DNA of 54,897 nt from Flavobacteriaceae bacterium (GTDB lineage: Bacteria > Bacteroidota > Bacteroidia > Flavobacteriales > Flavobacteriaceae). Made by a program: the position numbers and the translations under genes. Below, in pieces: positions 1 through 54,897 of the stretch. How positions within the stretch are numbered: the first letter of the stretch is position 1; each line of letters begins with the position of its first letter. The notes beneath the pieces are model-generated. The model had not been told where the DNA came from, searched no databases, and saw nothing but the letters and a program-made list of their open reading frames with translations. The stretch spans positions 1 through 54,897 of the forward strand of contig JABAYY010000055.1 of NCBI GenBank assembly GCA_018608765.1. Reading direction: 5' to 3'.

Positions 1-53
1 ACTTAAAATCCAATGTCCATTAGGACGTACGGGTTCAAGTCCCGTCTTCAGTA
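1..53 (+). tRNA. tRNA-Leu (anticodon UAA), 3' part only
   Basis: The window opens inside a tRNA. Visible parts are an anticodon loop reading C-T-TAA-A-A at 2-8, a long class II variable arm (gtcc at 15-18 pairing with ggac at 23-26), a T-arm (acggg, ttcaagt, cccgt at 29-45) and the 3' acceptor strand cttcagt with discriminator A at 53. The long variable arm together with a TAA anticodon indicates tRNA-Leu. CCA is not encoded. The 5' half lies outside the window, so acceptor pairing cannot be checked. Confidence 0.85.
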
Positions 54-63
54 CAAATGAAAA

Positions 64-90
64 GCCGAAACGAATGTTTCGGCTTTTTTG
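64..90 (+). terminator. Intrinsic terminator of the tRNA gene
   Basis: A 9-bp stem (agccgaaac at 64-72 with gtttcggct at 77-85) closes a GAAT loop and is followed by a run of T. It sits 11 bases after the tRNA 3' end and no other gene is near. Confidence 0.85.
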
Positions 91-433
91 TTTCCTGGAA
101 CGAATAAATTTAGAACAAGCGAAAACATAACGATCCTTTTTCAAGAACTTAGTAGTATTCTAATAACTCTTTTAAATTTCCTTCGCTTAGTTGAGTATCT
201 CAGCATGAAATCAGTTTTTACGGAAATATATTGTAATTAATTGCCAGAACTAATCTCTAATTATTAACAGTAATAACTATTTATTAGTATTTAATTAACT
301 AATTCATTGCGTTAAATCAACTTATAAAGTTAAAATAATCATAATACATCATTTTGTGGGATTTTTTTAACAAAAAGTTAAACAAAAATTACAATAAATA
401 TTATTTTTTTGTAGTCCAAACAAATATATATCT
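91..433. other. Gene-free AT-rich spacer upstream of the fasciclin gene
   Basis: No credible ORF, RNA or repeat was seen. The last 70 bases are very AT-rich and contain TATTTTTTTG at about 401-412, an imperfect match to the TAnnTTTG -7 box, so the promoter of the fasciclin gene probably lies here. No clean -33 TTG was found at the right spacing. Confidence 0.4.
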
Positions 434-1423
434 ATGAAAAATTTATTGAACAACTACAAACTACTATCCCTACTATTTTTGGGTCTCATGACGATTTCTT
501 GCAGTGACGACGATGATACTCCTGCCTCAACCCCAGAATTGGGAACTATTGTTGAAATAGCGATAGACACTCCCGATTTAAGTAATTTGGTTGCTGCACT
601 TGGAGCTGCCGATGGAGATTTAGTTACGACTTTAAGCGGTGGAGAATTTACGGTACTAGCACCTACAAATGCTGCCTTTGAAATGTTTCTTTCTGAGAAC
701 GGTTTTGCAACTTTAGGGGATGTTCCAACTGATTTATTAGCTAATATTTTGCTCAATCATGTAATTGCAGGATCGGTTAGTTCTACGGACTTAGCGACTC
801 TTGGTGCGGGGTATTCTACAACCAATGCAACCAATGCTGATGGTGACAATTTAAGTTTATACTTTAATACCTCAGATGGAGTTGTATTCAACGGAATCTC
901 TAGCGTCACAGCTGCTGATGTTACTGCTTCAAACGGAGTTGTACATGTTGTTGATGCTGTTATTGGACTTCCAACTGTTGTAACATTTGCAGCAGCGGAC
1001 CCTACATTTGGAACACTTGTTGCCGCTCTGACCCAAGAGGGTTTAGAGACGGATTTTTTATCAGTTCTGTCTTCCTCAGACACATTAGCTCAATTTACTG
1101 TTTTTGCTCCTACGAATGCTGCTTTTGGGGATTTGCTTTCTGAGCTTGGATTTGATTCCTTAGACTCAATTGCCCCAGCATTGTTAGAAAGTGTTTTAAA
1201 AATGCATGTTATTGCATCGGCAAACGTAAGATCTACAGATTTAGAAGAAGCCATGGTGGGAGTGCCACTTGCGGGAGAGAATATTACATTTTCCTTAATC
1301 ACAGAACCAAATATCACAGATCCAAATGATAGAGTGTCAAACATTATTGTCGTTGATGTTCAAGCTATGAATGGTGTGGTTCATGCTGTAGATAAAGTGA
1401 TCTTGCCGTTGTTGGAAGATTAA
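434..1423 (+). CDS. Surface lipoprotein with two fasciclin (FAS1) domains
   Basis: A 329-residue protein. The N-terminus has a hydrophobic signal ending in the lipobox-like ISC-S at Cys23, followed by SDDDD, the acidic pattern linked in Flavobacterium to export of lipoproteins to the cell surface. Two FAS1 (beta-Ig-H3) domains follow, at about residues 40-180 and 185-328. Each shows the family pattern: FTVFAPTNAAF near the start (written FTVLAPTNAAF in the first copy) and NGVVHVVDAV or NGVVHAVDKV at the end. FAS1 domains are usually adhesion modules. A role in attachment or matrix is inferred from the family, not shown here. The gene is alone, with its own terminator. The start codon was chosen because the signal peptide begins directly at this Met. 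Confidence 0.9.
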   Translation: MKNLLNNYKLLSLLFLGLMTISCSDDDDTPASTPELGTIVEIAIDTPDLSNLVAALGAADGDLVTTLSGGEFTVLAPTNAAFEMFLSENGFATLGDVPTDLLANILLNHVIAGSVSSTDLATLGAGYSTTNATNADGDNLSLYFNTSDGVVFNGISSVTAADVTASNGVVHVVDAVIGLPTVVTFAAADPTFGTLVAALTQEGLETDFLSVLSSSDTLAQFTVFAPTNAAFGDLLSELGFDSLDSIAPALLESVLKMHVIASANVRSTDLEEAMVGVPLAGENITFSLITEPNITDPNDRVSNIIVVDVQAMNGVVHAVDKVILPLLED

Positions 1424-1500
1424 ATAAAGCAAAGCCGTAAGTTTATATGTTTTTTTAAACTATGATCATTTGGTTTTTGGCTTTCACCATAATTTAACAA

Positions 1501-1540
1501 AAAACGGGATAATTCTCTTTTGAGAATTATCCCGTTTTTT
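1501..1540. terminator. Strong bidirectional terminator between fasciclin gene and alkB
   Basis: A perfect stem of about 17 bp (aaaacgggataattctc at 1501-1517 with its complement at 1522-1538) has a TTTT loop. It carries A on one side and T on the other, so it can end both convergent genes. Confidence 0.9.
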
Positions 1541-1592
1541 ATGTCTTTAATGCTCCTAAATTACAAGTAATTAGAAGTAAATAAAACGATCT

Positions 1593-2636
1593 TTATTTTT
1601 CTTTCATTTCTTTGGGCACTAATGGATTCATGATTTTGAACCAAAGCGGCGGAACCAAACTTAATAGAATGGATGCGGGGTAGCCAAAAGGTAATGTAGG
1701 GCTTTGGTCGTAGCTATTTAACAGTTGGTATTTTTTGGATGACTTAAAGTGGTGGTCACTATGTCTTGTCAATTCATACAAAACAATTCTTCCAATATTA
1801 AAATTAGAATTCCATGAATGGTGAGGCTGTACGCGTTCGTACCTTCCAGAGGATGTTTTAAACCGCCTCAATCCATAATGCTCAATATAATTAATGCTTT
1901 CTAAAAACAGAAATGACACAACTCCAATGGCGATGGCAAACAACATAGCATTAATTGAAAAGAAGTAGAACACTCCAAATATATAGGTTGGCTGAATCAA
2001 ATGATACCAAAGCATGTCATTTTTCACAGATAAGAAAGGGCGTTTTTCAGTTTTTAAAAGTTTTATCTGACGTATCCAAGCATCTGCGTATTGTCGTGTT
2101 ACCGAGGTAACCCAAAACGAAAATACTGTCTGGTTATATTTTGCTGTTGCGCCGTCGTTTGGGGTCGCAACGTTCATGTGATGTCCAAAGTTGTGCTCTA
2201 TATAAAAATGCATGTATAAGCAGGGCATATATAGGCATTTACTCATAAATCGCTCAAAGTAAGGGGTTCTATGCCCTAGTTCATGCGCTACATTAATGGC
2301 GTTAGTTGCCAATAAAATTCCTGCAGAGAGCCCAAGTCCAATAAGTTCATAAACAGCGTATTCTTGTGTTTCAATTTTAGTAAAAACCAAATACAAAAGA
2401 CTAAAAACAATCGGAAGATTTAAATATAACATCGCATCAAAAACCCATTTTGATGCGATGTTATCCTTTTCATCTTTGGATAGGTTTTCAGTATGATTTC
2501 CTATAATTAGATCTAGGAAAGGAAGTGCAATAAAAGCGTAAATAACAGAAGTATACGTCCCCAAACCCATGGATTCAAATGAAATGAACGCCGAAAGAGG
2601 TACAGTATAAGCAAATAGATATTTTAAATCTCTCAC
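1593..2636 (-). CDS. alkB: Alkane 1-monooxygenase (AlkB-type membrane di-iron hydroxylase)
   Basis: A 347-residue polytopic membrane protein with several hydrophobic segments in the first 110 residues and around 215-248. All the histidine motifs of the AlkB family are present in order: HELGH at 118-122, EHNFGHH at 147-153, NYIEHYG at 249-255 and RHSDHH at 291-296. These ligate the non-heme di-iron centre that inserts oxygen at the terminal carbon of alkanes. The fourth motif (NYxEHYG) separates AlkB from plain fatty-acid desaturases. No rubredoxin, rubredoxin reductase or regulator gene lies next to it, so its electron donors must be encoded elsewhere. Substrate range cannot be read from sequence; a long-chain lipid substrate is an alternative. 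The gene is monocistronic and converges on the fasciclin gene. Confidence 0.88.
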   Translation of the reverse strand: MRDLKYLFAYTVPLSAFISFESMGLGTYTSVIYAFIALPFLDLIIGNHTENLSKDEKDNIASKWVFDAMLYLNLPIVFSLLYLVFTKIETQEYAVYELIGLGLSAGILLATNAINVAHELGHRTPYFERFMSKCLYMPCLYMHFYIEHNFGHHMNVATPNDGATAKYNQTVFSFWVTSVTRQYADAWIRQIKLLKTEKRPFLSVKNDMLWYHLIQPTYIFGVFYFFSINAMLFAIAIGVVSFLFLESINYIEHYGLRRFKTSSGRYERVQPHHSWNSNFNIGRIVLYELTRHSDHHFKSSKKYQLLNSYDQSPTLPFGYPASILLSLVPPLWFKIMNPLVPKEMKEK

Positions 2637-3249
2637 TTTTTAAAGATATAAAAAAATAAATTAGGAGTCTTACCCTGATAAACCTTCAAAACATCCAATT
2701 CTGTCTGTTGGTTTGTACAGAAATGGGTTTTTGTTTTTAAAATTTGGAAACCAAAAAAATCATATTGAAAGTTGTGGAGTTGTAATGTAATTAAATTGTT
2801 GATTCAATGATTATTACATTCGACATGCGCTCACAAACACGCTTTAAGGTTGTTTTTTAATAAATTGACTTGACCGTTCGTTACACCAAACAGCCGTTTG
2901 TTACATCAAACAGCCGTTTGTTACATTAAGCTAGTATCTTTCTCTTAGGCGTCTTTTCTTTGTTTGCGAAACCATGAAATGAAATTGCTTTTTTAATTAA
3001 GCAAGCCGTTATAAACCTAAAATATATTGTAAATATTAATAATGCCGATGGCAGTAACTGTGAACTTGTTGGGAATCTTATATTGCCCGTTGCCAAACGA
3101 AGAAAAGAAGATTTAGTGTCCTTCTTAAATATTAAGTAATCTTGGTTTTAGAACCATCCCCTTAGTCTTACAGATGGATTTTAGCGTAATCCATACTTCT
3201 AATTAGCTCAAATTTCAAATTTTTATTACCTTGTGCCTTTAGAATTAAT
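2637..3249. other. 613-bp gene-free divergent region upstream of alkB and the glycan-locus regulator
   Basis: No ATG-initiated gene is evident. It holds an interrupted hairpin at 2784-2820 (aatgtaat with attacatt, and an inner attg/caat) and a 20-bp tandem repeat at 2874-2927. There is also an open frame without ATG at 2978-3139, which might be a gene relic. Both flanking genes read away from it, so promoters for alkB and for the regulator should be inside. Confidence 0.5.
2874..2927. repeat. 20-bp tandem direct repeat, about 2.7 copies
   Basis: Unit ccgtttgttacatcaaacag. Copy 1 at 2874-2893 has two base changes, copy 2 is at 2894-2913 and a partial copy 3 is at 2914-2927. At each junction CAAAC-AGCC-GTTTG forms a small inverted repeat, so the array may also be read as phased hairpins or protein-binding half-sites. 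Confidence 0.8.
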
Positions 3250-6054
3250 ATGAGGATTATTAAGTATATTTTAGTTTTATTCTCCACTTTGGTGATCTCT
3301 GCGCAAGAGCACCCCCCCGTAATGTCTTATAATCCAGACGCCTATGGAGGTCAAAATCAGAACTGGAGTGTTTCTCAGTCATCTGATCAAACTATGTATT
3401 TTGCTAACAACTCTGGTTTATTAGAGTACGATGGCATGAATTGGAACAGTTATCCTGTCCCAGATAAATCTATCGTAAGATCTGTAAAAGCAATTGGCGC
3501 CCAAATTTACACTGGGAGTTATATGGATTTCGGTGTTTGGAAACGAAATGATAAAAGCATCTTAGAGTACACTTCTTTAGTTCAACAGTTGGATATTGAA
3601 CTCGCTGAAGATGAACAGTTTTGGGATATTATAAAATTAGATGATTGGTTAATATTTCAATCTCTTTCTAGAATTTATCTAGTCAATGAACTCACAAAAG
3701 AAACAACATTTATAGAGTCTGATCATGTCATCTCAAACATCTTTGAGGTGGAAGGAGTTTTGTTTTTTAATAAATTAAATAAAGGAGTTTATAAGATTCT
3801 AGATGGAAATGTAGAGCTAGTTAGTGATGACCCAAGGTTAACTTCTGACAATCTAGTTGGCTTAATAGAACACAAGGATCAACTCCTTCTAATGACCGCA
3901 TCTAATGGTTTTTATTTCTTAAATAATAACAAACTTACTCCTTGGAAAATAGACCCTAAAGTGAACCTGAATGCACTTACAATCTATAGTTCCACTAAGT
4001 TAAGTGACAACAGTATAGTGATTGGAACTGTATCTAAAGGGCTTTATCACTTGAGTCCACAAGGGACGCTTAAGTATGACCTTAACTTTGAGAAAGGCCT
4101 CAGTAACAATACTGTGTTATCTGTTTTTGAGGATTACCAAAATAATCTATGGTTAGGGCTCGATATTGGAGTCAGCCATATAAATCTTTCCTCTCAGTTT
4201 ATTGTTTGCAATGACACAAAAGGAGCTATCGGAACGGTCTATACCTCTGTATTATTTGAAAACTATTTATACTTAGGAACAAATCAAGGTCTATTTTATA
4301 AACGAAGAGGAGTGAACTCAGACTTCACTTTTGTGCCGGGTACAAATGGTCAAGTGTGGAACCTGAAGGTTATTGACAACCAAATTTTTTGCGGCCATGA
4401 CCGTGGAACCTTAATAATCCAAAATCAAACGTTACAATACAGTATAACCCAATCGCTTGGAACGTGGGACTTTAAACCCCTTGAAGACAATCCAAACATT
4501 ATATTACAAGGTAATTATAATGGATTAAGTCTCTTAGAGAAAACACAAGGCAAATGGCGTTATAGAAATAGAATTAAAGGGTTTGACATATCGAGTCGTT
4601 TTTATCAATACATTGGAGATAAAATATACGTTAATCATGAATTAAGGGGCTTACATGAGTTTATCTTAAGTGAAGATTTAACAACAGCTTCTGAAGTTTC
4701 AAACATCACTCCAATGACCAAGGGTAATGGTTCAAATTTCCTTAAATTCTCCAAAAACTATTATTACACCTCGTCTGAAGACGTGTATAAATTCAATCTC
4801 ACTGAAAAATCTTTTTCTGACTCAGACCCTTTCAAAGAAGTTTTAAAGGATTTCTCAACGCGAACAACCATTATGGATGTCAAGGATTCTCAAGGTCTTA
4901 AATGGTGCTTTGCAGATGACAATATTTTAATAATTAGCGCTGGAAGTGTCACACAAACACCAAAAGTTGAAATCATTCCAGTTGCGATATCAAACTTTAA
5001 AAAAGTTGTTTCTGGTTTTGAAAACTTAACAAAAATTGGCACTGATGAGTACCTTTTAGGCTCTGCCTATGGGTATTTTATTTTTAATTCAGATACGCCC
5101 AAACCAAACCATCTTTATAATTTAAAAATTAATTCTGTTGAGGCTAGTAAAATAAATGAAGAGAAATTTAGACTCGATTCTAAAGCCCCAAAACAACTAG
5201 ATTCCAAGAGTAATAATATTTATATAAACTTTAGCATTCCACATTATGACAATATCGTTAGTAAGAAATATTCTTACAAATTAACAGGGTGGTCTAACGC
5301 TTGGTCTGATTGGCAATCTGAATCGCATCAAGTCTTTGAAAACCTTCCTTACGGGAGTTATAAATTTGAAGTTAAGGGTAAAATAGGAAACTCCGAAACA
5401 CTTAACAACGCGTCCTATTCTTTTGTTATCAACCGTCCATGGTACCTTTCAAATACTGCAATTACTATATATGGAATCATCTTTATTGTGTTATGGGTCT
5501 TGATTCATAACCTATACAAAAGGTATTACAGAAAACAACAACAACAACTTCTTCAGAAATCTCATGAGCAACTGGCACTTAAAGAGCTTGAAACCTCTCA
5601 GAAATTTATGCAGTTAACAAATGAAAAGCTTAAACTCGATATCGAAAGCAAAAATAGAGAGTTGGCGGTTTCTACAATGAGTTTAATTAAAAAGAACGAG
5701 TTTTTGAACAGTATCAAAAGTGAATTGAAAGAGAAAGACAATCAGCAGGACATTAAAAAAGTGATAAGGATCATTGATAAGAACCTAAACAATACAGACG
5801 ATTGGAAACTGTTCGAAGAAGCTTTTAATAATGCGGACAAGGACTTTCTTAAACTTATCAAAGAAAAGCACCCAGTACTAACGCCAAATGACCTTCGTTT
5901 GTGTGCATACTTGCGCCTGAATTTGTCCTCAAAAGAAATAGCACCACTATTAAATATCTCCCCACGTAGCGTAGAGGTGAAACGTTATAGACTGCGCAAG
6001 AAAATGGATTTACCCCATGAATCTAGCTTAACAAATTATATTTTAGAAATATAA
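3250..6054 (+). CDS. Membrane-spanning sensor-regulator: beta-propeller, Y_Y_Y domain, LuxR-type HTH
   Basis: A 934-residue protein. After a signal peptide (residues 1-19, ending in SAQ) comes a long beta-propeller-like region with repeated two-component-propeller motifs such as GLSNNTVLSVFEDYQNNLWLG. A Y_Y_Y-type domain follows at about 655-720, then one transmembrane helix at about 733-753, a charged coiled coil at about 760-850, and a C-terminal LuxR/GerE-type helix-turn-helix at about 877-930 (LTPNDLRLCAYL, then SSKEIAPLLNIS). There is no histidine kinase or receiver domain, unlike the hybrid two-component regulators of many glycan loci. It therefore resembles a one-component sensor that detects oligosaccharide in the periplasm and acts on DNA through its cytoplasmic tail. 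Its position just before susC suggests that it controls the downstream locus, probably in response to beta-glucan fragments (inference). Confidence 0.85.
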   Translation: MRIIKYILVLFSTLVISAQEHPPVMSYNPDAYGGQNQNWSVSQSSDQTMYFANNSGLLEYDGMNWNSYPVPDKSIVRSVKAIGAQIYTGSYMDFGVWKRNDKSILEYTSLVQQLDIELAEDEQFWDIIKLDDWLIFQSLSRIYLVNELTKETTFIESDHVISNIFEVEGVLFFNKLNKGVYKILDGNVELVSDDPRLTSDNLVGLIEHKDQLLLMTASNGFYFLNNNKLTPWKIDPKVNLNALTIYSSTKLSDNSIVIGTVSKGLYHLSPQGTLKYDLNFEKGLSNNTVLSVFEDYQNNLWLGLDIGVSHINLSSQFIVCNDTKGAIGTVYTSVLFENYLYLGTNQGLFYKRRGVNSDFTFVPGTNGQVWNLKVIDNQIFCGHDRGTLIIQNQTLQYSITQSLGTWDFKPLEDNPNIILQGNYNGLSLLEKTQGKWRYRNRIKGFDISSRFYQYIGDKIYVNHELRGLHEFILSEDLTTASEVSNITPMTKGNGSNFLKFSKNYYYTSSEDVYKFNLTEKSFSDSDPFKEVLKDFSTRTTIMDVKDSQGLKWCFADDNILIISAGSVTQTPKVEIIPVAISNFKKVVSGFENLTKIGTDEYLLGSAYGYFIFNSDTPKPNHLYNLKINSVEASKINEEKFRLDSKAPKQLDSKSNNIYINFSIPHYDNIVSKKYSYKLTGWSNAWSDWQSESHQVFENLPYGSYKFEVKGKIGNSETLNNASYSFVINRPWYLSNTAITIYGIIFIVLWVLIHNLYKRYYRKQQQQLLQKSHEQLALKELETSQKFMQLTNEKLKLDIESKNRELAVSTMSLIKKNEFLNSIKSELKEKDNQQDIKKVIRIIDKNLNNTDDWKLFEEAFNNADKDFLKLIKEKHPVLTPNDLRLCAYLRLNLSSKEIAPLLNISPRSVEVKRYRLRKKMDLPHESSLTNYILEI

Positions 6055-6285
6055 CAACCCTACAACGCCCTTTTTTACCCATACATACACCCTACATTTG
6101 TGTTTTTTCCCCCAGCACCTCTAATATTATATTACTTTCAAATCACCATCTTTAACCTTAAAAAGTAAGATTTCATCAAACATCGTTTACTTTTTTTGAG
6201 TTGTATATTTTTTGTAGCGGTAATTTTTAAAGAATTAGCAATTAGTTGTGGTAGTTTTATGACAAACTAATCCAAACCAATATTT
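6055..6285 (+). promoter_or_regulatory. Likely susC promoter region with an inverted repeat
   Basis: An inverted repeat AAAAAGTAA (6160-6168) and TTACTTTTT (6187-6195) has an 18-base spacer. It is followed by a T-rich stretch and TATATTTTTTG at 6204-6214, close to but not exactly the TAnnTTTG -7 box. The repeat could be the regulator's operator or a weak AT-rich terminator of the upstream gene; sequence alone does not decide. Confidence 0.35.
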
Positions 6286-9200
6286 ATGAGAAAAATATTT
6301 TATTCCGCACTGATGATTTTGTCATTTGCTTTTACAGCAACTGCTCAAAATACAACAGTAAGCGGTACAGTGAAATCTAGCGTTGATGGCCTCCCTCTTA
6401 TAGGAGTAAACGTCATAGTTAAAGACACAAGCACAGGTGCTGTGTCCGATTTCGATGGAAATTTTACCATCACAAACGTACAACCGAATGCAACTTTGGT
6501 CTTTACCTATATAGGGTTTCAGACGAAAGAATTACCAGCATCGGCTAATATGAATGTTTCTTTAGATGAAGACAATGAATCTCTTGATGAGATTGTTGTG
6601 ATTGGATACGGAACTCAAAAGAAAAAAGAAGTCACAGGAGCTGTTACAGTTTTAGGCTCTAAAGCAATTGAGAAGCTAAACCCAGTAAGAGTAGAACAAG
6701 CTTTACAAGGCCAAGTGGCTGGTGTAAATGTGACCTCTAACTCAGGTTCGCCTGGTGCAGGATCTAATATTAGAATTCGAGGAGTTTCTACAAATGGAGA
6801 CAGCCGACCTTTAATTTTAGTGGATGGTAACAGAGTAGGAGACTTATCTGCAATCAACCCTAGCGATATTAAATCTATCAACGTATTAAAAGATGCAACC
6901 GCTGGTATTTATGGTGTTCAAGCCGCCAATGGTGTGATCTTAATTACTACAAAATCGGGTAGAAAAAATTCGGAATTAAAATTTCAATTTGATTCATACA
7001 CGGGAATTCAAAAGACGAGTAAAAAATTAGACTTATTAAATCCAACAGATTTTGCTATCTATGTAAACGATGCTGCAGATGACACTGAATTTTTTGTGTA
7101 CCCACAAACAGGTACTGACTGGCAAGATGAGGTTTTTGAAACGGCAATCATATCAAATGTAAATTTGAGTGCTAGTGGCGGAACAGAAAAATCAGCATAC
7201 TCTTTTGGTGTATCTTATTTAGATCAAGACGGTATTGTAGGGTTAGGAAAATCTAATTTTAACAGACTTACTGCCAGATTAAATTATCAATACAATATTT
7301 TAGATAATTTGAAACTTACGGCGACTGCTCTCCATACAGTTTCAGAAAAAAACAACTTAGCTGAAGGCGGTATTGGAGCCGTATTGTACAATGCAGTCAA
7401 TATCAATCCAAACCTAGCAACTAGAGACGAAAACGGAAACTATTCTTTAGTTGAAGACATCAGACAAATTGAAATTATTAACCCTCTAGCTCAAATAGAT
7501 AACAACTACAACACGAGTCGTGTGTCTAAAATTAGTGGAACTTTTGGTATCGATTATACTTTCTTAGAGAACTTCACAGTGAGTTCTAAACTTCAAATGA
7601 ATCATGCCAATGTAAGAGACGATGTTTTCAGACCAGAAGTCAATTATGGCCCAAGTAGAGGTGCAAATTTAATAGGAAATGAAGTTATAGATCATGGTGC
7701 AGATTATGATGATTACATTTGGGATAATTATATTACTTATGAAAATACGTTTAATGACAAACATAATTTAACTGTTTTATTAGGAACCTCTTTATCTCAT
7801 GAAGAAGGTACATTTTATGGGTATCAAGGGGCAACCTCAATAGCGACTAACAATCCAGATCAAAGTGTTTGGGATATGGAAGTTATAAACCCACGATTCC
7901 AACCGAATCAAATAGCCGTTGGAAACAATGTTTTTGAGAAACGTCTTTCATCAATATTCACAAGAATACAGTATAACTATAAAGGGAAATATTTGCTTTC
8001 AGCAGTAATGAGAAGAGATGGTTCTTCTGCTTTTGGACCAAATAATAAATATGGTTACTTTCCTTCAGGATCAATTGGATGGAACATTTCTGAAGAAGAT
8101 TTCTTAAAAGATAGCTCTTGGCTAAATAGCCTTAAAGTAAGAGCCAGTTATGGAGTTATTGGAAATGATAAAATTAGATTATTTGGATTTACATCTCTTT
8201 TAACAGGAGAAGCTACATACGACCCAGGAAATGCAACAGGAATTCCAGACTTACTTAATGGTGTTGCCATTGGTCTAATTGGAAACCCAAACATTCAATG
8301 GGAAGAGCAAGTATCTAAAAACTTTGGTTTAGACACCTCTTTATTTAATAATAAAGTATCTATTTCTGCCGATATTTATTCCAAATTAACTGAGAAATTA
8401 CTAATTGCTCCAGATGGTTCTGGATTATTAGGTGCAGCCGCACCAGGCTCTGCTTTGCCAATTGTAAACGCAGGTTCTGTTGAAAATAAAGGGGTCGAGT
8501 TTAGTATCAACTACAATGACAACTTTACCGAAGACTTTAAATTTAATGTTGGGTTTAATTTCACAACCCTTCAAAATGAAGTATTGTCTGTCGACGTTGG
8601 AGGAAATGGAATTGTGAATGGTGGTGATTTTGGAGTTGGTATTAGCCAAACAACATCTCGTATGCAAGCAGGCATGCCAATGGGTTATTTTTATGGATAC
8701 CAAACAAATGGTATTTACCAAACGCAATCAGAAATTGATGTTCTAAACGCAAGCGCACCAGAAGGAGTTTATCATGCGACTGTAGCGCCAGGAGATTTAA
8801 AATTCGTTGACACAAACGGAAACGGATATATTGATCCAGATGACAGAACAAATCTTGGAGATCCTCTAGCGGACATTACCATGGGCTTTAACATAGGATT
8901 TACTTACAAAAACCTAGACTTTAGTGCCAATGCATTCGCTTCTATCGGAAACGATATGGTAAGAGATTACGAACGTAAAGATTTGTATGCCAACAGAGGA
9001 ACTTATATGCTAAACAGATGGCAAGGTACAGGAACAAGTAATACAGTCCCTAGAGCTGTGGCAGGAGCGTCTGTAAACACAGATGTATTCTCAGATTTTT
9101 ATGTAGAAGATGCATCGTTCTTACGTTTACAAAACGTTCAAATAGGGTATTCTTTTAATCCTAAAGTTCTATCGAGCCTAGGTTTAGATAAATTTAGAAT

Positions 9201-9351
9201 TTATGTTTCAGGAAATAACTTATATACCCTCACAGATTATTTAGGATATGATCCATCAGCAAGTAACGGAGCCCCAATTGGTTCTGGTATAGATAAAGGC
9301 TTTTACCCAGTGGCAAGCTCATATCTATTAGGTGTTAATTTAAACTTTTAA
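6286..9351 (+). CDS. SusC-like TonB-dependent outer-membrane glycan transporter
   Basis: A 1021-residue protein. It has a signal peptide (1-20, ending in ATAQ), a carboxypeptidase-regulatory-like beta-sandwich at about 22-100 (VSGTVKSSVDGLPLIGVNV...SDFDGNF...TYIGFQT), then a TonB-box region LDEIVVIGYGTQKKKEVTGAV at about 100-120, the plug (RIRGVSTNG...PLILVDGNRVGDLSAINPSDIKSINVLKDATAGIYG), and a beta-barrel ending in the aromatic C-terminus NLNF. SusC proteins import oligosaccharides across the outer membrane with energy from TonB-ExbBD, closed by a SusD lid. Only 10 bp separate it from susD. The neighbouring GH16 and GH3 enzymes suggest laminarin-type beta-1,3-glucan as cargo; this is inference from context. 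Confidence 0.95.
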   Translation: MRKIFYSALMILSFAFTATAQNTTVSGTVKSSVDGLPLIGVNVIVKDTSTGAVSDFDGNFTITNVQPNATLVFTYIGFQTKELPASANMNVSLDEDNESLDEIVVIGYGTQKKKEVTGAVTVLGSKAIEKLNPVRVEQALQGQVAGVNVTSNSGSPGAGSNIRIRGVSTNGDSRPLILVDGNRVGDLSAINPSDIKSINVLKDATAGIYGVQAANGVILITTKSGRKNSELKFQFDSYTGIQKTSKKLDLLNPTDFAIYVNDAADDTEFFVYPQTGTDWQDEVFETAIISNVNLSASGGTEKSAYSFGVSYLDQDGIVGLGKSNFNRLTARLNYQYNILDNLKLTATALHTVSEKNNLAEGGIGAVLYNAVNINPNLATRDENGNYSLVEDIRQIEIINPLAQIDNNYNTSRVSKISGTFGIDYTFLENFTVSSKLQMNHANVRDDVFRPEVNYGPSRGANLIGNEVIDHGADYDDYIWDNYITYENTFNDKHNLTVLLGTSLSHEEGTFYGYQGATSIATNNPDQSVWDMEVINPRFQPNQIAVGNNVFEKRLSSIFTRIQYNYKGKYLLSAVMRRDGSSAFGPNNKYGYFPSGSIGWNISEEDFLKDSSWLNSLKVRASYGVIGNDKIRLFGFTSLLTGEATYDPGNATGIPDLLNGVAIGLIGNPNIQWEEQVSKNFGLDTSLFNNKVSISADIYSKLTEKLLIAPDGSGLLGAAAPGSALPIVNAGSVENKGVEFSINYNDNFTEDFKFNVGFNFTTLQNEVLSVDVGGNGIVNGGDFGVGISQTTSRMQAGMPMGYFYGYQTNGIYQTQSEIDVLNASAPEGVYHATVAPGDLKFVDTNGNGYIDPDDRTNLGDPLADITMGFNIGFTYKNLDFSANAFASIGNDMVRDYERKDLYANRGTYMLNRWQGTGTSNTVPRAVAGASVNTDVFSDFYVEDASFLRLQNVQIGYSFNPKVLSSLGLDKFRIYVSGNNLYTLTDYLGYDPSASNGAPIGSGIDKGFYPVASSYLLGVNLNF

Positions 9352-9361
9352 TAATTATATT

Positions 9362-10873
9362 ATGAAAAAAATATTCAAAACAGTAATGGTATTCTCACTC
9401 GTGCTTTTAGCATCATGTGATGATTATATTGAGGTAGAACCTATCGGCCCAGATGCAGATAGCTACTTTAACAATGAACAAGAATATGAAAGTGCCTTAA
9501 TTGGTGCTTACGATATGTTGCAATCCTCTTTTTGGAATGTATTAGTTGGGGTAGTCGCTTCAGATGATTACGCTGCAGGTGGTGATTCTTTTAATTACGA
9601 TCAACCAACCATCCAAAACGTGAATCAAATGATTCATACACCCTCTGATAACAACCAGTTAAGAGACATTTGGAACTTAATGTATGCAGGTTTAAACAGA
9701 ACCAACTACTTATTAGAATTTAAAGACAAAACAGATTTTAATGGTAAAGAGCAAATTATAGCGCAAGCTTATTTTTTAAGAGCTTACTATACATTCGAAT
9801 TAACCAAGCATTTTGGAAATATTCCTTTAAAGGTAGAAACTCGTGATGGTGTCTCTAGAATTGCAGATCAACGAACTATTATTGGAGAGCAATACGACAT
9901 CAACAGAACCGAAAGTATTTCGGCAGCGTACAGCCTAATTGAAGAAGACTTAAAAGAAGCTATTCCTAATTTGCCAGCAGTACAAAGTGAAATATACAAA
10001 GCATCCAAAGGAGCTGCACAAGCTTTGTTAGGTAAAGTATATTTATACCATGGAACTTTTGATGCCTCTAAATTTGCTGATGCAGCGTCAACATTTTCAG
10101 ATGTAATTGGAAGCACACAATACAGCCTAAAAACAGGAGAAGATTACCAAAACTTATTTGAAACGAGTGCTGAAAACGGTTCAGAATCTGTTTTTGAAAT
10201 CCAATACACAGGAGTAGAGCCAGCAGGATGGAATTGTATTATCTGTAGCGAAGGAAGTTATTTCCCTAAATTTTGTGGACCAAGATCTCCTTATGACAAC
10301 TCAGAGTTTGTAACAGGATGGGGCTTTTGCTTACCATCACAAGAATTATATGACTTATTTGATGCTACCGATTCTAGAAGAGATGTTACTTTTTATGATT
10401 TAAGAGATCAACAAGACTCCTATTCTCAAGGAAGAGATGACACAGGATTATTCAATAGAAAATACATTCCTCGCAAAGCAGATGATAGAGCAGGATCAGA
10501 TCCTTTAAACTTTGCAAACAACTACCGTTCTATTCGTTATGCAGATGTATTATTAATGGCTGCAGAAGCAGATGTTCAAAGTGGTGGAGCCAATGCTGAA
10601 AACTATTTAAACGAAGTAAGAGCAAGAGCTTATGGAGATAGCAGTCATGATTTTTCTGCAGCAGAAGGCGATCTATTGGACGCTATTTATTTAGAAAGAC
10701 GTAAAGAATTAGCAGGAGAAGGACACCGTTTCTTTGACCTTGTGAGAACCAACAAAGCAGCGGCTGCAATTCCAGGATTTACAGCCAACAAAAACGAAGT
10801 ATTCCCAATTCCTTTGGTAGAGCTAGAATTAGCGAACGCAGTAGGCAGATGGGGACAAAACCAAGGATATTAA
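9362..10873 (+). CDS. SusD/RagB-like surface glycan-binding lipoprotein
   Basis: A 503-residue protein with a lipoprotein signal (LVLLASC at 13-19, then DDYIEVEP). Family hallmarks are the N-terminal FNNEQEYESALIGAYDML, the TPR-like helical region (QAYFLRAYYTFELTKHFGNIPL), and the C-terminal stretch YADVLLMAAEADVQ...NEVRARAYG...RRKELAGEGHRFFDLVRTNKA. SusD forms the lid of the SusC transporter and binds glycan at the cell surface. It is co-transcribed with susC (10-bp gap) and followed 27 bp later by the repeat lipoprotein. A Cys-containing loop near residues 283-305 (NCIICSEGSYFPKFCG) is an idiosyncratic insertion that may shape the binding face. Confidence 0.95.
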   Translation: MKKIFKTVMVFSLVLLASCDDYIEVEPIGPDADSYFNNEQEYESALIGAYDMLQSSFWNVLVGVVASDDYAAGGDSFNYDQPTIQNVNQMIHTPSDNNQLRDIWNLMYAGLNRTNYLLEFKDKTDFNGKEQIIAQAYFLRAYYTFELTKHFGNIPLKVETRDGVSRIADQRTIIGEQYDINRTESISAAYSLIEEDLKEAIPNLPAVQSEIYKASKGAAQALLGKVYLYHGTFDASKFADAASTFSDVIGSTQYSLKTGEDYQNLFETSAENGSESVFEIQYTGVEPAGWNCIICSEGSYFPKFCGPRSPYDNSEFVTGWGFCLPSQELYDLFDATDSRRDVTFYDLRDQQDSYSQGRDDTGLFNRKYIPRKADDRAGSDPLNFANNYRSIRYADVLLMAAEADVQSGGANAENYLNEVRARAYGDSSHDFSAAEGDLLDAIYLERRKELAGEGHRFFDLVRTNKAAAAIPGFTANKNEVFPIPLVELELANAVGRWGQNQGY

Positions 10874-10900
10874 AAATTATTAACTCAAAAAATTAAAAAA

Positions 10901-12754
10901 ATGAAATTATTAAAAAACGGAATGTATCTGATACTAGTGCTTTTATTAAGCACTACGATATCTTGTCATGAAGATGACGAAATGACAAACACCATTGGTG
11001 GTTTAGATTTTGTAATTGCAACACTAAATGCTGATGGAAATGAAACAGGCGTATTAGCCTCAACAGTTCCTGGAGACAACAGAACAGTTTACACTGTTGA
11101 CTTTGGAGCAACTGCCGATGACGATACAGATGTATTTCAAACAAGCGGTCCAATGGTAGTTTATATGTATCCAAACGAGACAGCTACTTACATGATCACA
11201 GTAACGGCTTCTTTTCCTGGTCAAAATGATGTTTCTATCAGTAAAGAACACACAGTAACTATCGTAGAAGCACCACCAACAGGAGATGCTCTAACAGGTA
11301 CATGGAGATTAGCTCCTGAAGCAGGAGCAATTGGAGTTGGTCCAGAATTGGACAATATATCTTGGTGGTCAAATACTTCAGATGACCTTGCAACTAGAGC
11401 CTGTTTATTTGATGACGAGTACATATTTAATGCAGACGGTTCTTTCCAGAACGTTCTTGGAACAGATACTTGGATTGAAGGATGGCAAGGTGCAGCATCA
11501 GAAGAATGTGGTACACCTGTTGCTCCACATGATGGAACAGCTACAGCGACCTACGTATATTCAGGAGCTACCGTTACTATCAATGGAGCAGGCGCTTTCT
11601 TAGGGTTGGCTAAAGCTGTTAATGGTAGTGAATTAGCAAGTCCTGCAGATGCACCAGATTCAGTTACGTACATCGCGGCACTTTCAGATGATGGACTTAC
11701 TTTAGAATTAGATATTGAAGTTGCAGGTGGAGGACACTGGTCTTTCAAACTTGTAAAAGATGCACCCCCAGTACCATCAGCACTTGACGGTACATGGAGA
11801 TTAGCACCAGAATCTGGAGCACTTGGAGTTGGTCCAGCATTAGACAACGTTTCTTGGTGGTCAAACACAACAGATGATGTAGCAACTAGAGCATGTTTAT
11901 TTGATGACACTTATGTATTTAATGCAGACGGTTCTTTCCAAAATGTTGTTGGAGCAGATACTTGGATTGAAGGATGGCAAGGTGCAGCATCAGAAGAATG
12001 TGGCGCACCCGTTGCTCCACATGATGGAACAGCATCAGCTACTTATACTTACGATGCAGCAGCCGGAACCATTACACTTAATGGAGTAGGCGCTTATTTA
12101 GGGTTGGCTAAAGCAATCAATGGTAGTGAATTAGCAAGTCCTGGAGACGCTCCTGATTCAGTTACGTACATCGCGGCACTTTCAGATGATGGAAATACCT
12201 TAGAATTAGATATCGAAGTTGCAGGTGGAGGACACTGGTCTTTCAAACTTGTAAAAGATGTGATCCCAGAAGGTGTTGAAGGTACTTGGAAATTAGCACC
12301 AGAATCTGGAGCACTTGGAGTTGGTCCAGCATTAGACAACGTTTCTTGGTGGTCAAACACATCAGATGATGTAGCAACTAGAGCCTGTTTATTTGATGAC
12401 GAATATGTATTTGGTTCAGACGGTTCTTTCCAAAATATTCTTGGAGCAGATACTTGGATAGAAGGATGGCAAGGTGCAACATCAGAAGAATGTGGTACAC
12501 CCGTTGCTCCACATGATGGATCAGCATCAGCGACCTATACTTACGATGAAGCAGCAGGGTCAATTACACTTAATGGAGCTGGCGCTTACTTAGGGTTGGC
12601 TAAAGCTATCAATGGTAGTGAATTAGCAAGTCCTGGAGACGCACCAGATTCAGTTACGTACATCGCGGCACTTTCTGATGATGGAAATTCTTTAGAATTA
12701 GATATCGAAGTTGCAGGTGGTGGACACTGGTCTTTCAAATTAGCAAGACAATAG
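10901..12754 (+). CDS. Lipoprotein with PKD-like N-terminal region and three near-identical 164-residue domains (candidate surface glycan-binding protein)
   Basis: A 617-residue protein. The lipoprotein signal ends at Cys22 (TISC) and is followed by the acidic HEDDEM, typical of surface-exported lipoproteins. Residues about 30-125 look like a PKD/Ig-type beta-sandwich (TVTASFPGQNDVSISKEHTVTIVEAP). Three tandem domains follow, each opening with GTW[RK]LAPE, carrying ISWWSN or VSWWSN, ATRACLFDD, DTWIEGWQG, SEECG, then LGLAKA and GGGHWSFKL. Each has two conserved Cys (RAC and EEC) that may form a disulfide, and many exposed Trp suited to stacking on sugar rings. It sits in the susE/susF position, between susD and GH16, so multivalent binding of polysaccharide at the surface is likely. 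No catalytic motif is seen. The domain was not assigned to a named family. Confidence 0.75.
   Translation: MKLLKNGMYLILVLLLSTTISCHEDDEMTNTIGGLDFVIATLNADGNETGVLASTVPGDNRTVYTVDFGATADDDTDVFQTSGPMVVYMYPNETATYMITVTASFPGQNDVSISKEHTVTIVEAPPTGDALTGTWRLAPEAGAIGVGPELDNISWWSNTSDDLATRACLFDDEYIFNADGSFQNVLGTDTWIEGWQGAASEECGTPVAPHDGTATATYVYSGATVTINGAGAFLGLAKAVNGSELASPADAPDSVTYIAALSDDGLTLELDIEVAGGGHWSFKLVKDAPPVPSALDGTWRLAPESGALGVGPALDNVSWWSNTTDDVATRACLFDDTYVFNADGSFQNVVGADTWIEGWQGAASEECGAPVAPHDGTASATYTYDAAAGTITLNGVGAYLGLAKAINGSELASPGDAPDSVTYIAALSDDGNTLELDIEVAGGGHWSFKLVKDVIPEGVEGTWKLAPESGALGVGPALDNVSWWSNTSDDVATRACLFDDEYVFGSDGSFQNILGADTWIEGWQGATSEECGTPVAPHDGSASATYTYDEAAGSITLNGAGAYLGLAKAINGSELASPGDAPDSVTYIAALSDDGNSLELDIEVAGGGHWSFKLARQ
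11297..12751 (+). repeat. Three tandem in-frame domain repeats with a 492-bp period
   Basis: Copy 1 starts at 11297, copy 2 at 11789 and copy 3 at 12281, each at the GGTAC(A/T)TGG that encodes GTW. The spacing is exactly 492 bp both times. Long identical nucleotide stretches between copies, for example the block encoding DSVTYIAALSDDG, point to recent duplication or ongoing gene conversion. Copy 1 is the most divergent; copies 2 and 3 are closest. Confidence 0.95.
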
Positions 12755-13097
12755 GCGTTTAAAAACCTTTTATTTCAATAAATTAACATCCCCCTTATAA
12801 CTTTTATGGGGGATGTTTAATTTTATAAAGGTACTCCAAACAGTTTATTGAAATTGACGTCAATTTTTAAAAGAATGACCATATTCCAACTCTCTGAACC
12901 TATTTTATAGGCTGGGACATAGGTAACTTAGTGTTTGGTATTATTTCAATTAGTATTACAAAACTACATGTGAAATCCATACAAGAAGCCGGTGAACTTA
13001 CAGAGTATCCTAAATTTAAAGTATCAAATTAATTAAATTCAAATTAATCAAAATAAAGAAACGAAATTTCATCTTTAATTTTCTTAAATTCGTAACC
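12755..13097. other. Gene-free spacer between repeat lipoprotein and GH16 gene
   Basis: It contains a hairpin at 12785-12817 and then AT-rich DNA. A 44-codon open frame without ATG at 12898-13032 reads like protein (includes LHVKSIQEAGELTEYPKFKV) but has no start; it may be a relic or chance. The bases just before 13098 are AT-rich and may hold a separate promoter for GH16-GH3. Confidence 0.45.
12785..12817 (+). terminator. Probable terminator after the susCD-lipoprotein genes
   Basis: A 10-bp stem (aacatccccc at 12785-12794 with gggggatgtt at 12808-12817) is followed by only a modest T-rich tail (taattttat). It could attenuate rather than end transcription, giving lower expression of the GH16-GH3 pair than of susCD. 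Confidence 0.65.
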
Positions 13098-13907
13098 ATG
13101 AAAAAATCAAATATCTTCACTCTTTTTTTTACAATTTTAATAGGGTTGTCTACTGCAGGCTGTTCTTCTAGTGATGAAAATCGAAATAACACACCTTCCA
13201 ACCCTATTGTAATTGAAGGGTCTGGAAATAACGACGTATTAGTCTGGTCTGACGAATTTGATGGTGATGGATATATTAACAACGAATTTTGGAATTACGA
13301 AATTGGCGGTGGCGGCTGGGGCAATCAAGAAGTACAAGTTTACACCAATAGTAGTGCTAATATTATAAAAGAAAATGGCATTTTGAAAATAACGGCAGTG
13401 AAAGAATCGAATGGAACTTATACCTCTGCTCGTATTACAACTCAAAATAAAATCGATTTTAAATATGCTCGTATTGACATTCGTGCTAAACTTCCTTCTG
13501 TTGCAGGGACTTGGCCTGCGTTGTGGATGTTAGGAGATAATTTCAGCTCGGTCGGATGGCCTAGATGTGGCGAGATTGACATCATGGAACAATTCGCAGA
13601 CAAAACCTATGTTCAATCTACCACTCATTGGGACTATAACGGATCAACCGCAAGTTATGGCCTCCCAATCAATTTAAGTACGCCCACAGAATTTCATACA
13701 TACTCTATAGATTGGAGGCAAGGGAGTATTAATGCGTATCTAGATGATGTATTGTTTTATGAAATGTCTACAACCAGCACAATGCCTTTTGACGCGAACT
13801 TCTTTTTAATATTTAACCTAGCAATGGGGGGTACGAATGGCGGCGCTATTAGCCCTAACTTTACATCCGATTCAATGGAAGTAGATTACATAAGAGTGTA
13901 TCAGTAA
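13098..13907 (+). CDS. GH16 family endo-beta-1,3-glucanase (laminarinase-like) lipoprotein
   Basis: A 269-residue protein. A lipoprotein signal ends at the Cys of TAGC and is followed by SSSDENRN. One GH16 jelly-roll domain covers about residues 48-269. The catalytic signature EIDIME is at residues 159-164, with Glu159 as nucleophile and Glu164 as acid/base by family rule. Flanking sequences YEIGGGGWGNQEVQVYT and WPALWMLG are typical of the laminarinase branch. The product would cut beta-1,3 (or mixed 1,3-1,4) glucan at the cell surface to give oligosaccharides for SusCD. The GH3 gene starts 10 bp downstream, a co-transcribed pair. Specificity against laminarin or mixed-linkage glucan cannot be settled from sequence. 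Confidence 0.9.
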   Translation: MKKSNIFTLFFTILIGLSTAGCSSSDENRNNTPSNPIVIEGSGNNDVLVWSDEFDGDGYINNEFWNYEIGGGGWGNQEVQVYTNSSANIIKENGILKITAVKESNGTYTSARITTQNKIDFKYARIDIRAKLPSVAGTWPALWMLGDNFSSVGWPRCGEIDIMEQFADKTYVQSTTHWDYNGSTASYGLPINLSTPTEFHTYSIDWRQGSINAYLDDVLFYEMSTTSTMPFDANFFLIFNLAMGGTNGGAISPNFTSDSMEVDYIRVYQ

Positions 13908-13917
13908 AATAGATAAA

Positions 13918-16215
13918 ATGAATAAAAAGAATTTAATAGTCTTTATAGCAGCTTGCTTTTCTGGATTAACTTTTAGCCAAAACCTTAGATCTGATACCCC
14001 TGAACCCAATGCGTCATCAATAAGCTCTGTTGTTTATATAGAGCAAAAAGTGGAGGCGTTATTAAAACAAATGACTCTAGAAGAGAAGATTGGCCAGATG
14101 AACCAGTACAATGGATTTTGGGATCTTACAGGACCTGCGCCTAGTAGTGGTGATGCTGCAAAAAAATATGAACACCTGCGTAAAGGCTATGTAGGATCTA
14201 TGCTCAACCTTAGAGGTGTTGAAAATGTGCGTAAAATTCAAAAAATTGCAGTCGAAGAAAGTCGATTAGGAATCCCTTTAATTATAGGATTTGATGTCAT
14301 TCATGGCTATGAAACGTTAAGCCCAATCCCTTTAGCAGAATCTTCAAGTTGGGATTTAGAAGCCATCAAAAAATCAGCAGCAGTCGCAGCAGAAGAAGCC
14401 GCCGCGGCAGGGATTAACTGGACGTTTGCTCCCATGGTAGATATTTCACGCGATGCACGTTGGGGACGTGTTATGGAAGGTGCAGGTGAAGACCCTTATT
14501 TAGGCTCTAAGATAGCGTTTGCAAGAGTCCAAGGATTCCAAGGCTCCGACTTATCCAAACCCACCACACTTGCAGCCTGTGCCAAGCATTTTGCTGCCTA
14601 TGGTTTTGCAGAATCAGGACGAGAATATAATACTGCCGATTTAGGAACATCTACATTAAACAACATTATTTTCCCACCCTTTCAGGCCACCTTGGATGCA
14701 GGAGTCAGAACCTTTATGAATTCCTTTAACGAACTCAATGGGATTCCCGCGACTGGAAACACCTATTTACAACGCGATATTCTCAAAGACAAATGGGAGT
14801 TTGATGGATTTATTGTTTCCGATTGGGGTTCTATTGAAGAGATGGTATCTCACGGATATGCAAAAGACAACAAGCACGCTGCTCAAATTGCAGCCAATGC
14901 GGGTTCCGATATGGACATGGAATCATATTTATATGTCAATGAATTGGCAGGTCTAGTCCGAGAAGGCAAAGTCAAAGAAGCTTATATTGACGATGCCGCT
15001 AAACGCATCCTACGTGTAAAATTTGAATTAGGTCTTTTTGATGACCCCTACAAATATTGCGACACACAACGCGAAAAAGAAGTCATTGGGCAACAAGCAT
15101 TTCACGACGCCTCTTTAGATATGGCTAAAAAATCAATCGTACTTTTAAAGAATGAAAATCAACTCTTGCCACTTAAAAAACAAGGACAAAAAATTGCATT
15201 AATTGGAGCTTTAGCGTCCGATAAAACAAGCCCTCTAGGAAGTTGGAGAATTGCCGCTAAAGACAATACGGCAGTCTCTGTTTTAGAAGGAATGCAAGCC
15301 TATATAGGAAACCAATTAACCTATGCCAAAGGCGCCGATGTAAGCTTGGGTGAAATCAAATTCGTTTCGGAAGTAAACATAAACACAACTGATAAAAGCG
15401 AATTCCCACAAGCCGAAGCTGTCGCTAAAACCGCCGATGTTGTTGTGATGGTTTTAGGAGAAATTGGCTACCAAAGTGGCGAAGGTAGAAGCCGAACAGA
15501 ACTCGGACTTCCTGGAGTACAACAAGAATTATTGGAAGCCATTTACAAGGTTAATAAAAACATTGTTTTAGTTTTAAATAACGGAAGACCTTTAGTTTTA
15601 AACTGGCATCAAGAACACCTTCCTGCTATTGTGGAAGCATGGCAGCTAGGAACTCAAAGTGGAAATGCCATTGCACAAGTCCTTTATGGCGATTACAATC
15701 CAAGTGGAAAATTACCCATGAGTTTCCCAAGAGCCGTGGGGCAAATCCCTATCTATTATAATTACAAGAACACAGGCCGTCCTAGCTTGCCAGCTCCTGG
15801 AAGAGTGTTCTGGTCTCATTATCAAGATGTGGAAAATACTCCTTTATATCCTTTTGGGTATGGTCTAAGTTATACCACATTTGAGTATAGTAACTTACAA
15901 GCTCGAGTCGTTTCTGATACTGAAGTAAACGTATCCGTTACACTTAAAAATTCCGGCAAATTCACAGGAAAAGAAGTAGTGCAACTTTATATCAAAGACC
16001 ACTATGCAACTGTTACCCGCCCAGTTAGAGAGCTCAAAGGATTTGAATTAGTCAGCCTCGAGCCAAATGAAAGTAAAGAAATCTCTTTTACGCTCACTGA
16101 AAAAGAACTCGGATTTTATAACAACGAAGGCGATTTTGTACTTGAGTCAGGCGACTTTTCAATTTTTGTTGGTGGCGATTCCACTACAAAACTTGTAACC
16201 AAAATCAGCTTATAA
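13918..16215 (+). CDS. GH3 family beta-glucosidase (BglX-like), secreted
   Basis: A 765-residue protein with a signal peptide (1-20, ending in TFSQ). The N-terminal GH3 barrel runs to about residue 390 and contains the nucleophile in FIVSDWGS at Asp302 and substrate-binding motifs KHFAAYG and MNSFNELNGIPATGN. The C-terminal alpha/beta sandwich follows, with the SGEGRSR stretch around 520-526 that probably supplies the acid/base, then a fibronectin-III-like domain at about 660-765. Without a lipobox it is probably periplasmic, where it would release glucose from imported beta-glucan oligosaccharides made by the GH16 enzyme. It is the last gene of the locus and is convergent with the Kdo transferase gene. 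Confidence 0.92.
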   Translation: MNKKNLIVFIAACFSGLTFSQNLRSDTPEPNASSISSVVYIEQKVEALLKQMTLEEKIGQMNQYNGFWDLTGPAPSSGDAAKKYEHLRKGYVGSMLNLRGVENVRKIQKIAVEESRLGIPLIIGFDVIHGYETLSPIPLAESSSWDLEAIKKSAAVAAEEAAAAGINWTFAPMVDISRDARWGRVMEGAGEDPYLGSKIAFARVQGFQGSDLSKPTTLAACAKHFAAYGFAESGREYNTADLGTSTLNNIIFPPFQATLDAGVRTFMNSFNELNGIPATGNTYLQRDILKDKWEFDGFIVSDWGSIEEMVSHGYAKDNKHAAQIAANAGSDMDMESYLYVNELAGLVREGKVKEAYIDDAAKRILRVKFELGLFDDPYKYCDTQREKEVIGQQAFHDASLDMAKKSIVLLKNENQLLPLKKQGQKIALIGALASDKTSPLGSWRIAAKDNTAVSVLEGMQAYIGNQLTYAKGADVSLGEIKFVSEVNINTTDKSEFPQAEAVAKTADVVVMVLGEIGYQSGEGRSRTELGLPGVQQELLEAIYKVNKNIVLVLNNGRPLVLNWHQEHLPAIVEAWQLGTQSGNAIAQVLYGDYNPSGKLPMSFPRAVGQIPIYYNYKNTGRPSLPAPGRVFWSHYQDVENTPLYPFGYGLSYTTFEYSNLQARVVSDTEVNVSVTLKNSGKFTGKEVVQLYIKDHYATVTRPVRELKGFELVSLEPNESKEISFTLTEKELGFYNNEGDFVLESGDFSIFVGGDSTTKLVTKISL

Positions 16216-16245
16216 TATAGCCGTAAATAATGAGGTGAGGACAGA

Positions 16246-17490
16246 TCACTTCTTAAAAATATGCTGTAGTTCAGTCATAACAATTTCAGAAGCCCCTTTG
16301 TTGTCTTCTATATATTGTTTGTTTATTTGACCAGATTCCGTTCTTTTTCCCAAATCATTAATAAAACCGTCTAAGGCCGAATGCAGCGCGTCATAGTTGC
16401 TGATACTAATCAAACCGCCGAGAGTCTGCATGGCTTTTGCTTCAGGGAAATTTTTATGGTTTTTGCCAATCACAATAGGAATACCAAAAGTGGCGGCCTC
16501 TAGTGTGTTATGAAGCCCCGTAGTACCCATACCGCCACCCACATAAGCAACGTCTGCATAGTTATAGATTTTGGTTAACAGCCCAATGGTGTCCACCACA
16601 AAAACGACTTTGTCTTTCAGTGTTTCATCCTTAAAATTAGAGTAAAGCACCGTCGGTTTTTTAATCCGTTTTGCCATCGACTTAATCTGATTCAAATCCA
16701 TATTATGGGGAGCAATGATAAATTTCACATCGTCTTTGCAATTATTGATATAGTCAACCAGCAGCACTTCGTCTTCTGGCCACGTACTTCCCGCCACAAT
16801 ACAGGTCTGGTTATTTTTGAATTCCGCAATAAAATCCAATGTATTGTCCGTATTTATTTGATTGCCAACACGGTCAAATCGTGTATCTCCAGATACGGTA
16901 ACGGCATCATACCCAATAGAGTTTAATAACACTTTCGAATCTGTATCTTGGGTAAATATATGGTCAAAAGAAAAGAGTAATTTTTTAAGCCAACCGCCAT
17001 AAAATTTAAAGTACGCTTGTGACGGTCTAAACAGTGCCGAAATTAATATAGAACTAATGTTTCGACGTTTTATTTCTAATAAATAATTAGGCCAAAGATC
17101 ATATTTTACAAACACCACCAATTCAGGATGGGTAAGGTCTAAAAACTTTTTTACAACTGACTTCTGATCCAAAGGAAGGTACACCACAACATCTGCAATT
17201 GGATTGTCTTTTCTGATTTCATATCCAGAGGGAGAGAAAAAAGTCATCACAAATTTATAGTCTTTATAGTGTGTTTTAAGGAGCTCAAAGCAGGGTAAGC
17301 CCTGTTCATACTCTCCCAAAGAAGAACAATGCATCCAGATTACTTTATCTGTTTCTTTTAGCTCGTGTGCTAAAATCTTAAGACTTTCGTTTCGACCCTC
17401 TTGACCCTTTTGTGTTTTTTTGTGAAGGCCTCCAAAAAGACGAACAGCAATTGCAGCGAACCCAACGAAGATGTTATAAAAAAGTCTCAA
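16246..17490 (-). CDS. waaA: 3-deoxy-D-manno-octulosonic acid (Kdo) transferase
   Basis: A 414-residue glycosyltransferase that transfers Kdo from CMP-Kdo to lipid IVA in LPS inner-core assembly. An N-terminal membrane-proximal segment (MRLFYNIFVGFAAIAVRLFGG) is followed by the WaaA signatures IWMHCSSLGEYEQGLP, TFFSPSGYE, VVVYLPLD, and KYDLWPNYL. In the C-terminal half are SGDTRFDRV, IVAGSTWPEDE, and the nucleotide-sugar-binding segment YVGGGMGTTGLHNTLEAATFGIPIVIG. Length fits the family. It is a single gene, divergent from the DegT aminotransferase gene and convergent with GH3. A weak 7-bp hairpin overlaps its stop codon at 16232-16252. Confidence 0.95.
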   Translation of the reverse strand: MRLFYNIFVGFAAIAVRLFGGLHKKTQKGQEGRNESLKILAHELKETDKVIWMHCSSLGEYEQGLPCFELLKTHYKDYKFVMTFFSPSGYEIRKDNPIADVVVYLPLDQKSVVKKFLDLTHPELVVFVKYDLWPNYLLEIKRRNISSILISALFRPSQAYFKFYGGWLKKLLFSFDHIFTQDTDSKVLLNSIGYDAVTVSGDTRFDRVGNQINTDNTLDFIAEFKNNQTCIVAGSTWPEDEVLLVDYINNCKDDVKFIIAPHNMDLNQIKSMAKRIKKPTVLYSNFKDETLKDKVVFVVDTIGLLTKIYNYADVAYVGGGMGTTGLHNTLEAATFGIPIVIGKNHKNFPEAKAMQTLGGLISISNYDALHSALDGFINDLGKRTESGQINKQYIEDNKGASEIVMTELQHIFKK

Positions 17491-17604
17491 TAGCTATTAT
17501 TTGGAGCTAAAATACATTCTTTATATTAATTTTATGACTAAGCAATGCGAATTTTGTATTTTTGTTTATGCAAAATGTATTGCTTCGTAACGTAACTTAA
17601 ACAT

Positions 17605-18759
17605 ATGAACAAAATTCAAATGGTTGACCTAAAAGGTCAGTATGCATCTATAAAAGAGGTTGTAAATACTTCCATTCAAGAAGTTATCGATAATGCTTCT
17701 TTTATCAACGGCCCTAAAGTCAAGGAATTTCAAGTAAATTTGGAAGCCTATCTAGGAATTAAACATGTTATTCCATGTGCTAACGGAACAGATGCTTTAC
17801 AAATCGCGATGATGGGACTAGGTCTAAAACCAGGAGATGAAGTTATTACCGCCGATTTCACTTTTGCCGCCACTGTTGAGGTCATAGCGCTATTAGGGCT
17901 TACGCCTGTTTTGGTCGATGTGGACCCCGACAAATTTAACATTGATGTTGAAGCAGTCAAAAAAGCAATCACTCCAAAAACAAAAGCAATTGTACCCGTA
18001 CATTTATTTGGTCAATGTGCCAATATGGATGCTATAATGGAGCTGGCAGAAGCCCATAATTTATTTGTAATTGAAGATAATGCTCAAGCAATTGGAGCAA
18101 CTTACACGTCGGAAAATGGTTCAAAAGCCAAAGCAGGAACGATTGGTCACGTGGCATCTACCTCTTTTTTCCCTTCTAAAAATTTAGGATGTTATGGAGA
18201 TGGCGGTGCAATTTTTACTAATGATGATGACTTGGCACACACCATACGAGGCATTGTAAACCATGGTATGTACAAACGTTACCACCACGATGTAGTAGGA
18301 GTTAACTCCCGATTAGATTCTATTCAAGCAGCCGTTTTAGATGCGAAACTTCCAAAGCTAGATGCTTATAATATAGCACGTCAATCTGCCGCTCGAAAAT
18401 ACAATGCCGCGTTCAAAAACCATGATAATATCATTACACCAAAAGCGGGCAACGGATGTGAAACAATTTGTGAGAACTGCGATTGCCATGTATTCCATCA
18501 ATATACTTTAAAAATACAAAATGCAGATCGAGATGCACTTGTAGCGCATTTGCAATCTAAAGATATTCCTTGTGGGGTTTACTATCCAATTCCATTACAC
18601 AAGCAAAAAGCTTATACAGATGACCGTTATAATGATTCGGATTTTAAAGTCACAAATACGTTGATCGATGCCGTTATTTCATTACCAATGCATACCGAAT
18701 TGGACGACGATCAAATAGATTTCATCACCTCAACTATCATTGGTTTTTTATCTAAATAA
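17605..18759 (+). CDS. DegT/DnrJ/EryC1/StrS-family PLP-dependent sugar aminotransferase
   Basis: A 384-residue protein. Family motifs are ANGTDALQIAMMGLG (PLP phosphate site), EVITADFTFAATVE, PVHLFGQCANMDAIMELA, VIEDNAQAIGA (Asp stacks on PLP) and SFFPSKNLGCYGDGGA with the Schiff-base Lys192. Such enzymes transaminate keto-sugars on nucleotide carriers for LPS, capsule or glycoprotein sugars. The exact substrate is not readable. The divergent waaA neighbour fits a role in surface glycans. An unusual cysteine cluster, C285, C289, C292 and C294 followed by His295 (CETICENCDCH), lies in the C-terminal domain before the FHQYTLKI strand. The amidohydrolase gene starts 7 bp downstream. Confidence 0.9.
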   Translation: MNKIQMVDLKGQYASIKEVVNTSIQEVIDNASFINGPKVKEFQVNLEAYLGIKHVIPCANGTDALQIAMMGLGLKPGDEVITADFTFAATVEVIALLGLTPVLVDVDPDKFNIDVEAVKKAITPKTKAIVPVHLFGQCANMDAIMELAEAHNLFVIEDNAQAIGATYTSENGSKAKAGTIGHVASTSFFPSKNLGCYGDGGAIFTNDDDLAHTIRGIVNHGMYKRYHHDVVGVNSRLDSIQAAVLDAKLPKLDAYNIARQSAARKYNAAFKNHDNIITPKAGNGCETICENCDCHVFHQYTLKIQNADRDALVAHLQSKDIPCGVYYPIPLHKQKAYTDDRYNDSDFKVTNTLIDAVISLPMHTELDDDQIDFITSTIIGFLSK

Positions 18760-18766
18760 ACAAATT

Positions 18767-20050
18767 ATGAAAAATTGTTTTTTGATTTTATTGACTGTGT
18801 TCTCATTGAGCATGTCTGCCCAAGATTTGTATTTGCATTGTGGAAAACTTGTAGACACTGAAAATGGAAAAATTTTAACTCAAAAAACGATTGTAGTTTC
18901 AGGAACAAAAATTAAATCCATTTTAAATGGATATGTGGACAGTACTAATCCTGAGGACTCAAGTATTGACTTAAAATCAAGTACGGTTATGCCTGGGTTG
19001 ATTGACTTACATGTGCACATGGAAAGTGAATACAATCCAAAAAAATACATGGATCAATTCACAGCTAATGAAGCCGATATTGCTTTTAAATCCGTAAATT
19101 TTGCACGTATTACGCTTATGGCTGGATTTACAACGGTAAGAGATTTGGGAGGGTCAGGCGTCAATATTGCGCTGCGAAACGCGATTAATCAAGGTCACAT
19201 TGTGGGGCCTCGAATTTTTACAGCAGGAAAAGCGATCGCAACTACAGGAGGACATGCCGATCCTACGAACGGAATGAAAAAACTTTTAATGGGAGATCCA
19301 GGCCCAGAACAAGGAGTTATCAACAGTGCGGACGAAGCCAAAAAAGCGGTGCGACAACGTTACAAAAATGGGGCTGATAACATCAAAATTACGGCGACAG
19401 GTGGGGTGTTGAGTGTTGCTAAAAACGGTCAAAATCCACAATTTACTCTTGAAGAAATACAAGCAATATGTGCGACGGCGAAAGATTATGGAATGATTAT
19501 AGCCGCGCATGCGCACGGAGATGAAGGCATGCAACGCGCGGTGATTGGCGGGGTCACCACCATTGAACATGGCACAAAGATGAGCGAGCAAACCATGGAT
19601 TTAATGATCCAATACGGCACCTATTTAGTGCCCACTATTACGGCTGGTAAAGCGGTTGCTGAAAACGCGAAAATTAAAGGATTTTATCCAGAAATCATCG
19701 TTCCAAAAGCACTCGAAATTGGACCTAAAATCCAAAATACTTTTGCGAAAGCCTATAAGAGTGGCGTTAAAATTGCATTCGGTACAGATGCAGGTGTATT
19801 TCTTCATGGCTTGAATGCGAAAGAATTTGGGTATATGGTGGAAGTTGGAATGTCCCCTATAGAAGCACTTCAATCGGCAACGATTACAAATGCGAAAGTT
19901 CTTGGCTTAGCTGATGAATTAGGGCAACTAAAAGCAGGCTATATAGCAGACATTGTTGCTACCAAAGACAATCCTGTTGAAGAAATTTCTACTCTAGAAA
20001 ACGTCATTTTTGTAATGAAAGAAGGCGTTGTTTTTAAAAATCTAAACTAG
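18767..20050 (+). CDS. Secreted metal-dependent amidohydrolase (imidazolonepropionase / Xaa-Pro dipeptidase-like)
   Basis: A 427-residue protein read from the ATG at 18767; the longer frame from 18740 uses a TTG inside the previous gene and would spoil the signal peptide (MKNCFLILLTVFSLSMSAQ). Amidohydrolase-superfamily metal ligands are visible: HVH at residues 82-84 (IDLHVHM), a Lys in DNIKITATGG, His in IIAAHAHGDEG and TTIEHGTKM, and Asp341 in FGTDAGVF. The C-terminal metal-site and sandwich motif SATITNAKVLGL...GYIADIVATKDNP is typical of periplasmic amidohydrolases that cleave Xaa-Pro or related N-acyl dipeptides. The substrate is not certain. Its last 4 bp overlap the end of convergent lspA. 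Confidence 0.85.
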   Translation: MKNCFLILLTVFSLSMSAQDLYLHCGKLVDTENGKILTQKTIVVSGTKIKSILNGYVDSTNPEDSSIDLKSSTVMPGLIDLHVHMESEYNPKKYMDQFTANEADIAFKSVNFARITLMAGFTTVRDLGGSGVNIALRNAINQGHIVGPRIFTAGKAIATTGGHADPTNGMKKLLMGDPGPEQGVINSADEAKKAVRQRYKNGADNIKITATGGVLSVAKNGQNPQFTLEEIQAICATAKDYGMIIAAHAHGDEGMQRAVIGGVTTIEHGTKMSEQTMDLMIQYGTYLVPTITAGKAVAENAKIKGFYPEIIVPKALEIGPKIQNTFAKAYKSGVKIAFGTDAGVFLHGLNAKEFGYMVEVGMSPIEALQSATITNAKVLGLADELGQLKAGYIADIVATKDNPVEEISTLENVIFVMKEGVVFKNLN

Positions 20051-20544
20051 GCTTCTGTATTTTTTGAAGGACGACTTAAAAAGGACGACATCAACAACAA
20101 AATCATTCCTGTGGTTACAGATAAATCTGCACTGTTAAAAATGCCTGTTTTGAATACACCACCTAAATCTATGTACAAGAAATCTGTTACCGACCCATAT
20201 AAAAATCGATCGTAAAGATTGGCTATTCCACCTCCAGCAATGCAACAAAGTCCAATGATTGACATGGTGTCAAGCGCTTTATTGGTGAAGACATAATACA
20301 GTACAGCTCCTAAAACAATTACAGGAAGGATCAGTAAAAAAATCAGCTTTACGGTTGGATTTGAGTCGCTGCCCATGCTTAAAAATGCCCCTGAATTTTC
20401 TACATTCATCAGTTGTAATTGTGTTCCAAAAAGTTCTGTTCTCGAACCTGGAACCACATTTTTACGTACATATTCTTTTGAAACTTGATCCAAGCCAATA
20501 TTAAATATGACGAGAATTAGTATTAAAATTCTTTTAGTATTCAT
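20047..20544 (-). CDS. lspA: Prolipoprotein signal peptidase II
   Basis: A 165-residue inner-membrane aspartyl protease that removes the signal peptide from lipid-modified prolipoproteins such as the several lipoproteins of this window. It has four hydrophobic segments. Conserved motifs are NVENSGAFLSM (48-58), GGGIANLYDRFLYGSVTDF (104-122) and FNSADLSVTTGMILL (136-150). By family alignment Asp112 and Asp140 are the catalytic pair. It is the last gene of the leftward cluster thyA-folA-fabD-lspA and starts 5 bp after fabD. It overlaps the convergent amidohydrolase gene by 4 bp, leaving no room for a separate terminator. Confidence 0.95.
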   Translation of the reverse strand: MNTKRILILILVIFNIGLDQVSKEYVRKNVVPGSRTELFGTQLQLMNVENSGAFLSMGSDSNPTVKLIFLLILPVIVLGAVLYYVFTNKALDTMSIIGLCCIAGGGIANLYDRFLYGSVTDFLYIDLGGVFKTGIFNSADLSVTTGMILLLMSSFLSRPSKNTEA

Positions 20545-20549
20545 GCTGT

Positions 20550-21437
20550 TTAGTTTTCAAAAGTTGCAGCTTTTGTGTTCATTCCTCTATCTATTTTTTT
20601 CACTAGGCCTTGAAGTACATTGCCCGGGCCGACTTCAATAAATTCATTTGCACCATCTTGAATCATTTGCTGAACAGATTGGGTCCATTTGACCGGTGCT
20701 GTTAGTTGTGAAATTAAATTCGCTTTAATCTCTGTTTCATTTAGAACCGGCATTGCAGTTACATTTTGATAAATAGGACAACCCGGTGTATGGAATGTTG
20801 TATTTTCTATAGCGGCTGCCAATTGTTCTTTTGCGGGCGCCATTAAAGGAGAATGAAAAGCCCCTCCAACTGGGAGTACAAGTGCGCGTCGTGCGCCTTT
20901 TTCTTTGAGTGCATCACAGGCCAAATGAATCGCATCAACTGCTCCAGAAATTACTAATTGTCCTGGACAGTTATAGTTCGCAGCGACTACAACCCCATCA
21001 ATTGATTTACAAGTATCTTCTACAATTTCATTTTCTAATCCTAGTACGGCTGCCATTGTTCCTTTTGTTAAATCACAAGCCTTTTGCATCGCCTGTGCAC
21101 GTTGAGAAACAAGTTTCAAGCCATCTTCAAAACGAAGCGTACCGTTAGCAACTAAAGCAGAAAACTCTCCCAGTGAATGTCCTGCAACCATATCTGGCTG
21201 AAATCCGTTCCCTAAGCTTTTTGCTAAAATTACAGAGTGCAAAAATATTGCAGGTTGTGTTACTTTAGTTTCTTTTAGATCGTCTACACTCCCTTCAAAC
21301 ATAATGGATGTAATATCAAACCCTAAAATGTCATTGGCTTGCTCAAAAAGTAATTTCGCTGCAGCTGAATTTTCATAGAGAGGTAATCCCATCCCTGTAA
21401 ATTGAGCTCCTTGTCCTGGAAATATATATGCCTTCAT
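20550..21437 (-). CDS. fabD: Malonyl-CoA:acyl-carrier-protein transacylase
   Basis: A 295-residue enzyme that loads malonyl onto ACP for fatty acid synthesis. It starts with AYIFPGQGAQFTGMG. The nucleophile Ser88 is in GHSLGEFSAL (86-95), the active-site His is in GGAFHSPLM, and GPGNVLQGL lies near the C-terminus. Length is normal for the family. It sits between folA (19-bp gap) and lspA (5-bp gap). Confidence 0.97.
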   Translation of the reverse strand: MKAYIFPGQGAQFTGMGLPLYENSAAAKLLFEQANDILGFDITSIMFEGSVDDLKETKVTQPAIFLHSVILAKSLGNGFQPDMVAGHSLGEFSALVANGTLRFEDGLKLVSQRAQAMQKACDLTKGTMAAVLGLENEIVEDTCKSIDGVVVAANYNCPGQLVISGAVDAIHLACDALKEKGARRALVLPVGGAFHSPLMAPAKEQLAAAIENTTFHTPGCPIYQNVTAMPVLNETEIKANLISQLTAPVKWTQSVQQMIQDGANEFIEVGPGNVLQGLVKKIDRGMNTKAATFEN

Positions 21438-21456
21438 AAGTTTTTATTTATTGTTT

Positions 21457-21966
21457 TTAACGTCTTTTGTAGGTGATGTATGAAAAGTCAAATTTATGTA
21501 AATCGTCTTTTTTATGAAATATGCGATCGATTTCTTTCCAAATTGTTTCGCTTATAACAGGGAAAAAAGTATCGCCTTCAAAGCTGTGGTGTACTCTGGT
21601 AAATTCGATTGTATCTACAAGGTTTAATCCTTGTTTGTAAATTTCACCACCTCCAATAATGAATGGATTAGCATCTTGTTTCGCCTTTTCTATAGCGGCT
21701 TCCAAAGAATTTACGACAATAACCCCATCAGGAGCTTTGTAATCTTGCTGTCTTGTAATTACAATATGTGTTCTGTTAGGCAAAGGTTTTGGAAAACTTT
21801 CAAAGGTTTTTCGTCCCATGATAATGCAATGCCCAGAAGTGAGTGCCTTAAATCGTTTTAGATCATTTTTTAAATCCCAGATTAAATCATTGTCTTTACC
21901 AATCACATCATTTTCAGAGACGGCGACAATAAGCGTGAGATTTGAAGGTTCGTTTGTTGTTTTCAA
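21457..21966 (-). CDS. folA: Dihydrofolate reductase
   Basis: A 169-residue enzyme that regenerates tetrahydrofolate with NADPH. Motifs include LIVAVSENDVIGKDNDLIWDLKNDLKRFK (substrate Asp30 in the D-L-K-N segment), IIMGRKTFESFPKPLPNRTHIVITR and FIIGGGEIYKQ. It follows thyA by 40 bp. The two form the usual pair, since thymidylate synthase oxidises the folate that DHFR reduces. Confidence 0.97.
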   Translation of the reverse strand: MKTTNEPSNLTLIVAVSENDVIGKDNDLIWDLKNDLKRFKALTSGHCIIMGRKTFESFPKPLPNRTHIVITRQQDYKAPDGVIVVNSLEAAIEKAKQDANPFIIGGGEIYKQGLNLVDTIEFTRVHHSFEGDTFFPVISETIWKEIDRIFHKKDDLHKFDFSYITYKRR

Positions 21967-22006
21967 TTGAATAAATTAGAGCACAAAAGTAAGGGTTTCC
22001 GTTAAA

Positions 22007-22831
22007 TTAAACGGCAACTGCCCCTTTGATATGTGGATGAGGATCATAACCTTCTAAAGTGAAGTCTTCAAATGTAAAGTCAAAAATATCTGTGATCTCT
22101 GGGTTTAGAGTCATTTTTGGAAGCGGACGTAGTTCTCTACTGAGTTGTGTTTCGACCTGTTCAATGTGATTACTATAAATATGTGCATCTCCAAAAGTAT
22201 GAATGAATTCTCCTGCTTCATAACCACAAACTTGTGCCATCATCATAGTTAATAGTGCATAAGAAGCGATATTGAATGGGACTCCTAGAAAAATATCGGC
22301 ACTTCGCTGGTATAGTTGACAAGACAATTTTCCATCACTTACATAAAACTGAAAAAATGCATGACAGGGAGGAAGTGCTGCTTTGTTGTTTGCTACATTT
22401 TCACTAAACGACTTTGAGGTATCTGGAAGTACTGATGGATTCCAAGCCGAAACCAACATACGTCGGCTGTTGGGGTTTGTTTTTAAGGTTTCAATAACTT
22501 CTGTTATTTGATCAATTTCATCACTATTCCAGTTGCGCCATTGGTGTCCATAAACAGGGCCAAGGTCACCATTTTCATCCGCCCAAGCATTCCATATTTT
22601 CACACCATTTTCTGTGAGATAATCGGTGTTTGTGTCGCCTTTTAAAAACCAAAGCAATTCATAAATAATGGATTTAAGGTGTAGTTTTTTGGTAGTCACC
22701 ATTGGAAATCCTTCACTAAGATCGAAACGCATTTGATGTCCAAACACACTTTTAGTGCCTGTTCCAGTACGGTCTCCTTTTTCATTTCCAGTGTTTAGCA
22801 CATGGGATACAAGGTCTAAGTATTGTTTCAT
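22007..22831 (-). CDS. thyA: Thymidylate synthase
   Basis: A 274-residue enzyme that converts dUMP to dTMP with methylene-tetrahydrofolate. It has the [18 protein letters not shown] start, WRNW, the catalytic Cys156 in [13 protein letters not shown], and [23 protein letters not shown]. It is first in the leftward cluster, 35 bases beyond the nupC terminator, so the thyA promoter should lie at about 22832-22865. Confidence 0.98.
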
Positions 22832-22854
22832 TTTCAGTGTTATTTTATGAAGAT

Positions 22855-22894
22855 AAAAATAAAAAAAGCTTCAATCCTAAAGAAATTGAAGCTT
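22855..22894 (-). terminator. Intrinsic terminator between nupC and thyA (leftward)
   Basis: A 10-bp stem (22866-22875 with 22885-22894, arms aagcttcaat and attgaagctt) is followed, reading leftward, by a long T run. It separates the nupC transcript from the thyA cluster. Confidence 0.85.
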
Positions 22895-22921
22895 ATAATA
22901 ATTTTAAAAGTTATTAACTAT

Positions 22922-24319
22922 TTAGCCGATAATTGCGCCGGCAATTGTTGCAGATAAAAGTGAAGCAATAGTTCCTCCAATAAGAGCCTTAATTCCAAAC
23001 TCAGAAAGTGTTTTTCTTTGTCCAGGTGCTAACGATCCGATCCCTCCAATTTGAATTCCTATAGAAGCAAAATTGGCAAATCCACATAACATATACGTTG
23101 CCATGATGATCGATTTCTCATATTTTAAGTGCAATAAGTTTAAGGGGTTTTTTAAGTCTGCTAACTGTATATATCCAACAAACTCACTCGCTGCTAGTTT
23201 TATTCCTAAAAGTTGTCCCATTAGAGCTACATCTTCTTTTGCGATTCCAATCAACCACATGAGGGGAGCAAAGGCATACCCTAAAACAAACTCCAATGAG
23301 AATGCTTTATAAGACGTGTTTGATGCGACCCATTCGTTGAGGTTTGTGAGATCTCCAACCCATCCCAGCATACCATTAATCATGGCAATAAATGCTAAAA
23401 ACACCAAAAGCATGGCGCCAATATTTAACGCGAGTTTTAGACCTTCAGTAGTACCATTTGCAATGGACTCTAAGATGTTTGAGCCAATTTTTTCTTGTGA
23501 AATATGAATTTCATTATCAATTACTTCCACTTGTGGATAGAGCATTTTTGAGATGACAATTGCGCCAGGTGCTGCCATTACCGAAGCTGTTAATAAATGT
23601 TTAGCATAAAATAAACGCAACACTTCGTCTTCGCCACCAAGGAATCCAATATAAGCAGCCAAAACACCCCCAGCAACGGTTGCCATGCCACCAATCATGA
23701 CTAATAAAATTTCTGACTTATTCATTTTTTCTAAATAAGCCTTAATCATTAAGGGCGATTCTGTTTGACCTAAAAATATGTTTCCCGCAACACTCAAGCT
23801 CTCTGCTCCAGAAACTTGAAGGAGTTTACTAAGTAGCCAAGCCAATCCTTTTACAACCCGTTGAATTATGCCTAAATAAAACAAAACAGATGTTAAGGCG
23901 GAAAAGAAAATAACAGTTGGTAAAATTGAAATAGCGAACGTTACCAAAGGAGCTTCAATTTCCCCTGTAGAAAACGCTGCGAAAAGAAATTTTGTCCCTT
24001 CCATTGTAAAATCTAGTACGGCAATAAACAAACTACCGACCCATTCAAAAAAGGTTTGAACAAAAGACACTTTAAGAACTCCAATCGCTAAAATGATTTG
24101 GGCTCCCAAACCAAACCCAACGGTTCTCCAATTAATCGCTTTTCTGTTGGCACTTAGGAGGTATGATATCAAAACCAACACAAACATCCCTAGAAGTCCT
24201 CTAAAAAGGCTATTGACTGTAAACCCTTGACTAGATACGATTTCTGAGGTTGATTCCTGTGCAGCAATCGATTGAATATTTGTAAATAATACAAATACAA
24301 TTAGCATTAATTTTTTCAT
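22922..24319 (-). CDS. nupC: Concentrative nucleoside transporter (NupC/CNT family)
   Basis: A 465-residue inner-membrane permease with an extra N-terminal cleavable-looking signal (1-20, ending in IAAQ) and about ten hydrophobic segments. CNT motifs are visible: VFFSALTSVLFYLGIIQ, FLGQTESPLMIKAYLEKM (GQTESP pore motif), ATVAGGVLAAYIGFLG, GLKLALNIGAMLLVFLAFIAMING, and CGFANFASIGIQIGGIGSLAP. It takes up nucleosides with H+ or Na+. It follows the DUF151 protein by 11 bp, so it is probably the distal gene of a leftward unit. Nucleoside uptake fits the nearby thyA and, further right, a deoxynucleoside kinase. Confidence 0.93.
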   Translation of the reverse strand: MKKLMLIVFVLFTNIQSIAAQESTSEIVSSQGFTVNSLFRGLLGMFVLVLISYLLSANRKAINWRTVGFGLGAQIILAIGVLKVSFVQTFFEWVGSLFIAVLDFTMEGTKFLFAAFSTGEIEAPLVTFAISILPTVIFFSALTSVLFYLGIIQRVVKGLAWLLSKLLQVSGAESLSVAGNIFLGQTESPLMIKAYLEKMNKSEILLVMIGGMATVAGGVLAAYIGFLGGEDEVLRLFYAKHLLTASVMAAPGAIVISKMLYPQVEVIDNEIHISQEKIGSNILESIANGTTEGLKLALNIGAMLLVFLAFIAMINGMLGWVGDLTNLNEWVASNTSYKAFSLEFVLGYAFAPLMWLIGIAKEDVALMGQLLGIKLAASEFVGYIQLADLKNPLNLLHLKYEKSIIMATYMLCGFANFASIGIQIGGIGSLAPGQRKTLSEFGIKALIGGTIASLLSATIAGAIIG

Positions 24320-24330
24320 TCTGCTTGTTG

Positions 24331-24951
24331 TTAGCGTTTAGAGATTTCGTCTCTTAACTTAGCAGCTGTTTCATAGTCTTCATTCGCAACTGCCTTTGTT
24401 AGTAATTCTTGTAATTCTTTAATAGATTTAGAGGGATATCCGTCGTCGGAAACTTCTATTTCCTCAGTTTCAAACTCTAAATCTTCAAATAACAATACAT
24501 CTTCAGGCTGATCTTCGTCATCTTCTTTTCTGGAATCTGTTTTTAATATGATTCCAGCTTTTTCTAAAATGTTTTTATAGGTAAATATGGGTGCAGAAAA
24601 ACGCAATGCAAGTGCAATTGCATCACTAGTTCGAGCATCGATAATTTCTTCAACTTTGTCGCGTTCACAAATAAGAGACGCATAAAAAACACCATCTACT
24701 AATTTGTGAATGATGACTTGTTTTACAACGATGTCAAAGCGATCAGAAAAATTTTTAAATAAATCGTGCGTTAGAGGTCTTGGAGGTTCAATGTCTTTTT
24801 CTAAAGCGATTGCGATAGACTGTGCCTCGAAAGCTCCAATGACAATTGGAAGTTTCCGCTGCCCATCTACTTCACTCAAGATCAAAGCGTAAGCACCGCT
24901 TTGAGTTTGACTGTATGAAATACCTTTTATGTTGAGACGAACTAAACTCAT
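24331..24951 (-). CDS. Bifunctional nuclease-like DUF151 protein with C-terminal UVR motif
   Basis: A 206-residue protein. The N-terminal DUF151 (bifunctional nuclease) domain spans about 1-135: LPIVIGAFEAQSIAIALE, RPLTHDLFKN, and DARTSDAIALALRFSAPIF are family motifs. An acidic linker follows (EDDEDQPEDVLLFEDLEFETEEIEVSDD). The C-terminus (170-206) is a UvrB/UvrC-type motif, LQELLTKAVANEDYETAAKLRDEI, which usually mediates protein contact. DUF151 proteins have been reported with DNase and RNase activity; the role in Bacteroidota is not established. It lies between etfA (114 bp) and nupC (11 bp). Confidence 0.88.
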   Translation of the reverse strand: MSLVRLNIKGISYSQTQSGAYALILSEVDGQRKLPIVIGAFEAQSIAIALEKDIEPPRPLTHDLFKNFSDRFDIVVKQVIIHKLVDGVFYASLICERDKVEEIIDARTSDAIALALRFSAPIFTYKNILEKAGIILKTDSRKEDDEDQPEDVLLFEDLEFETEEIEVSDDGYPSKSIKELQELLTKAVANEDYETAAKLRDEISKR

Positions 24952-25065
24952 AAGTTATAAGACAAAGAACAGTTTTAATTCGTAAAGTACCAAACCCATG
25001 ACAAATTACTTTTGGATTAAAGTAGTTGCAGGCATTAGCTCAAATTGAAATGTATTTTTTTAACT

Positions 25066-26022
25066 TTATGAATTCTGAGTTTTGAAAACTTTTAATTTTT
25101 CAATCAATTTAGGAACTACTTCAAAAGCATCTCCTACAATACCATAATCAGCAGCTTTGAAAAAAGGTGCCTCAGGGTCGGTATTAATGACGACTTTAAT
25201 TTTGGATGAATTGATGCCTGCCAAATGTTGAATGGCTCCAGAGATTCCAATGGCAATATATAAGTTTGTCGCAACAGGTTTTCCTGTTTGCCCTACATGT
25301 TCGCTGTGTGGTCTCCAGCCTAAATCAGATACAGGTTTTGAACAAGCTGTTGCAGCTCCAAGAACGTCTGCCAATTCTTCAATCATTCCCCAGTTTTCTG
25401 GACCTTTTAATCCACGACCTGCCGACACTACTACTTCTGCATCTGCAATGCTGACTTTGTCACTTGCCTTATCAACTGAGGTTACACTTGTAGATGAGCT
25501 TACCAAACTAGGCGAAAAGTCTTCCATCTGTGCAGTGGTTGTGTTCTCTACCAATCCAAAAGAGTTATTAGAAACCCCTACGATTTTTATTGTTGTTGAA
25601 ATTTCAGTATTGCAAAATGCTTTGTTTGTAAACGCTGTTCTCTTTACAACAAAAGGATTTAAACTTGAAGGTGCTGCCACCACATTGGATGCGTAGCCAG
25701 CCTTTAGTCCAACGGCTAAAAGAGGTGCAATATAACGACTGTCGGCGCTTGCGCTTAAAATAACAACCGTTGCAGCTTCTTTTTCTGTAGCTTGTTTGAT
25801 GGCATCTGCATATATTTTGGCATTAAACGCACTCACCGCATTTATGTTTAACACTTTTTCTACGCCATAAGTTCCTAATTCAGAAGCATCGTTTGCGTTA
25901 AAAGTAAGTGCCACTAGGTTGGTGCCCATAGCTTCTGCTACGGCCTTGCCATATGATGCAGCTTCTAAGGCTGCTTTTTTGAAATTTCCTTGATCAGATT
26001 CTGTATATACTAAAACGGACAT
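25066..26022 (-). CDS. etfA: Electron transfer flavoprotein alpha subunit
   Basis: A 318-residue FAD-binding subunit. The C-terminal FAD domain has VVSAGRGLKGPENW, ACSKPVSDLGWRPHSEHVGQTGKPVATNLYIAIGISGAIQHLAGI and INTDPEAPFFKAADYGIVGD. With EtfB it carries electrons from acyl-CoA dehydrogenases to ETF-quinone oxidoreductase, so it links beta-oxidation and branched-chain amino acid breakdown to respiration. It lies 20 bp downstream of etfB in one transcript. Confidence 0.97.
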   Translation of the reverse strand: MSVLVYTESDQGNFKKAALEAASYGKAVAEAMGTNLVALTFNANDASELGTYGVEKVLNINAVSAFNAKIYADAIKQATEKEAATVVILSASADSRYIAPLLAVGLKAGYASNVVAAPSSLNPFVVKRTAFTNKAFCNTEISTTIKIVGVSNNSFGLVENTTTAQMEDFSPSLVSSSTSVTSVDKASDKVSIADAEVVVSAGRGLKGPENWGMIEELADVLGAATACSKPVSDLGWRPHSEHVGQTGKPVATNLYIAIGISGAIQHLAGINSSKIKVVINTDPEAPFFKAADYGIVGDAFEVVPKLIEKLKVFKTQNS

Positions 26023-26042
26023 GTTTCTTTTTTTAAAATTAA

Positions 26043-26789
26043 TTAAATAACTTTTGCTTCGTTGTGAAGAAGGTTGATGAGTTCATCAATATTATCGGCT
26101 TCTACTAATTTAACAGCACCACGAGGGGCTGGTTTTTCGAAAGAAACAGAATGTGTTTCTGAAGCTTCATTAGCCGGTTCGACCACAGTGAGTGGTTTTT
26201 TCCGCGCCATCATAATGCCTCTCATATTAGGAATTCTTAAGTCACTTTCCTCAACCAATCCTTTTTGGCCACCAATAACGAGTGGTAAAACGGTTGAGAC
26301 CGTTTCTTTTCCTCCATCAATTTCGCGAACTGCTGTGGCATTTGTACCATCAATTTCTAAGCTTATACAATTGGTTACAAAATTAGCGTCGATCATTGCT
26401 GCTAGCATTCCAGGAACCATCCCTCCATTGTAATCAATAGATTCTCGACCAGCGATTATAAGGTCATAAGCACCTTCTTTTGCGGCTGCAGCTAAGTACG
26501 TAGCTACCGTATGCCCATCTACAGCTTCTGCGTTTACACGAATTGCTGCATCTGCGCCAATGGCAAGTGCTTTTCGGAGTGTTGGCTCCGTTTCTGCGCC
26601 ACCAACACTGATAACATCAACTGTTGCGTTTTGTTTTTCTTTAAACCACATGGCACGGGTCAGTCCAAATTCATCATTTGGATTTATGACATATTGCACT
26701 CCGTTGGTGTCAAATTTAGTATCTCCTTCGGTAAAATTAATTTTAGAAGTCGTGTCGGGAACATGACTAATACATACTAATAGTTTCAT
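26043..26789 (-). CDS. etfB: Electron transfer flavoprotein beta subunit
   Basis: A 248-residue AMP-binding subunit. Motifs: MKLLVCISHVPDT, VINPNDEFGLTRAM, ALAIGADAAIRV, AGRESIDYNGGMVPGMLAAMI, and GGKETVSTVLPLVIGGQKGL. It is first in the leftward etfBA unit. The upstream region shared with divergent pdhB holds a 28-bp palindrome likely to be an operator. Confidence 0.97.
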   Translation of the reverse strand: MKLLVCISHVPDTTSKINFTEGDTKFDTNGVQYVINPNDEFGLTRAMWFKEKQNATVDVISVGGAETEPTLRKALAIGADAAIRVNAEAVDGHTVATYLAAAAKEGAYDLIIAGRESIDYNGGMVPGMLAAMIDANFVTNCISLEIDGTNATAVREIDGGKETVSTVLPLVIGGQKGLVEESDLRIPNMRGIMMARKKPLTVVEPANEASETHSVSFEKPAPRGAVKLVEADNIDELINLLHNEAKVI

Positions 26790-26815
26790 TTTTTTGTTCT
26801 ATTTATAATAGTCTA

Positions 26816-26823
26816 CGAAAGTA
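26816..26823 (-). promoter_or_regulatory. Candidate -7 box of etfB
   Basis: Leftward reading gives TACTTTCG, seven of eight matches to TAnnTTTG, 26 bases from the etfB start. The palindrome begins 14 bases upstream, so a bound protein would cover the -33 region. Confidence 0.4.
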
Positions 26824-26836
26824 AATAAAAAACTTT

Positions 26837-26864
26837 AAATTTCCTATGCATGCATAGGAAATTT
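26837..26864. promoter_or_regulatory. Perfect 28-bp palindrome, likely operator, between etfB and pdhB
   Basis: The half-site AAATTTCCTATGCA (26837-26850) is followed directly by its exact reverse complement (26851-26864), with no spacer. The centre is TATGCATGCATA. It lies in the only intergenic space between two divergent energy-metabolism genes and is not followed by a T run, which argues against a terminator. A dimeric TetR- or MarR-type repressor site is the likely reading; the protein is not in this window. Confidence 0.7.
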
Positions 26865-26900
26865 TAGTGAAATCTTGTAATTATAATTGAGTATTATTCT

Positions 26901-26908
26901 TATTTTTG
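26901..26908 (+). promoter_or_regulatory. Candidate -7 box of pdhB
   Basis: TATTTTTG matches TAnnTTTG exactly and lies 20 bases before the pdhB ATG. No TTG occurs at the ideal 17-19 base distance; the nearest is at 26887-26889, which is too close. Confidence 0.45.
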
Positions 26909-26928
26909 TACCTCATAAAATTCAATTA

Positions 26929-27906
26929 ATGAAAACAATTCAGTTTAGAGAAGCAATATGTGAAGCGATGAGTGAAGAAATGCGTCGCGATGAAAGCATT
27001 TATTTAATGGGTGAAGAGGTTGCCGAGTATAACGGTGCTTACAAAGCATCCAAAGGAATGTTGGATGAGTTTGGAGCCAAACGTGTTATTGACACGCCTA
27101 TTGCAGAGTTAGGATTTTCAGGAATTGCTGTGGGATCTACCATGACAGGGAACCGTCCTATTGTTGAATTTATGACCTTCAACTTCTCATTAGTAGGGAT
27201 TGATCAAATTATAAATAATGCAGCTAAAATCAGACAAATGTCTGGAGGGCAGTTTAAGTGCCCTATTGTATTCAGAGGACCAACAGGGTCAGCAGGACAG
27301 TTAGGTGCTACACATTCACAAGCTTTTGAAAACTGGTTTGCAAATTGCCCAGGTCTTAAAGTAATTGTGCCTTCTAATCCTTATGACGCAAAAGGATTAT
27401 TAAAAGCAGCTATTCGCGATGACGACCCCGTTATTTTTATGGAGAGTGAACAAATGTATGGCGATAAAGGGGAAGTTCCTGAAGGGGAATATATTTTACC
27501 AATCGGAGTTGCTGAGATCAAACGTGAAGGAACCGATGTTACTATTGTGTCTTTTGGGAAAATAATAAAAGAAGCCTATGCGGCTGCAGATACATTAGCA
27601 AAAGAAGGAATCTCATGTGAGGTGATTGATTTAAGAACCGTTCGTCCATTAGACATCAATACTATTTTGGAATCTGTCAAAAAGACAAACCGCCTAGTGA
27701 TTCTTGAGGAAGCATGGCCTTTTGGAAATGTGTCAACTGAAATCACTTATCAAGTTCAGGAAAAAGCATTTGATTTCTTAGATGCTCCAATTATAAAAAT
27801 CAACACAGCCGATACACCGGCTCCTTACTCACCAAATTTATTGAAAGAATGGTTGCCTAACAGCGATGATGTTGTAAAGGCTGTAAGAAAAGTATTGTAT
27901 AAATAA
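26929..27906 (+). CDS. pdhB: Pyruvate dehydrogenase E1 component, beta subunit
   Basis: A 325-residue protein from the ATG at 26929. An earlier in-frame start at 26887 would add 14 residues overlapping the -7 box, so it is unlikely. Motifs: TIQFREAICEAMSEEMRRDE, MGEEVAEYNGAYKASKGM (TPP-site Glu), DTPIAELGFSGIAVGSTM, RGPTGSAGQLGATHSQAFENWF and the C-terminal domain motif VIDLRTVRPLD. With the alpha subunit (not in the window) it forms the decarboxylating E1 of the pyruvate dehydrogenase complex. A branched-chain 2-oxoacid E1 beta is the alternative, but the GAYKASKGM type fits PDH. Confidence 0.93.
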   Translation: MKTIQFREAICEAMSEEMRRDESIYLMGEEVAEYNGAYKASKGMLDEFGAKRVIDTPIAELGFSGIAVGSTMTGNRPIVEFMTFNFSLVGIDQIINNAAKIRQMSGGQFKCPIVFRGPTGSAGQLGATHSQAFENWFANCPGLKVIVPSNPYDAKGLLKAAIRDDDPVIFMESEQMYGDKGEVPEGEYILPIGVAEIKREGTDVTIVSFGKIIKEAYAAADTLAKEGISCEVIDLRTVRPLDINTILESVKKTNRLVILEEAWPFGNVSTEITYQVQEKAFDFLDAPIIKINTADTPAPYSPNLLKEWLPNSDDVVKAVRKVLYK

Positions 27907-27952
27907 ATTTTTTATCATTTTTTTTGGTTTGATTGTTGATGAAGGACAAAAT

Positions 27953-30451
27953 ATGAGATACTACTTACTAAGTATAGTATTGACACTCTCAATACACGTT
28001 GCTGCACAAACGAAAGTTAGTGGAACGGTTTATGACCAAGACAATCAGCCCGTTGCATTTGCAAATGTTCTTTTTAAGAATTCATCTGAAGGAGTAATCT
28101 CTGATTTTGACGGTAACTTTCTGCTGCAATCTGAAAATAACCATTCAGCAATTGTGGTGTCATTTGTAGGTTTTGAAACAGCAGAATTTAAACTTAAAAC
28201 CAAAACAAGCACAGGACTTAAAATTGTCTTGCAAACAGGCTTTGAGTTGGACGAGGTTTTGATTGTTAACAAACCAAAAAAACGATTAAAAAAGAAAGAA
28301 AACCCTGCCTATAAAATAATGAGGGGTATTTGGGCACATAAAAAGAAGAATGGCCTCAGTCTGGTTGAGCAGTACGAATACAAAAAATATGCTTCTACAG
28401 AAATAGGACTCAACAATATAGATCAGAAATTTTTAAAACGTCTTTTAAGAGATGACTATGATTCCGTAGTCTCAATCATAAAACAGGATAAGCGAAACAA
28501 AAAATTCTTTGTACCGATCTACTTAGAGGAAAAGATACAGAATGTTTATGGAGATAATAGCATAAACAAAAAGATTGAACTTATACAGGCAGAAAAACAT
28601 ATTGGAATCCAACAAGATGGATTTGTGTTTGATCGTATCAGCAATATTTTCAAAGAGATTAATATTTATGAGAATAATATAGCGCTTTTAAACAGGTCGT
28701 TCGTGAGCCCGTTATCAACCGAAGGTTTTGGTTCTTATGATTACGTGCTTCAGGACAGTATTGTGTCAAATTCAAGGACTAAATATAGAATTTACTTTTT
28801 CCCACGCAAAGAAGGCGATTTAGTATTTGAAGGAAATTTTGTAGTCACCGATAGTGTTTTTGCTGTGAACTCCATCAGCATGCGTGTCAACCCTAAAATC
28901 AATTTGAACCTCATTCGAAATTTGTATTTTGAAAAAACATTTTCGATTGAAAATGACAGTGTATTTTTGCCTCAGAATAATGTATATGAAGCGGATATTA
29001 CCTTATTAACTAAAAACGATAAAGAAAAAGGGCTCTATGTAAAGCGTACAGAAACTTTCGAAAACTACGATTTTTCAAAGAAGAAAACAGCTGATTTTTA
29101 TGACACAAAAATTGTAAAATACAGGCAAGACCAGTTTGAGAAAAGTGAAGAGTTTTGGGCGGAGAATTTACCGGAAAACATAAATAATAGTGATTCCGAG
29201 TCTGTTCTTTCAAACCTTAAGGGCAATAAAAAAATTAAAAATATAACAGGTTTGATACGGACCTTGTCGAGTGGTTATTTTAAAGTTTCTAACTACATTG
29301 AATTTGGATCTATTTGGAATACTTTCGCATTCAATGAAGTTGAAGGTGTTAAGCTGTCTGCGGGCTTTAGATCGTTTAAAAGTTTAGACGATCGATTTAG
29401 GATTAAAGGAAAATTAGCCTATGGATTTGAAGACGAGCAGTTCAAATATTATTTAGATACTAAATACTTATTGAGTTACAAGCCAAGAATATCGGTAGGC
29501 CTTAGCTATTTAAATGACACCGATCAGTTGGGGTCTAAAATTATAGACAGTTATGGCACTACTTCAGGGAGGTTTGGCAGTTCTTCACTTTTTAGTAGAG
29601 GAGAAAACTACTTTTTATCTCGTATTAAAAAAGTATCTGCGAATATAAATGTTGAGGTTTACAGGAATTTTATTATTGGTGCCAATTACTCAAACAAACA
29701 CATCGAATCTGCAGCTCCGGATAAGTTTTCAATTGACTACTTTGATGACGCCGATCAAAAGGTGAAATCGAGTTTAGTTGACAATAGTGCAGAGCTGTAT
29801 CTGTCGTTTACACCTAATCGAAATATTTTTGGGTATGGAGTTGAAAGAAAATTTGGTGCAAATCTTTATCCTACGTTTTTATTAAGTTTTCAGAAAGGCT
29901 TAAAAATTGGCGCAGGACAGACAGATTATTCAAAGCTTTTGTTCTCCTACAACCAACCTCTAAAGCTTGGTAAGTTTGGAGTTCTTGATAATACACTAGC
30001 AGCCGGTAAAATATTTGGAGACGCACAACTATCTGTTCTGAGTCCCGCACCAGCCAATCAGACTTATTCGCTTGTTTCCAACACCTTTTCACTCTTAGAT
30101 TATTATGATTTTGTGGTCGATCAATTTTTGGTTGGACATTTTGAACATCATTTTAATGGCATTATTTTAAATAGAATCCCCCTTATTAAGAAACTCAAAC
30201 TAAGAAGTGTGGTTACCTTTAGAGGGATTATTGGGAATATTTCAGATCGGAATAGAAGCATCAATCGATCTTCTATTATTTATAATACTCCCAAGGAGTT
30301 ATACTATGAATACGGATTTGGAATTGAAAATATTGGTTTCGGAAACCTAAGAATATTTCGGGTTGATTGTATATGGCGCTCAGAATTTGTTAACCTAAAC
30401 AGTTCTACCCCCAATTTTGGAGTCCGATTAAAAATATCCCCTGACTTTTAA
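27953..30451 (+). CDS. DUF5686 outer-membrane protein with carboxypeptidase-regulatory-like domain
   Basis: An 832-residue protein starting at 27953, where the signal peptide MRYYLLSIVLTLSIHVAAQ begins. Residues about 20-105 form a carboxypeptidase-regulatory-like beta-sandwich (VSGTVYDQDNQPVAFANVLFKNSSEGVISDFDGNF). A long DUF5686 region follows, with IYFFPRKEGDLVFEGNFVVTDSVFAVNSISM and many amphipathic strands consistent with a beta-barrel ending in KISPDF. It lacks a TonB box and plug, so it is not a TonB-dependent receptor. The function of the family is unknown; an outer-membrane location is likely. It lies 46 bp downstream of pdhB on the same strand. Confidence 0.8.
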   Translation: MRYYLLSIVLTLSIHVAAQTKVSGTVYDQDNQPVAFANVLFKNSSEGVISDFDGNFLLQSENNHSAIVVSFVGFETAEFKLKTKTSTGLKIVLQTGFELDEVLIVNKPKKRLKKKENPAYKIMRGIWAHKKKNGLSLVEQYEYKKYASTEIGLNNIDQKFLKRLLRDDYDSVVSIIKQDKRNKKFFVPIYLEEKIQNVYGDNSINKKIELIQAEKHIGIQQDGFVFDRISNIFKEINIYENNIALLNRSFVSPLSTEGFGSYDYVLQDSIVSNSRTKYRIYFFPRKEGDLVFEGNFVVTDSVFAVNSISMRVNPKINLNLIRNLYFEKTFSIENDSVFLPQNNVYEADITLLTKNDKEKGLYVKRTETFENYDFSKKKTADFYDTKIVKYRQDQFEKSEEFWAENLPENINNSDSESVLSNLKGNKKIKNITGLIRTLSSGYFKVSNYIEFGSIWNTFAFNEVEGVKLSAGFRSFKSLDDRFRIKGKLAYGFEDEQFKYYLDTKYLLSYKPRISVGLSYLNDTDQLGSKIIDSYGTTSGRFGSSSLFSRGENYFLSRIKKVSANINVEVYRNFIIGANYSNKHIESAAPDKFSIDYFDDADQKVKSSLVDNSAELYLSFTPNRNIFGYGVERKFGANLYPTFLLSFQKGLKIGAGQTDYSKLLFSYNQPLKLGKFGVLDNTLAAGKIFGDAQLSVLSPAPANQTYSLVSNTFSLLDYYDFVVDQFLVGHFEHHFNGIILNRIPLIKKLKLRSVVTFRGIIGNISDRNRSINRSSIIYNTPKELYYEYGFGIENIGFGNLRIFRVDCIWRSEFVNLNSSTPNFGVRLKISPDF

Positions 30452-30595
30452 GAAGGGAAACTACGAAGTTTATTTATTTTTTATTGACTTGTGCAATAGG
30501 TTAAAAACCACCTGTTATAATAATGTTAAATTAGGTTTTTTAGTTCCTTATCATTTTACTACATTTACGCCCGTAAAAATAAACAAAATTACACT

Positions 30596-32953
30596 ATGGA
30601 ATCAATGATGATTTGGATGCCAATTGCAATGGCACTATTAGGATTAGCATACATGCTAGTTAAAAAATCTTGGGTAATGAAACAAGATGCAGGTGATGGT
30701 AAAATGAAAGAAATTTCTGACCACATCTATGAAGGTGCCTTGGCATTTTTAAAAGCTGAATACAGATTACTAACATTTTTTGTAATCGGAGCCAGTCTTA
30801 TTTTAACAGCAATCGCTTTTTATATGGACACTACATATCTAATCGTAGTCGCCTTTATTATAGGAGCTATATTTTCTGCATTTGCTGGAAACATGGGGAT
30901 GAAAATCGCAACCAAAACGAATGTTAGAACAACGCAAGCTGCAAAAACAAGTTTACCAAATGCTTTAAAAGTATCATTTGGTGGTGGAACTGTGATGGGT
31001 CTAGGCGTTGCTGGTTTAGCAGTGTTAGGTTTAACAATGTTCTTTATTATATTTTACCAATTATTTATGGGTGGTGAATGGACCAATACTGATCAGATGA
31101 CAATTGTTTTAGAAGCATTAGCAGGGTTCTCTTTAGGAGCTGAGTCTATTGCCTTATTTGCAAGAGTTGGTGGAGGAATCTACACGAAAGCTGCCGATGT
31201 AGGTGCTGATTTAGCAGGAAAAGTCCAAGCAGATATTCCAGAAGATGATCCAAGAAACCCAGCTACGATTGCAGATAATGTTGGTGACAACGTTGGAGAT
31301 GTTGCAGGAATGGGAGCTGATTTATTTGGATCTTACGTGGCAACCGTATTAGCTGCCATGGTTTTAGGAAACTATGTGATTAAAGATATGGGCGGAAGCA
31401 TTGCAGATGATTTTGGTGGAATTGGCCCAATTTTATTACCAATGTCAATTGCTGGTGTTGGAATTATCATTTCACTTATAGGAACTTTATTAGTTAAAAT
31501 TTCATCGAACGACGCAAAAGAAGCAGACGTACAAAAAGCATTAAACATAGGAAACTGGGCATCTATTGCAATGGTTGCTGCAGCATGTTTTGGATTGGTA
31601 ACTTGGATGTTACCAGCAACAATGCAAATGGAATTCTTTGGAGAAGGCCTTCAAGAAATTTCTTCAATACGCGTATTTTATGCCTGTTTAGTAGGTTTAG
31701 TAGTAGGCGCTGGAATCTCAGCCTTTACTGAATATTACACAGGATTAGGCTCTAAGCCAATTTTAAAAATCGTACAACAATCAAGTACTGGTGCAGGAAC
31801 CAACATTATTGCTGGTTTAGCAACAGGGATGATTTCTACATTCTCTTCTGTATTATTATTCGCAGCTGCGATATGGGCATCTTATGCTTTAGCTGGATTT
31901 TACGGAGTAGCATTAGCGGCTTCTGCAATGATGGCAACTACAGCGATGCAATTAGCGATCGATGCTTTTGGACCCATTGCTGATAACGCAGGGGGTATTG
32001 CTGAAATGAGTGAGCAAGATCCAATTGTTAGAGAACGGACAGACATTTTAGATGCTGTTGGTAACACAACTGCTGCCACAGGAAAGGGATTTGCAATTGC
32101 TTCTGCAGCCTTAACATCTTTGGCCTTATTTGCTGCTTATGTAACATTTACAGGAATTGATGGAATTAACATCTTTAAAGCACCCGTATTAGCGATGTTG
32201 TTTGTAGGTGGAATGGTCCCAGTAGTATTCTCAGCATTAGCAATGAATGCGGTAGGAAAAGCAGCTATGGAAATGGTAAACGAAGTGGTAAGACAGTTCA
32301 AAGAAATTCCAGGAATTATGGAAGGAACTGGAAAACCAGAATACGATAAATGTGTTGATATTTCAACGAAGGCATCTCTTAAGGAAATGATGCTTCCAGG
32401 AATCTTAACAATTGGGTTCCCAATATTAGTAGTACTAGTAGGAAAGTTAGTATATCAAGACAACAATATGTTGGTTGCTGAAATGCTAGGAGGTTATATG
32501 GCTGGGGTGACTGTTAGTGGTGTACTTTGGGCTATTTTCCAAAACAATGCAGGTGGTGCTTGGGACAACGCTAAGAAATCCTTTGAAGCAGGTGTTGAAA
32601 TCAATGGTGTTATGACTTACAAAGGATCGGAAGCTCACAAAGCAGCCGTGACAGGAGATACAGTTGGAGATCCATTTAAAGATACTTCTGGACCATCAAT
32701 GAATATCCTTATTAAATTAACATGTCTTATTGGACTTGTAATTGCACCGATCTTAGGAGGACACTCTTTAGAAACTGCACACACACAAGATGTGAGTGTA
32801 GAAGTTATAAGTGATAATTCAGTAGATTCAGCAAAAGCGTCTGTTACTTACAGTAAAGTAGTTGACGGTTCTGTAGTTGTTGTTGACAAAACCTTTAAAG
32901 GGACACAACAAGAAGTTGAAGATGCAGTAGATAAATTTTTAAAAGAAAAATAA
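30596..32953 (+). CDS. hppA: K+-stimulated membrane-bound pyrophosphatase (ion pump)
   Basis: A 785-residue protein with about 16 membrane helices. It couples PPi hydrolysis to Na+ and/or H+ export. The substrate site is seen in [19 protein letters not shown], then [31 protein letters not shown], and in the C-terminal [12 protein letters not shown] and [15 protein letters not shown]. The stretch [20 protein letters not shown] has Ala where K+-independent enzymes have Lys, so it belongs to the K+-dependent group; Na+ pumping is plausible in a marine species. After the last helix there is an unusual hydrophilic tail of about 60 residues (from [10 protein letters not shown] to the C-terminus). 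Confidence 0.95.
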
Positions 32954-32981
32954 TTGTAAGTATAAATTAGTATTACAACAT

Positions 32982-33014
32982 AAAAAAAATCACCTCATTG
33001 AGGTGATTTTTTTT
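32982..33014. terminator. Bidirectional terminator between hppA and the deoxynucleoside kinase gene
   Basis: An A-run, stem cacctc (32991-32996) with gaggtg (33000-33005) extended by A-T pairs, and a T-run. It serves both convergent genes. Confidence 0.9.
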
Positions 33015-33034
33015 GTTTATAAATAAGCCTGTTT

Positions 33035-33649
33035 TTAAAATAAACCGTTTATTTCAGCATCAATTTTGTTGACGATAAAACCAAGATCTTCTTCGTTTTC
33101 AACAAAGTCTAAATCATCCACATCAATAATAAGTAACTTTCCTTTTGAGTAGCCAGAAATCCAAGCTTCGTAGCGCTCGTTTAAACGACTAAGGTAGTCA
33201 ATACTAATAGAGTTTTCATAATCACGTCCACGCTTGTGAATTTGAGACACAAGGTTTGGGATAGAACTTCTCAAATAAATAATAAGGTCTGGGCTTTGTA
33301 CCAAAGACTCCATAAGACCAAAAAGTGACGCATAATTTTCAAAATCACGATTGGTCATCAACCCCATCGCATGCAAGTTAGGTGCAAAAATATTTGCATC
33401 TTCATAGATGGTACGATCCTGAATAATATCTTTTCCACTTTCGCGAATTTGTAATACCTGACGGAATCTACTGTTTAAAAAATATACTTGGAGGTTAAAA
33501 CTCCAACGTTCCATTTGGTTATAAAAATCATCTAAATAGGGGTTGTCCACAACATCTTCTAGTTGGGCTTCCCATTTGTAGTGTTTCGCTAGTAATTGGG
33601 TTAAGGTTGTTTTACCTGCCCCAATATTTCCGGCAATAGCAACATGCAT
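33035..33649 (-). CDS. Deoxynucleoside kinase (dAK/dGK type)
   Basis: A 204-residue kinase that phosphorylates deoxynucleosides for salvage. P-loop GNIGAGKTTL lies at about 7-16, followed by YLDDFYNQMERWSFNLQVYFLNSRFRQ, the DRTIYEDANIFA motif (acidic and Arg residues of the active site) and the IYLRSSIPNLVSQIHKRGRDYE lid region. Such enzymes act on deoxyadenosine, deoxyguanosine or deoxycytidine; the substrate is not resolved here. It starts 4 bp after the upstream secreted protein gene, so both share a transcript. Confidence 0.93.
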   Translation of the reverse strand: MHVAIAGNIGAGKTTLTQLLAKHYKWEAQLEDVVDNPYLDDFYNQMERWSFNLQVYFLNSRFRQVLQIRESGKDIIQDRTIYEDANIFAPNLHAMGLMTNRDFENYASLFGLMESLVQSPDLIIYLRSSIPNLVSQIHKRGRDYENSISIDYLSRLNERYEAWISGYSKGKLLIIDVDDLDFVENEEDLGFIVNKIDAEINGLF

Positions 33650-33653
33650 AATA

Positions 33654-34433
33654 TCAATTGTTTATTAGTTGGTAGTGATGAAGAAATTCTTCGTCATAAA
33701 TATACAAGGTTTGGTTGGTTACAAAAAACTGTTTAACTAAAACTTTAGGTAAGTTTAACATCAAAAACGCATCACTGGTTTTTTGTTTATAGTAAATAGT
33801 ATTGTTTTTCATTAAAAATAAGATGCCATTCCAAAGTTTTAAATCTGTAAATCCTTCATGCGGGAGTCTCGAAATTAAACTCCCCATATAATTATAACAT
33901 TGTACCTCTTTTTCTGTAAGCACCCAACAAGTATTGTAATCACTATCTAGAGCCAGAATCTCATTTTGGAACGTGGCTGCTCTCACACGAATTTTAGAAG
34001 AGTTATAATCAAATAATTCCAACTGAAGTGCGTTAGAATCAAACAACCAAAAGGTAGTGTCATTACCATTTGAAATATGCGATAGCGTTCTTAAAGGACT
34101 TAAGACATTAAAATCAACAGTAATCAGATCCGCTAGACGATTGTCTAATAGGGTGACGCTATTAAAGTCTTTATAAAACAAAGCAAGCTTGAGGGCGTTA
34201 AACACAGAAACTTTACTAATAACCCCTTTGTCTAAGTTGCTGTAATTTTGAAGGCCTTGATTGTTTTTTTTAAAAAGCACATTAGATTTTAAAAAATAAA
34301 CAGATTCAAATGAATCAATGCCCACAAAGGTGTCCCATTCAAAAGGAGTGGACGTTACCAATTTAGCGCTAATAGAGGTTTGGCCGAACCCAAAAAGGTT
34401 AAAAAATAGTATTAAATATAAAGCATGTTTCAT
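33654..34433 (-). CDS. Secreted protein of unknown function, propeller-like
   Basis: A 259-residue protein with a signal peptide (1-18, ending in FGFGQ). The rest is rich in short beta-strand segments with repeated patterns such as SVYFLKSNVLFKKNN, TTFWLFDSNALQLELFDYNSSKIRV, TCWVLTEKEVQCYNYMGSLISRLP and GILFLMKNNTIYYKQ, suggesting a small beta-propeller. No catalytic motif was recognised. It is the first gene of a two-gene unit with the deoxynucleoside kinase gene, 4 bp apart. A shared function is not evident, because one product is exported and the other cytosolic. Confidence 0.65.
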   Translation of the reverse strand: MKHALYLILFFNLFGFGQTSISAKLVTSTPFEWDTFVGIDSFESVYFLKSNVLFKKNNQGLQNYSNLDKGVISKVSVFNALKLALFYKDFNSVTLLDNRLADLITVDFNVLSPLRTLSHISNGNDTTFWLFDSNALQLELFDYNSSKIRVRAATFQNEILALDSDYNTCWVLTEKEVQCYNYMGSLISRLPHEGFTDLKLWNGILFLMKNNTIYYKQKTSDAFLMLNLPKVLVKQFFVTNQTLYIYDEEFLHHYQLINN

Positions 34434-34520
34434 TCAGTCATGAAAAGTACAAATTTTTTTATTAAACATTTGAAACATTTTTGGACTTAGGTCGTCTAAA
34501 TTTAAAACACATTAGAACTA

Positions 34521-35318
34521 ATGAACACAAACATCAAAATTATATTTTTACTTTTTTTTACAACTTATTCATTAATAGCTCAAGATTTTCAGGGTATAGC
34601 CACTTACAAAACCCAGCGTAAGTTAGATATCAAAATAGACAGTACTCAGGCTGGTGGCATGCAAGATGAAATCATGGCAATGCTCAAAAAACAGTTTGAA
34701 AAAACATATATTTTAACTTTTGACAAAGAGGAATCTCTTTATAAGGAAGAAGAATCTCTAGCGCCTCCTTCTGTAGGTGGCTCTATGGTATTTATTTCTA
34801 ACATGGGTGGTTCAGGGGAGTTATACAAAAACATTAAAGCACAGCGTTATGTCCAACAAAGTGACTTGCTTGGTAAGATGTTTTTAATTCAAGACTCCTT
34901 AAAAACAAACGCATGGAAACTACAAGGCGAGACCAAAAACATTGGCACCTATACCTGCTTTAAAGCAACTCTGGAGCGTGAAGTAAAGTCCGTTTCAGAA
35001 ATGGATGAGGTCACTAAAGAAACACAAACGGTGACAGCGTGGTACACGCCACAAATCCCTGTTAGCAATGGTCCTGAACAATTTCAAGGACTTCCAGGAC
35101 TTATTCTAGAACTAAGTTATGATTCTCAAACCATTTTATGTAGTAAGATTTCACTTAACCCTTCAAAACCAATTAAGATTAAAGAGCCCACTGGTGGAGA
35201 TTCTGTAAGCCAGTCGGAATTCGATGCCATTATGGATAAAAAGATGAAAGAAATGGAATCTCAATACGGTCGCGATGATGAAGATGGTAATAGTTTCAAA
35301 ATTGAAATAGGAAATTAG
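34521..35318 (+). CDS. GLPGLI family secreted protein, copy 1
   Basis: A 265-residue protein with a signal peptide (ending in SLIAQ, about residue 21). It belongs to the GLPGLI family (TIGR01200-type) by FQGIATYKTQRK near the N-terminus, FEKTYILTFDKEESLYKEEE, TAWYTPQIPVSNGPEQFQGLPGLILEL with the name-giving motif, and a charged C-terminus. The family is common in Bacteroidota and of unknown function. It lies 77 bp upstream of a second, related copy and then a large outer-membrane barrel protein, so the three may work together at the envelope (inference). Confidence 0.88.
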   Translation: MNTNIKIIFLLFFTTYSLIAQDFQGIATYKTQRKLDIKIDSTQAGGMQDEIMAMLKKQFEKTYILTFDKEESLYKEEESLAPPSVGGSMVFISNMGGSGELYKNIKAQRYVQQSDLLGKMFLIQDSLKTNAWKLQGETKNIGTYTCFKATLEREVKSVSEMDEVTKETQTVTAWYTPQIPVSNGPEQFQGLPGLILELSYDSQTILCSKISLNPSKPIKIKEPTGGDSVSQSEFDAIMDKKMKEMESQYGRDDEDGNSFKIEIGN

Positions 35319-35395
35319 TTTTATTTTAACGAGATATTATTAAACTATCCGTAATTTGTGCCAATAAATTAGATTTTAAATTAACATTCTTAAGT

Positions 35396-36268
35396 ATGAT
35401 TCTAAGAAAAAACTTCTTTTTGATAGGGTGTATGGCCTTGTTATTTTCAGCAGTAGCTTCCGCACAAAACTTTCAAGGGAAAGCCTATTACTTTTCTAAA
35501 ACATCTGTTGATATGGATAGTTGGGGCGGTCGGAAAATGAGTGAAGATCAAAAAAAACAAATTGCAGACCGCATGCGCAGCATGTTTGAAAAAACGTATA
35601 TTTTGAACTTTGATCGAGAGGCTTCCACATACAAAGAAGAAGAGGTCTTGGAAGCGCCAGGTGGACAAGGTGGTTTTGGAAAATGGGGCAGTAGTTTCTC
35701 TGCAGGAATGCAATACAAAAACATTAAATCTCAACAGTATTTGCAAGACCAAGAGTTTTTTGGAAAGCAATTTTTAATCACAGATTCTTTGTCTAAACTC
35801 GATTGGAAACTGGGAACTGAAACAAAACAAATTGGTCAATACCTTTGTATGAAAGCAACGGCTATTAAAACAGTAGATGAATTTGATTGGCGTAGCATGC
35901 GAAGAAAACCAAAATCTAAAGAAGTCAAAGAAGGTGAAGTTCAAAAAGACTCTACAGCAACTTCAGTTTCTGAGGACATAGAAATACCAAAACAAATTGA
36001 AGTCACAGCATGGTACACCCCACAGATTCCTGTGAGCCAAGGTCCCGGTGATTTTTGGGGACTTCCAGGGTTAATTCTTGAAGTAAACACAGATAAGACC
36101 ACTATCTTATGTTCAAAAATTATAATGAACCCACAACAAAAAGTACAAATTAAAGCGCCAGAAAAGGGCGATGTCGTTTCACGTCAAGAGTACAATGAAA
36201 CGGTCAAGAAAAAAATGGAAGAAATGCGCTCCATGTACGGGGGTCGAAGAAACAAACGTAGAAATTAA
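35396..36268 (+). CDS. GLPGLI family secreted protein, copy 2
   Basis: A 290-residue paralogue of the upstream gene with a signal peptide (ending in VASAQ, about residue 24). It shares NFQGKAYYFSKT, MFEKTYILNFDREASTYKEEE, and VTAWYTPQIPVSQGPGDFWGLPGLILEV. Compared with copy 1 it has an extra basic and acidic insert at about 160-195 (RSMRRKPKSKEVKEGEVQKD) before the GLPGLI segment and a very basic C-terminus (GGRRNKRRN). It probably arose by tandem duplication. Function unknown. Confidence 0.88.
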   Translation: MILRKNFFLIGCMALLFSAVASAQNFQGKAYYFSKTSVDMDSWGGRKMSEDQKKQIADRMRSMFEKTYILNFDREASTYKEEEVLEAPGGQGGFGKWGSSFSAGMQYKNIKSQQYLQDQEFFGKQFLITDSLSKLDWKLGTETKQIGQYLCMKATAIKTVDEFDWRSMRRKPKSKEVKEGEVQKDSTATSVSEDIEIPKQIEVTAWYTPQIPVSQGPGDFWGLPGLILEVNTDKTTILCSKIIMNPQQKVQIKAPEKGDVVSRQEYNETVKKKMEEMRSMYGGRRNKRRN

Positions 36269-36293
36269 ACGGATCCAAATTAACCAATAGTTC

Positions 36294-36383
36294 ATGAAAC
36301 ATCCAAGACTGAGAATTGATTCGCAAGAAATTGTTGAAGTGGACGTTACATGTGATCTTAAAAAAAATAAACAACACGCATGA
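36294..36383 (+). CDS. Possible 29-residue small ORF overlapping the next gene by ATGA
   Basis: A short frame begins MKHPRLRIDSQEIVEVDV and ends with TGA within ATGA, where the ATG is the start of the outer-membrane barrel gene. It lies between GLPGLI copy 2 and that gene. The exact stop-start overlap is what translational coupling looks like, but the frame is short, has no signal peptide and matches nothing recognised. It could be chance. Confidence 0.25.
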   Translation: MKHPRLRIDSQEIVEVDVTCDLKKNKQHA

Positions 36384-39091
36384 AAAATTTTATTACAATT
36401 ATATTCCTGTCAATGAGTATTGCAGGGTTTTCTCAAGTGAAACTAGAAGGTGTCATTAAAGATAGCTTAGGAAGTCCTCTGGAGTTAGCAAATGTCATCG
36501 CCATTAACAAAGCGACAAAATCCTTAGACTCCTATGGAATCACCAATGATAAAGGACGGTTTCGTTTGGATTTAAAAAAGAATACTACTTATACCATCCA
36601 AGCCAGTTATATTGGAATGAAATCTTTAGACGAGGTTTTAGAAACAAAAGAAGAAAATATCACCAAAGATTTTATTCTTTTTGAGGACAACTCTTTGGAT
36701 GAAGTAGAGTTGGTTTATGAAATGCCAGTCACCATTAGTGGAGATACTCTAGTGTACAATGCAGACTCCTTTAATACAGGTACCGAACGAAAATTAGAAG
36801 ATGTCCTTAAAAACCTCCCAGGTGTTGAAATCAATGACGACGGTCAAGTTGAGGTCGAAGGTAAAGTTGTAAATAAATTGATGGTTGAAGGCAAAGATTT
36901 TTTTGATGGCGACACTAAATTAGCTACTAAAAACATTCCTTCTAGTGCGGTGGATAAAGTTCAGGTATTAAAAAACTATTCTGAAGTAGGGCAATTGGGA
37001 AGTGTTACAAATAACCAAGACAATATTGCCATAAACATTAAACTAAAAGATGGGAAGAAAAATTTCTGGTTTGGAAACATTACTGCTGGAGCGGGAGACT
37101 CAGAGGCAAATTCACTGTATTTACTACAACCCAAACTCTTTTACTACAGCCCTGAATACAGTGTAAATTTCATCGGAGATATTAATAATATAGGAGAGGT
37201 CGCTTTCTCACGTCGAGATTATTTCAATTTTTCTGGCGGCTTTCGATCGCCCAGTCAAAACAGTGGAACAAGTTTGAGTTTAGGAAACAATGATATTGGA
37301 TTTCTATTGCTTCAAAATAACCGTGCCAAGGACATCTCCACAAAGTTTGGTGCTGCTAATTTTAGTTGGTCCCCAAAAAAGACTTTGGATATTGGCGGAT
37401 TTGCTATTTTTTCAAACAGTAAAAATGAACTACAAGAAAACAGGAGTGTTCAGTATGTTGATGCACCTCCTGGGTTTTCAGATGAGAACACACAGAGTAA
37501 TACCTCGCAGAATAATGATTTGGGAATGCTTAAATTAACTACCAAGTACCAGCCAAACGCAAGCAACCAACTCGAGTATGAAGCCCTTGGGAATTTATCT
37601 AAAAGCTCACAAGATCAACGTTTCAATTCCTCTTTAAATGGAGCTATTAATCAGTTAGAAAACACCAATCCATTTAGTTTCAATCAGAGTTTGAACTATT
37701 ATTACACATTGAATGAGACCAATATTTTCGCATTTGAAGCCCAGCATCTTATCAAAGATGAAGACCCTTTTTACAATGCGATTCTTGAGGATAAAGTCAA
37801 TTATGAAAGCACAGCGAACATTCTTGGTTTAGATGGAGCTCAACTTGATTATGACTTTGGTCAAGAAAAACGCGTGCAGTCCAATCAGGTAGATGCTAAA
37901 TTGGATTATTGGAATATTCTAAACAAAAAAAGTAATATTAATCTGACCCTTGGAACGATTTTGAGTCACCAACAATTTAACTCTAATATCTTTCAATTCA
38001 TGGACGACCGAACTGAAAGTAGTCCAATCCCTGGAATTGTAGGGGGAGCGGCAACGAATGATATTGCTTATAACTTTTCGGACGTATATTTAGGATTTCA
38101 TTACCGTCTGAAATCTGGTAAATTTACTTTTACACCAGGAGTAGCGGCGCATGCCTACACAATTTCAAACACACAGGTCGGTACAAAGACCACGGATAAT
38201 TTCTTTAGATTTTTACCTGATATGAATGTTATTTTTCAAATCAAAAAGAGTGAAACTTTGAATTTAAGTTACCGTATGCAAACACAATTCACAGATGTTT
38301 CACAATTTGCAAGTGGCTTGGTTCTGAATAACTATAACTCCTTATTCTCGGGCTCGCCAGATTTACAAAGTGCACTTTCTCACAATGTCAACTTGTCTTA
38401 TTACAGCTTTAATATGTTTAACTATACCAACGTCTTTGCGAATATCAATTATAATAAAAGTATTGACAATGTTAGAACGGTTTCTGAATTTGTACCCGGA
38501 AGTGTCATTCGTGTATCAACACCATTCAATTCAGATTTTGCCGATGAAAGCTTATCTGCCAGTGGCCGTTTTCAGCGCACCTTCGGAAAGTTGCGTGCGT
38601 CTGTCAGAGCAAATTTGAATTACTCTAAATTTAATCAGTTCCTACAAGACAGGCGAACAGTGAATGAAAGTTTTTCACAGACCTATAGAGCACAATTACG
38701 CACCAACTTTAGAACGGCACCCAATGTCGATTTAAGTTATAAATACTCTATTCAGGATAATAACCTTGGGACGAATGCCACCAAATTTTTTACAAAAAGC
38801 CCTTCTATAGAAGTGGATGCTCTGATTTTAAAATCATTTACGCTCAAAACAGATTATTCTTATAATGATTTTAGTGATGAAGACCGATCGATTAATACGT
38901 ATGAATTTTGGAATGCTTCTTTATCTTATAGAAAAGATGAAGATGCCAAATTTGAATACGAAATCAAAGCGACGAACTTGTTAGACACCCGCTCTCAAAA
39001 TCAGAGTAGCGCCTCTAATATATCGGTAAGTGCAACAGAATATTTCATTCAACCCCGTTATGTAACCTTTCGGGTGCGTTATGAATTGTAA
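36380..39091 (+). CDS. Large outer-membrane beta-barrel protein (TonB-receptor-like) with N-terminal carboxypeptidase-regulatory-like domain
   Basis: A 903-residue protein with a signal peptide (ending in IAGFSQ, about 19). A carboxypeptidase-regulatory-like domain spans about 20-105 (LEGVIKDSLGSPLELANVIAINK). A plug-like part follows: DTLVYNADSFNTGTERKLEDVLKNLPGVEINDDGQVEVEGKVVNKLMVEGKDFFDGD...KVQVLKNYSE. Then a long barrel ends in RYVTFRVRYEL. It matches the outer-membrane beta-barrel family (PF14905-type) found in Bacteroidota and lacks a classical TonB box. Its position after two GLPGLI genes is a recurrent arrangement in the phylum to my knowledge; the cargo is unknown. Confidence 0.85.
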   Translation: MKNFITIIFLSMSIAGFSQVKLEGVIKDSLGSPLELANVIAINKATKSLDSYGITNDKGRFRLDLKKNTTYTIQASYIGMKSLDEVLETKEENITKDFILFEDNSLDEVELVYEMPVTISGDTLVYNADSFNTGTERKLEDVLKNLPGVEINDDGQVEVEGKVVNKLMVEGKDFFDGDTKLATKNIPSSAVDKVQVLKNYSEVGQLGSVTNNQDNIAINIKLKDGKKNFWFGNITAGAGDSEANSLYLLQPKLFYYSPEYSVNFIGDINNIGEVAFSRRDYFNFSGGFRSPSQNSGTSLSLGNNDIGFLLLQNNRAKDISTKFGAANFSWSPKKTLDIGGFAIFSNSKNELQENRSVQYVDAPPGFSDENTQSNTSQNNDLGMLKLTTKYQPNASNQLEYEALGNLSKSSQDQRFNSSLNGAINQLENTNPFSFNQSLNYYYTLNETNIFAFEAQHLIKDEDPFYNAILEDKVNYESTANILGLDGAQLDYDFGQEKRVQSNQVDAKLDYWNILNKKSNINLTLGTILSHQQFNSNIFQFMDDRTESSPIPGIVGGAATNDIAYNFSDVYLGFHYRLKSGKFTFTPGVAAHAYTISNTQVGTKTTDNFFRFLPDMNVIFQIKKSETLNLSYRMQTQFTDVSQFASGLVLNNYNSLFSGSPDLQSALSHNVNLSYYSFNMFNYTNVFANINYNKSIDNVRTVSEFVPGSVIRVSTPFNSDFADESLSASGRFQRTFGKLRASVRANLNYSKFNQFLQDRRTVNESFSQTYRAQLRTNFRTAPNVDLSYKYSIQDNNLGTNATKFFTKSPSIEVDALILKSFTLKTDYSYNDFSDEDRSINTYEFWNASLSYRKDEDAKFEYEIKATNLLDTRSQNQSSASNISVSATEYFIQPRYVTFRVRYEL

Positions 39092-39114
39092 CGACCGTTT
39101 AACTATTTAAACCC

Positions 39115-39143
39115 AAAAACCCGACTGTGGGCCGGGTTTTTCT
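39115..39143 (+). terminator. Intrinsic terminator after the barrel protein gene
   Basis: The 8-bp stem aaaacccg (39116-39123) with cgggtttt (39133-39140) is followed by a short T run. It closes the GLPGLI-barrel unit. Confidence 0.75.
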
Positions 39144-39358
39144 TTCAACAGACTAACTTAAAACAACCACTGCTAAAAGGGTATTGGTTGCGAAACTGAG
39201 TTTAATTAGATTGCCCTCTTTGACTCTATTAAATTCAATTTTATATAATTTTACTCATAAAAGTTCTTATAATTTTATATCTACAAAATTAGATTAAATA
39301 AATTAAAATTTTAGCCCAACTAAAGCCCATAACTAATATTTTTATTATTTTTGAGCTC

Positions 39359-40654
39359 ATGAAGGCTACGATTGGGCAATTAAAACAAGAAATTTATCAA
39401 AAACTGGGTTTTGAAATTCGGCGTCAAGCCGATGTGCGGTATTTACATCAATGCATCGTTTATGAAAATAATTTAACTATTGGTTTTAATACGTTGCGTC
39501 GTTTTTTTGGGTTTTTACCTGAAAGAGCGCCACAACTTCAAACGTTGGAAGTCCTCGCACAATATTTGGGCTATCAGTCTTATTCGAGGTTTTTAAATTT
39601 CATTAATAAAGATCAAAACTGGTTTCATTGGACTTTTGTGAACGATTTTGAAAATTTGGATTCAATCGATCCCGCTCAAATTCAACAACTAATTGCTCTA
39701 AAATCACACCCTGATTATGTACTGTTTTTAAGTCACATTATAAAAACATTTATTCGTAGAAATCGAATTGAGTTATTGAAAATTATATTTTCAAACCCCA
39801 AAATCCACTTTGACATCAACACCCAAGTTGGTGAACTTGATAAGTTAGCATACGCTGTAGGGGGACTTTTAAGAACGCTCCCAAAAAGCAGTTATGTAGG
39901 TCTAGAAGTTTTACTGTCCGACACTTATGTTTTTAAAACACATATTTTAGATTTTCATGTTGATTATACGCATTTCAATGGCTACTATGGATTTCTGAAT
40001 ACGGCCAGATTGGCGCGTGACACAGAACCCACTCAGCGAGTTTTTATCAATTTGATAAAAAACTACCATCTATTTTTAGCAGGAAAATCATCCTTTGAAA
40101 TCTACCAGCCGGAGGTTTCAAATCTGAAAATGTTTTCCGTATTACACGGGCGCTTACTGGGGTATCAGCTGTTAACACAGCACTTTAAACACAAACAACC
40201 CCTTAACAAAATACTATCTGAGATCCTTAAAACAGGAAAGCAATATCCGAAAGTGTTCTTTTATATTGAAGTCGTCTCGGCTCTTATATTTACCAAACAA
40301 ATAGAGACTTTAGAAACAATTTTTGACCGTTATAAAAAAGAACTTTTAGGCACCCCTATTTGGCGGTTTTATACATCCCATAACATCTTTTTGATTGCTC
40401 ATGTATTAGTGAAATTAAAAAAACAGAATTATAAAGATGCTCTTTATAGTTTTAATCAAATCGATTTAAACGTGAGCACCTCCAATTCGTATTTCCACTA
40501 TTTAAAGTTGTTTTACAGTATCGCAGCCTATCAATTAGAAAAACATACAACGGCTAATTCTGACACTCTTCTAGCGCTGCAAAAGGATTATCAATCCTTG
40601 GTTAAAACTACCGGATTCAAGCGATTTAATTTAACCCTATTAAAAAAATATTAG
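39359..40654 (+). CDS. Putative HTH-like regulator with long helical C-terminal region
   Basis: A 431-residue protein with no signal peptide. The first 80 residues fit a helix-turn-helix-like pattern common in Bacteroidota proteins of unknown function: NNLTIGFNTLRRFFGFLPERAPQLQTLEVLAQYLGYQSYSRFLNF, where a Thr-Leu-Arg-Arg-Phe-Phe-Gly recognition-like helix precedes TLEVLAQYLGYxS, as in XRE-type domains. The remaining 350 residues are rich in helices of TPR-like spacing (for example QNYKDALYSFNQIDL) without a clear motif. A DNA-binding or signalling role is plausible, but the target is unknown. It is followed 10 bp later by a permease gene, so the two are likely co-expressed. Confidence 0.6.
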   Translation: MKATIGQLKQEIYQKLGFEIRRQADVRYLHQCIVYENNLTIGFNTLRRFFGFLPERAPQLQTLEVLAQYLGYQSYSRFLNFINKDQNWFHWTFVNDFENLDSIDPAQIQQLIALKSHPDYVLFLSHIIKTFIRRNRIELLKIIFSNPKIHFDINTQVGELDKLAYAVGGLLRTLPKSSYVGLEVLLSDTYVFKTHILDFHVDYTHFNGYYGFLNTARLARDTEPTQRVFINLIKNYHLFLAGKSSFEIYQPEVSNLKMFSVLHGRLLGYQLLTQHFKHKQPLNKILSEILKTGKQYPKVFFYIEVVSALIFTKQIETLETIFDRYKKELLGTPIWRFYTSHNIFLIAHVLVKLKKQNYKDALYSFNQIDLNVSTSNSYFHYLKLFYSIAAYQLEKHTTANSDTLLALQKDYQSLVKTTGFKRFNLTLLKKY

Positions 40655-40664
40655 CTAAGTATTT

Positions 40665-41489
40665 ATGGAATATCTGATTTTATCCTCGTTGTTTTTTGCA
40701 ATTAATAATGTATTATGGAAGTGGGTTGTTGCAGACTATTTGCCTCTACAAGTAATTGTCAAGCGCTCTATGATTACCACGCTATTTGGGGTTGTTGTTT
40801 TAGTTGCGACTAATTTTACAATGTACACCACTCTTAGTGAGGCACTCTTTGTTAATTTGGCATGTATTATTGGCGCGTTGGGTTTAGTGTTTATGATTTA
40901 TGCGTTAAAAGAAAGTACTCTTAATAATTTTATACATTACAGTTTATTAGGGAGCATAGGCACGGCTTCTTACCTTTATTTTTTTGAAGATATTATTCCA
41001 AAAAATTATGTTTTAGGTATTCTATGTATCGCTTTGGGTTTTTGTGCGTTTTTATGGAATCAACGGTTTAATTCTAAAGCTGTTCAGTTTTCTACCCACC
41101 GCTATTTGACGCTGATGACGCTTTGTTTTTCTGTTTCGGGAATTATGCAATGGTATAATTTAAAAACATATGATGTGGTTTTTCTTGCGGTACATCAAGA
41201 AATTGAAGTTTTGATTATTGCAGGTATTTTAATTCGTTATCTGAAGCAGCCAGTCTTAACATTTTTCAAATTTGATTACATTATGTTGATGGCCTTGATA
41301 GTTGCCATTGCAATTATTGCTGGCATGCATGGCTTAAAAACCACCAATCCTTTTATCTCTAGTATTGTTAGTTTAACCACCCCAATACTGACTATGATAC
41401 TAGCTGTAATCGTACTAAAAGAACGCTTTAAATGGTATTATGTAACTTCTATGTTTATGGTAATATTAGGAGCCTGGATGCTTAGTTAA
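40665..41489 (+). CDS. DMT-superfamily (EamA-like) permease
   Basis: A 274-residue integral membrane protein with about ten short hydrophobic helices in two halves, the usual EamA layout. The C-terminal half ends SIVSLTTPILTMILAVIVLKERFKWYYVTSMFMVILGAWML, the classic end of drug/metabolite transporters. The substrate cannot be predicted. It lies 10 bp after the HTH-like gene and converges on metK with only 7 bp between stops. Confidence 0.85.
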   Translation: MEYLILSSLFFAINNVLWKWVVADYLPLQVIVKRSMITTLFGVVVLVATNFTMYTTLSEALFVNLACIIGALGLVFMIYALKESTLNNFIHYSLLGSIGTASYLYFFEDIIPKNYVLGILCIALGFCAFLWNQRFNSKAVQFSTHRYLTLMTLCFSVSGIMQWYNLKTYDVVFLAVHQEIEVLIIAGILIRYLKQPVLTFFKFDYIMLMALIVAIAIIAGMHGLKTTNPFISSIVSLTTPILTMILAVIVLKERFKWYYVTSMFMVILGAWMLS

Positions 41490-41496
41490 CTTGTTT

Positions 41497-42747
41497 TTAA
41501 ATTCCAAAAGCGTCTTTAATGACCGCTACATAGTCTAGTTTTTCCCATGTAAACAATTCAACATCTAAAGTTAAGCTTTCTCCATTCGGTTGATGAAATG
41601 TTTTGGTCACTGATTTATGTTCACGACCCATATGCCCATAAGCAGCCGTTTCACTGTATATAGGACTTCGAAGTTTTAAACGTTTTTCGATAGCTGCAGG
41701 GCGTAAATCAAATAATGTTGAGATTTTATCGGCAATTTCACCATCAGTCAAATTAAATGGACTTGTACCATAGGTATCCACAAATACACCCATAGGCTCA
41801 GCAACGCCAATGGCATAACTTACTTGCACCAAAACTTCAGAGCAAATTCCTGCTGCCACCATATTTTTGGCAATATGACGCGTGGCATAAGCAGCACTAC
41901 GATCCACTTTGCTAGGGTCTTTCCCTGAAAACGCACCCCCACCATGCGCCCCTTTTCCTCCATAGGTATCTACAATAATTTTTCGTCCTGTAAGGCCTGT
42001 GTCGCCGTGTGGTCCTCCAATCACAAACTTCCCAGTTGGATTGATGTGATATGTAATTTTATCATTAAATAAATCCTGAATATGTGCAGGTAGTTTTGCA
42101 ACCACTCTAGGGATTAATTTTGTTTTTAAATCCTCTCTAATTTTTGCCAACATAGCAGTCTCTTCGTCAAAATCATCGTGTTGTGTAGAAATAACGATTG
42201 CATCAATTCGTTTTGGCGTATTGTCATCATCATATTCAATAGTCACCTGACTTTTAGAGTCGGGTCTAATATAGGTAATGTCTGAGTTTTCGCGACGCAT
42301 AGCAGCGAGTTCAATCAATATACGGTGCGATAAGTCCAATGCTAAAGGCATGTAGTTTTCGGTTTCATTTGTAGCATATCCAAACATCATCCCTTGATCG
42401 CCTGCACCTTGTTCTTCAGCCCCTCTGTCAACCCCACGATTGATGTCTTCCGACTGTTCATGAATTGCGGAAAGCACCCCACAAGAATTGCCATCAAACA
42501 TATATTCTCCTTTGGTATAGCCAATCTTGTTAATCGTATCGCGTGCAATTTTTTGTACATCCAGATAGGTTTTAGATTTAACCTCACCTGCCAGAATCAC
42601 TTGACCAGTTGTTACTAAGGTTTCACAAGCCACTTTTGAATCTGGATCAAAAGCTAAAAAATGGTCGATTAAAGCATCACTAATTTGGTCGGCAACCTTA
42701 TCTGGATGGCCTTCTGAAACACTTTCGGATGTAAATAAATAACTCAT
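41497..42747 (-). CDS. metK: S-adenosylmethionine synthetase
   Basis: A 416-residue enzyme that makes SAM from methionine and ATP. Motifs: [49 protein letters not shown], and [48 protein letters not shown]. The gene has a SAM-II riboswitch in its 5' leader and a hairpin that contains the start codon, so product feedback at the RNA level is expected. Downstream it converges on the EamA permease gene. Confidence 0.98.
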
Positions 42748-42765
42748 AAACAGTTTTTTTATGAG
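42743..42765 (-). promoter_or_regulatory. Hairpin sequestering the metK start codon
   Basis: Read leftward, CTCATAAA pairs perfectly with TTTATGAG, which contains the metK ATG; the 8-bp stem (42743-42750 with 42758-42765) closes a 7-base loop. It lies 39 bases after the SAM-II aptamer and could act in translation control. There is no T run after it, so it is not a terminator. Confidence 0.55.
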
Positions 42766-42804
42766 AACAAAAAGAGGATTGCAGGGCTAGTGGAGTAGTG
42801 TGTA

Positions 42805-42856
42805 CTGCTTTAGCTTTTTTTTATTGAGGTTGCAATCAGATCAAATTTGTCCTCGG
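42805..42856 (-). ncRNA. SAM-II riboswitch in the metK leader
   Basis: Read leftward, the 52-nt element has P1 strands GAGG and CCTC, and between and after them the conserved SAM-II blocks ATTGCA, ATAAA and GCTAAA in the right order and spacing. A CTG just before ATTGCA can pair with CAG just after GCTAAA, matching the distal pseudoknot helix of SAM-II, and TTT in the loop can pair with AAA of the ATAAA block. SAM-II is known from alphaproteobacteria and Bacteroidota, typically ahead of methionine and SAM genes. P1 is short (4 bp), the only weak point. Confidence 0.8.
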
Positions 42857-42866
42857 AATTATACTG

Positions 42867-42874
42867 CAAACTTA
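42867..42874 (-). promoter_or_regulatory. -7 box of metK
   Basis: Leftward reading gives TAAGTTTG, an exact TAnnTTTG. It lies 10 bases upstream of the SAM-II element, so transcription would start just before the riboswitch, as expected. No clear -33 TTG was found. Confidence 0.6.
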
Positions 42875-42966
42875 CTAAATATAGAATTAATAAAAAAGAG
42901 ATAACCGATATCTCTACAAAAGGTATTTAAATATTTACTTTACATTTACGGTCTTATTATTTTGTA

Positions 42967-44058
42967 ATGAATCAGATTTTAGGGTTTTTTTTTGGATGTA
43001 TGGTTTTCTTTGGGTTTTCGCAAGAAAATCTTAGCAGTAGTTTTATAGATATTAATTATTTTAAAGGAAACATTCCACTTCACAATCCTGATATATTACA
43101 CCTTATAAAAGGCCACCCTGAGGGAGTAATTCTAGGTTGGAACCGCCGAACAAATGGAAAAAAGGAGTGGCAGCAGCGCTATAATTATCCAGATTATGGA
43201 GCCTCTTTTATGTATCAAGATTTAAAAAATGAAGCGCTAGGGAACACATTTGGATTCTACGGACACTTTAATTTTTACTTTTTTAAACGCCGATTCATGT
43301 TGCGTGTAGGGCAAGGTATTGTGGTAGCATCAAATCCATATGATAAAGATTCAAACCCCAAAAACATTGCATTTGGATCCAAATTATTAGGCAGCCCTTA
43401 TCTAATGTTGAACTATAAAAAACCAAACCTATTAGGTCCCATTGGACTTCAAACGGGCTTGGTGTTCTTTCATGCTTCCAACGGAAATTTTAAAGCCCCC
43501 AACACTAGTGTGAACACAGTTTCATTAAATATTGGGGTCAACTATGATTTAGATACCAAGGAAGTCGTCTATGAGGAGCCTACCGAAAACCCCACTGATT
43601 ACAAAGGGTTCAAATATAATTTTGTAATACGCTCAGGGGTGAGTCAAACAGATGTGGTAGGGAGTGCGCAATTTCCATTTTATACACTTTCTGCCTATGC
43701 GGACAAACGCATTAATTTTTTCAGTGCATTTCAATTGGGGGTAGAAGCTTTTTTTTCAAAGGCTTTAGAAGAAGAAATCCATTATCGAAGTGTTGCATTC
43801 CCCGAAAACCCTTCAGATCCTAATGCCGATTATAAACGGGTAGGAGGATTTTTGGGGTATGAATTGTTTGTAAATAACTGGTCGATTGTCACTCAGCTGG
43901 GGTATTATCTATATTACCCCTATGATTTTGAAGGCCGTGTTTATAATAGACTTGGTTTAAAATATTATTTTAGTAAAAAGTGGTTTGGAGCGTTTTCTGT
44001 TAAATCCCATCTAGCTAAGGCTGAAACACTTGAATTTGGAATTGGAATACGATTATAA
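42967..44058 (+). CDS. PagL-like lipid A deacylase / acyloxyacyl hydrolase family outer-membrane protein
   Basis: A 363-residue protein with a signal peptide (1-18, ending in FGFSQ). Most of it looks like amphipathic beta-strands of an outer-membrane barrel. The motif FFHASNGNFKAPNTSVN (His169 and Ser171, then PN and N) matches the PagL signature H-x-S-N-x(5)-PN-x(3)-N, in which His and Ser are catalytic in removing the 3-O-acyl chain of lipid A. It is longer than classic PagL (about 150-185 residues), as are other Bacteroidota members. Activity on lipid A is inference. The next gene starts 1 bp after its stop. Confidence 0.8.
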   Translation: MNQILGFFFGCMVFFGFSQENLSSSFIDINYFKGNIPLHNPDILHLIKGHPEGVILGWNRRTNGKKEWQQRYNYPDYGASFMYQDLKNEALGNTFGFYGHFNFYFFKRRFMLRVGQGIVVASNPYDKDSNPKNIAFGSKLLGSPYLMLNYKKPNLLGPIGLQTGLVFFHASNGNFKAPNTSVNTVSLNIGVNYDLDTKEVVYEEPTENPTDYKGFKYNFVIRSGVSQTDVVGSAQFPFYTLSAYADKRINFFSAFQLGVEAFFSKALEEEIHYRSVAFPENPSDPNADYKRVGGFLGYELFVNNWSIVTQLGYYLYYPYDFEGRVYNRLGLKYYFSKKWFGAFSVKSHLAKAETLEFGIGIRL

Positions 44059-44059
44059 C

Positions 44060-44806
44060 ATGAAAAAATTAGAATACTTACTGGTGTTGCTCTCTATCTT
44101 CTCATGCGATCAAGAAGATGCTTGGGACTGCATTCAAACTTCAGGTGCGCCCATAACTCAAGAATTGATTGTTGATGCTTTTGATAAAATCCTTGTCAAT
44201 AGAGATATTGAATTGGTCGTAAAAGAAGGAGTAGAGTATAAAGTTGAAATTCAAACAGCGGAAAACTTACTTGATACGATTGAAGTCATCGTACTAGACA
44301 ATCAACTACAATTAACCAACTCAAACAGTTGTAACTTTGTGAGAGATTATGGACTTACAAAGATGATTGTAACCACTCCAATTCTTAAAGAAATTAGGAG
44401 TAGTACTCAATACTTAACGTCTTCAGAAGGGATCTTGACCTTTGAAGATCTATACCTTATTTCTGAGAATTATAACTCGGATTATATAAGTTCAGGAGAT
44501 TTTAATATGACCCTAAACACTCAAAGTTTGAGAGTCGTCGCTAATAATTTATCAGGATTCACAATCTCCGGTTCCACAGAAACATTGTCTGTATATTTCG
44601 CTGCCGGCTTGTGTGGCTTTAAAGGAGCGGATTTTATAGCACAACACGTCACTATCTTTCAAAGAAGCAGCCATGACATTACAGTAAACCCACAACAATC
44701 TTTAAAAGTTGACATCAGAAGTGTAGGCAATGTGATTAGTATGAACACGCCGCCTGTGGTTGAGGTTGAGGAGTACTATACGGGTCGACTGCTGTTTTTG
44801 GATTGA
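44060..44806 (+). CDS. Putative lipoprotein with GIN (DUF2807) adhesin-head-like domain
   Basis: A 248-residue protein from the ATG at 44060; the longer frame starting inside the previous gene lacks a signal. A lipoprotein signal ends in SIFSC followed by DQEDAWDC. The body shows the repeated hydrophobic strand pattern of the GIN/DUF2807 beta-helix (ILVNRDIELVVKEGVEYKVEIQTAENLLDTIEVIVLDNQLQLTNSN, then TTPILKEIRSSTQYLTSSEG). Function is unknown; an envelope role is likely. It is apparently co-transcribed with the PagL-like gene (1-bp gap). Confidence 0.75.
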   Translation: MKKLEYLLVLLSIFSCDQEDAWDCIQTSGAPITQELIVDAFDKILVNRDIELVVKEGVEYKVEIQTAENLLDTIEVIVLDNQLQLTNSNSCNFVRDYGLTKMIVTTPILKEIRSSTQYLTSSEGILTFEDLYLISENYNSDYISSGDFNMTLNTQSLRVVANNLSGFTISGSTETLSVYFAAGLCGFKGADFIAQHVTIFQRSSHDITVNPQQSLKVDIRSVGNVISMNTPPVVEVEEYYTGRLLFLD

Positions 44807-45017
44807 TAGAAATTCACTAATCAGCACATTTTAAGCCTATTCTGAATAACGCCCCCCTAAATTAATTTCCTAAAATAAGCCCTTAAAAATATAATTTATG
44901 GATTTCAGGCCTATTTTCGTTGAATTATCTATAAATTTTCTAAACAAGTCACAAAAAAAAGAAATTAAGTTTTTTTTTGTAGAAAATATATATACTTTAG
45001 CTTCCAATTACAAAACT
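44807..45017. other. AT-rich spacer and promoter region of the aromatic operon leader
   Basis: No gene was seen up to the leader ORF. It contains T- and A-runs and TATATATACTTTAG at 44987-45000; TACTTTAG (44993-45000) matches seven of eight positions of TAnnTTTG and would place transcription start just before the leader ORF at 45018. An in-frame extension of the leader back to an ATG at 44898 exists but would cross this promoter-like sequence. Confidence 0.45.
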
Positions 45018-45095
45018 ATGACATCCGTAAATTACATTTTTTATAGCTTTTATTATTTCTTTTTTAGAAAAGAAATCGAGGCACTGTGTATGTAA
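45018..45095 (+). CDS. Phe/Tyr-rich leader peptide of the aromatic amino acid operon
   Basis: A 25-codon ORF with ATG at 45018 and TAA at 45093-45095. Residues 6-16 read YIFYSFYYFFF: five Phe and four Tyr in eleven codons, ending in three consecutive Phe codons (45057-45065). The tail RKEIEALCM includes the segment that can act as antiterminator. It ends 56 bases before pheA and directly precedes a terminator. The operon downstream makes phenylalanine and tyrosine, so the codon content matches the pathway products, the hallmark of ribosome-mediated attenuation. The peptide itself is not expected to have a function. Confidence 0.85.
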   Translation: MTSVNYIFYSFYYFFFRKEIEALCM

Positions 45096-45151
45096 TTTAT
45101 CAATATAAATTTTAAATATAAGTCTCGATGTAATCATCGGGATTTTTTTTT
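45075..45151 (+). promoter_or_regulatory. Attenuator: antiterminator/terminator switch upstream of pheA
   Basis: Terminator: tctcgatg (45123-45130), loop taat, catcggga (45135-45142), then nine T (45143-45151) that touch the pheA ATG. Antiterminator: atcgaggc inside the leader ORF (45075-45082) pairs with gtctcgat (45122-45129), eight pairs with one G-T, which destroys the terminator. The AT-rich part between them can fold into its own small hairpin (aattta with taaatt, 45094-45111), bringing the arms together. A ribosome finishing the leader would mask 45075-45082 and allow termination; one stalled at Phe/Tyr codons would leave it free. The same hairpin also covers the ribosome-binding region of pheA. 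Confidence 0.82.
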
Positions 45152-45979
45152 ATGACAAAAAAAGTAGCCATACAAGGAATTGAAGGGTCGTTCCATCACA
45201 TCGTTTCTCAAACATATTTTGAGGAAGCTGTTGCGGTGCAACCTTACCTTTCATTTAGCGAAGTTGTGGAGAGCTTAATGTCTAACAACTCGGACGTGGC
45301 TATCATGGCGCTAGAGAATTCAATTGCGGGTTCTATTATTCCTAATTATGCACACATCAATGATCAGGATTTACATATTACGGGTGAGTATTTTTTAGAA
45401 ATTCAACACAATCTGATGGCACTCAAAGAGCAAACCATTCAGGATATAAAAGAAGTGTTTTCGCATCCCATGGCGTTATTACAGTGTAAAGAATTTTTTA
45501 AACAACACCCCCACATAAAATTAATCGAAGATACTGATACTGCTGAGGTTGCCAAACGAATTTCTGAAAACCAACTTCAAGGCGTCGCTGCAATTGCGAG
45601 TGTACAAGCCGCGCAACTATTTGATTTGGAAATTCTGGCAAATAGTATTCAAACAATCAAGCACAATGAAACCCGATTTGTCGTTGTAGAAAGAACCCCA
45701 TCTACACACAATAAAGCCACAATTAATAAAGCCTCGGTTAAATTTCTATTAGATCACAAACGCGGTAGTTTATCAGCAATGCTCAACGTAATGAGCGATT
45801 GTAATTTGAATTTAACCAAAATACAATCCTTACCAAAAATTGATACTCCATGGAAATACGCCTTTTTTGTGGATATTACTTTTGAGAATTTCTCCGATTA
45901 TGAAAAGGGAAAAGCCATTATGAAACTTATGGCTGAAGAATTTAAGATTTTAGGGGAATATAAAAACGCAAAAAAATAA
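45152..45979 (+). CDS. pheA: Prephenate dehydratase with ACT domain
   Basis: A 275-residue enzyme that converts prephenate to phenylpyruvate. The catalytic domain (1-180) begins KKVAIQGIEGSFHH and contains ALENSIAGSI and the essential Thr-Arg-Phe motif at 174-176 (HNETRFVVVE). The ACT regulatory domain (about 195-270) reads VKFLLDHKRGSLSAMLNVMSDCNLNLTKIQSLPKIDTPWKYAFFVD. The Phe-binding ESRP motif of E. coli-type enzymes is IQSLP here, so allosteric feedback may differ. No chorismate mutase is fused; that activity is supplied by the fourth gene of the operon. The stop codon overlaps the next start in TAATG. Confidence 0.95.
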   Translation: MTKKVAIQGIEGSFHHIVSQTYFEEAVAVQPYLSFSEVVESLMSNNSDVAIMALENSIAGSIIPNYAHINDQDLHITGEYFLEIQHNLMALKEQTIQDIKEVFSHPMALLQCKEFFKQHPHIKLIEDTDTAEVAKRISENQLQGVAAIASVQAAQLFDLEILANSIQTIKHNETRFVVVERTPSTHNKATINKASVKFLLDHKRGSLSAMLNVMSDCNLNLTKIQSLPKIDTPWKYAFFVDITFENFSDYEKGKAIMKLMAEEFKILGEYKNAKK

Positions 45980-47121
45980 TGGTCACTGCCAATCGATTAC
46001 ATACCGTTGAAGAATACTACTTCTCTAAAAAATTAAGAGAAGTCAATGCCATGAAAGCTGCCGGTGCGCCCATCATCAATTTAGGCATCGGAAGCCCTGA
46101 TTTGGCACCACCAAAAACCGTCATCTCTGCGATTACTGACTGTCTGATGGATGCGTCAGCACATAAATACCAAAGCTATCAAGGGTTGCCAGAACTACGG
46201 TCGGCCATGGCAGACTTTTACCAAACCCATTATAATGTAAGTCTAAACTCCGAAAACGAAGTCTTACCATTAATTGGAAGTAAAGAAGGGATTATGCATA
46301 TTTCTATGGCGTATCTCAATGAAGGCGATGCCGTTTTAATTCCAAATCCTGGCTATCCAACCTATACTTCGGTTACAAAATTAGTAGGGGCAGACCCTAT
46401 TTTTTACGACTTAAAAGCGAACTCCAATTGGCAACCAGATTTAGCGGCTTTAGAAGCGATGGATTTGTCCAAGGTGAAAATCATGTGGGTCAATTATCCA
46501 CACATGCCAACAGGAACTTTTGGAGATCACACAATCCTAAAAACACTGGTTACATTTGCTAAAAAACATTCTATTTTACTCATTAATGACAACCCTTATA
46601 GTTTTATTTTAAATGACAATCCTTCTAGTATTTTTAATGTTGAAGGGGCAAAAGAAGTTTGTTTAGAACTAAATTCTTTGAGTAAAACTTTTAACATGGC
46701 TGGATGGCGTGTGGGAATGTTAACAGGTTCAGCGACACATTTACAGAATGTGATTAAAGTTAAAAGCAATATGGATTCGGGAATGTTTTACGGAATTCAA
46801 AAAGGCGCTATTGAAGCTCTAAACAGTTCCAAAAACTGGTTCAAGGATTTAAATAAAATCTATGCCGAACGTCGTGCACTCGTGTGGGAATTAGCCACTG
46901 CTCTTAACTGTACGTTTGAAACAACAACTTCAGGAATGTTTGTATGGGCCAAATTACCATCGGATTTAAAATCAGAAACTTTTATTGACACCCTATTGCA
47001 AAAGCATCACATATTTATTGCACCAGGAACCATATTTGGAAGTAATGGAGAAGGCTATATCCGATTCTCATTATGTGCACCAAAAGAAAGTATTCAATCC
47101 GCTATAAAACGAGTCTCATGA
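45979..47121 (+). CDS. PLP-dependent aminotransferase class I/II (likely aromatic)
   Basis: A 380-residue fold-type I aminotransferase. It has INLGIGSPDLAPP, KYQSYQGLPELRSAMADFY, IPNPGYPTYTSV, the substrate-side WVNYPHMPTGTF, LINDNPYSFI and the PLP Lys236 in LNSLSKTFNMAGWRVGMLTG. Its place between pheA and tyrA, with 1-bp and 4-bp overlaps, makes it the probable transaminase of phenylpyruvate and 4-hydroxyphenylpyruvate, the last step to Phe and Tyr. By sequence alone aspartate, alanine or LL-diaminopimelate aminotransferase cannot be excluded. Confidence 0.9.
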   Translation: MVTANRLHTVEEYYFSKKLREVNAMKAAGAPIINLGIGSPDLAPPKTVISAITDCLMDASAHKYQSYQGLPELRSAMADFYQTHYNVSLNSENEVLPLIGSKEGIMHISMAYLNEGDAVLIPNPGYPTYTSVTKLVGADPIFYDLKANSNWQPDLAALEAMDLSKVKIMWVNYPHMPTGTFGDHTILKTLVTFAKKHSILLINDNPYSFILNDNPSSIFNVEGAKEVCLELNSLSKTFNMAGWRVGMLTGSATHLQNVIKVKSNMDSGMFYGIQKGAIEALNSSKNWFKDLNKIYAERRALVWELATALNCTFETTTSGMFVWAKLPSDLKSETFIDTLLQKHHIFIAPGTIFGSNGEGYIRFSLCAPKESIQSAIKRVS

Positions 47122-47969
47122 AACAGGTAAGCATCATAGGGATTGGATTAATTGGCGGGAGTTTTGCGTTGGATTTAAAACAACACATTCCAGGAATTCA
47201 GATCACAGGAATAGATCAAAATAAAACGCATTTAACAGAAGCTTTAACCCTCGGTATTTTGGATCAAATAGGGGATTTAAACTCCCTTAAACATTCAGAC
47301 TTAGTTGTATTGGCAATTCCCGTAAATGCAGCGTTGGAGGTATTGCCTCAGGTCTTAAATTTAATTTCAGACCAAGCGGTAGTGATAGATATGGGCTCCA
47401 CCAAAGAAGCCATTTGTAAAGCTGCATCCACCCATCCCAGACGCGCCCAGTTTTTAGCAACACACCCCATAGCAGGTACCGAATTTTCTGGCCCCTCCGC
47501 TGCCATACATGGCCTGTTTAAGAACAAAACAAATATCATTTGTGAGGTCGAGAAAACCTTACCAGCCTTAGGAGAATTGGTTTTAACTCTTTTCAAAACA
47601 ATGGGAATGCATTTGCGTTTTATGCCCGCAAATGATCATGATAAACACATTGCGTATGTATCGCATTTATCACATATCAGCTCTTTTATGTTAGGAAAAA
47701 CAGTTATTGACAAAGAAAAAAATGAACGAGATATTTTTGATATGGCAGGCAGTGGATTTGAATCTACAGTACGATTGGCTAAAAGTTCGCCCGATATGTG
47801 GACCCCAATTTTTGAACAAAACAAAGTCAATGTTATAGAAACGCTTACAGAATACATTCAAAATTTGAATCAATTTAAGGCCTATATGGAAAAAGATGAT
47901 TTTGATGCAGTACATAACGAAATGAAAAACACGAATCATATAAAACAAATATTAAAAGGAATTGCTTAA
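47118..47969 (+). CDS. tyrA: Prephenate dehydrogenase
   Basis: A 283-residue protein starting at the ATG within ATGA at the end of the aminotransferase gene; the longer upstream frame overlaps that gene by 49 bp and is rejected. The NAD-binding motif IIGIGLIGGSFALDL opens the protein, followed by LVVLAIPVNAALEVL, VIDMGSTKEAI, FLATHPIAGTEFSGPSAA (active-site His region) and HDKHIAYVSHLSHISSFML. It oxidatively decarboxylates prephenate to 4-hydroxyphenylpyruvate, the branch to tyrosine. No ACT domain is seen at the C-terminus, so tyrosine control is likely to rest on the operon attenuator and on DAHP synthase. Confidence 0.95.
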   Translation: MKQVSIIGIGLIGGSFALDLKQHIPGIQITGIDQNKTHLTEALTLGILDQIGDLNSLKHSDLVVLAIPVNAALEVLPQVLNLISDQAVVIDMGSTKEAICKAASTHPRRAQFLATHPIAGTEFSGPSAAIHGLFKNKTNIICEVEKTLPALGELVLTLFKTMGMHLRFMPANDHDKHIAYVSHLSHISSFMLGKTVIDKEKNERDIFDMAGSGFESTVRLAKSSPDMWTPIFEQNKVNVIETLTEYIQNLNQFKAYMEKDDFDAVHNEMKNTNHIKQILKGIA

Positions 47970-47980
47970 TAACAATAAAA

Positions 47981-49063
47981 ATGGAAAACAAAAAAGAACT
48001 AGGAAATTGGTTGAACGAATTGAATCTCGACCACCCTTTAGTAATCGCTGGCCCTTGTAGTGCTGAGACAGAAGAACAAGTATTAAGAATTGCGCATGAG
48101 CTAAAAGATACGGATGTAAGCTATTACCGTGCTGGAATTTGGAAACCTCGAACTCGCCCAGGAAATTTTGAAGGCGTAGGCGCATTGGGTCTAAAATGGC
48201 TTCAAAAAGTAAAGGCTGAAACAGGTTTAAAAACAGCGACCGAAGTTGCCAACAGAGCCCATGTTGAATTGGCTTTAGAACACGATATTGATCTGCTATG
48301 GATTGGTGCCCGCTCTACAGTGAGCCCATTCATTGTTCAAGAAATTGCAGATGCTTTACAAGGGACTGACAAAGTAGTCTTGGTTAAAAACCCTGTCAAT
48401 CCAGACTTAGCCCTATGGCTAGGAGCAATTGAGCGTTTGGCAACAGCTGACATTAAAAATTTAGGAGTCATTCACAGAGGGTTTTCCTCTTATGAAAAAA
48501 CAAAATATAGAAATACACCAGAATGGCAAATGGCAATTGAACTGCAAACAAAGTTTCCAGACCTTCCATTAATTAACGACCCTTCTCATATTACAGGAAA
48601 ACGTGATATGATTTTTGATGTTTCTCAAACCGCATTGGATTTGAATTTTGATGGACTGATGATTGAAACCCATTTTGATCCTGACAATGCATGGAGTGAT
48701 GCGGCACAACAAGTCACACCTGCGTCATTGATTCAAATTATGAAAGATTTAAAAATCAGAAAAGAATCGACTCCAGAAGTTGCTTACAACGACCAACTTA
48801 AAAATTTACGAGCTCAAATAGATGTGATGGACAATCAGTTGCTTGAAACTTTAGGGAAGCGAATGAAAGCTGCCGAAAGTATCGGGGCTCTTAAAAAACA
48901 AGAAAATGTGGCTGTTTTACAAAGCAAACGTTGGAATGAAATTTTAGGGAAGATGGTTCTCGAAGGAGAACAACACAACTTGAGTGAAGAGTTTATTCTC
49001 AAACTGTTTAAAGCAGTACACCAAGAATCGATCAATCACCAAGAATTGATTTTGAATAAGTAA
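47981..49063 (+). CDS. Bifunctional 3-deoxy-7-phosphoheptulonate synthase / chorismate mutase
   Basis: A 360-residue fusion. Residues 1-260 are a type I-beta DAHP synthase (KDO8P-synthase-like): PLVIAGPCSAETEEQVL, YYRAGIWKPRTRPGNFEGVG, TATEVANRAHVELALEHDIDLLWIGARS, VLVKNPVNPDLALWLGAIERL, INDPSHITGKRD and GLMIETHFDPDNAWSDAAQQVTP. Residues about 268-355 are an AroQ-class chorismate mutase (LKNLRAQIDVMDNQLLETLGKRMKAAESIGALKKQ). So the operon holds both the first step of the shikimate route and the branch step from chorismate to prephenate. It follows tyrA by 11 bp and ends at a strong terminator. Confidence 0.95.
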   Translation: MENKKELGNWLNELNLDHPLVIAGPCSAETEEQVLRIAHELKDTDVSYYRAGIWKPRTRPGNFEGVGALGLKWLQKVKAETGLKTATEVANRAHVELALEHDIDLLWIGARSTVSPFIVQEIADALQGTDKVVLVKNPVNPDLALWLGAIERLATADIKNLGVIHRGFSSYEKTKYRNTPEWQMAIELQTKFPDLPLINDPSHITGKRDMIFDVSQTALDLNFDGLMIETHFDPDNAWSDAAQQVTPASLIQIMKDLKIRKESTPEVAYNDQLKNLRAQIDVMDNQLLETLGKRMKAAESIGALKKQENVAVLQSKRWNEILGKMVLEGEQHNLSEEFILKLFKAVHQESINHQELILNK

Positions 49064-49066
49064 AAC

Positions 49067-49096
49067 AAAAAAGGCTCGCGATGCGAGCCTTTTTTT
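49067..49096. terminator. Bidirectional terminator ending the aromatic operon
   Basis: An A-run, stem ggctcgc/gcgagcc (49073-49079 with 49083-49089), loop gat, and a T-run to 49096. It also serves the convergent gene at 49115. Confidence 0.92.
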
Positions 49097-49114
49097 ATTG
49101 GTTTATGTGGTGTA

Positions 49115-49921
49115 TTATTTAATAGAAAAATCAAATACAGATTGATTTGTACGTCCGTTAGGTACGTTACCTTGATAAATAAAGCAATATTCACCTGGCT
49201 CTAAACTTTCAGGAACAACTGTAAATTTGTTGTTTCCAATCGTTTCAATCTTAAATGGAAGAGATGCTTTTGGATCGATTCCGTTACTGCTTGTAAACAT
49301 ATTTGATTTAGAAGTAATCACTTCTCTTAAATTTTTGGACTTTTTCACTCTCATCTTTACCAATACAAATTCATTTGGAGAGGTTGCAACTCTAAACCAC
49401 CAGTTAAATAAATTTGGACTTTTTCCTTGGAAGTTTTGCATGTTATCGGCACTAGTGTCAGGATCAAAAATAAACGTGAATTCAGGAGATCTTGATGTAA
49501 TCACATTATTAGAAGTTCTTTTTGGCAGCTGCGATTTTACTTTTGCGTTTATTAAACCAGAAACTAATTGTTGTGCAACTGCATTTTGATTTGTTCCTGA
49601 AAAAACAGAAGCTAAGATTGGTTTAAGCGAATCGTCTGCAGCTAGATAATAAATTCCTGTTTTAGATTTTGTACTAAACTCAGCTTTTTGCATAACCAAG
49701 GCAATTACCTCAGAAGACACACCGGACTGTTTTAGTTTTGATAAGGCCGAAATAGAAGCATCAAAATCGACATCTGAAGAGTTGATTTTACTTAAAATAA
49801 TGGTTTCATCGAAACCTAATTCTTTCATTTGAATAATCGAGGCATTAGTAATAACCTCTTGCGCATTAGCGAATTGTAATGCTACTGTAAGTAACAAAAC
49901 AAATAGTGTTGTTTTTTTCAT
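49115..49921 (-). CDS. Secreted protein of unknown function
   Basis: A 268-residue protein read from the ATG at 49921, where the signal peptide MKKTTLFVLLLTVALQFANAQ starts; an upstream in-frame ATG would add eight polar residues. After the signal comes a helical segment with VITNASIIQMKELGFDETIILSKINSSDVDFDASISALSKLKQSGVSSEVIALVMQ, a pattern seen in several secreted Bacteroidota proteins. The rest appears to be a beta-rich domain (TFIFDPDT, NWWFRVATSPNEFVLVKMRVKKS, LEPGEYCFIYQG, SVFDFSIK). No enzyme motif was recognised. It is a single gene, divergent from rsgA. Confidence 0.7.
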   Translation of the reverse strand: MKKTTLFVLLLTVALQFANAQEVITNASIIQMKELGFDETIILSKINSSDVDFDASISALSKLKQSGVSSEVIALVMQKAEFSTKSKTGIYYLAADDSLKPILASVFSGTNQNAVAQQLVSGLINAKVKSQLPKRTSNNVITSRSPEFTFIFDPDTSADNMQNFQGKSPNLFNWWFRVATSPNEFVLVKMRVKKSKNLREVITSKSNMFTSSNGIDPKASLPFKIETIGNNKFTVVPESLEPGEYCFIYQGNVPNGRTNQSVFDFSIK

Positions 49922-50006
49922 ATCTAAAGTTAAATTGGATTTCAAAGGTATAATAAAATATATTAAAAAGAAATGTGTTTCTTTGTTTAGATATTTAAAA
50001 TTAAGA

Positions 50007-50957
50007 ATGACAGGAATTGTTTATAAATCTACGGGGAGTTGGTACTCTATTAAGTCCCATGAAGGCGCATTCTATGAATGCCGTATCAAAGGGAAATTCC
50101 GAATTCAGGGTATTAAGAGCACCAACCCATTAGCAGTTGGTGATTGTGTAGATTTTGAGTTAGAAACAAGTAACAATACCGAAACGGGAGTTATTACAAC
50201 AATCCATCCCCGTACAAACTACATCGTTCGGAAATCTGTGAACCTGTCTAAACAAACCCATATCATTGCGAGTAATATCGATCAAGTATTTTTATTAATC
50301 ACCATTGATAGTCCTCCGACATTCACAAGTTTTATTGATCGTTTTTTAGCAACTACAGAAGCCTATGCCATTAAAGCTGTTTTGCTTTTTAATAAGGTGG
50401 ATGTTAATGACGAAACTACTCAGAAAATTGTACAAGAATTGTCTGACCTTTATGAAGGCATTGGATACCAGTGTTTAAGTATTTCTGCCAAAACAGGGGA
50501 GAATATTGAAGCTGTTAAAACCTTGATGACTGGAAAGTCAAGTATGTTTGCGGGACATTCAGGCGTTGGGAAATCTACTTTAGTTAACTCTATTGAGCCT
50601 GGATTGAATATCAAAACAAAAGAAATTTCAGAGCAACACAAACAAGGTCAGCACACAACCACCTTTGCAGAAATGTTTGATTTGAGCTTTGATGCCCGAA
50701 TTATTGATACACCTGGAATTAAAGGATTTGGTGTCGTGGATATGGAACCTGCCGAAGTCGATAATTATTTCCCTGAGTTATTCGCTTTAAAACAATCCTG
50801 TAAATTTAATAATTGTCTGCATTTACACGAACCCCAATGTGCGGTCAAAAAAGCACTCGAAAACGATCTAATTGCAGCATCACGTTATAAAAGCTACACA
50901 CAAATTTTGGAAGGTGATGACGAACATTACCGAACGGATAACTACGAGCCAAAATGA
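50007..50957 (+). CDS. rsgA: Ribosome small-subunit-dependent GTPase A
   Basis: A 316-residue circularly permuted GTPase that helps mature the 30S subunit. The start at 50007 (MTGIVYKSTGSWY) gives the usual N-terminal OB-fold; the longer frame from 49935 covers the promoter region and adds an atypical basic tail. GTPase motifs occur in permuted order: NKVD (G4), SAKTGENI (G5), GHSGVGKSTL (G1), then DTPG (G3). A C-terminal zinc knuckle is seen in CKFNNCLHLHEPQCAV. It overlaps dtd by 4 bp (ATGA). Confidence 0.95.
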   Translation: MTGIVYKSTGSWYSIKSHEGAFYECRIKGKFRIQGIKSTNPLAVGDCVDFELETSNNTETGVITTIHPRTNYIVRKSVNLSKQTHIIASNIDQVFLLITIDSPPTFTSFIDRFLATTEAYAIKAVLLFNKVDVNDETTQKIVQELSDLYEGIGYQCLSISAKTGENIEAVKTLMTGKSSMFAGHSGVGKSTLVNSIEPGLNIKTKEISEQHKQGQHTTTFAEMFDLSFDARIIDTPGIKGFGVVDMEPAEVDNYFPELFALKQSCKFNNCLHLHEPQCAVKKALENDLIAASRYKSYTQILEGDDEHYRTDNYEPK

Positions 50958-51406
50958 GAGCGGTGATTCAAAGAGTTTCCAAAGCAAGTGTTACCATAGA
51001 AGGAACTAAAGTGGCAGATATTGCTTCTGGTTTATTAGTGCTTTTAGGGGTTATCGACTCAGATACTCCAGAAGATATTCAGTGGTTGAGCAACAAACTG
51101 ACCAATCTCCGTATTTTTAATGATACAGATGGAGTTATGAATACCTCACTAAAAGACAGCAACGGTTCGGCTATTGTGGTAAGTCAGTTTACTCTGCATG
51201 CACAAACAAAAAAAGGTAATCGCCCCAGTTATATCAAAGCAGCCAAACCTGAAGTAGCGAAACCACTTTACGAGCAATTTGTACGTCAATTTGAAATAGA
51301 TTTAGGACAAACCATCCAAACGGGTGCGTTTGGTGCTGATATGAAAGTGGCACTTTTAAATGATGGTCCTGTTACCATTATTATAGATTCTAAAGCTCGA
51401 GAATAA
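50954..51406 (+). CDS. dtd: D-aminoacyl-tRNA deacylase
   Basis: A 150-residue enzyme that removes D-amino acids (and glycine from tRNA-Ala) from mischarged tRNAs. It begins MRAVIQRVSKASVTIEG. The two active-site signatures are VVSQFTLHAQTKKGNRPSY (SQxxL) and NDGPVTIIIDSK (GPVT). Full length for the family. The start overlaps the rsgA stop in ATGA, so the two are translationally coupled. Confidence 0.97.
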   Translation: MRAVIQRVSKASVTIEGTKVADIASGLLVLLGVIDSDTPEDIQWLSNKLTNLRIFNDTDGVMNTSLKDSNGSAIVVSQFTLHAQTKKGNRPSYIKAAKPEVAKPLYEQFVRQFEIDLGQTIQTGAFGADMKVALLNDGPVTIIIDSKARE

Positions 51407-51495
51407 GGAGTTGTTTTACATACTGTTATTTTAACTAATTTAATTTGATTTCTTTTGAACATTGACTAATTTAGTCCTTCAATAATTTTCTATAA

Positions 51496-51822
51496 ATGGA
51501 CCTTCAACACGCACAGAAAACAGTCGATAATTGGATCAAAGCGCATGGCGTTCGCTATTTTAATGAACTCACCAATATGGCACAACTCACAGAAGAAGTG
51601 GGTGAAGTAGCGCGCATTATATCAAGACGATACGGAGAGCAAAGCGAAAAAGAAAGCGATAAAAACAAAGATTTAGGCGAAGAATTAGCAGATGTTTTAT
51701 TCGTAGTTCTTTGTTTAGCCAATCAAACTGGTGTAAATTTGCAAGACGCTTTTGACAAAAAGCTAGAGATAAAAACCAAACGGGATCATAACCGTCATCA
51801 TAGCAACGAAAAACTAAAATAG
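51496..51822 (+). CDS. MazG-like nucleotide pyrophosphohydrolase
   Basis: A 108-residue protein with an all-alpha MazG fold. Metal-binding acidic motifs are EEVGE (in QLTEEVGEVARII) and EELADVLF (in LGEELADVLFVVL), the E-x-x-E and E-x-x-D pattern that binds Mg2+. Such enzymes hydrolyse non-canonical or excess (d)NTPs to NMP and PPi. The single-domain form fits small MazG-like proteins in Bacteroidota. It sits 89 bp after dtd and only 3 bp before aroA. Confidence 0.88.
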   Translation: MDLQHAQKTVDNWIKAHGVRYFNELTNMAQLTEEVGEVARIISRRYGEQSEKESDKNKDLGEELADVLFVVLCLANQTGVNLQDAFDKKLEIKTKRDHNRHHSNEKLK

Positions 51823-51825
51823 ATT

Positions 51826-53058
51826 TTGCATCTTTTCCTTCAAAATTCAACCATAAACCCAAGTACTAATATTACGATTACTGGGTCTAAAAGTGAGTCG
51901 AACCGACTGTTATTATTAAAAGCACTTTTTGAAAATTTAGAAATTCAGAACGTTTCCAATTCTGATGACAGTCAGTATATGCTAAAAGCATTAGATTCTG
52001 AAAATTCTACTGTAGATATTCACCATGCAGGTACCGCCATGCGTTTTTTGACGGCTTATTTTGCGACTTTAGAAGGTCAAACAACCCTACTAACAGGGTC
52101 ACAAAGAATGCAAGAACGTCCGATTAAAATTTTAGTGGACACGCTCAGAGCATTAGGGGCAGACATAGAATATGACAAAGAAGAGGGGTATCCACCCTTA
52201 CGAATCACAGGAAAAACTCTGCTCAAGGACGAAGTCCGAATGAAAGCGAATGTGAGTAGTCAGTACATCTCCGCATTGCTGTTAATGGCAACCAAACTAA
52301 AGAATGGATTGATATTACATCTTGAGGGGAAAATCACTTCGGTTCCTTACATAAAAATGACACTTTCGTTATTAGACCAACTCGGCGTTGAAACTAGTTT
52401 TGAAGGTCAGGTAATTCAGGTGAAACCTTATTTAGAGACCGTTTCAAAAACGTTTATTGTAGAGTCTGATTGGTCGTCCGCTTCCTATTTTTATAGCATT
52501 GTTGCCTTAAGTCCAGTAGGGACTCAAATAAATTTGAGTACCTACAAAAAAGACAGTTTACAAGGCGATGCAGTTTTGCAAGAGATTTACACGAACTTAG
52601 GGGTTCAAACAACTTTTGAAGGAGCTACTATCAACTTAAAAAAAATCAACACCAAAGTACCGGATAGTTTAAATTTAGATTTAGCCAATGCGCCTGATAT
52701 CGCACAAACCATAGTGGTGACCTGTTTAGGGCTTCAAATAAAGTGTAAGCTTACAGGTTTGCATACCCTGAAAATTAAAGAGACCGATCGTTTAGAAGCA
52801 TTGAAAAATGAAATTTATAAATTCGGAACCTCCATTGATATTACGGATGACAGCTTACACCTCTCAGACTTTAAACCCTTAATATCGGGAGCAATTGTAG
52901 AAACCTATAACGATCATCGCATGGCGATGGCATTTGCGCCCCTAGCGCTCAAAACATCATTCTCTATAAACGAGGCTGAAGTGGTTTCAAAATCCTTCCC
53001 TGATTTTTGGGAGAATTTAGCAGAATTAGGGTTCAATAGTTCTAAATCTCAAAAATAA
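51826..53058 (+). CDS. aroA: 3-phosphoshikimate 1-carboxyvinyltransferase (EPSP synthase), TTG start
   Basis: A 410-residue enzyme that joins shikimate-3-phosphate with PEP, the sixth shikimate step. Motifs: ITGSKSESNRLLLLKAL (normally GSKS near residue 20), HAGTAMRFLTAYFATLEG, GSQRMQERPIKILVDTLRALGA, VSSQYISALLLMA, LKIKETDRLEALKNEI and YNDHRMAMAFAPLAL. There is no ATG that would give a full N-terminus. The frame opens after an in-frame stop that is the TAG of the MazG-like gene, leaving only ATT at 51823 or TTG at 51826, so TTG is proposed, 3 bp past the upstream stop. Translational coupling to the MazG-like gene is likely. Confidence 0.95.
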   Translation: MHLFLQNSTINPSTNITITGSKSESNRLLLLKALFENLEIQNVSNSDDSQYMLKALDSENSTVDIHHAGTAMRFLTAYFATLEGQTTLLTGSQRMQERPIKILVDTLRALGADIEYDKEEGYPPLRITGKTLLKDEVRMKANVSSQYISALLLMATKLKNGLILHLEGKITSVPYIKMTLSLLDQLGVETSFEGQVIQVKPYLETVSKTFIVESDWSSASYFYSIVALSPVGTQINLSTYKKDSLQGDAVLQEIYTNLGVQTTFEGATINLKKINTKVPDSLNLDLANAPDIAQTIVVTCLGLQIKCKLTGLHTLKIKETDRLEALKNEIYKFGTSIDITDDSLHLSDFKPLISGAIVETYNDHRMAMAFAPLALKTSFSINEAEVVSKSFPDFWENLAELGFNSSKSQK

Positions 53059-53070
53059 AGGTTCAAATAC

Positions 53071-53102
53071 TTGACAACGCCTATTTTGAGGTCGTATATT
53101 CG
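53071..53102 (+). promoter_or_regulatory. Candidate queA promoter
   Basis: TTGACA at 53071-53076 is followed after 18 bases by TATATTCG at 53095-53102. The second box fits TAnnTTTG in seven of eight positions. Read as the usual Bacteroidota promoter, the TTG to TA distance is 21, slightly long. It lies 23 bases before the queA start. Confidence 0.4.
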
Positions 53103-53125
53103 CAGCTTGACATTAAAAACCAAGT

Positions 53126-54175
53126 ATGAAATTATCGCACTTTAACTTTGAATTACCAGACGAATTATTAGCAGAGTATCCTGCCGAAAACAGAGATGAG
53201 TCACGACTCATGGTCTTAAATCGGAAAGAGCAAACCATCGAACACAAAATGTTTAAAGACATTATTGATTATTTTGATGAGGATGATGTAATGATTCTTA
53301 ATGACACCAAAGTTTTCCCAGCACGTTTATTCGGTAATAAAGAAAAAACAGGCGCTAGAATTGAAGTTTTTCTTCTTAGAGAACTCAATGCAGAACAACG
53401 TTTATGGGATGTATTAGTAGATCCAGCTCGAAAAATTAGAATTGGGAATAAACTCTATTTTGGGGAAGATGAATCTTTGGTTGCTGAGGTGATTGATAAT
53501 ACAACTTCAAGAGGGCGTACCCTTCGTTTTTTATATGATGGTTCTTATGAAGAATTTAGAAAAAAACTAACAGAGCTCGGTCAAACCCCTTTGCCTAAAT
53601 ATATCAATAGAGATGTTGAGCCAGAAGATGAAGAGCGTTACCAGACAATATATGCCAAAAATGAAGGTGCAGTTGCTGCGCCAACCGCCGGACTTCATTT
53701 TTCAAGACATTTATTAAAGCGTTTAGAAATTAAAGGCGTAAACTTTGCTGAAGTTACGTTGCATGTTGGATTAGGTACTTTTAATTCTGTCGAAGTAGAA
53801 GATTTATCCAAACATAAAATGGACAGTGAAGAAATTATTATCCCTGCTAAAACAGCCGAGACTATCAACAAAGCATTGGTTGAAAAACGTCGTATTTGTG
53901 CCGTTGGAACAACCGCTATGCGTACGATAGAAAGTTCGGTATCTTCTAAAGGCAACCTAAATGAATTTGAAGGATGGACGAATAAATTTATCTTTCCACC
54001 TTTCGATTTTTCAATTGCAAACTGTATGATTACTAATTTTCATACGCCTAAATCAACACTTTTAATGATGACCGCTGCTTTTGGAGGTCATGATTTTGTA
54101 AAGAGAGCCTATGAAGAGGCAGTGAAAGAAAAGTATAAATTCTATAGCTATGGTGACGCTATGCTTATCATATAA
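53126..54175 (+). CDS. queA: S-adenosylmethionine:tRNA ribosyltransferase-isomerase
   Basis: A 349-residue enzyme that builds epoxyqueuosine on tRNA by transferring the ribosyl part of SAM to preQ1. It starts [33 protein letters not shown]. Further motifs are [32 protein letters not shown] within [37 protein letters not shown] and [18 protein letters not shown]. Length is typical. It has its own terminator and is followed by rlmN, another RNA-modification gene. Confidence 0.97.
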
Positions 54176-54184
54176 TTAAAAATT

Positions 54185-54212
54185 GAAAGCCTCCTCAAAA
54201 GAGGCTTTTTTT
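54185..54212 (+). terminator. Intrinsic terminator after queA
   Basis: Stem aaagcctc (54186-54193) with gaggcttt (54201-54208) and a T-run. It lies between queA and rlmN, so rlmN needs its own promoter within about 25 bases or read-through. Confidence 0.85.
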
Positions 54213-54235
54213 ATGTATCAATTGTTTTGTTCAAT

Positions 54236-54897
54236 ATGAATTCCACCAAAAAAGACATACGCGCACTATCCAAAGAGGAAATAAGAACCTTTTTTACCAC
54301 CCATGGTGATCAAGCTTTTAGAGGTACTCAGGTTTATGAGTGGCTTTGGCAAAAGGGAGCCCATCACTTTGAGGATATGACTAATTTGTCCAAAGATACC
54401 CGTCAGATGTTGGATGAAAATTTTAGCATCAACCATATCGAAGTGGATTCAATGCAGCGAAGCTCAGACGGAACTATTAAGAACGGGATTCGACTTCACG
54501 ATGGAATGATTGTAGAATCTGTGCTCATTCCTACAGCCAAGCGCTCTACGGCTTGTGTGTCTTCTCAAGTTGGTTGTAGTCTTGACTGTAAATTTTGTGC
54601 GACTTCACGTCTCAAACGCATGCGAAACCTCAACCCCGATGAGATTTACGATCAAGTTGTTGCGATTGATAAACAAAGTAAATTGTACCATAACCGTCCG
54701 CTTTCTAATATCGTTTTTATGGGAATGGGAGAGCCGTTAATGAATTATAACAACGTACTCAAAGCGATTGATAAAATCACTTCCAAAGAAGGGCTTGGGA
54801 TGTCGCCAAAACGTATTGTTGTATCCACTTCTGGAGTGCCTAAAATGATTAAAAAAATGGCAGACGATCAGGTGAAGTTTAATTTAGCTGTTTCGCT
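54236..54897 (+). CDS. rlmN: 23S rRNA (adenine-2503-C2)-methyltransferase, 5' part (runs off the window)
   Basis: An open frame of 220 codons from the ATG at 54236 to the window end. It reads MNSTKKDIRALSKEEIRTFF, then QAFRGTQVYEWLWQKG, SDGTIKNGIRL, IPTAKRSTACVSSQVGC, and the radical-SAM cluster motif CSLDCKFC (C-x3-C-x2-C), followed by FMGMGEPLMNYNNV, SPKRIVVSTSGVP. These are RlmN signatures; the enzyme methylates C2 of A2503 in 23S rRNA and A37 of some tRNAs. The C-terminal third, including the second catalytic Cys, is outside the window. Confidence 0.93.
   Translation, partial: MNSTKKDIRALSKEEIRTFFTTHGDQAFRGTQVYEWLWQKGAHHFEDMTNLSKDTRQMLDENFSINHIEVDSMQRSSDGTIKNGIRLHDGMIVESVLIPTAKRSTACVSSQVGCSLDCKFCATSRLKRMRNLNPDEIYDQVVAIDKQSKLYHNRPLSNIVFMGMGEPLMNYNNVLKAIDKITSKEGLGMSPKRIVVSTSGVPKMIKKMADDQVKFNLAVS

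Follow-up and report, generated by a model that had tools for sequence, protein, structure and literature searches.

A putative transcription attenuator with Phe and Tyr codons in a single leader, upstream of the pheA operon of a Flavobacteriaceae bacterium

The 54,897-nt stretch of Flavobacteriaceae DNA analysed here (the window) carries, directly ahead of a pheA gene, a short open reading frame crowded with phenylalanine and tyrosine codons and a hairpin of the intrinsic terminator type. This raises the question of whether the two together could make expression of the downstream genes depend on the supply of both amino acids. The reading we favor, at a probability of roughly 0.9 and on the strength of sequence comparison and folding models, is that transcription is attenuated here by a ribosome-mediated switch that senses charged tRNA-Phe and tRNA-Tyr. 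In these bacteria, such a leader would provide a defined point at which aromatic amino acid synthesis is controlled without the help of a regulator protein.

The leader and the operon it precedes

Four forward-strand genes, all assigned by Pfam matches, follow the leader: pheA (prephenate dehydratase, PF00800; 45152-45979), a class I/II aminotransferase gene (PF00155; 45979-47121), tyrA (prephenate dehydrogenase, PF02153 and PF20463; 47118-47969 from the start chosen here, the longest ORF beginning at 47073), and a DAHP synthase-chorismate mutase fusion (PF00793 plus PF01817, chorismate mutase II; 47981-49063). Their junctions are, in order, a 1-base overlap, a 4-base overlap, and an 11-nt gap. 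Among 80 loci from named relatives (the best 80 of 578), 78 keep the four-gene order whole, and the other two run off their contigs. Since the operon makes Phe and Tyr, the very amino acids proposed to be sensed, its content counts for the attenuator reading.

The leader ORF (45018-45095, forward strand) has 25 codons, from an ATG at 45018 to a TAA stop at 45093-45095, and encodes MTSVNYIFYSFYYFFFRKEIEALCM. Re-reading it bears out the nine aromatic codons among residues 6-16 reported in the first-pass annotation: four Tyr (codons 6, 9, 12, and 13) and five Phe (codons 8, 11, 14, 15, and 16), a cluster of codons for the operon's own products. The same frame is open further upstream, as a 65-codon ORF starting at 44898; relatives conserve the start codon at 45018, together with a promoter-like element that sits between these two positions.

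This -7-like element (TACTTTAG, 44993-45000, forward strand) is of Bacteroidota type and fits the -33/-7 promoter class. In 120 of 122 family loci a TAnnTTAG/TTTG/TTCG motif falls inside the 60 nt that precede the leader ATG, compared with 5 of 227 control stretches, and a TTG lies 15-23 nt before the -7-like element in 84 of 122 (at exactly 18 nt in 75), against 1 of 227 controls. At the spacing where most relatives have the TTG box, the window has a T run and no TTG. Transcription is predicted to start near 45005, and the promoter-to-ATG distances put the beginning of the leader ORF close to the 5′ end of the RNA.

At the far end of the leader an intrinsic terminator (45120-45151, forward strand) was found again as first described. 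Its stem (45120-45130/45135-45145) has 11 pairs and a loop of 4 nt, and its run of nine T (45143-45151) is followed directly by the pheA ATG at 45152. The claimed complementarity between the leader and the 5′ arm of this hairpin is also present: 45075-45082 (AUCGAGGC, over codons 20-22) can pair with 45122-45129 (GUCUCGAU) at all 8 positions, one of them G-U. We take the first of these segments to be the 5′ arm (strand 2) of an antiterminator; it covaries with the terminator across species, as described below. In the minimum free energy fold of an RNA ending at 45131, the whole predicted antiterminator (2:3) occupies 45075-45129 with about 22 pairs, including an inner hairpin (45094-45100/45105-45111). 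A third helix, also in the minimum free energy fold, joins strand 1 (45027-45037, over codons 4-7) to 45090-45100, a segment that also contributes to the inner antiterminator stem and holds the leader stop codon. This predicted helix, which shows compensatory changes in relatives, completes a classical 1:2/2:3/3:4 attenuator.

How far such features could arise by chance depends on the feature. Among 5000 dinucleotide shuffles of the 212-nt region, one had an ORF with at least 9 aromatics in 12 codons and 68 had one with at least 7. Three terminator-like sites were found in 2 kb, against 1.0 expected, and the fold of 45000-45160 beats 200 of 200 shuffles (z -3.3). The DNA is AT-rich, so that single features are only moderately unlikely by chance, and it is conservation that decides.

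A structured RNA with mutually exclusive helices might instead act as a switch that binds a protein or a metabolite, the ORF being there by coincidence, and there are sub-threshold Rfam similarities, all weak, that would fit this. No Rfam family reaches its gathering score over the pheA leader, and the alignment of relatives conserves the codon run as well as the helices; a switch of this kind seems to us extremely improbable. T-box and riboswitch readings were rejected together with it, and a small-protein reading on the evidence given further below. The one match in the window to a catalogued cis-regulatory RNA, T-boxes included, is a SAM-II riboswitch (RF01726; 42800-42860, reverse strand), directly before an ORF on the minus strand (41497-42747) whose sequence resembles that of an S-adenosylmethionine synthetase.

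Conservation and covariation in the family

Leaders were scored by an ORF rule. The family set comprised 397 genomes, 360 with pheA (18 and 17 for the genus of the window), from which 124 loci were taken, 17 from the genus and 107 others; these are the best-scoring pheA loci, and distant pheA genes are under-sampled. By this rule a leader is present in 122 of the 124. One miss, L033, has its leader cut by the contig end and is matched by the leader model at positions 15-140; in the other, L084, MNTTVYTYQTWNYFFFSKRNETSYV is found with its terminator 513 nt upstream of pheA. Among loci having 450 nt upstream, 122 of 123 have a leader with at least 7 aromatics in 12 codons, against 2 of 123 on the reverse strand and 85 of 2460 dinucleotide shuffles. 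All 17 pheA loci of the genus have a leader, with the core NYIF(Y/F)SFYYFFF.

The 80 named relatives (again the best 80 of 578, on contigs partly shared with L001-L124) include Formosa, Psychroserpens, Lacinutrix, Winogradskyella, Flavobacterium, and Tenacibaculum. A leader is found in 78 of these, 77 of them with at least 7 aromatics in 12 codons and one (L173) with six. In L135 the contig is cut and the leader tail alone remains; in L168 (Gelidibacter) the leader is 405 nt upstream of pheA. L168 and L084/L458 (G030) both have extra sequence between terminator and pheA, of 405 and 513 nt respectively. In two Flavobacterium loci a Flavo-1 RNA (RF01705) lies downstream of pheA (L184, 7661-7738; L204, 7706-7790).

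An intrinsic terminator likewise stands between leader and first gene across the family: a scripted search finds it in 119 of 122 loci (misplaced in L083 and trimmed in L082), and the other three were located by eye. Its distance from the gene varies. Of 118 loci, 66 have the stem no more than 12 nt away from pheA, 18 have it at 13-30 nt, and 34 at more than 30 nt (112 nt at most). This bears on an alternative in which control is translational, the 3:4 hairpin mainly hiding the pheA start until a ribosome on the leader opens it, with termination unneeded. The window, where the stem ends 6 nt before the ATG, and the 66 loci with similarly short distances would suit it. The 34 loci beyond 30 nt would not, nor would the two at 405 and 513 nt, in all of which the hairpin and T run are still kept; a T run, moreover, is needed for termination and not for hiding a start. 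We consider this alternative very unlikely. The suggestion in the first-pass annotation that the hairpin also blocks the pheA ribosome-binding zone is accordingly not borne out as a conserved feature, since with such distances hiding the pheA start can be at most a local extra.

That annotation had also proposed an alignment across the Flavobacteriaceae as a check, and this upholds it: the aromatic codons and the leader ORF are conserved, and both pairings are retained through compensatory changes. For the leader-terminator pairing, 117 family loci (leaving out L082 and L083 for their misplaced hairpins) have a score of 16.6 with their own partner and 15.2 with partners swapped between species (highest of 1000 swaps, 15.7), while shuffled leaders pair with the terminator arm at 10.7; with four more families added (187 loci) the own and swapped scores are 17.8 and 14.3 (highest of 1000 swaps, 15.0). 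Swap statistics of this sort, here and for strand 1, are inflated by the relatedness of the species. In 19 loci the terminator arm lacks TCTCG; their own leaders pair with these arms at 16.9, and leaders of the common class at 9.8. All three strands are rewritten in L098, of Flavobacterium type, which has the leader GTCAGGATT and the terminator AATCCTGAT...ATCAGGATT. Rewritten cores common to three strands would be hard to obtain without covariation, relatedness notwithstanding. The 2:3 pairing, mutually exclusive with the terminator and covarying with it, scores below 14, a weak value, in 8 of the 117 loci (L006, L007, and L015 of the genus, and L026, L046, L052, L099, and L122).

The strand-1 pairing behaves similarly, with 19.3 for own and 16.4 for swapped partners (119 loci; highest of 1000 swaps, 17.3). 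The helix is formed by GTAAATTACAT/ATGTAATTTAT in the window, TTATACATAT/GTATGTATAA in many relatives, TGTTAGCAAA/TTTGCTAACG in L101, and AACATCTGG/CCAGGTGTT in L113. A 50-locus alignment has 16 two-sided changes in it, against 5.5 in shuffles (a number reached in 0 of 500), and a slight excess of paired cells (89.3%, against 87.1% in shuffles). The best partner stretch for strand 1 pairing lies elsewhere in 10 of the 119 loci, where the pairing starts at or before the ATG.

The leader could also be read as encoding a small functional hydrophobic peptide, with the hairpin an ordinary terminator or pause, and within the family the peptide is indeed both conserved and hydrophobic. Across families, it is the aromatic content and not the sequence that is kept; the peptides differ in length and in their tails, the latter changing in step with the terminator arm. 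Leaders with HHHH and WWW before the his and trp genes of the same genome (see below) are a pattern of codon sensing, and we judge the peptide reading very improbable. The comparative evidence as a whole supports the claim that a single leader senses Phe and Tyr by ribosome-mediated attenuation.

Folding model and proposed mechanism

We infer the following course of events, from promoter use through leader translation, stalling, and termination to the cellular response. RNA polymerase would start about 12 nt before the leader ATG, with a ribosome following. When Phe or Tyr is short, the ribosome would stall in codons 6-15 and cover strand 1 (45027-45037), leaving strand 2 (45075-45100) free to pair with strand 3 (up to 45129); with the antiterminator formed, polymerase would read on into the pheA, aminotransferase, tyrA, and DAHP synthase genes. 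When both amino acids are plentiful, the ribosome would reach codons 17-25 and cover strand 2, so that strand 3 would pair with strand 4 and transcription would stop in the T run just ahead of pheA. An untranslated leader would form 1:2 and 3:4, keeping the operon off.

This scheme was modelled by thermodynamic folding with assumed ribosome footprints, the RNA end being stepped along the leader. With a ribosome on codons 6-14 and the RNA end at 45131, the antiterminator has a predicted probability of 0.92-0.98; with a ribosome on codons 18-25 this falls to 0.00, and the terminator forms at 0.93-0.97 at full length. Together with the covariation, the model is consistent with a 1:2 pairing that a stalled ribosome breaks. 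The outcome for codon 16, the last Phe codon, depends on the assumed leading edge (antiterminator 0.85 for 12 nt and 0.03 for 16 nt); the graded response suggested for stalling at this codon is thus possible in the model, with a size set by the footprint chosen. A stop codon in the P site, which is not a normal state, gives 0.69 at 45131.

Free nascent RNA is predicted to form 1:2 at 0.97 for ends from 45100 to 45120 and at 0.95 for 45125. The antiterminator then overtakes it at ends 45128-45136 (0.90-0.94) and is favored over the whole range 45128-45140 (0.69-0.94), which makes the untranslated 'off' state less than clear-cut; at full length (45151) the terminator and 1:2 win, at 0.97 each. 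At full-length equilibrium with a ribosome in place, the antiterminator is a clear winner on codons 10-11 alone (0.56-0.87), gives a mixed result on codons 7-9 and 12-14 (0.22-0.73), and is outcompeted on 6, 15, and 16 (0-0.33). Because it is this weak at equilibrium, switching would have to depend on the order of transcription.

Codon content, related systems, and range

All 122 family leaders contain both Phe and Tyr codons. Synonymous codons are both used (TTT 435 and TTC 171; TAT 418 and TAC 58, over the 122 leaders). Trp codons are found in none of the 17 genus leaders and in 81 of 105 others, which suggests a sensor for aromatic amino acids generally, with a genus that does without Trp. 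The statement in the first-pass annotation that one leader senses two amino acids therefore stands for the genus of the window and is too narrow for most of the rest of the family.

The DAHP synthase may be relevant here. Two PF00793 matches are found in the genome of the window (G000, 87% complete), and two in G001 (99%); the better one of each pair (E 2e-60) is at the level of frames of about 275 aa in other genomes, which are presumably KdsA-like, and the fusion in the window scores 5.5e-37. With the better match set aside as KdsA-like, the attenuated operon seems, from these matches, to hold the only type-I DAHP synthase in both genomes (type I alone was assessed). If so, this would explain the Trp codons of the 81 leaders, and the Trp-less leaders of the genus would be a testable puzzle.

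A familiar system of this kind is pheL of E. coli, with tandem Phe codons, a three-helix switch, and a terminator before pheA. The leader in the window shares all three; pheL responds to Phe only, Tyr control in E. coli being exerted by TyrR, whereas the type described here has Phe and Tyr, and elsewhere often Trp, in one leader, and its operon includes tyrA and a DAHP synthase. With four Tyr codons in the window and Tyr in 122 of 122 family leaders, it is not an E. coli-type Phe-only leader. The enterobacterial ilvGMEDA and thrABC leaders likewise carry codons for several amino acids made by their operons (branched-chain; Thr and Ile). They resemble the present case in serving several products with one leader; they differ in that these are not aromatic, and in belonging to a phylum with other promoter and translation-start signals.

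Closer at hand, one study (PMC9723704) reports signs of leader-peptide attenuation upstream of amino acid operons in Flavobacterium psychrophilum, and describes a structured 5′ element of its pheA, present in other Flavobacteriaceae genera and without an Rfam hit. This is very probably the same element as the leader in the window; the main-text account of it is silent on codon content, helices, dual sensing, and any occurrence beyond the family. The Bacteroid-trp leader RNA (Rfam RF01692) listed by Weinberg (2010; PMC2864571) is also a peptide leader before an aromatic amino acid operon in the same phylum. It is a Trp leader and another RNA, with no match in the pheA leader of the window. Leader genes of Bacteroidetes are discussed in PMC4833913, the available text of which lacks the word pheA, and sORFs reminiscent of leader peptides in Bacteroides are noted in PMC7366714. 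We recognised no description of a Phe/Tyr leader in Bacteroidota in the openly accessible main texts searched. The leader can be regarded as a well-supported new form of a known mechanism, partly anticipated in print.

Comparable leaders stand before other operons. In the genome of the window, hisG is preceded by the leader MNLFIAIHHHHLLTGHQAR (HHHH; L422, G000:C21), with an antiterminator pairing TCAAGCG/CGTTTGA, and trpE by MNLTLNNTWWWYSRKQNS (WWW; L431, G000:C34), which matches Bacteroid-trp at 49.2 bits (gathering score 49). His-run leaders were found at 18 of 18 hisG loci (from 26 genomes), with a terminator and an antiterminator-like pairing in all four loci checked, and Trp-run leaders at the 19 trpE loci read (of 25), L442 having just two Trp. 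A simple duplex search found no trpE antiterminator, the best scores in three loci being 9-10. Of seven loci with a single-domain Biopterin_H gene, for a biopterin-dependent aromatic amino acid hydroxylase, three carry a Tyr-rich leader together with a terminator and an antiterminator-like pairing: L267 (the same as L244; G059:C4) with MKNLNNTYYYYPILTRRIGQ (YYYY), L265 (G190) with VINTNIYYYYYPLLNFRIG (YYYYY, from a GTG start), and L270 (G106) with MKTNRIYTIYMYTFYHRWRAR. No leader was seen on reading L266. There is no pheA match in G059 or G106 (82% complete), the hosts of L267 and L270.

These cases incline us toward the broader idea that Bacteroidia use a widespread modular attenuator, with a codon run retuned for each operon: Phe and Tyr (with or without Trp), His, Trp, or Tyr-rich. 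On that idea, the Tyr runs would precede a phenylalanine-hydroxylase-like gene, the Tyr-making step in genomes lacking pheA. It would also call for a ribosome close behind the polymerase, so that transcription and translation would be tightly coupled in a phylum not known to rely on Shine-Dalgarno sites. Since ribosome-mediated attenuation needs such coupling, the leader offers a ready natural reporter for this question; the available portions of two reviews on coupling (PMC7858274, PMC10953045) do not contain the word 'Bacteroidetes'.

Searched with a cut-off of E≤0.1, which lets in chance hits, a leader model built on the 50-sequence alignment has matches in 329 of the 397 genomes of the family and in 88 of 395 from the phylum. 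Among the phylum-search loci L235-L263, 25 of 29 matches lie before pheA, four of these in two families of other orders. Some matches were set aside: L257, L259, and L261 look like terminators with no aromatic leader before them, and one in the genome of the window (G000:C19:1130-1270, E 0.012) resembles the end of a gene and its terminator, not a leader.

For four related families (f2, f3, f4, and f8), the best-scoring 27-30 loci each were read directly, from 27, 51, 35, and 57 genomes with pheA, respectively. Leaders precede pheA in 30 of 30 loci in f3, 28 of 30 in f4, 11 of 28 in f8 (not counting the unreadable L339 and L353), and 3 of 25 in f2 (not counting L369 and L373, likewise unreadable); the remaining 17 readable loci of f8 and 22 of f2 have pheA without a leader. 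A six-aromatics rule had given 12 for f8 and 6 for f2, cut by eye to 11 and 3: L324 (f8) and L357, L363, and L377 (f2) pass the rule, show no attenuator, and were left uncounted. The scripted search found no terminator in L320 or L410. Phe and Tyr codons are present in every leader of these families, and Trp codons in 16 of 30 (f3), 2 of 11 (f8), 4 of 28 (f4), and 3 of 3 (f2). Within f8, no leader stands before the pheA genes closest to the flavobacterial one (L324-L337, 45-51% identical), and the 11 genes that have one are 37-42% identical, which suggests two pheA lineages in this family.
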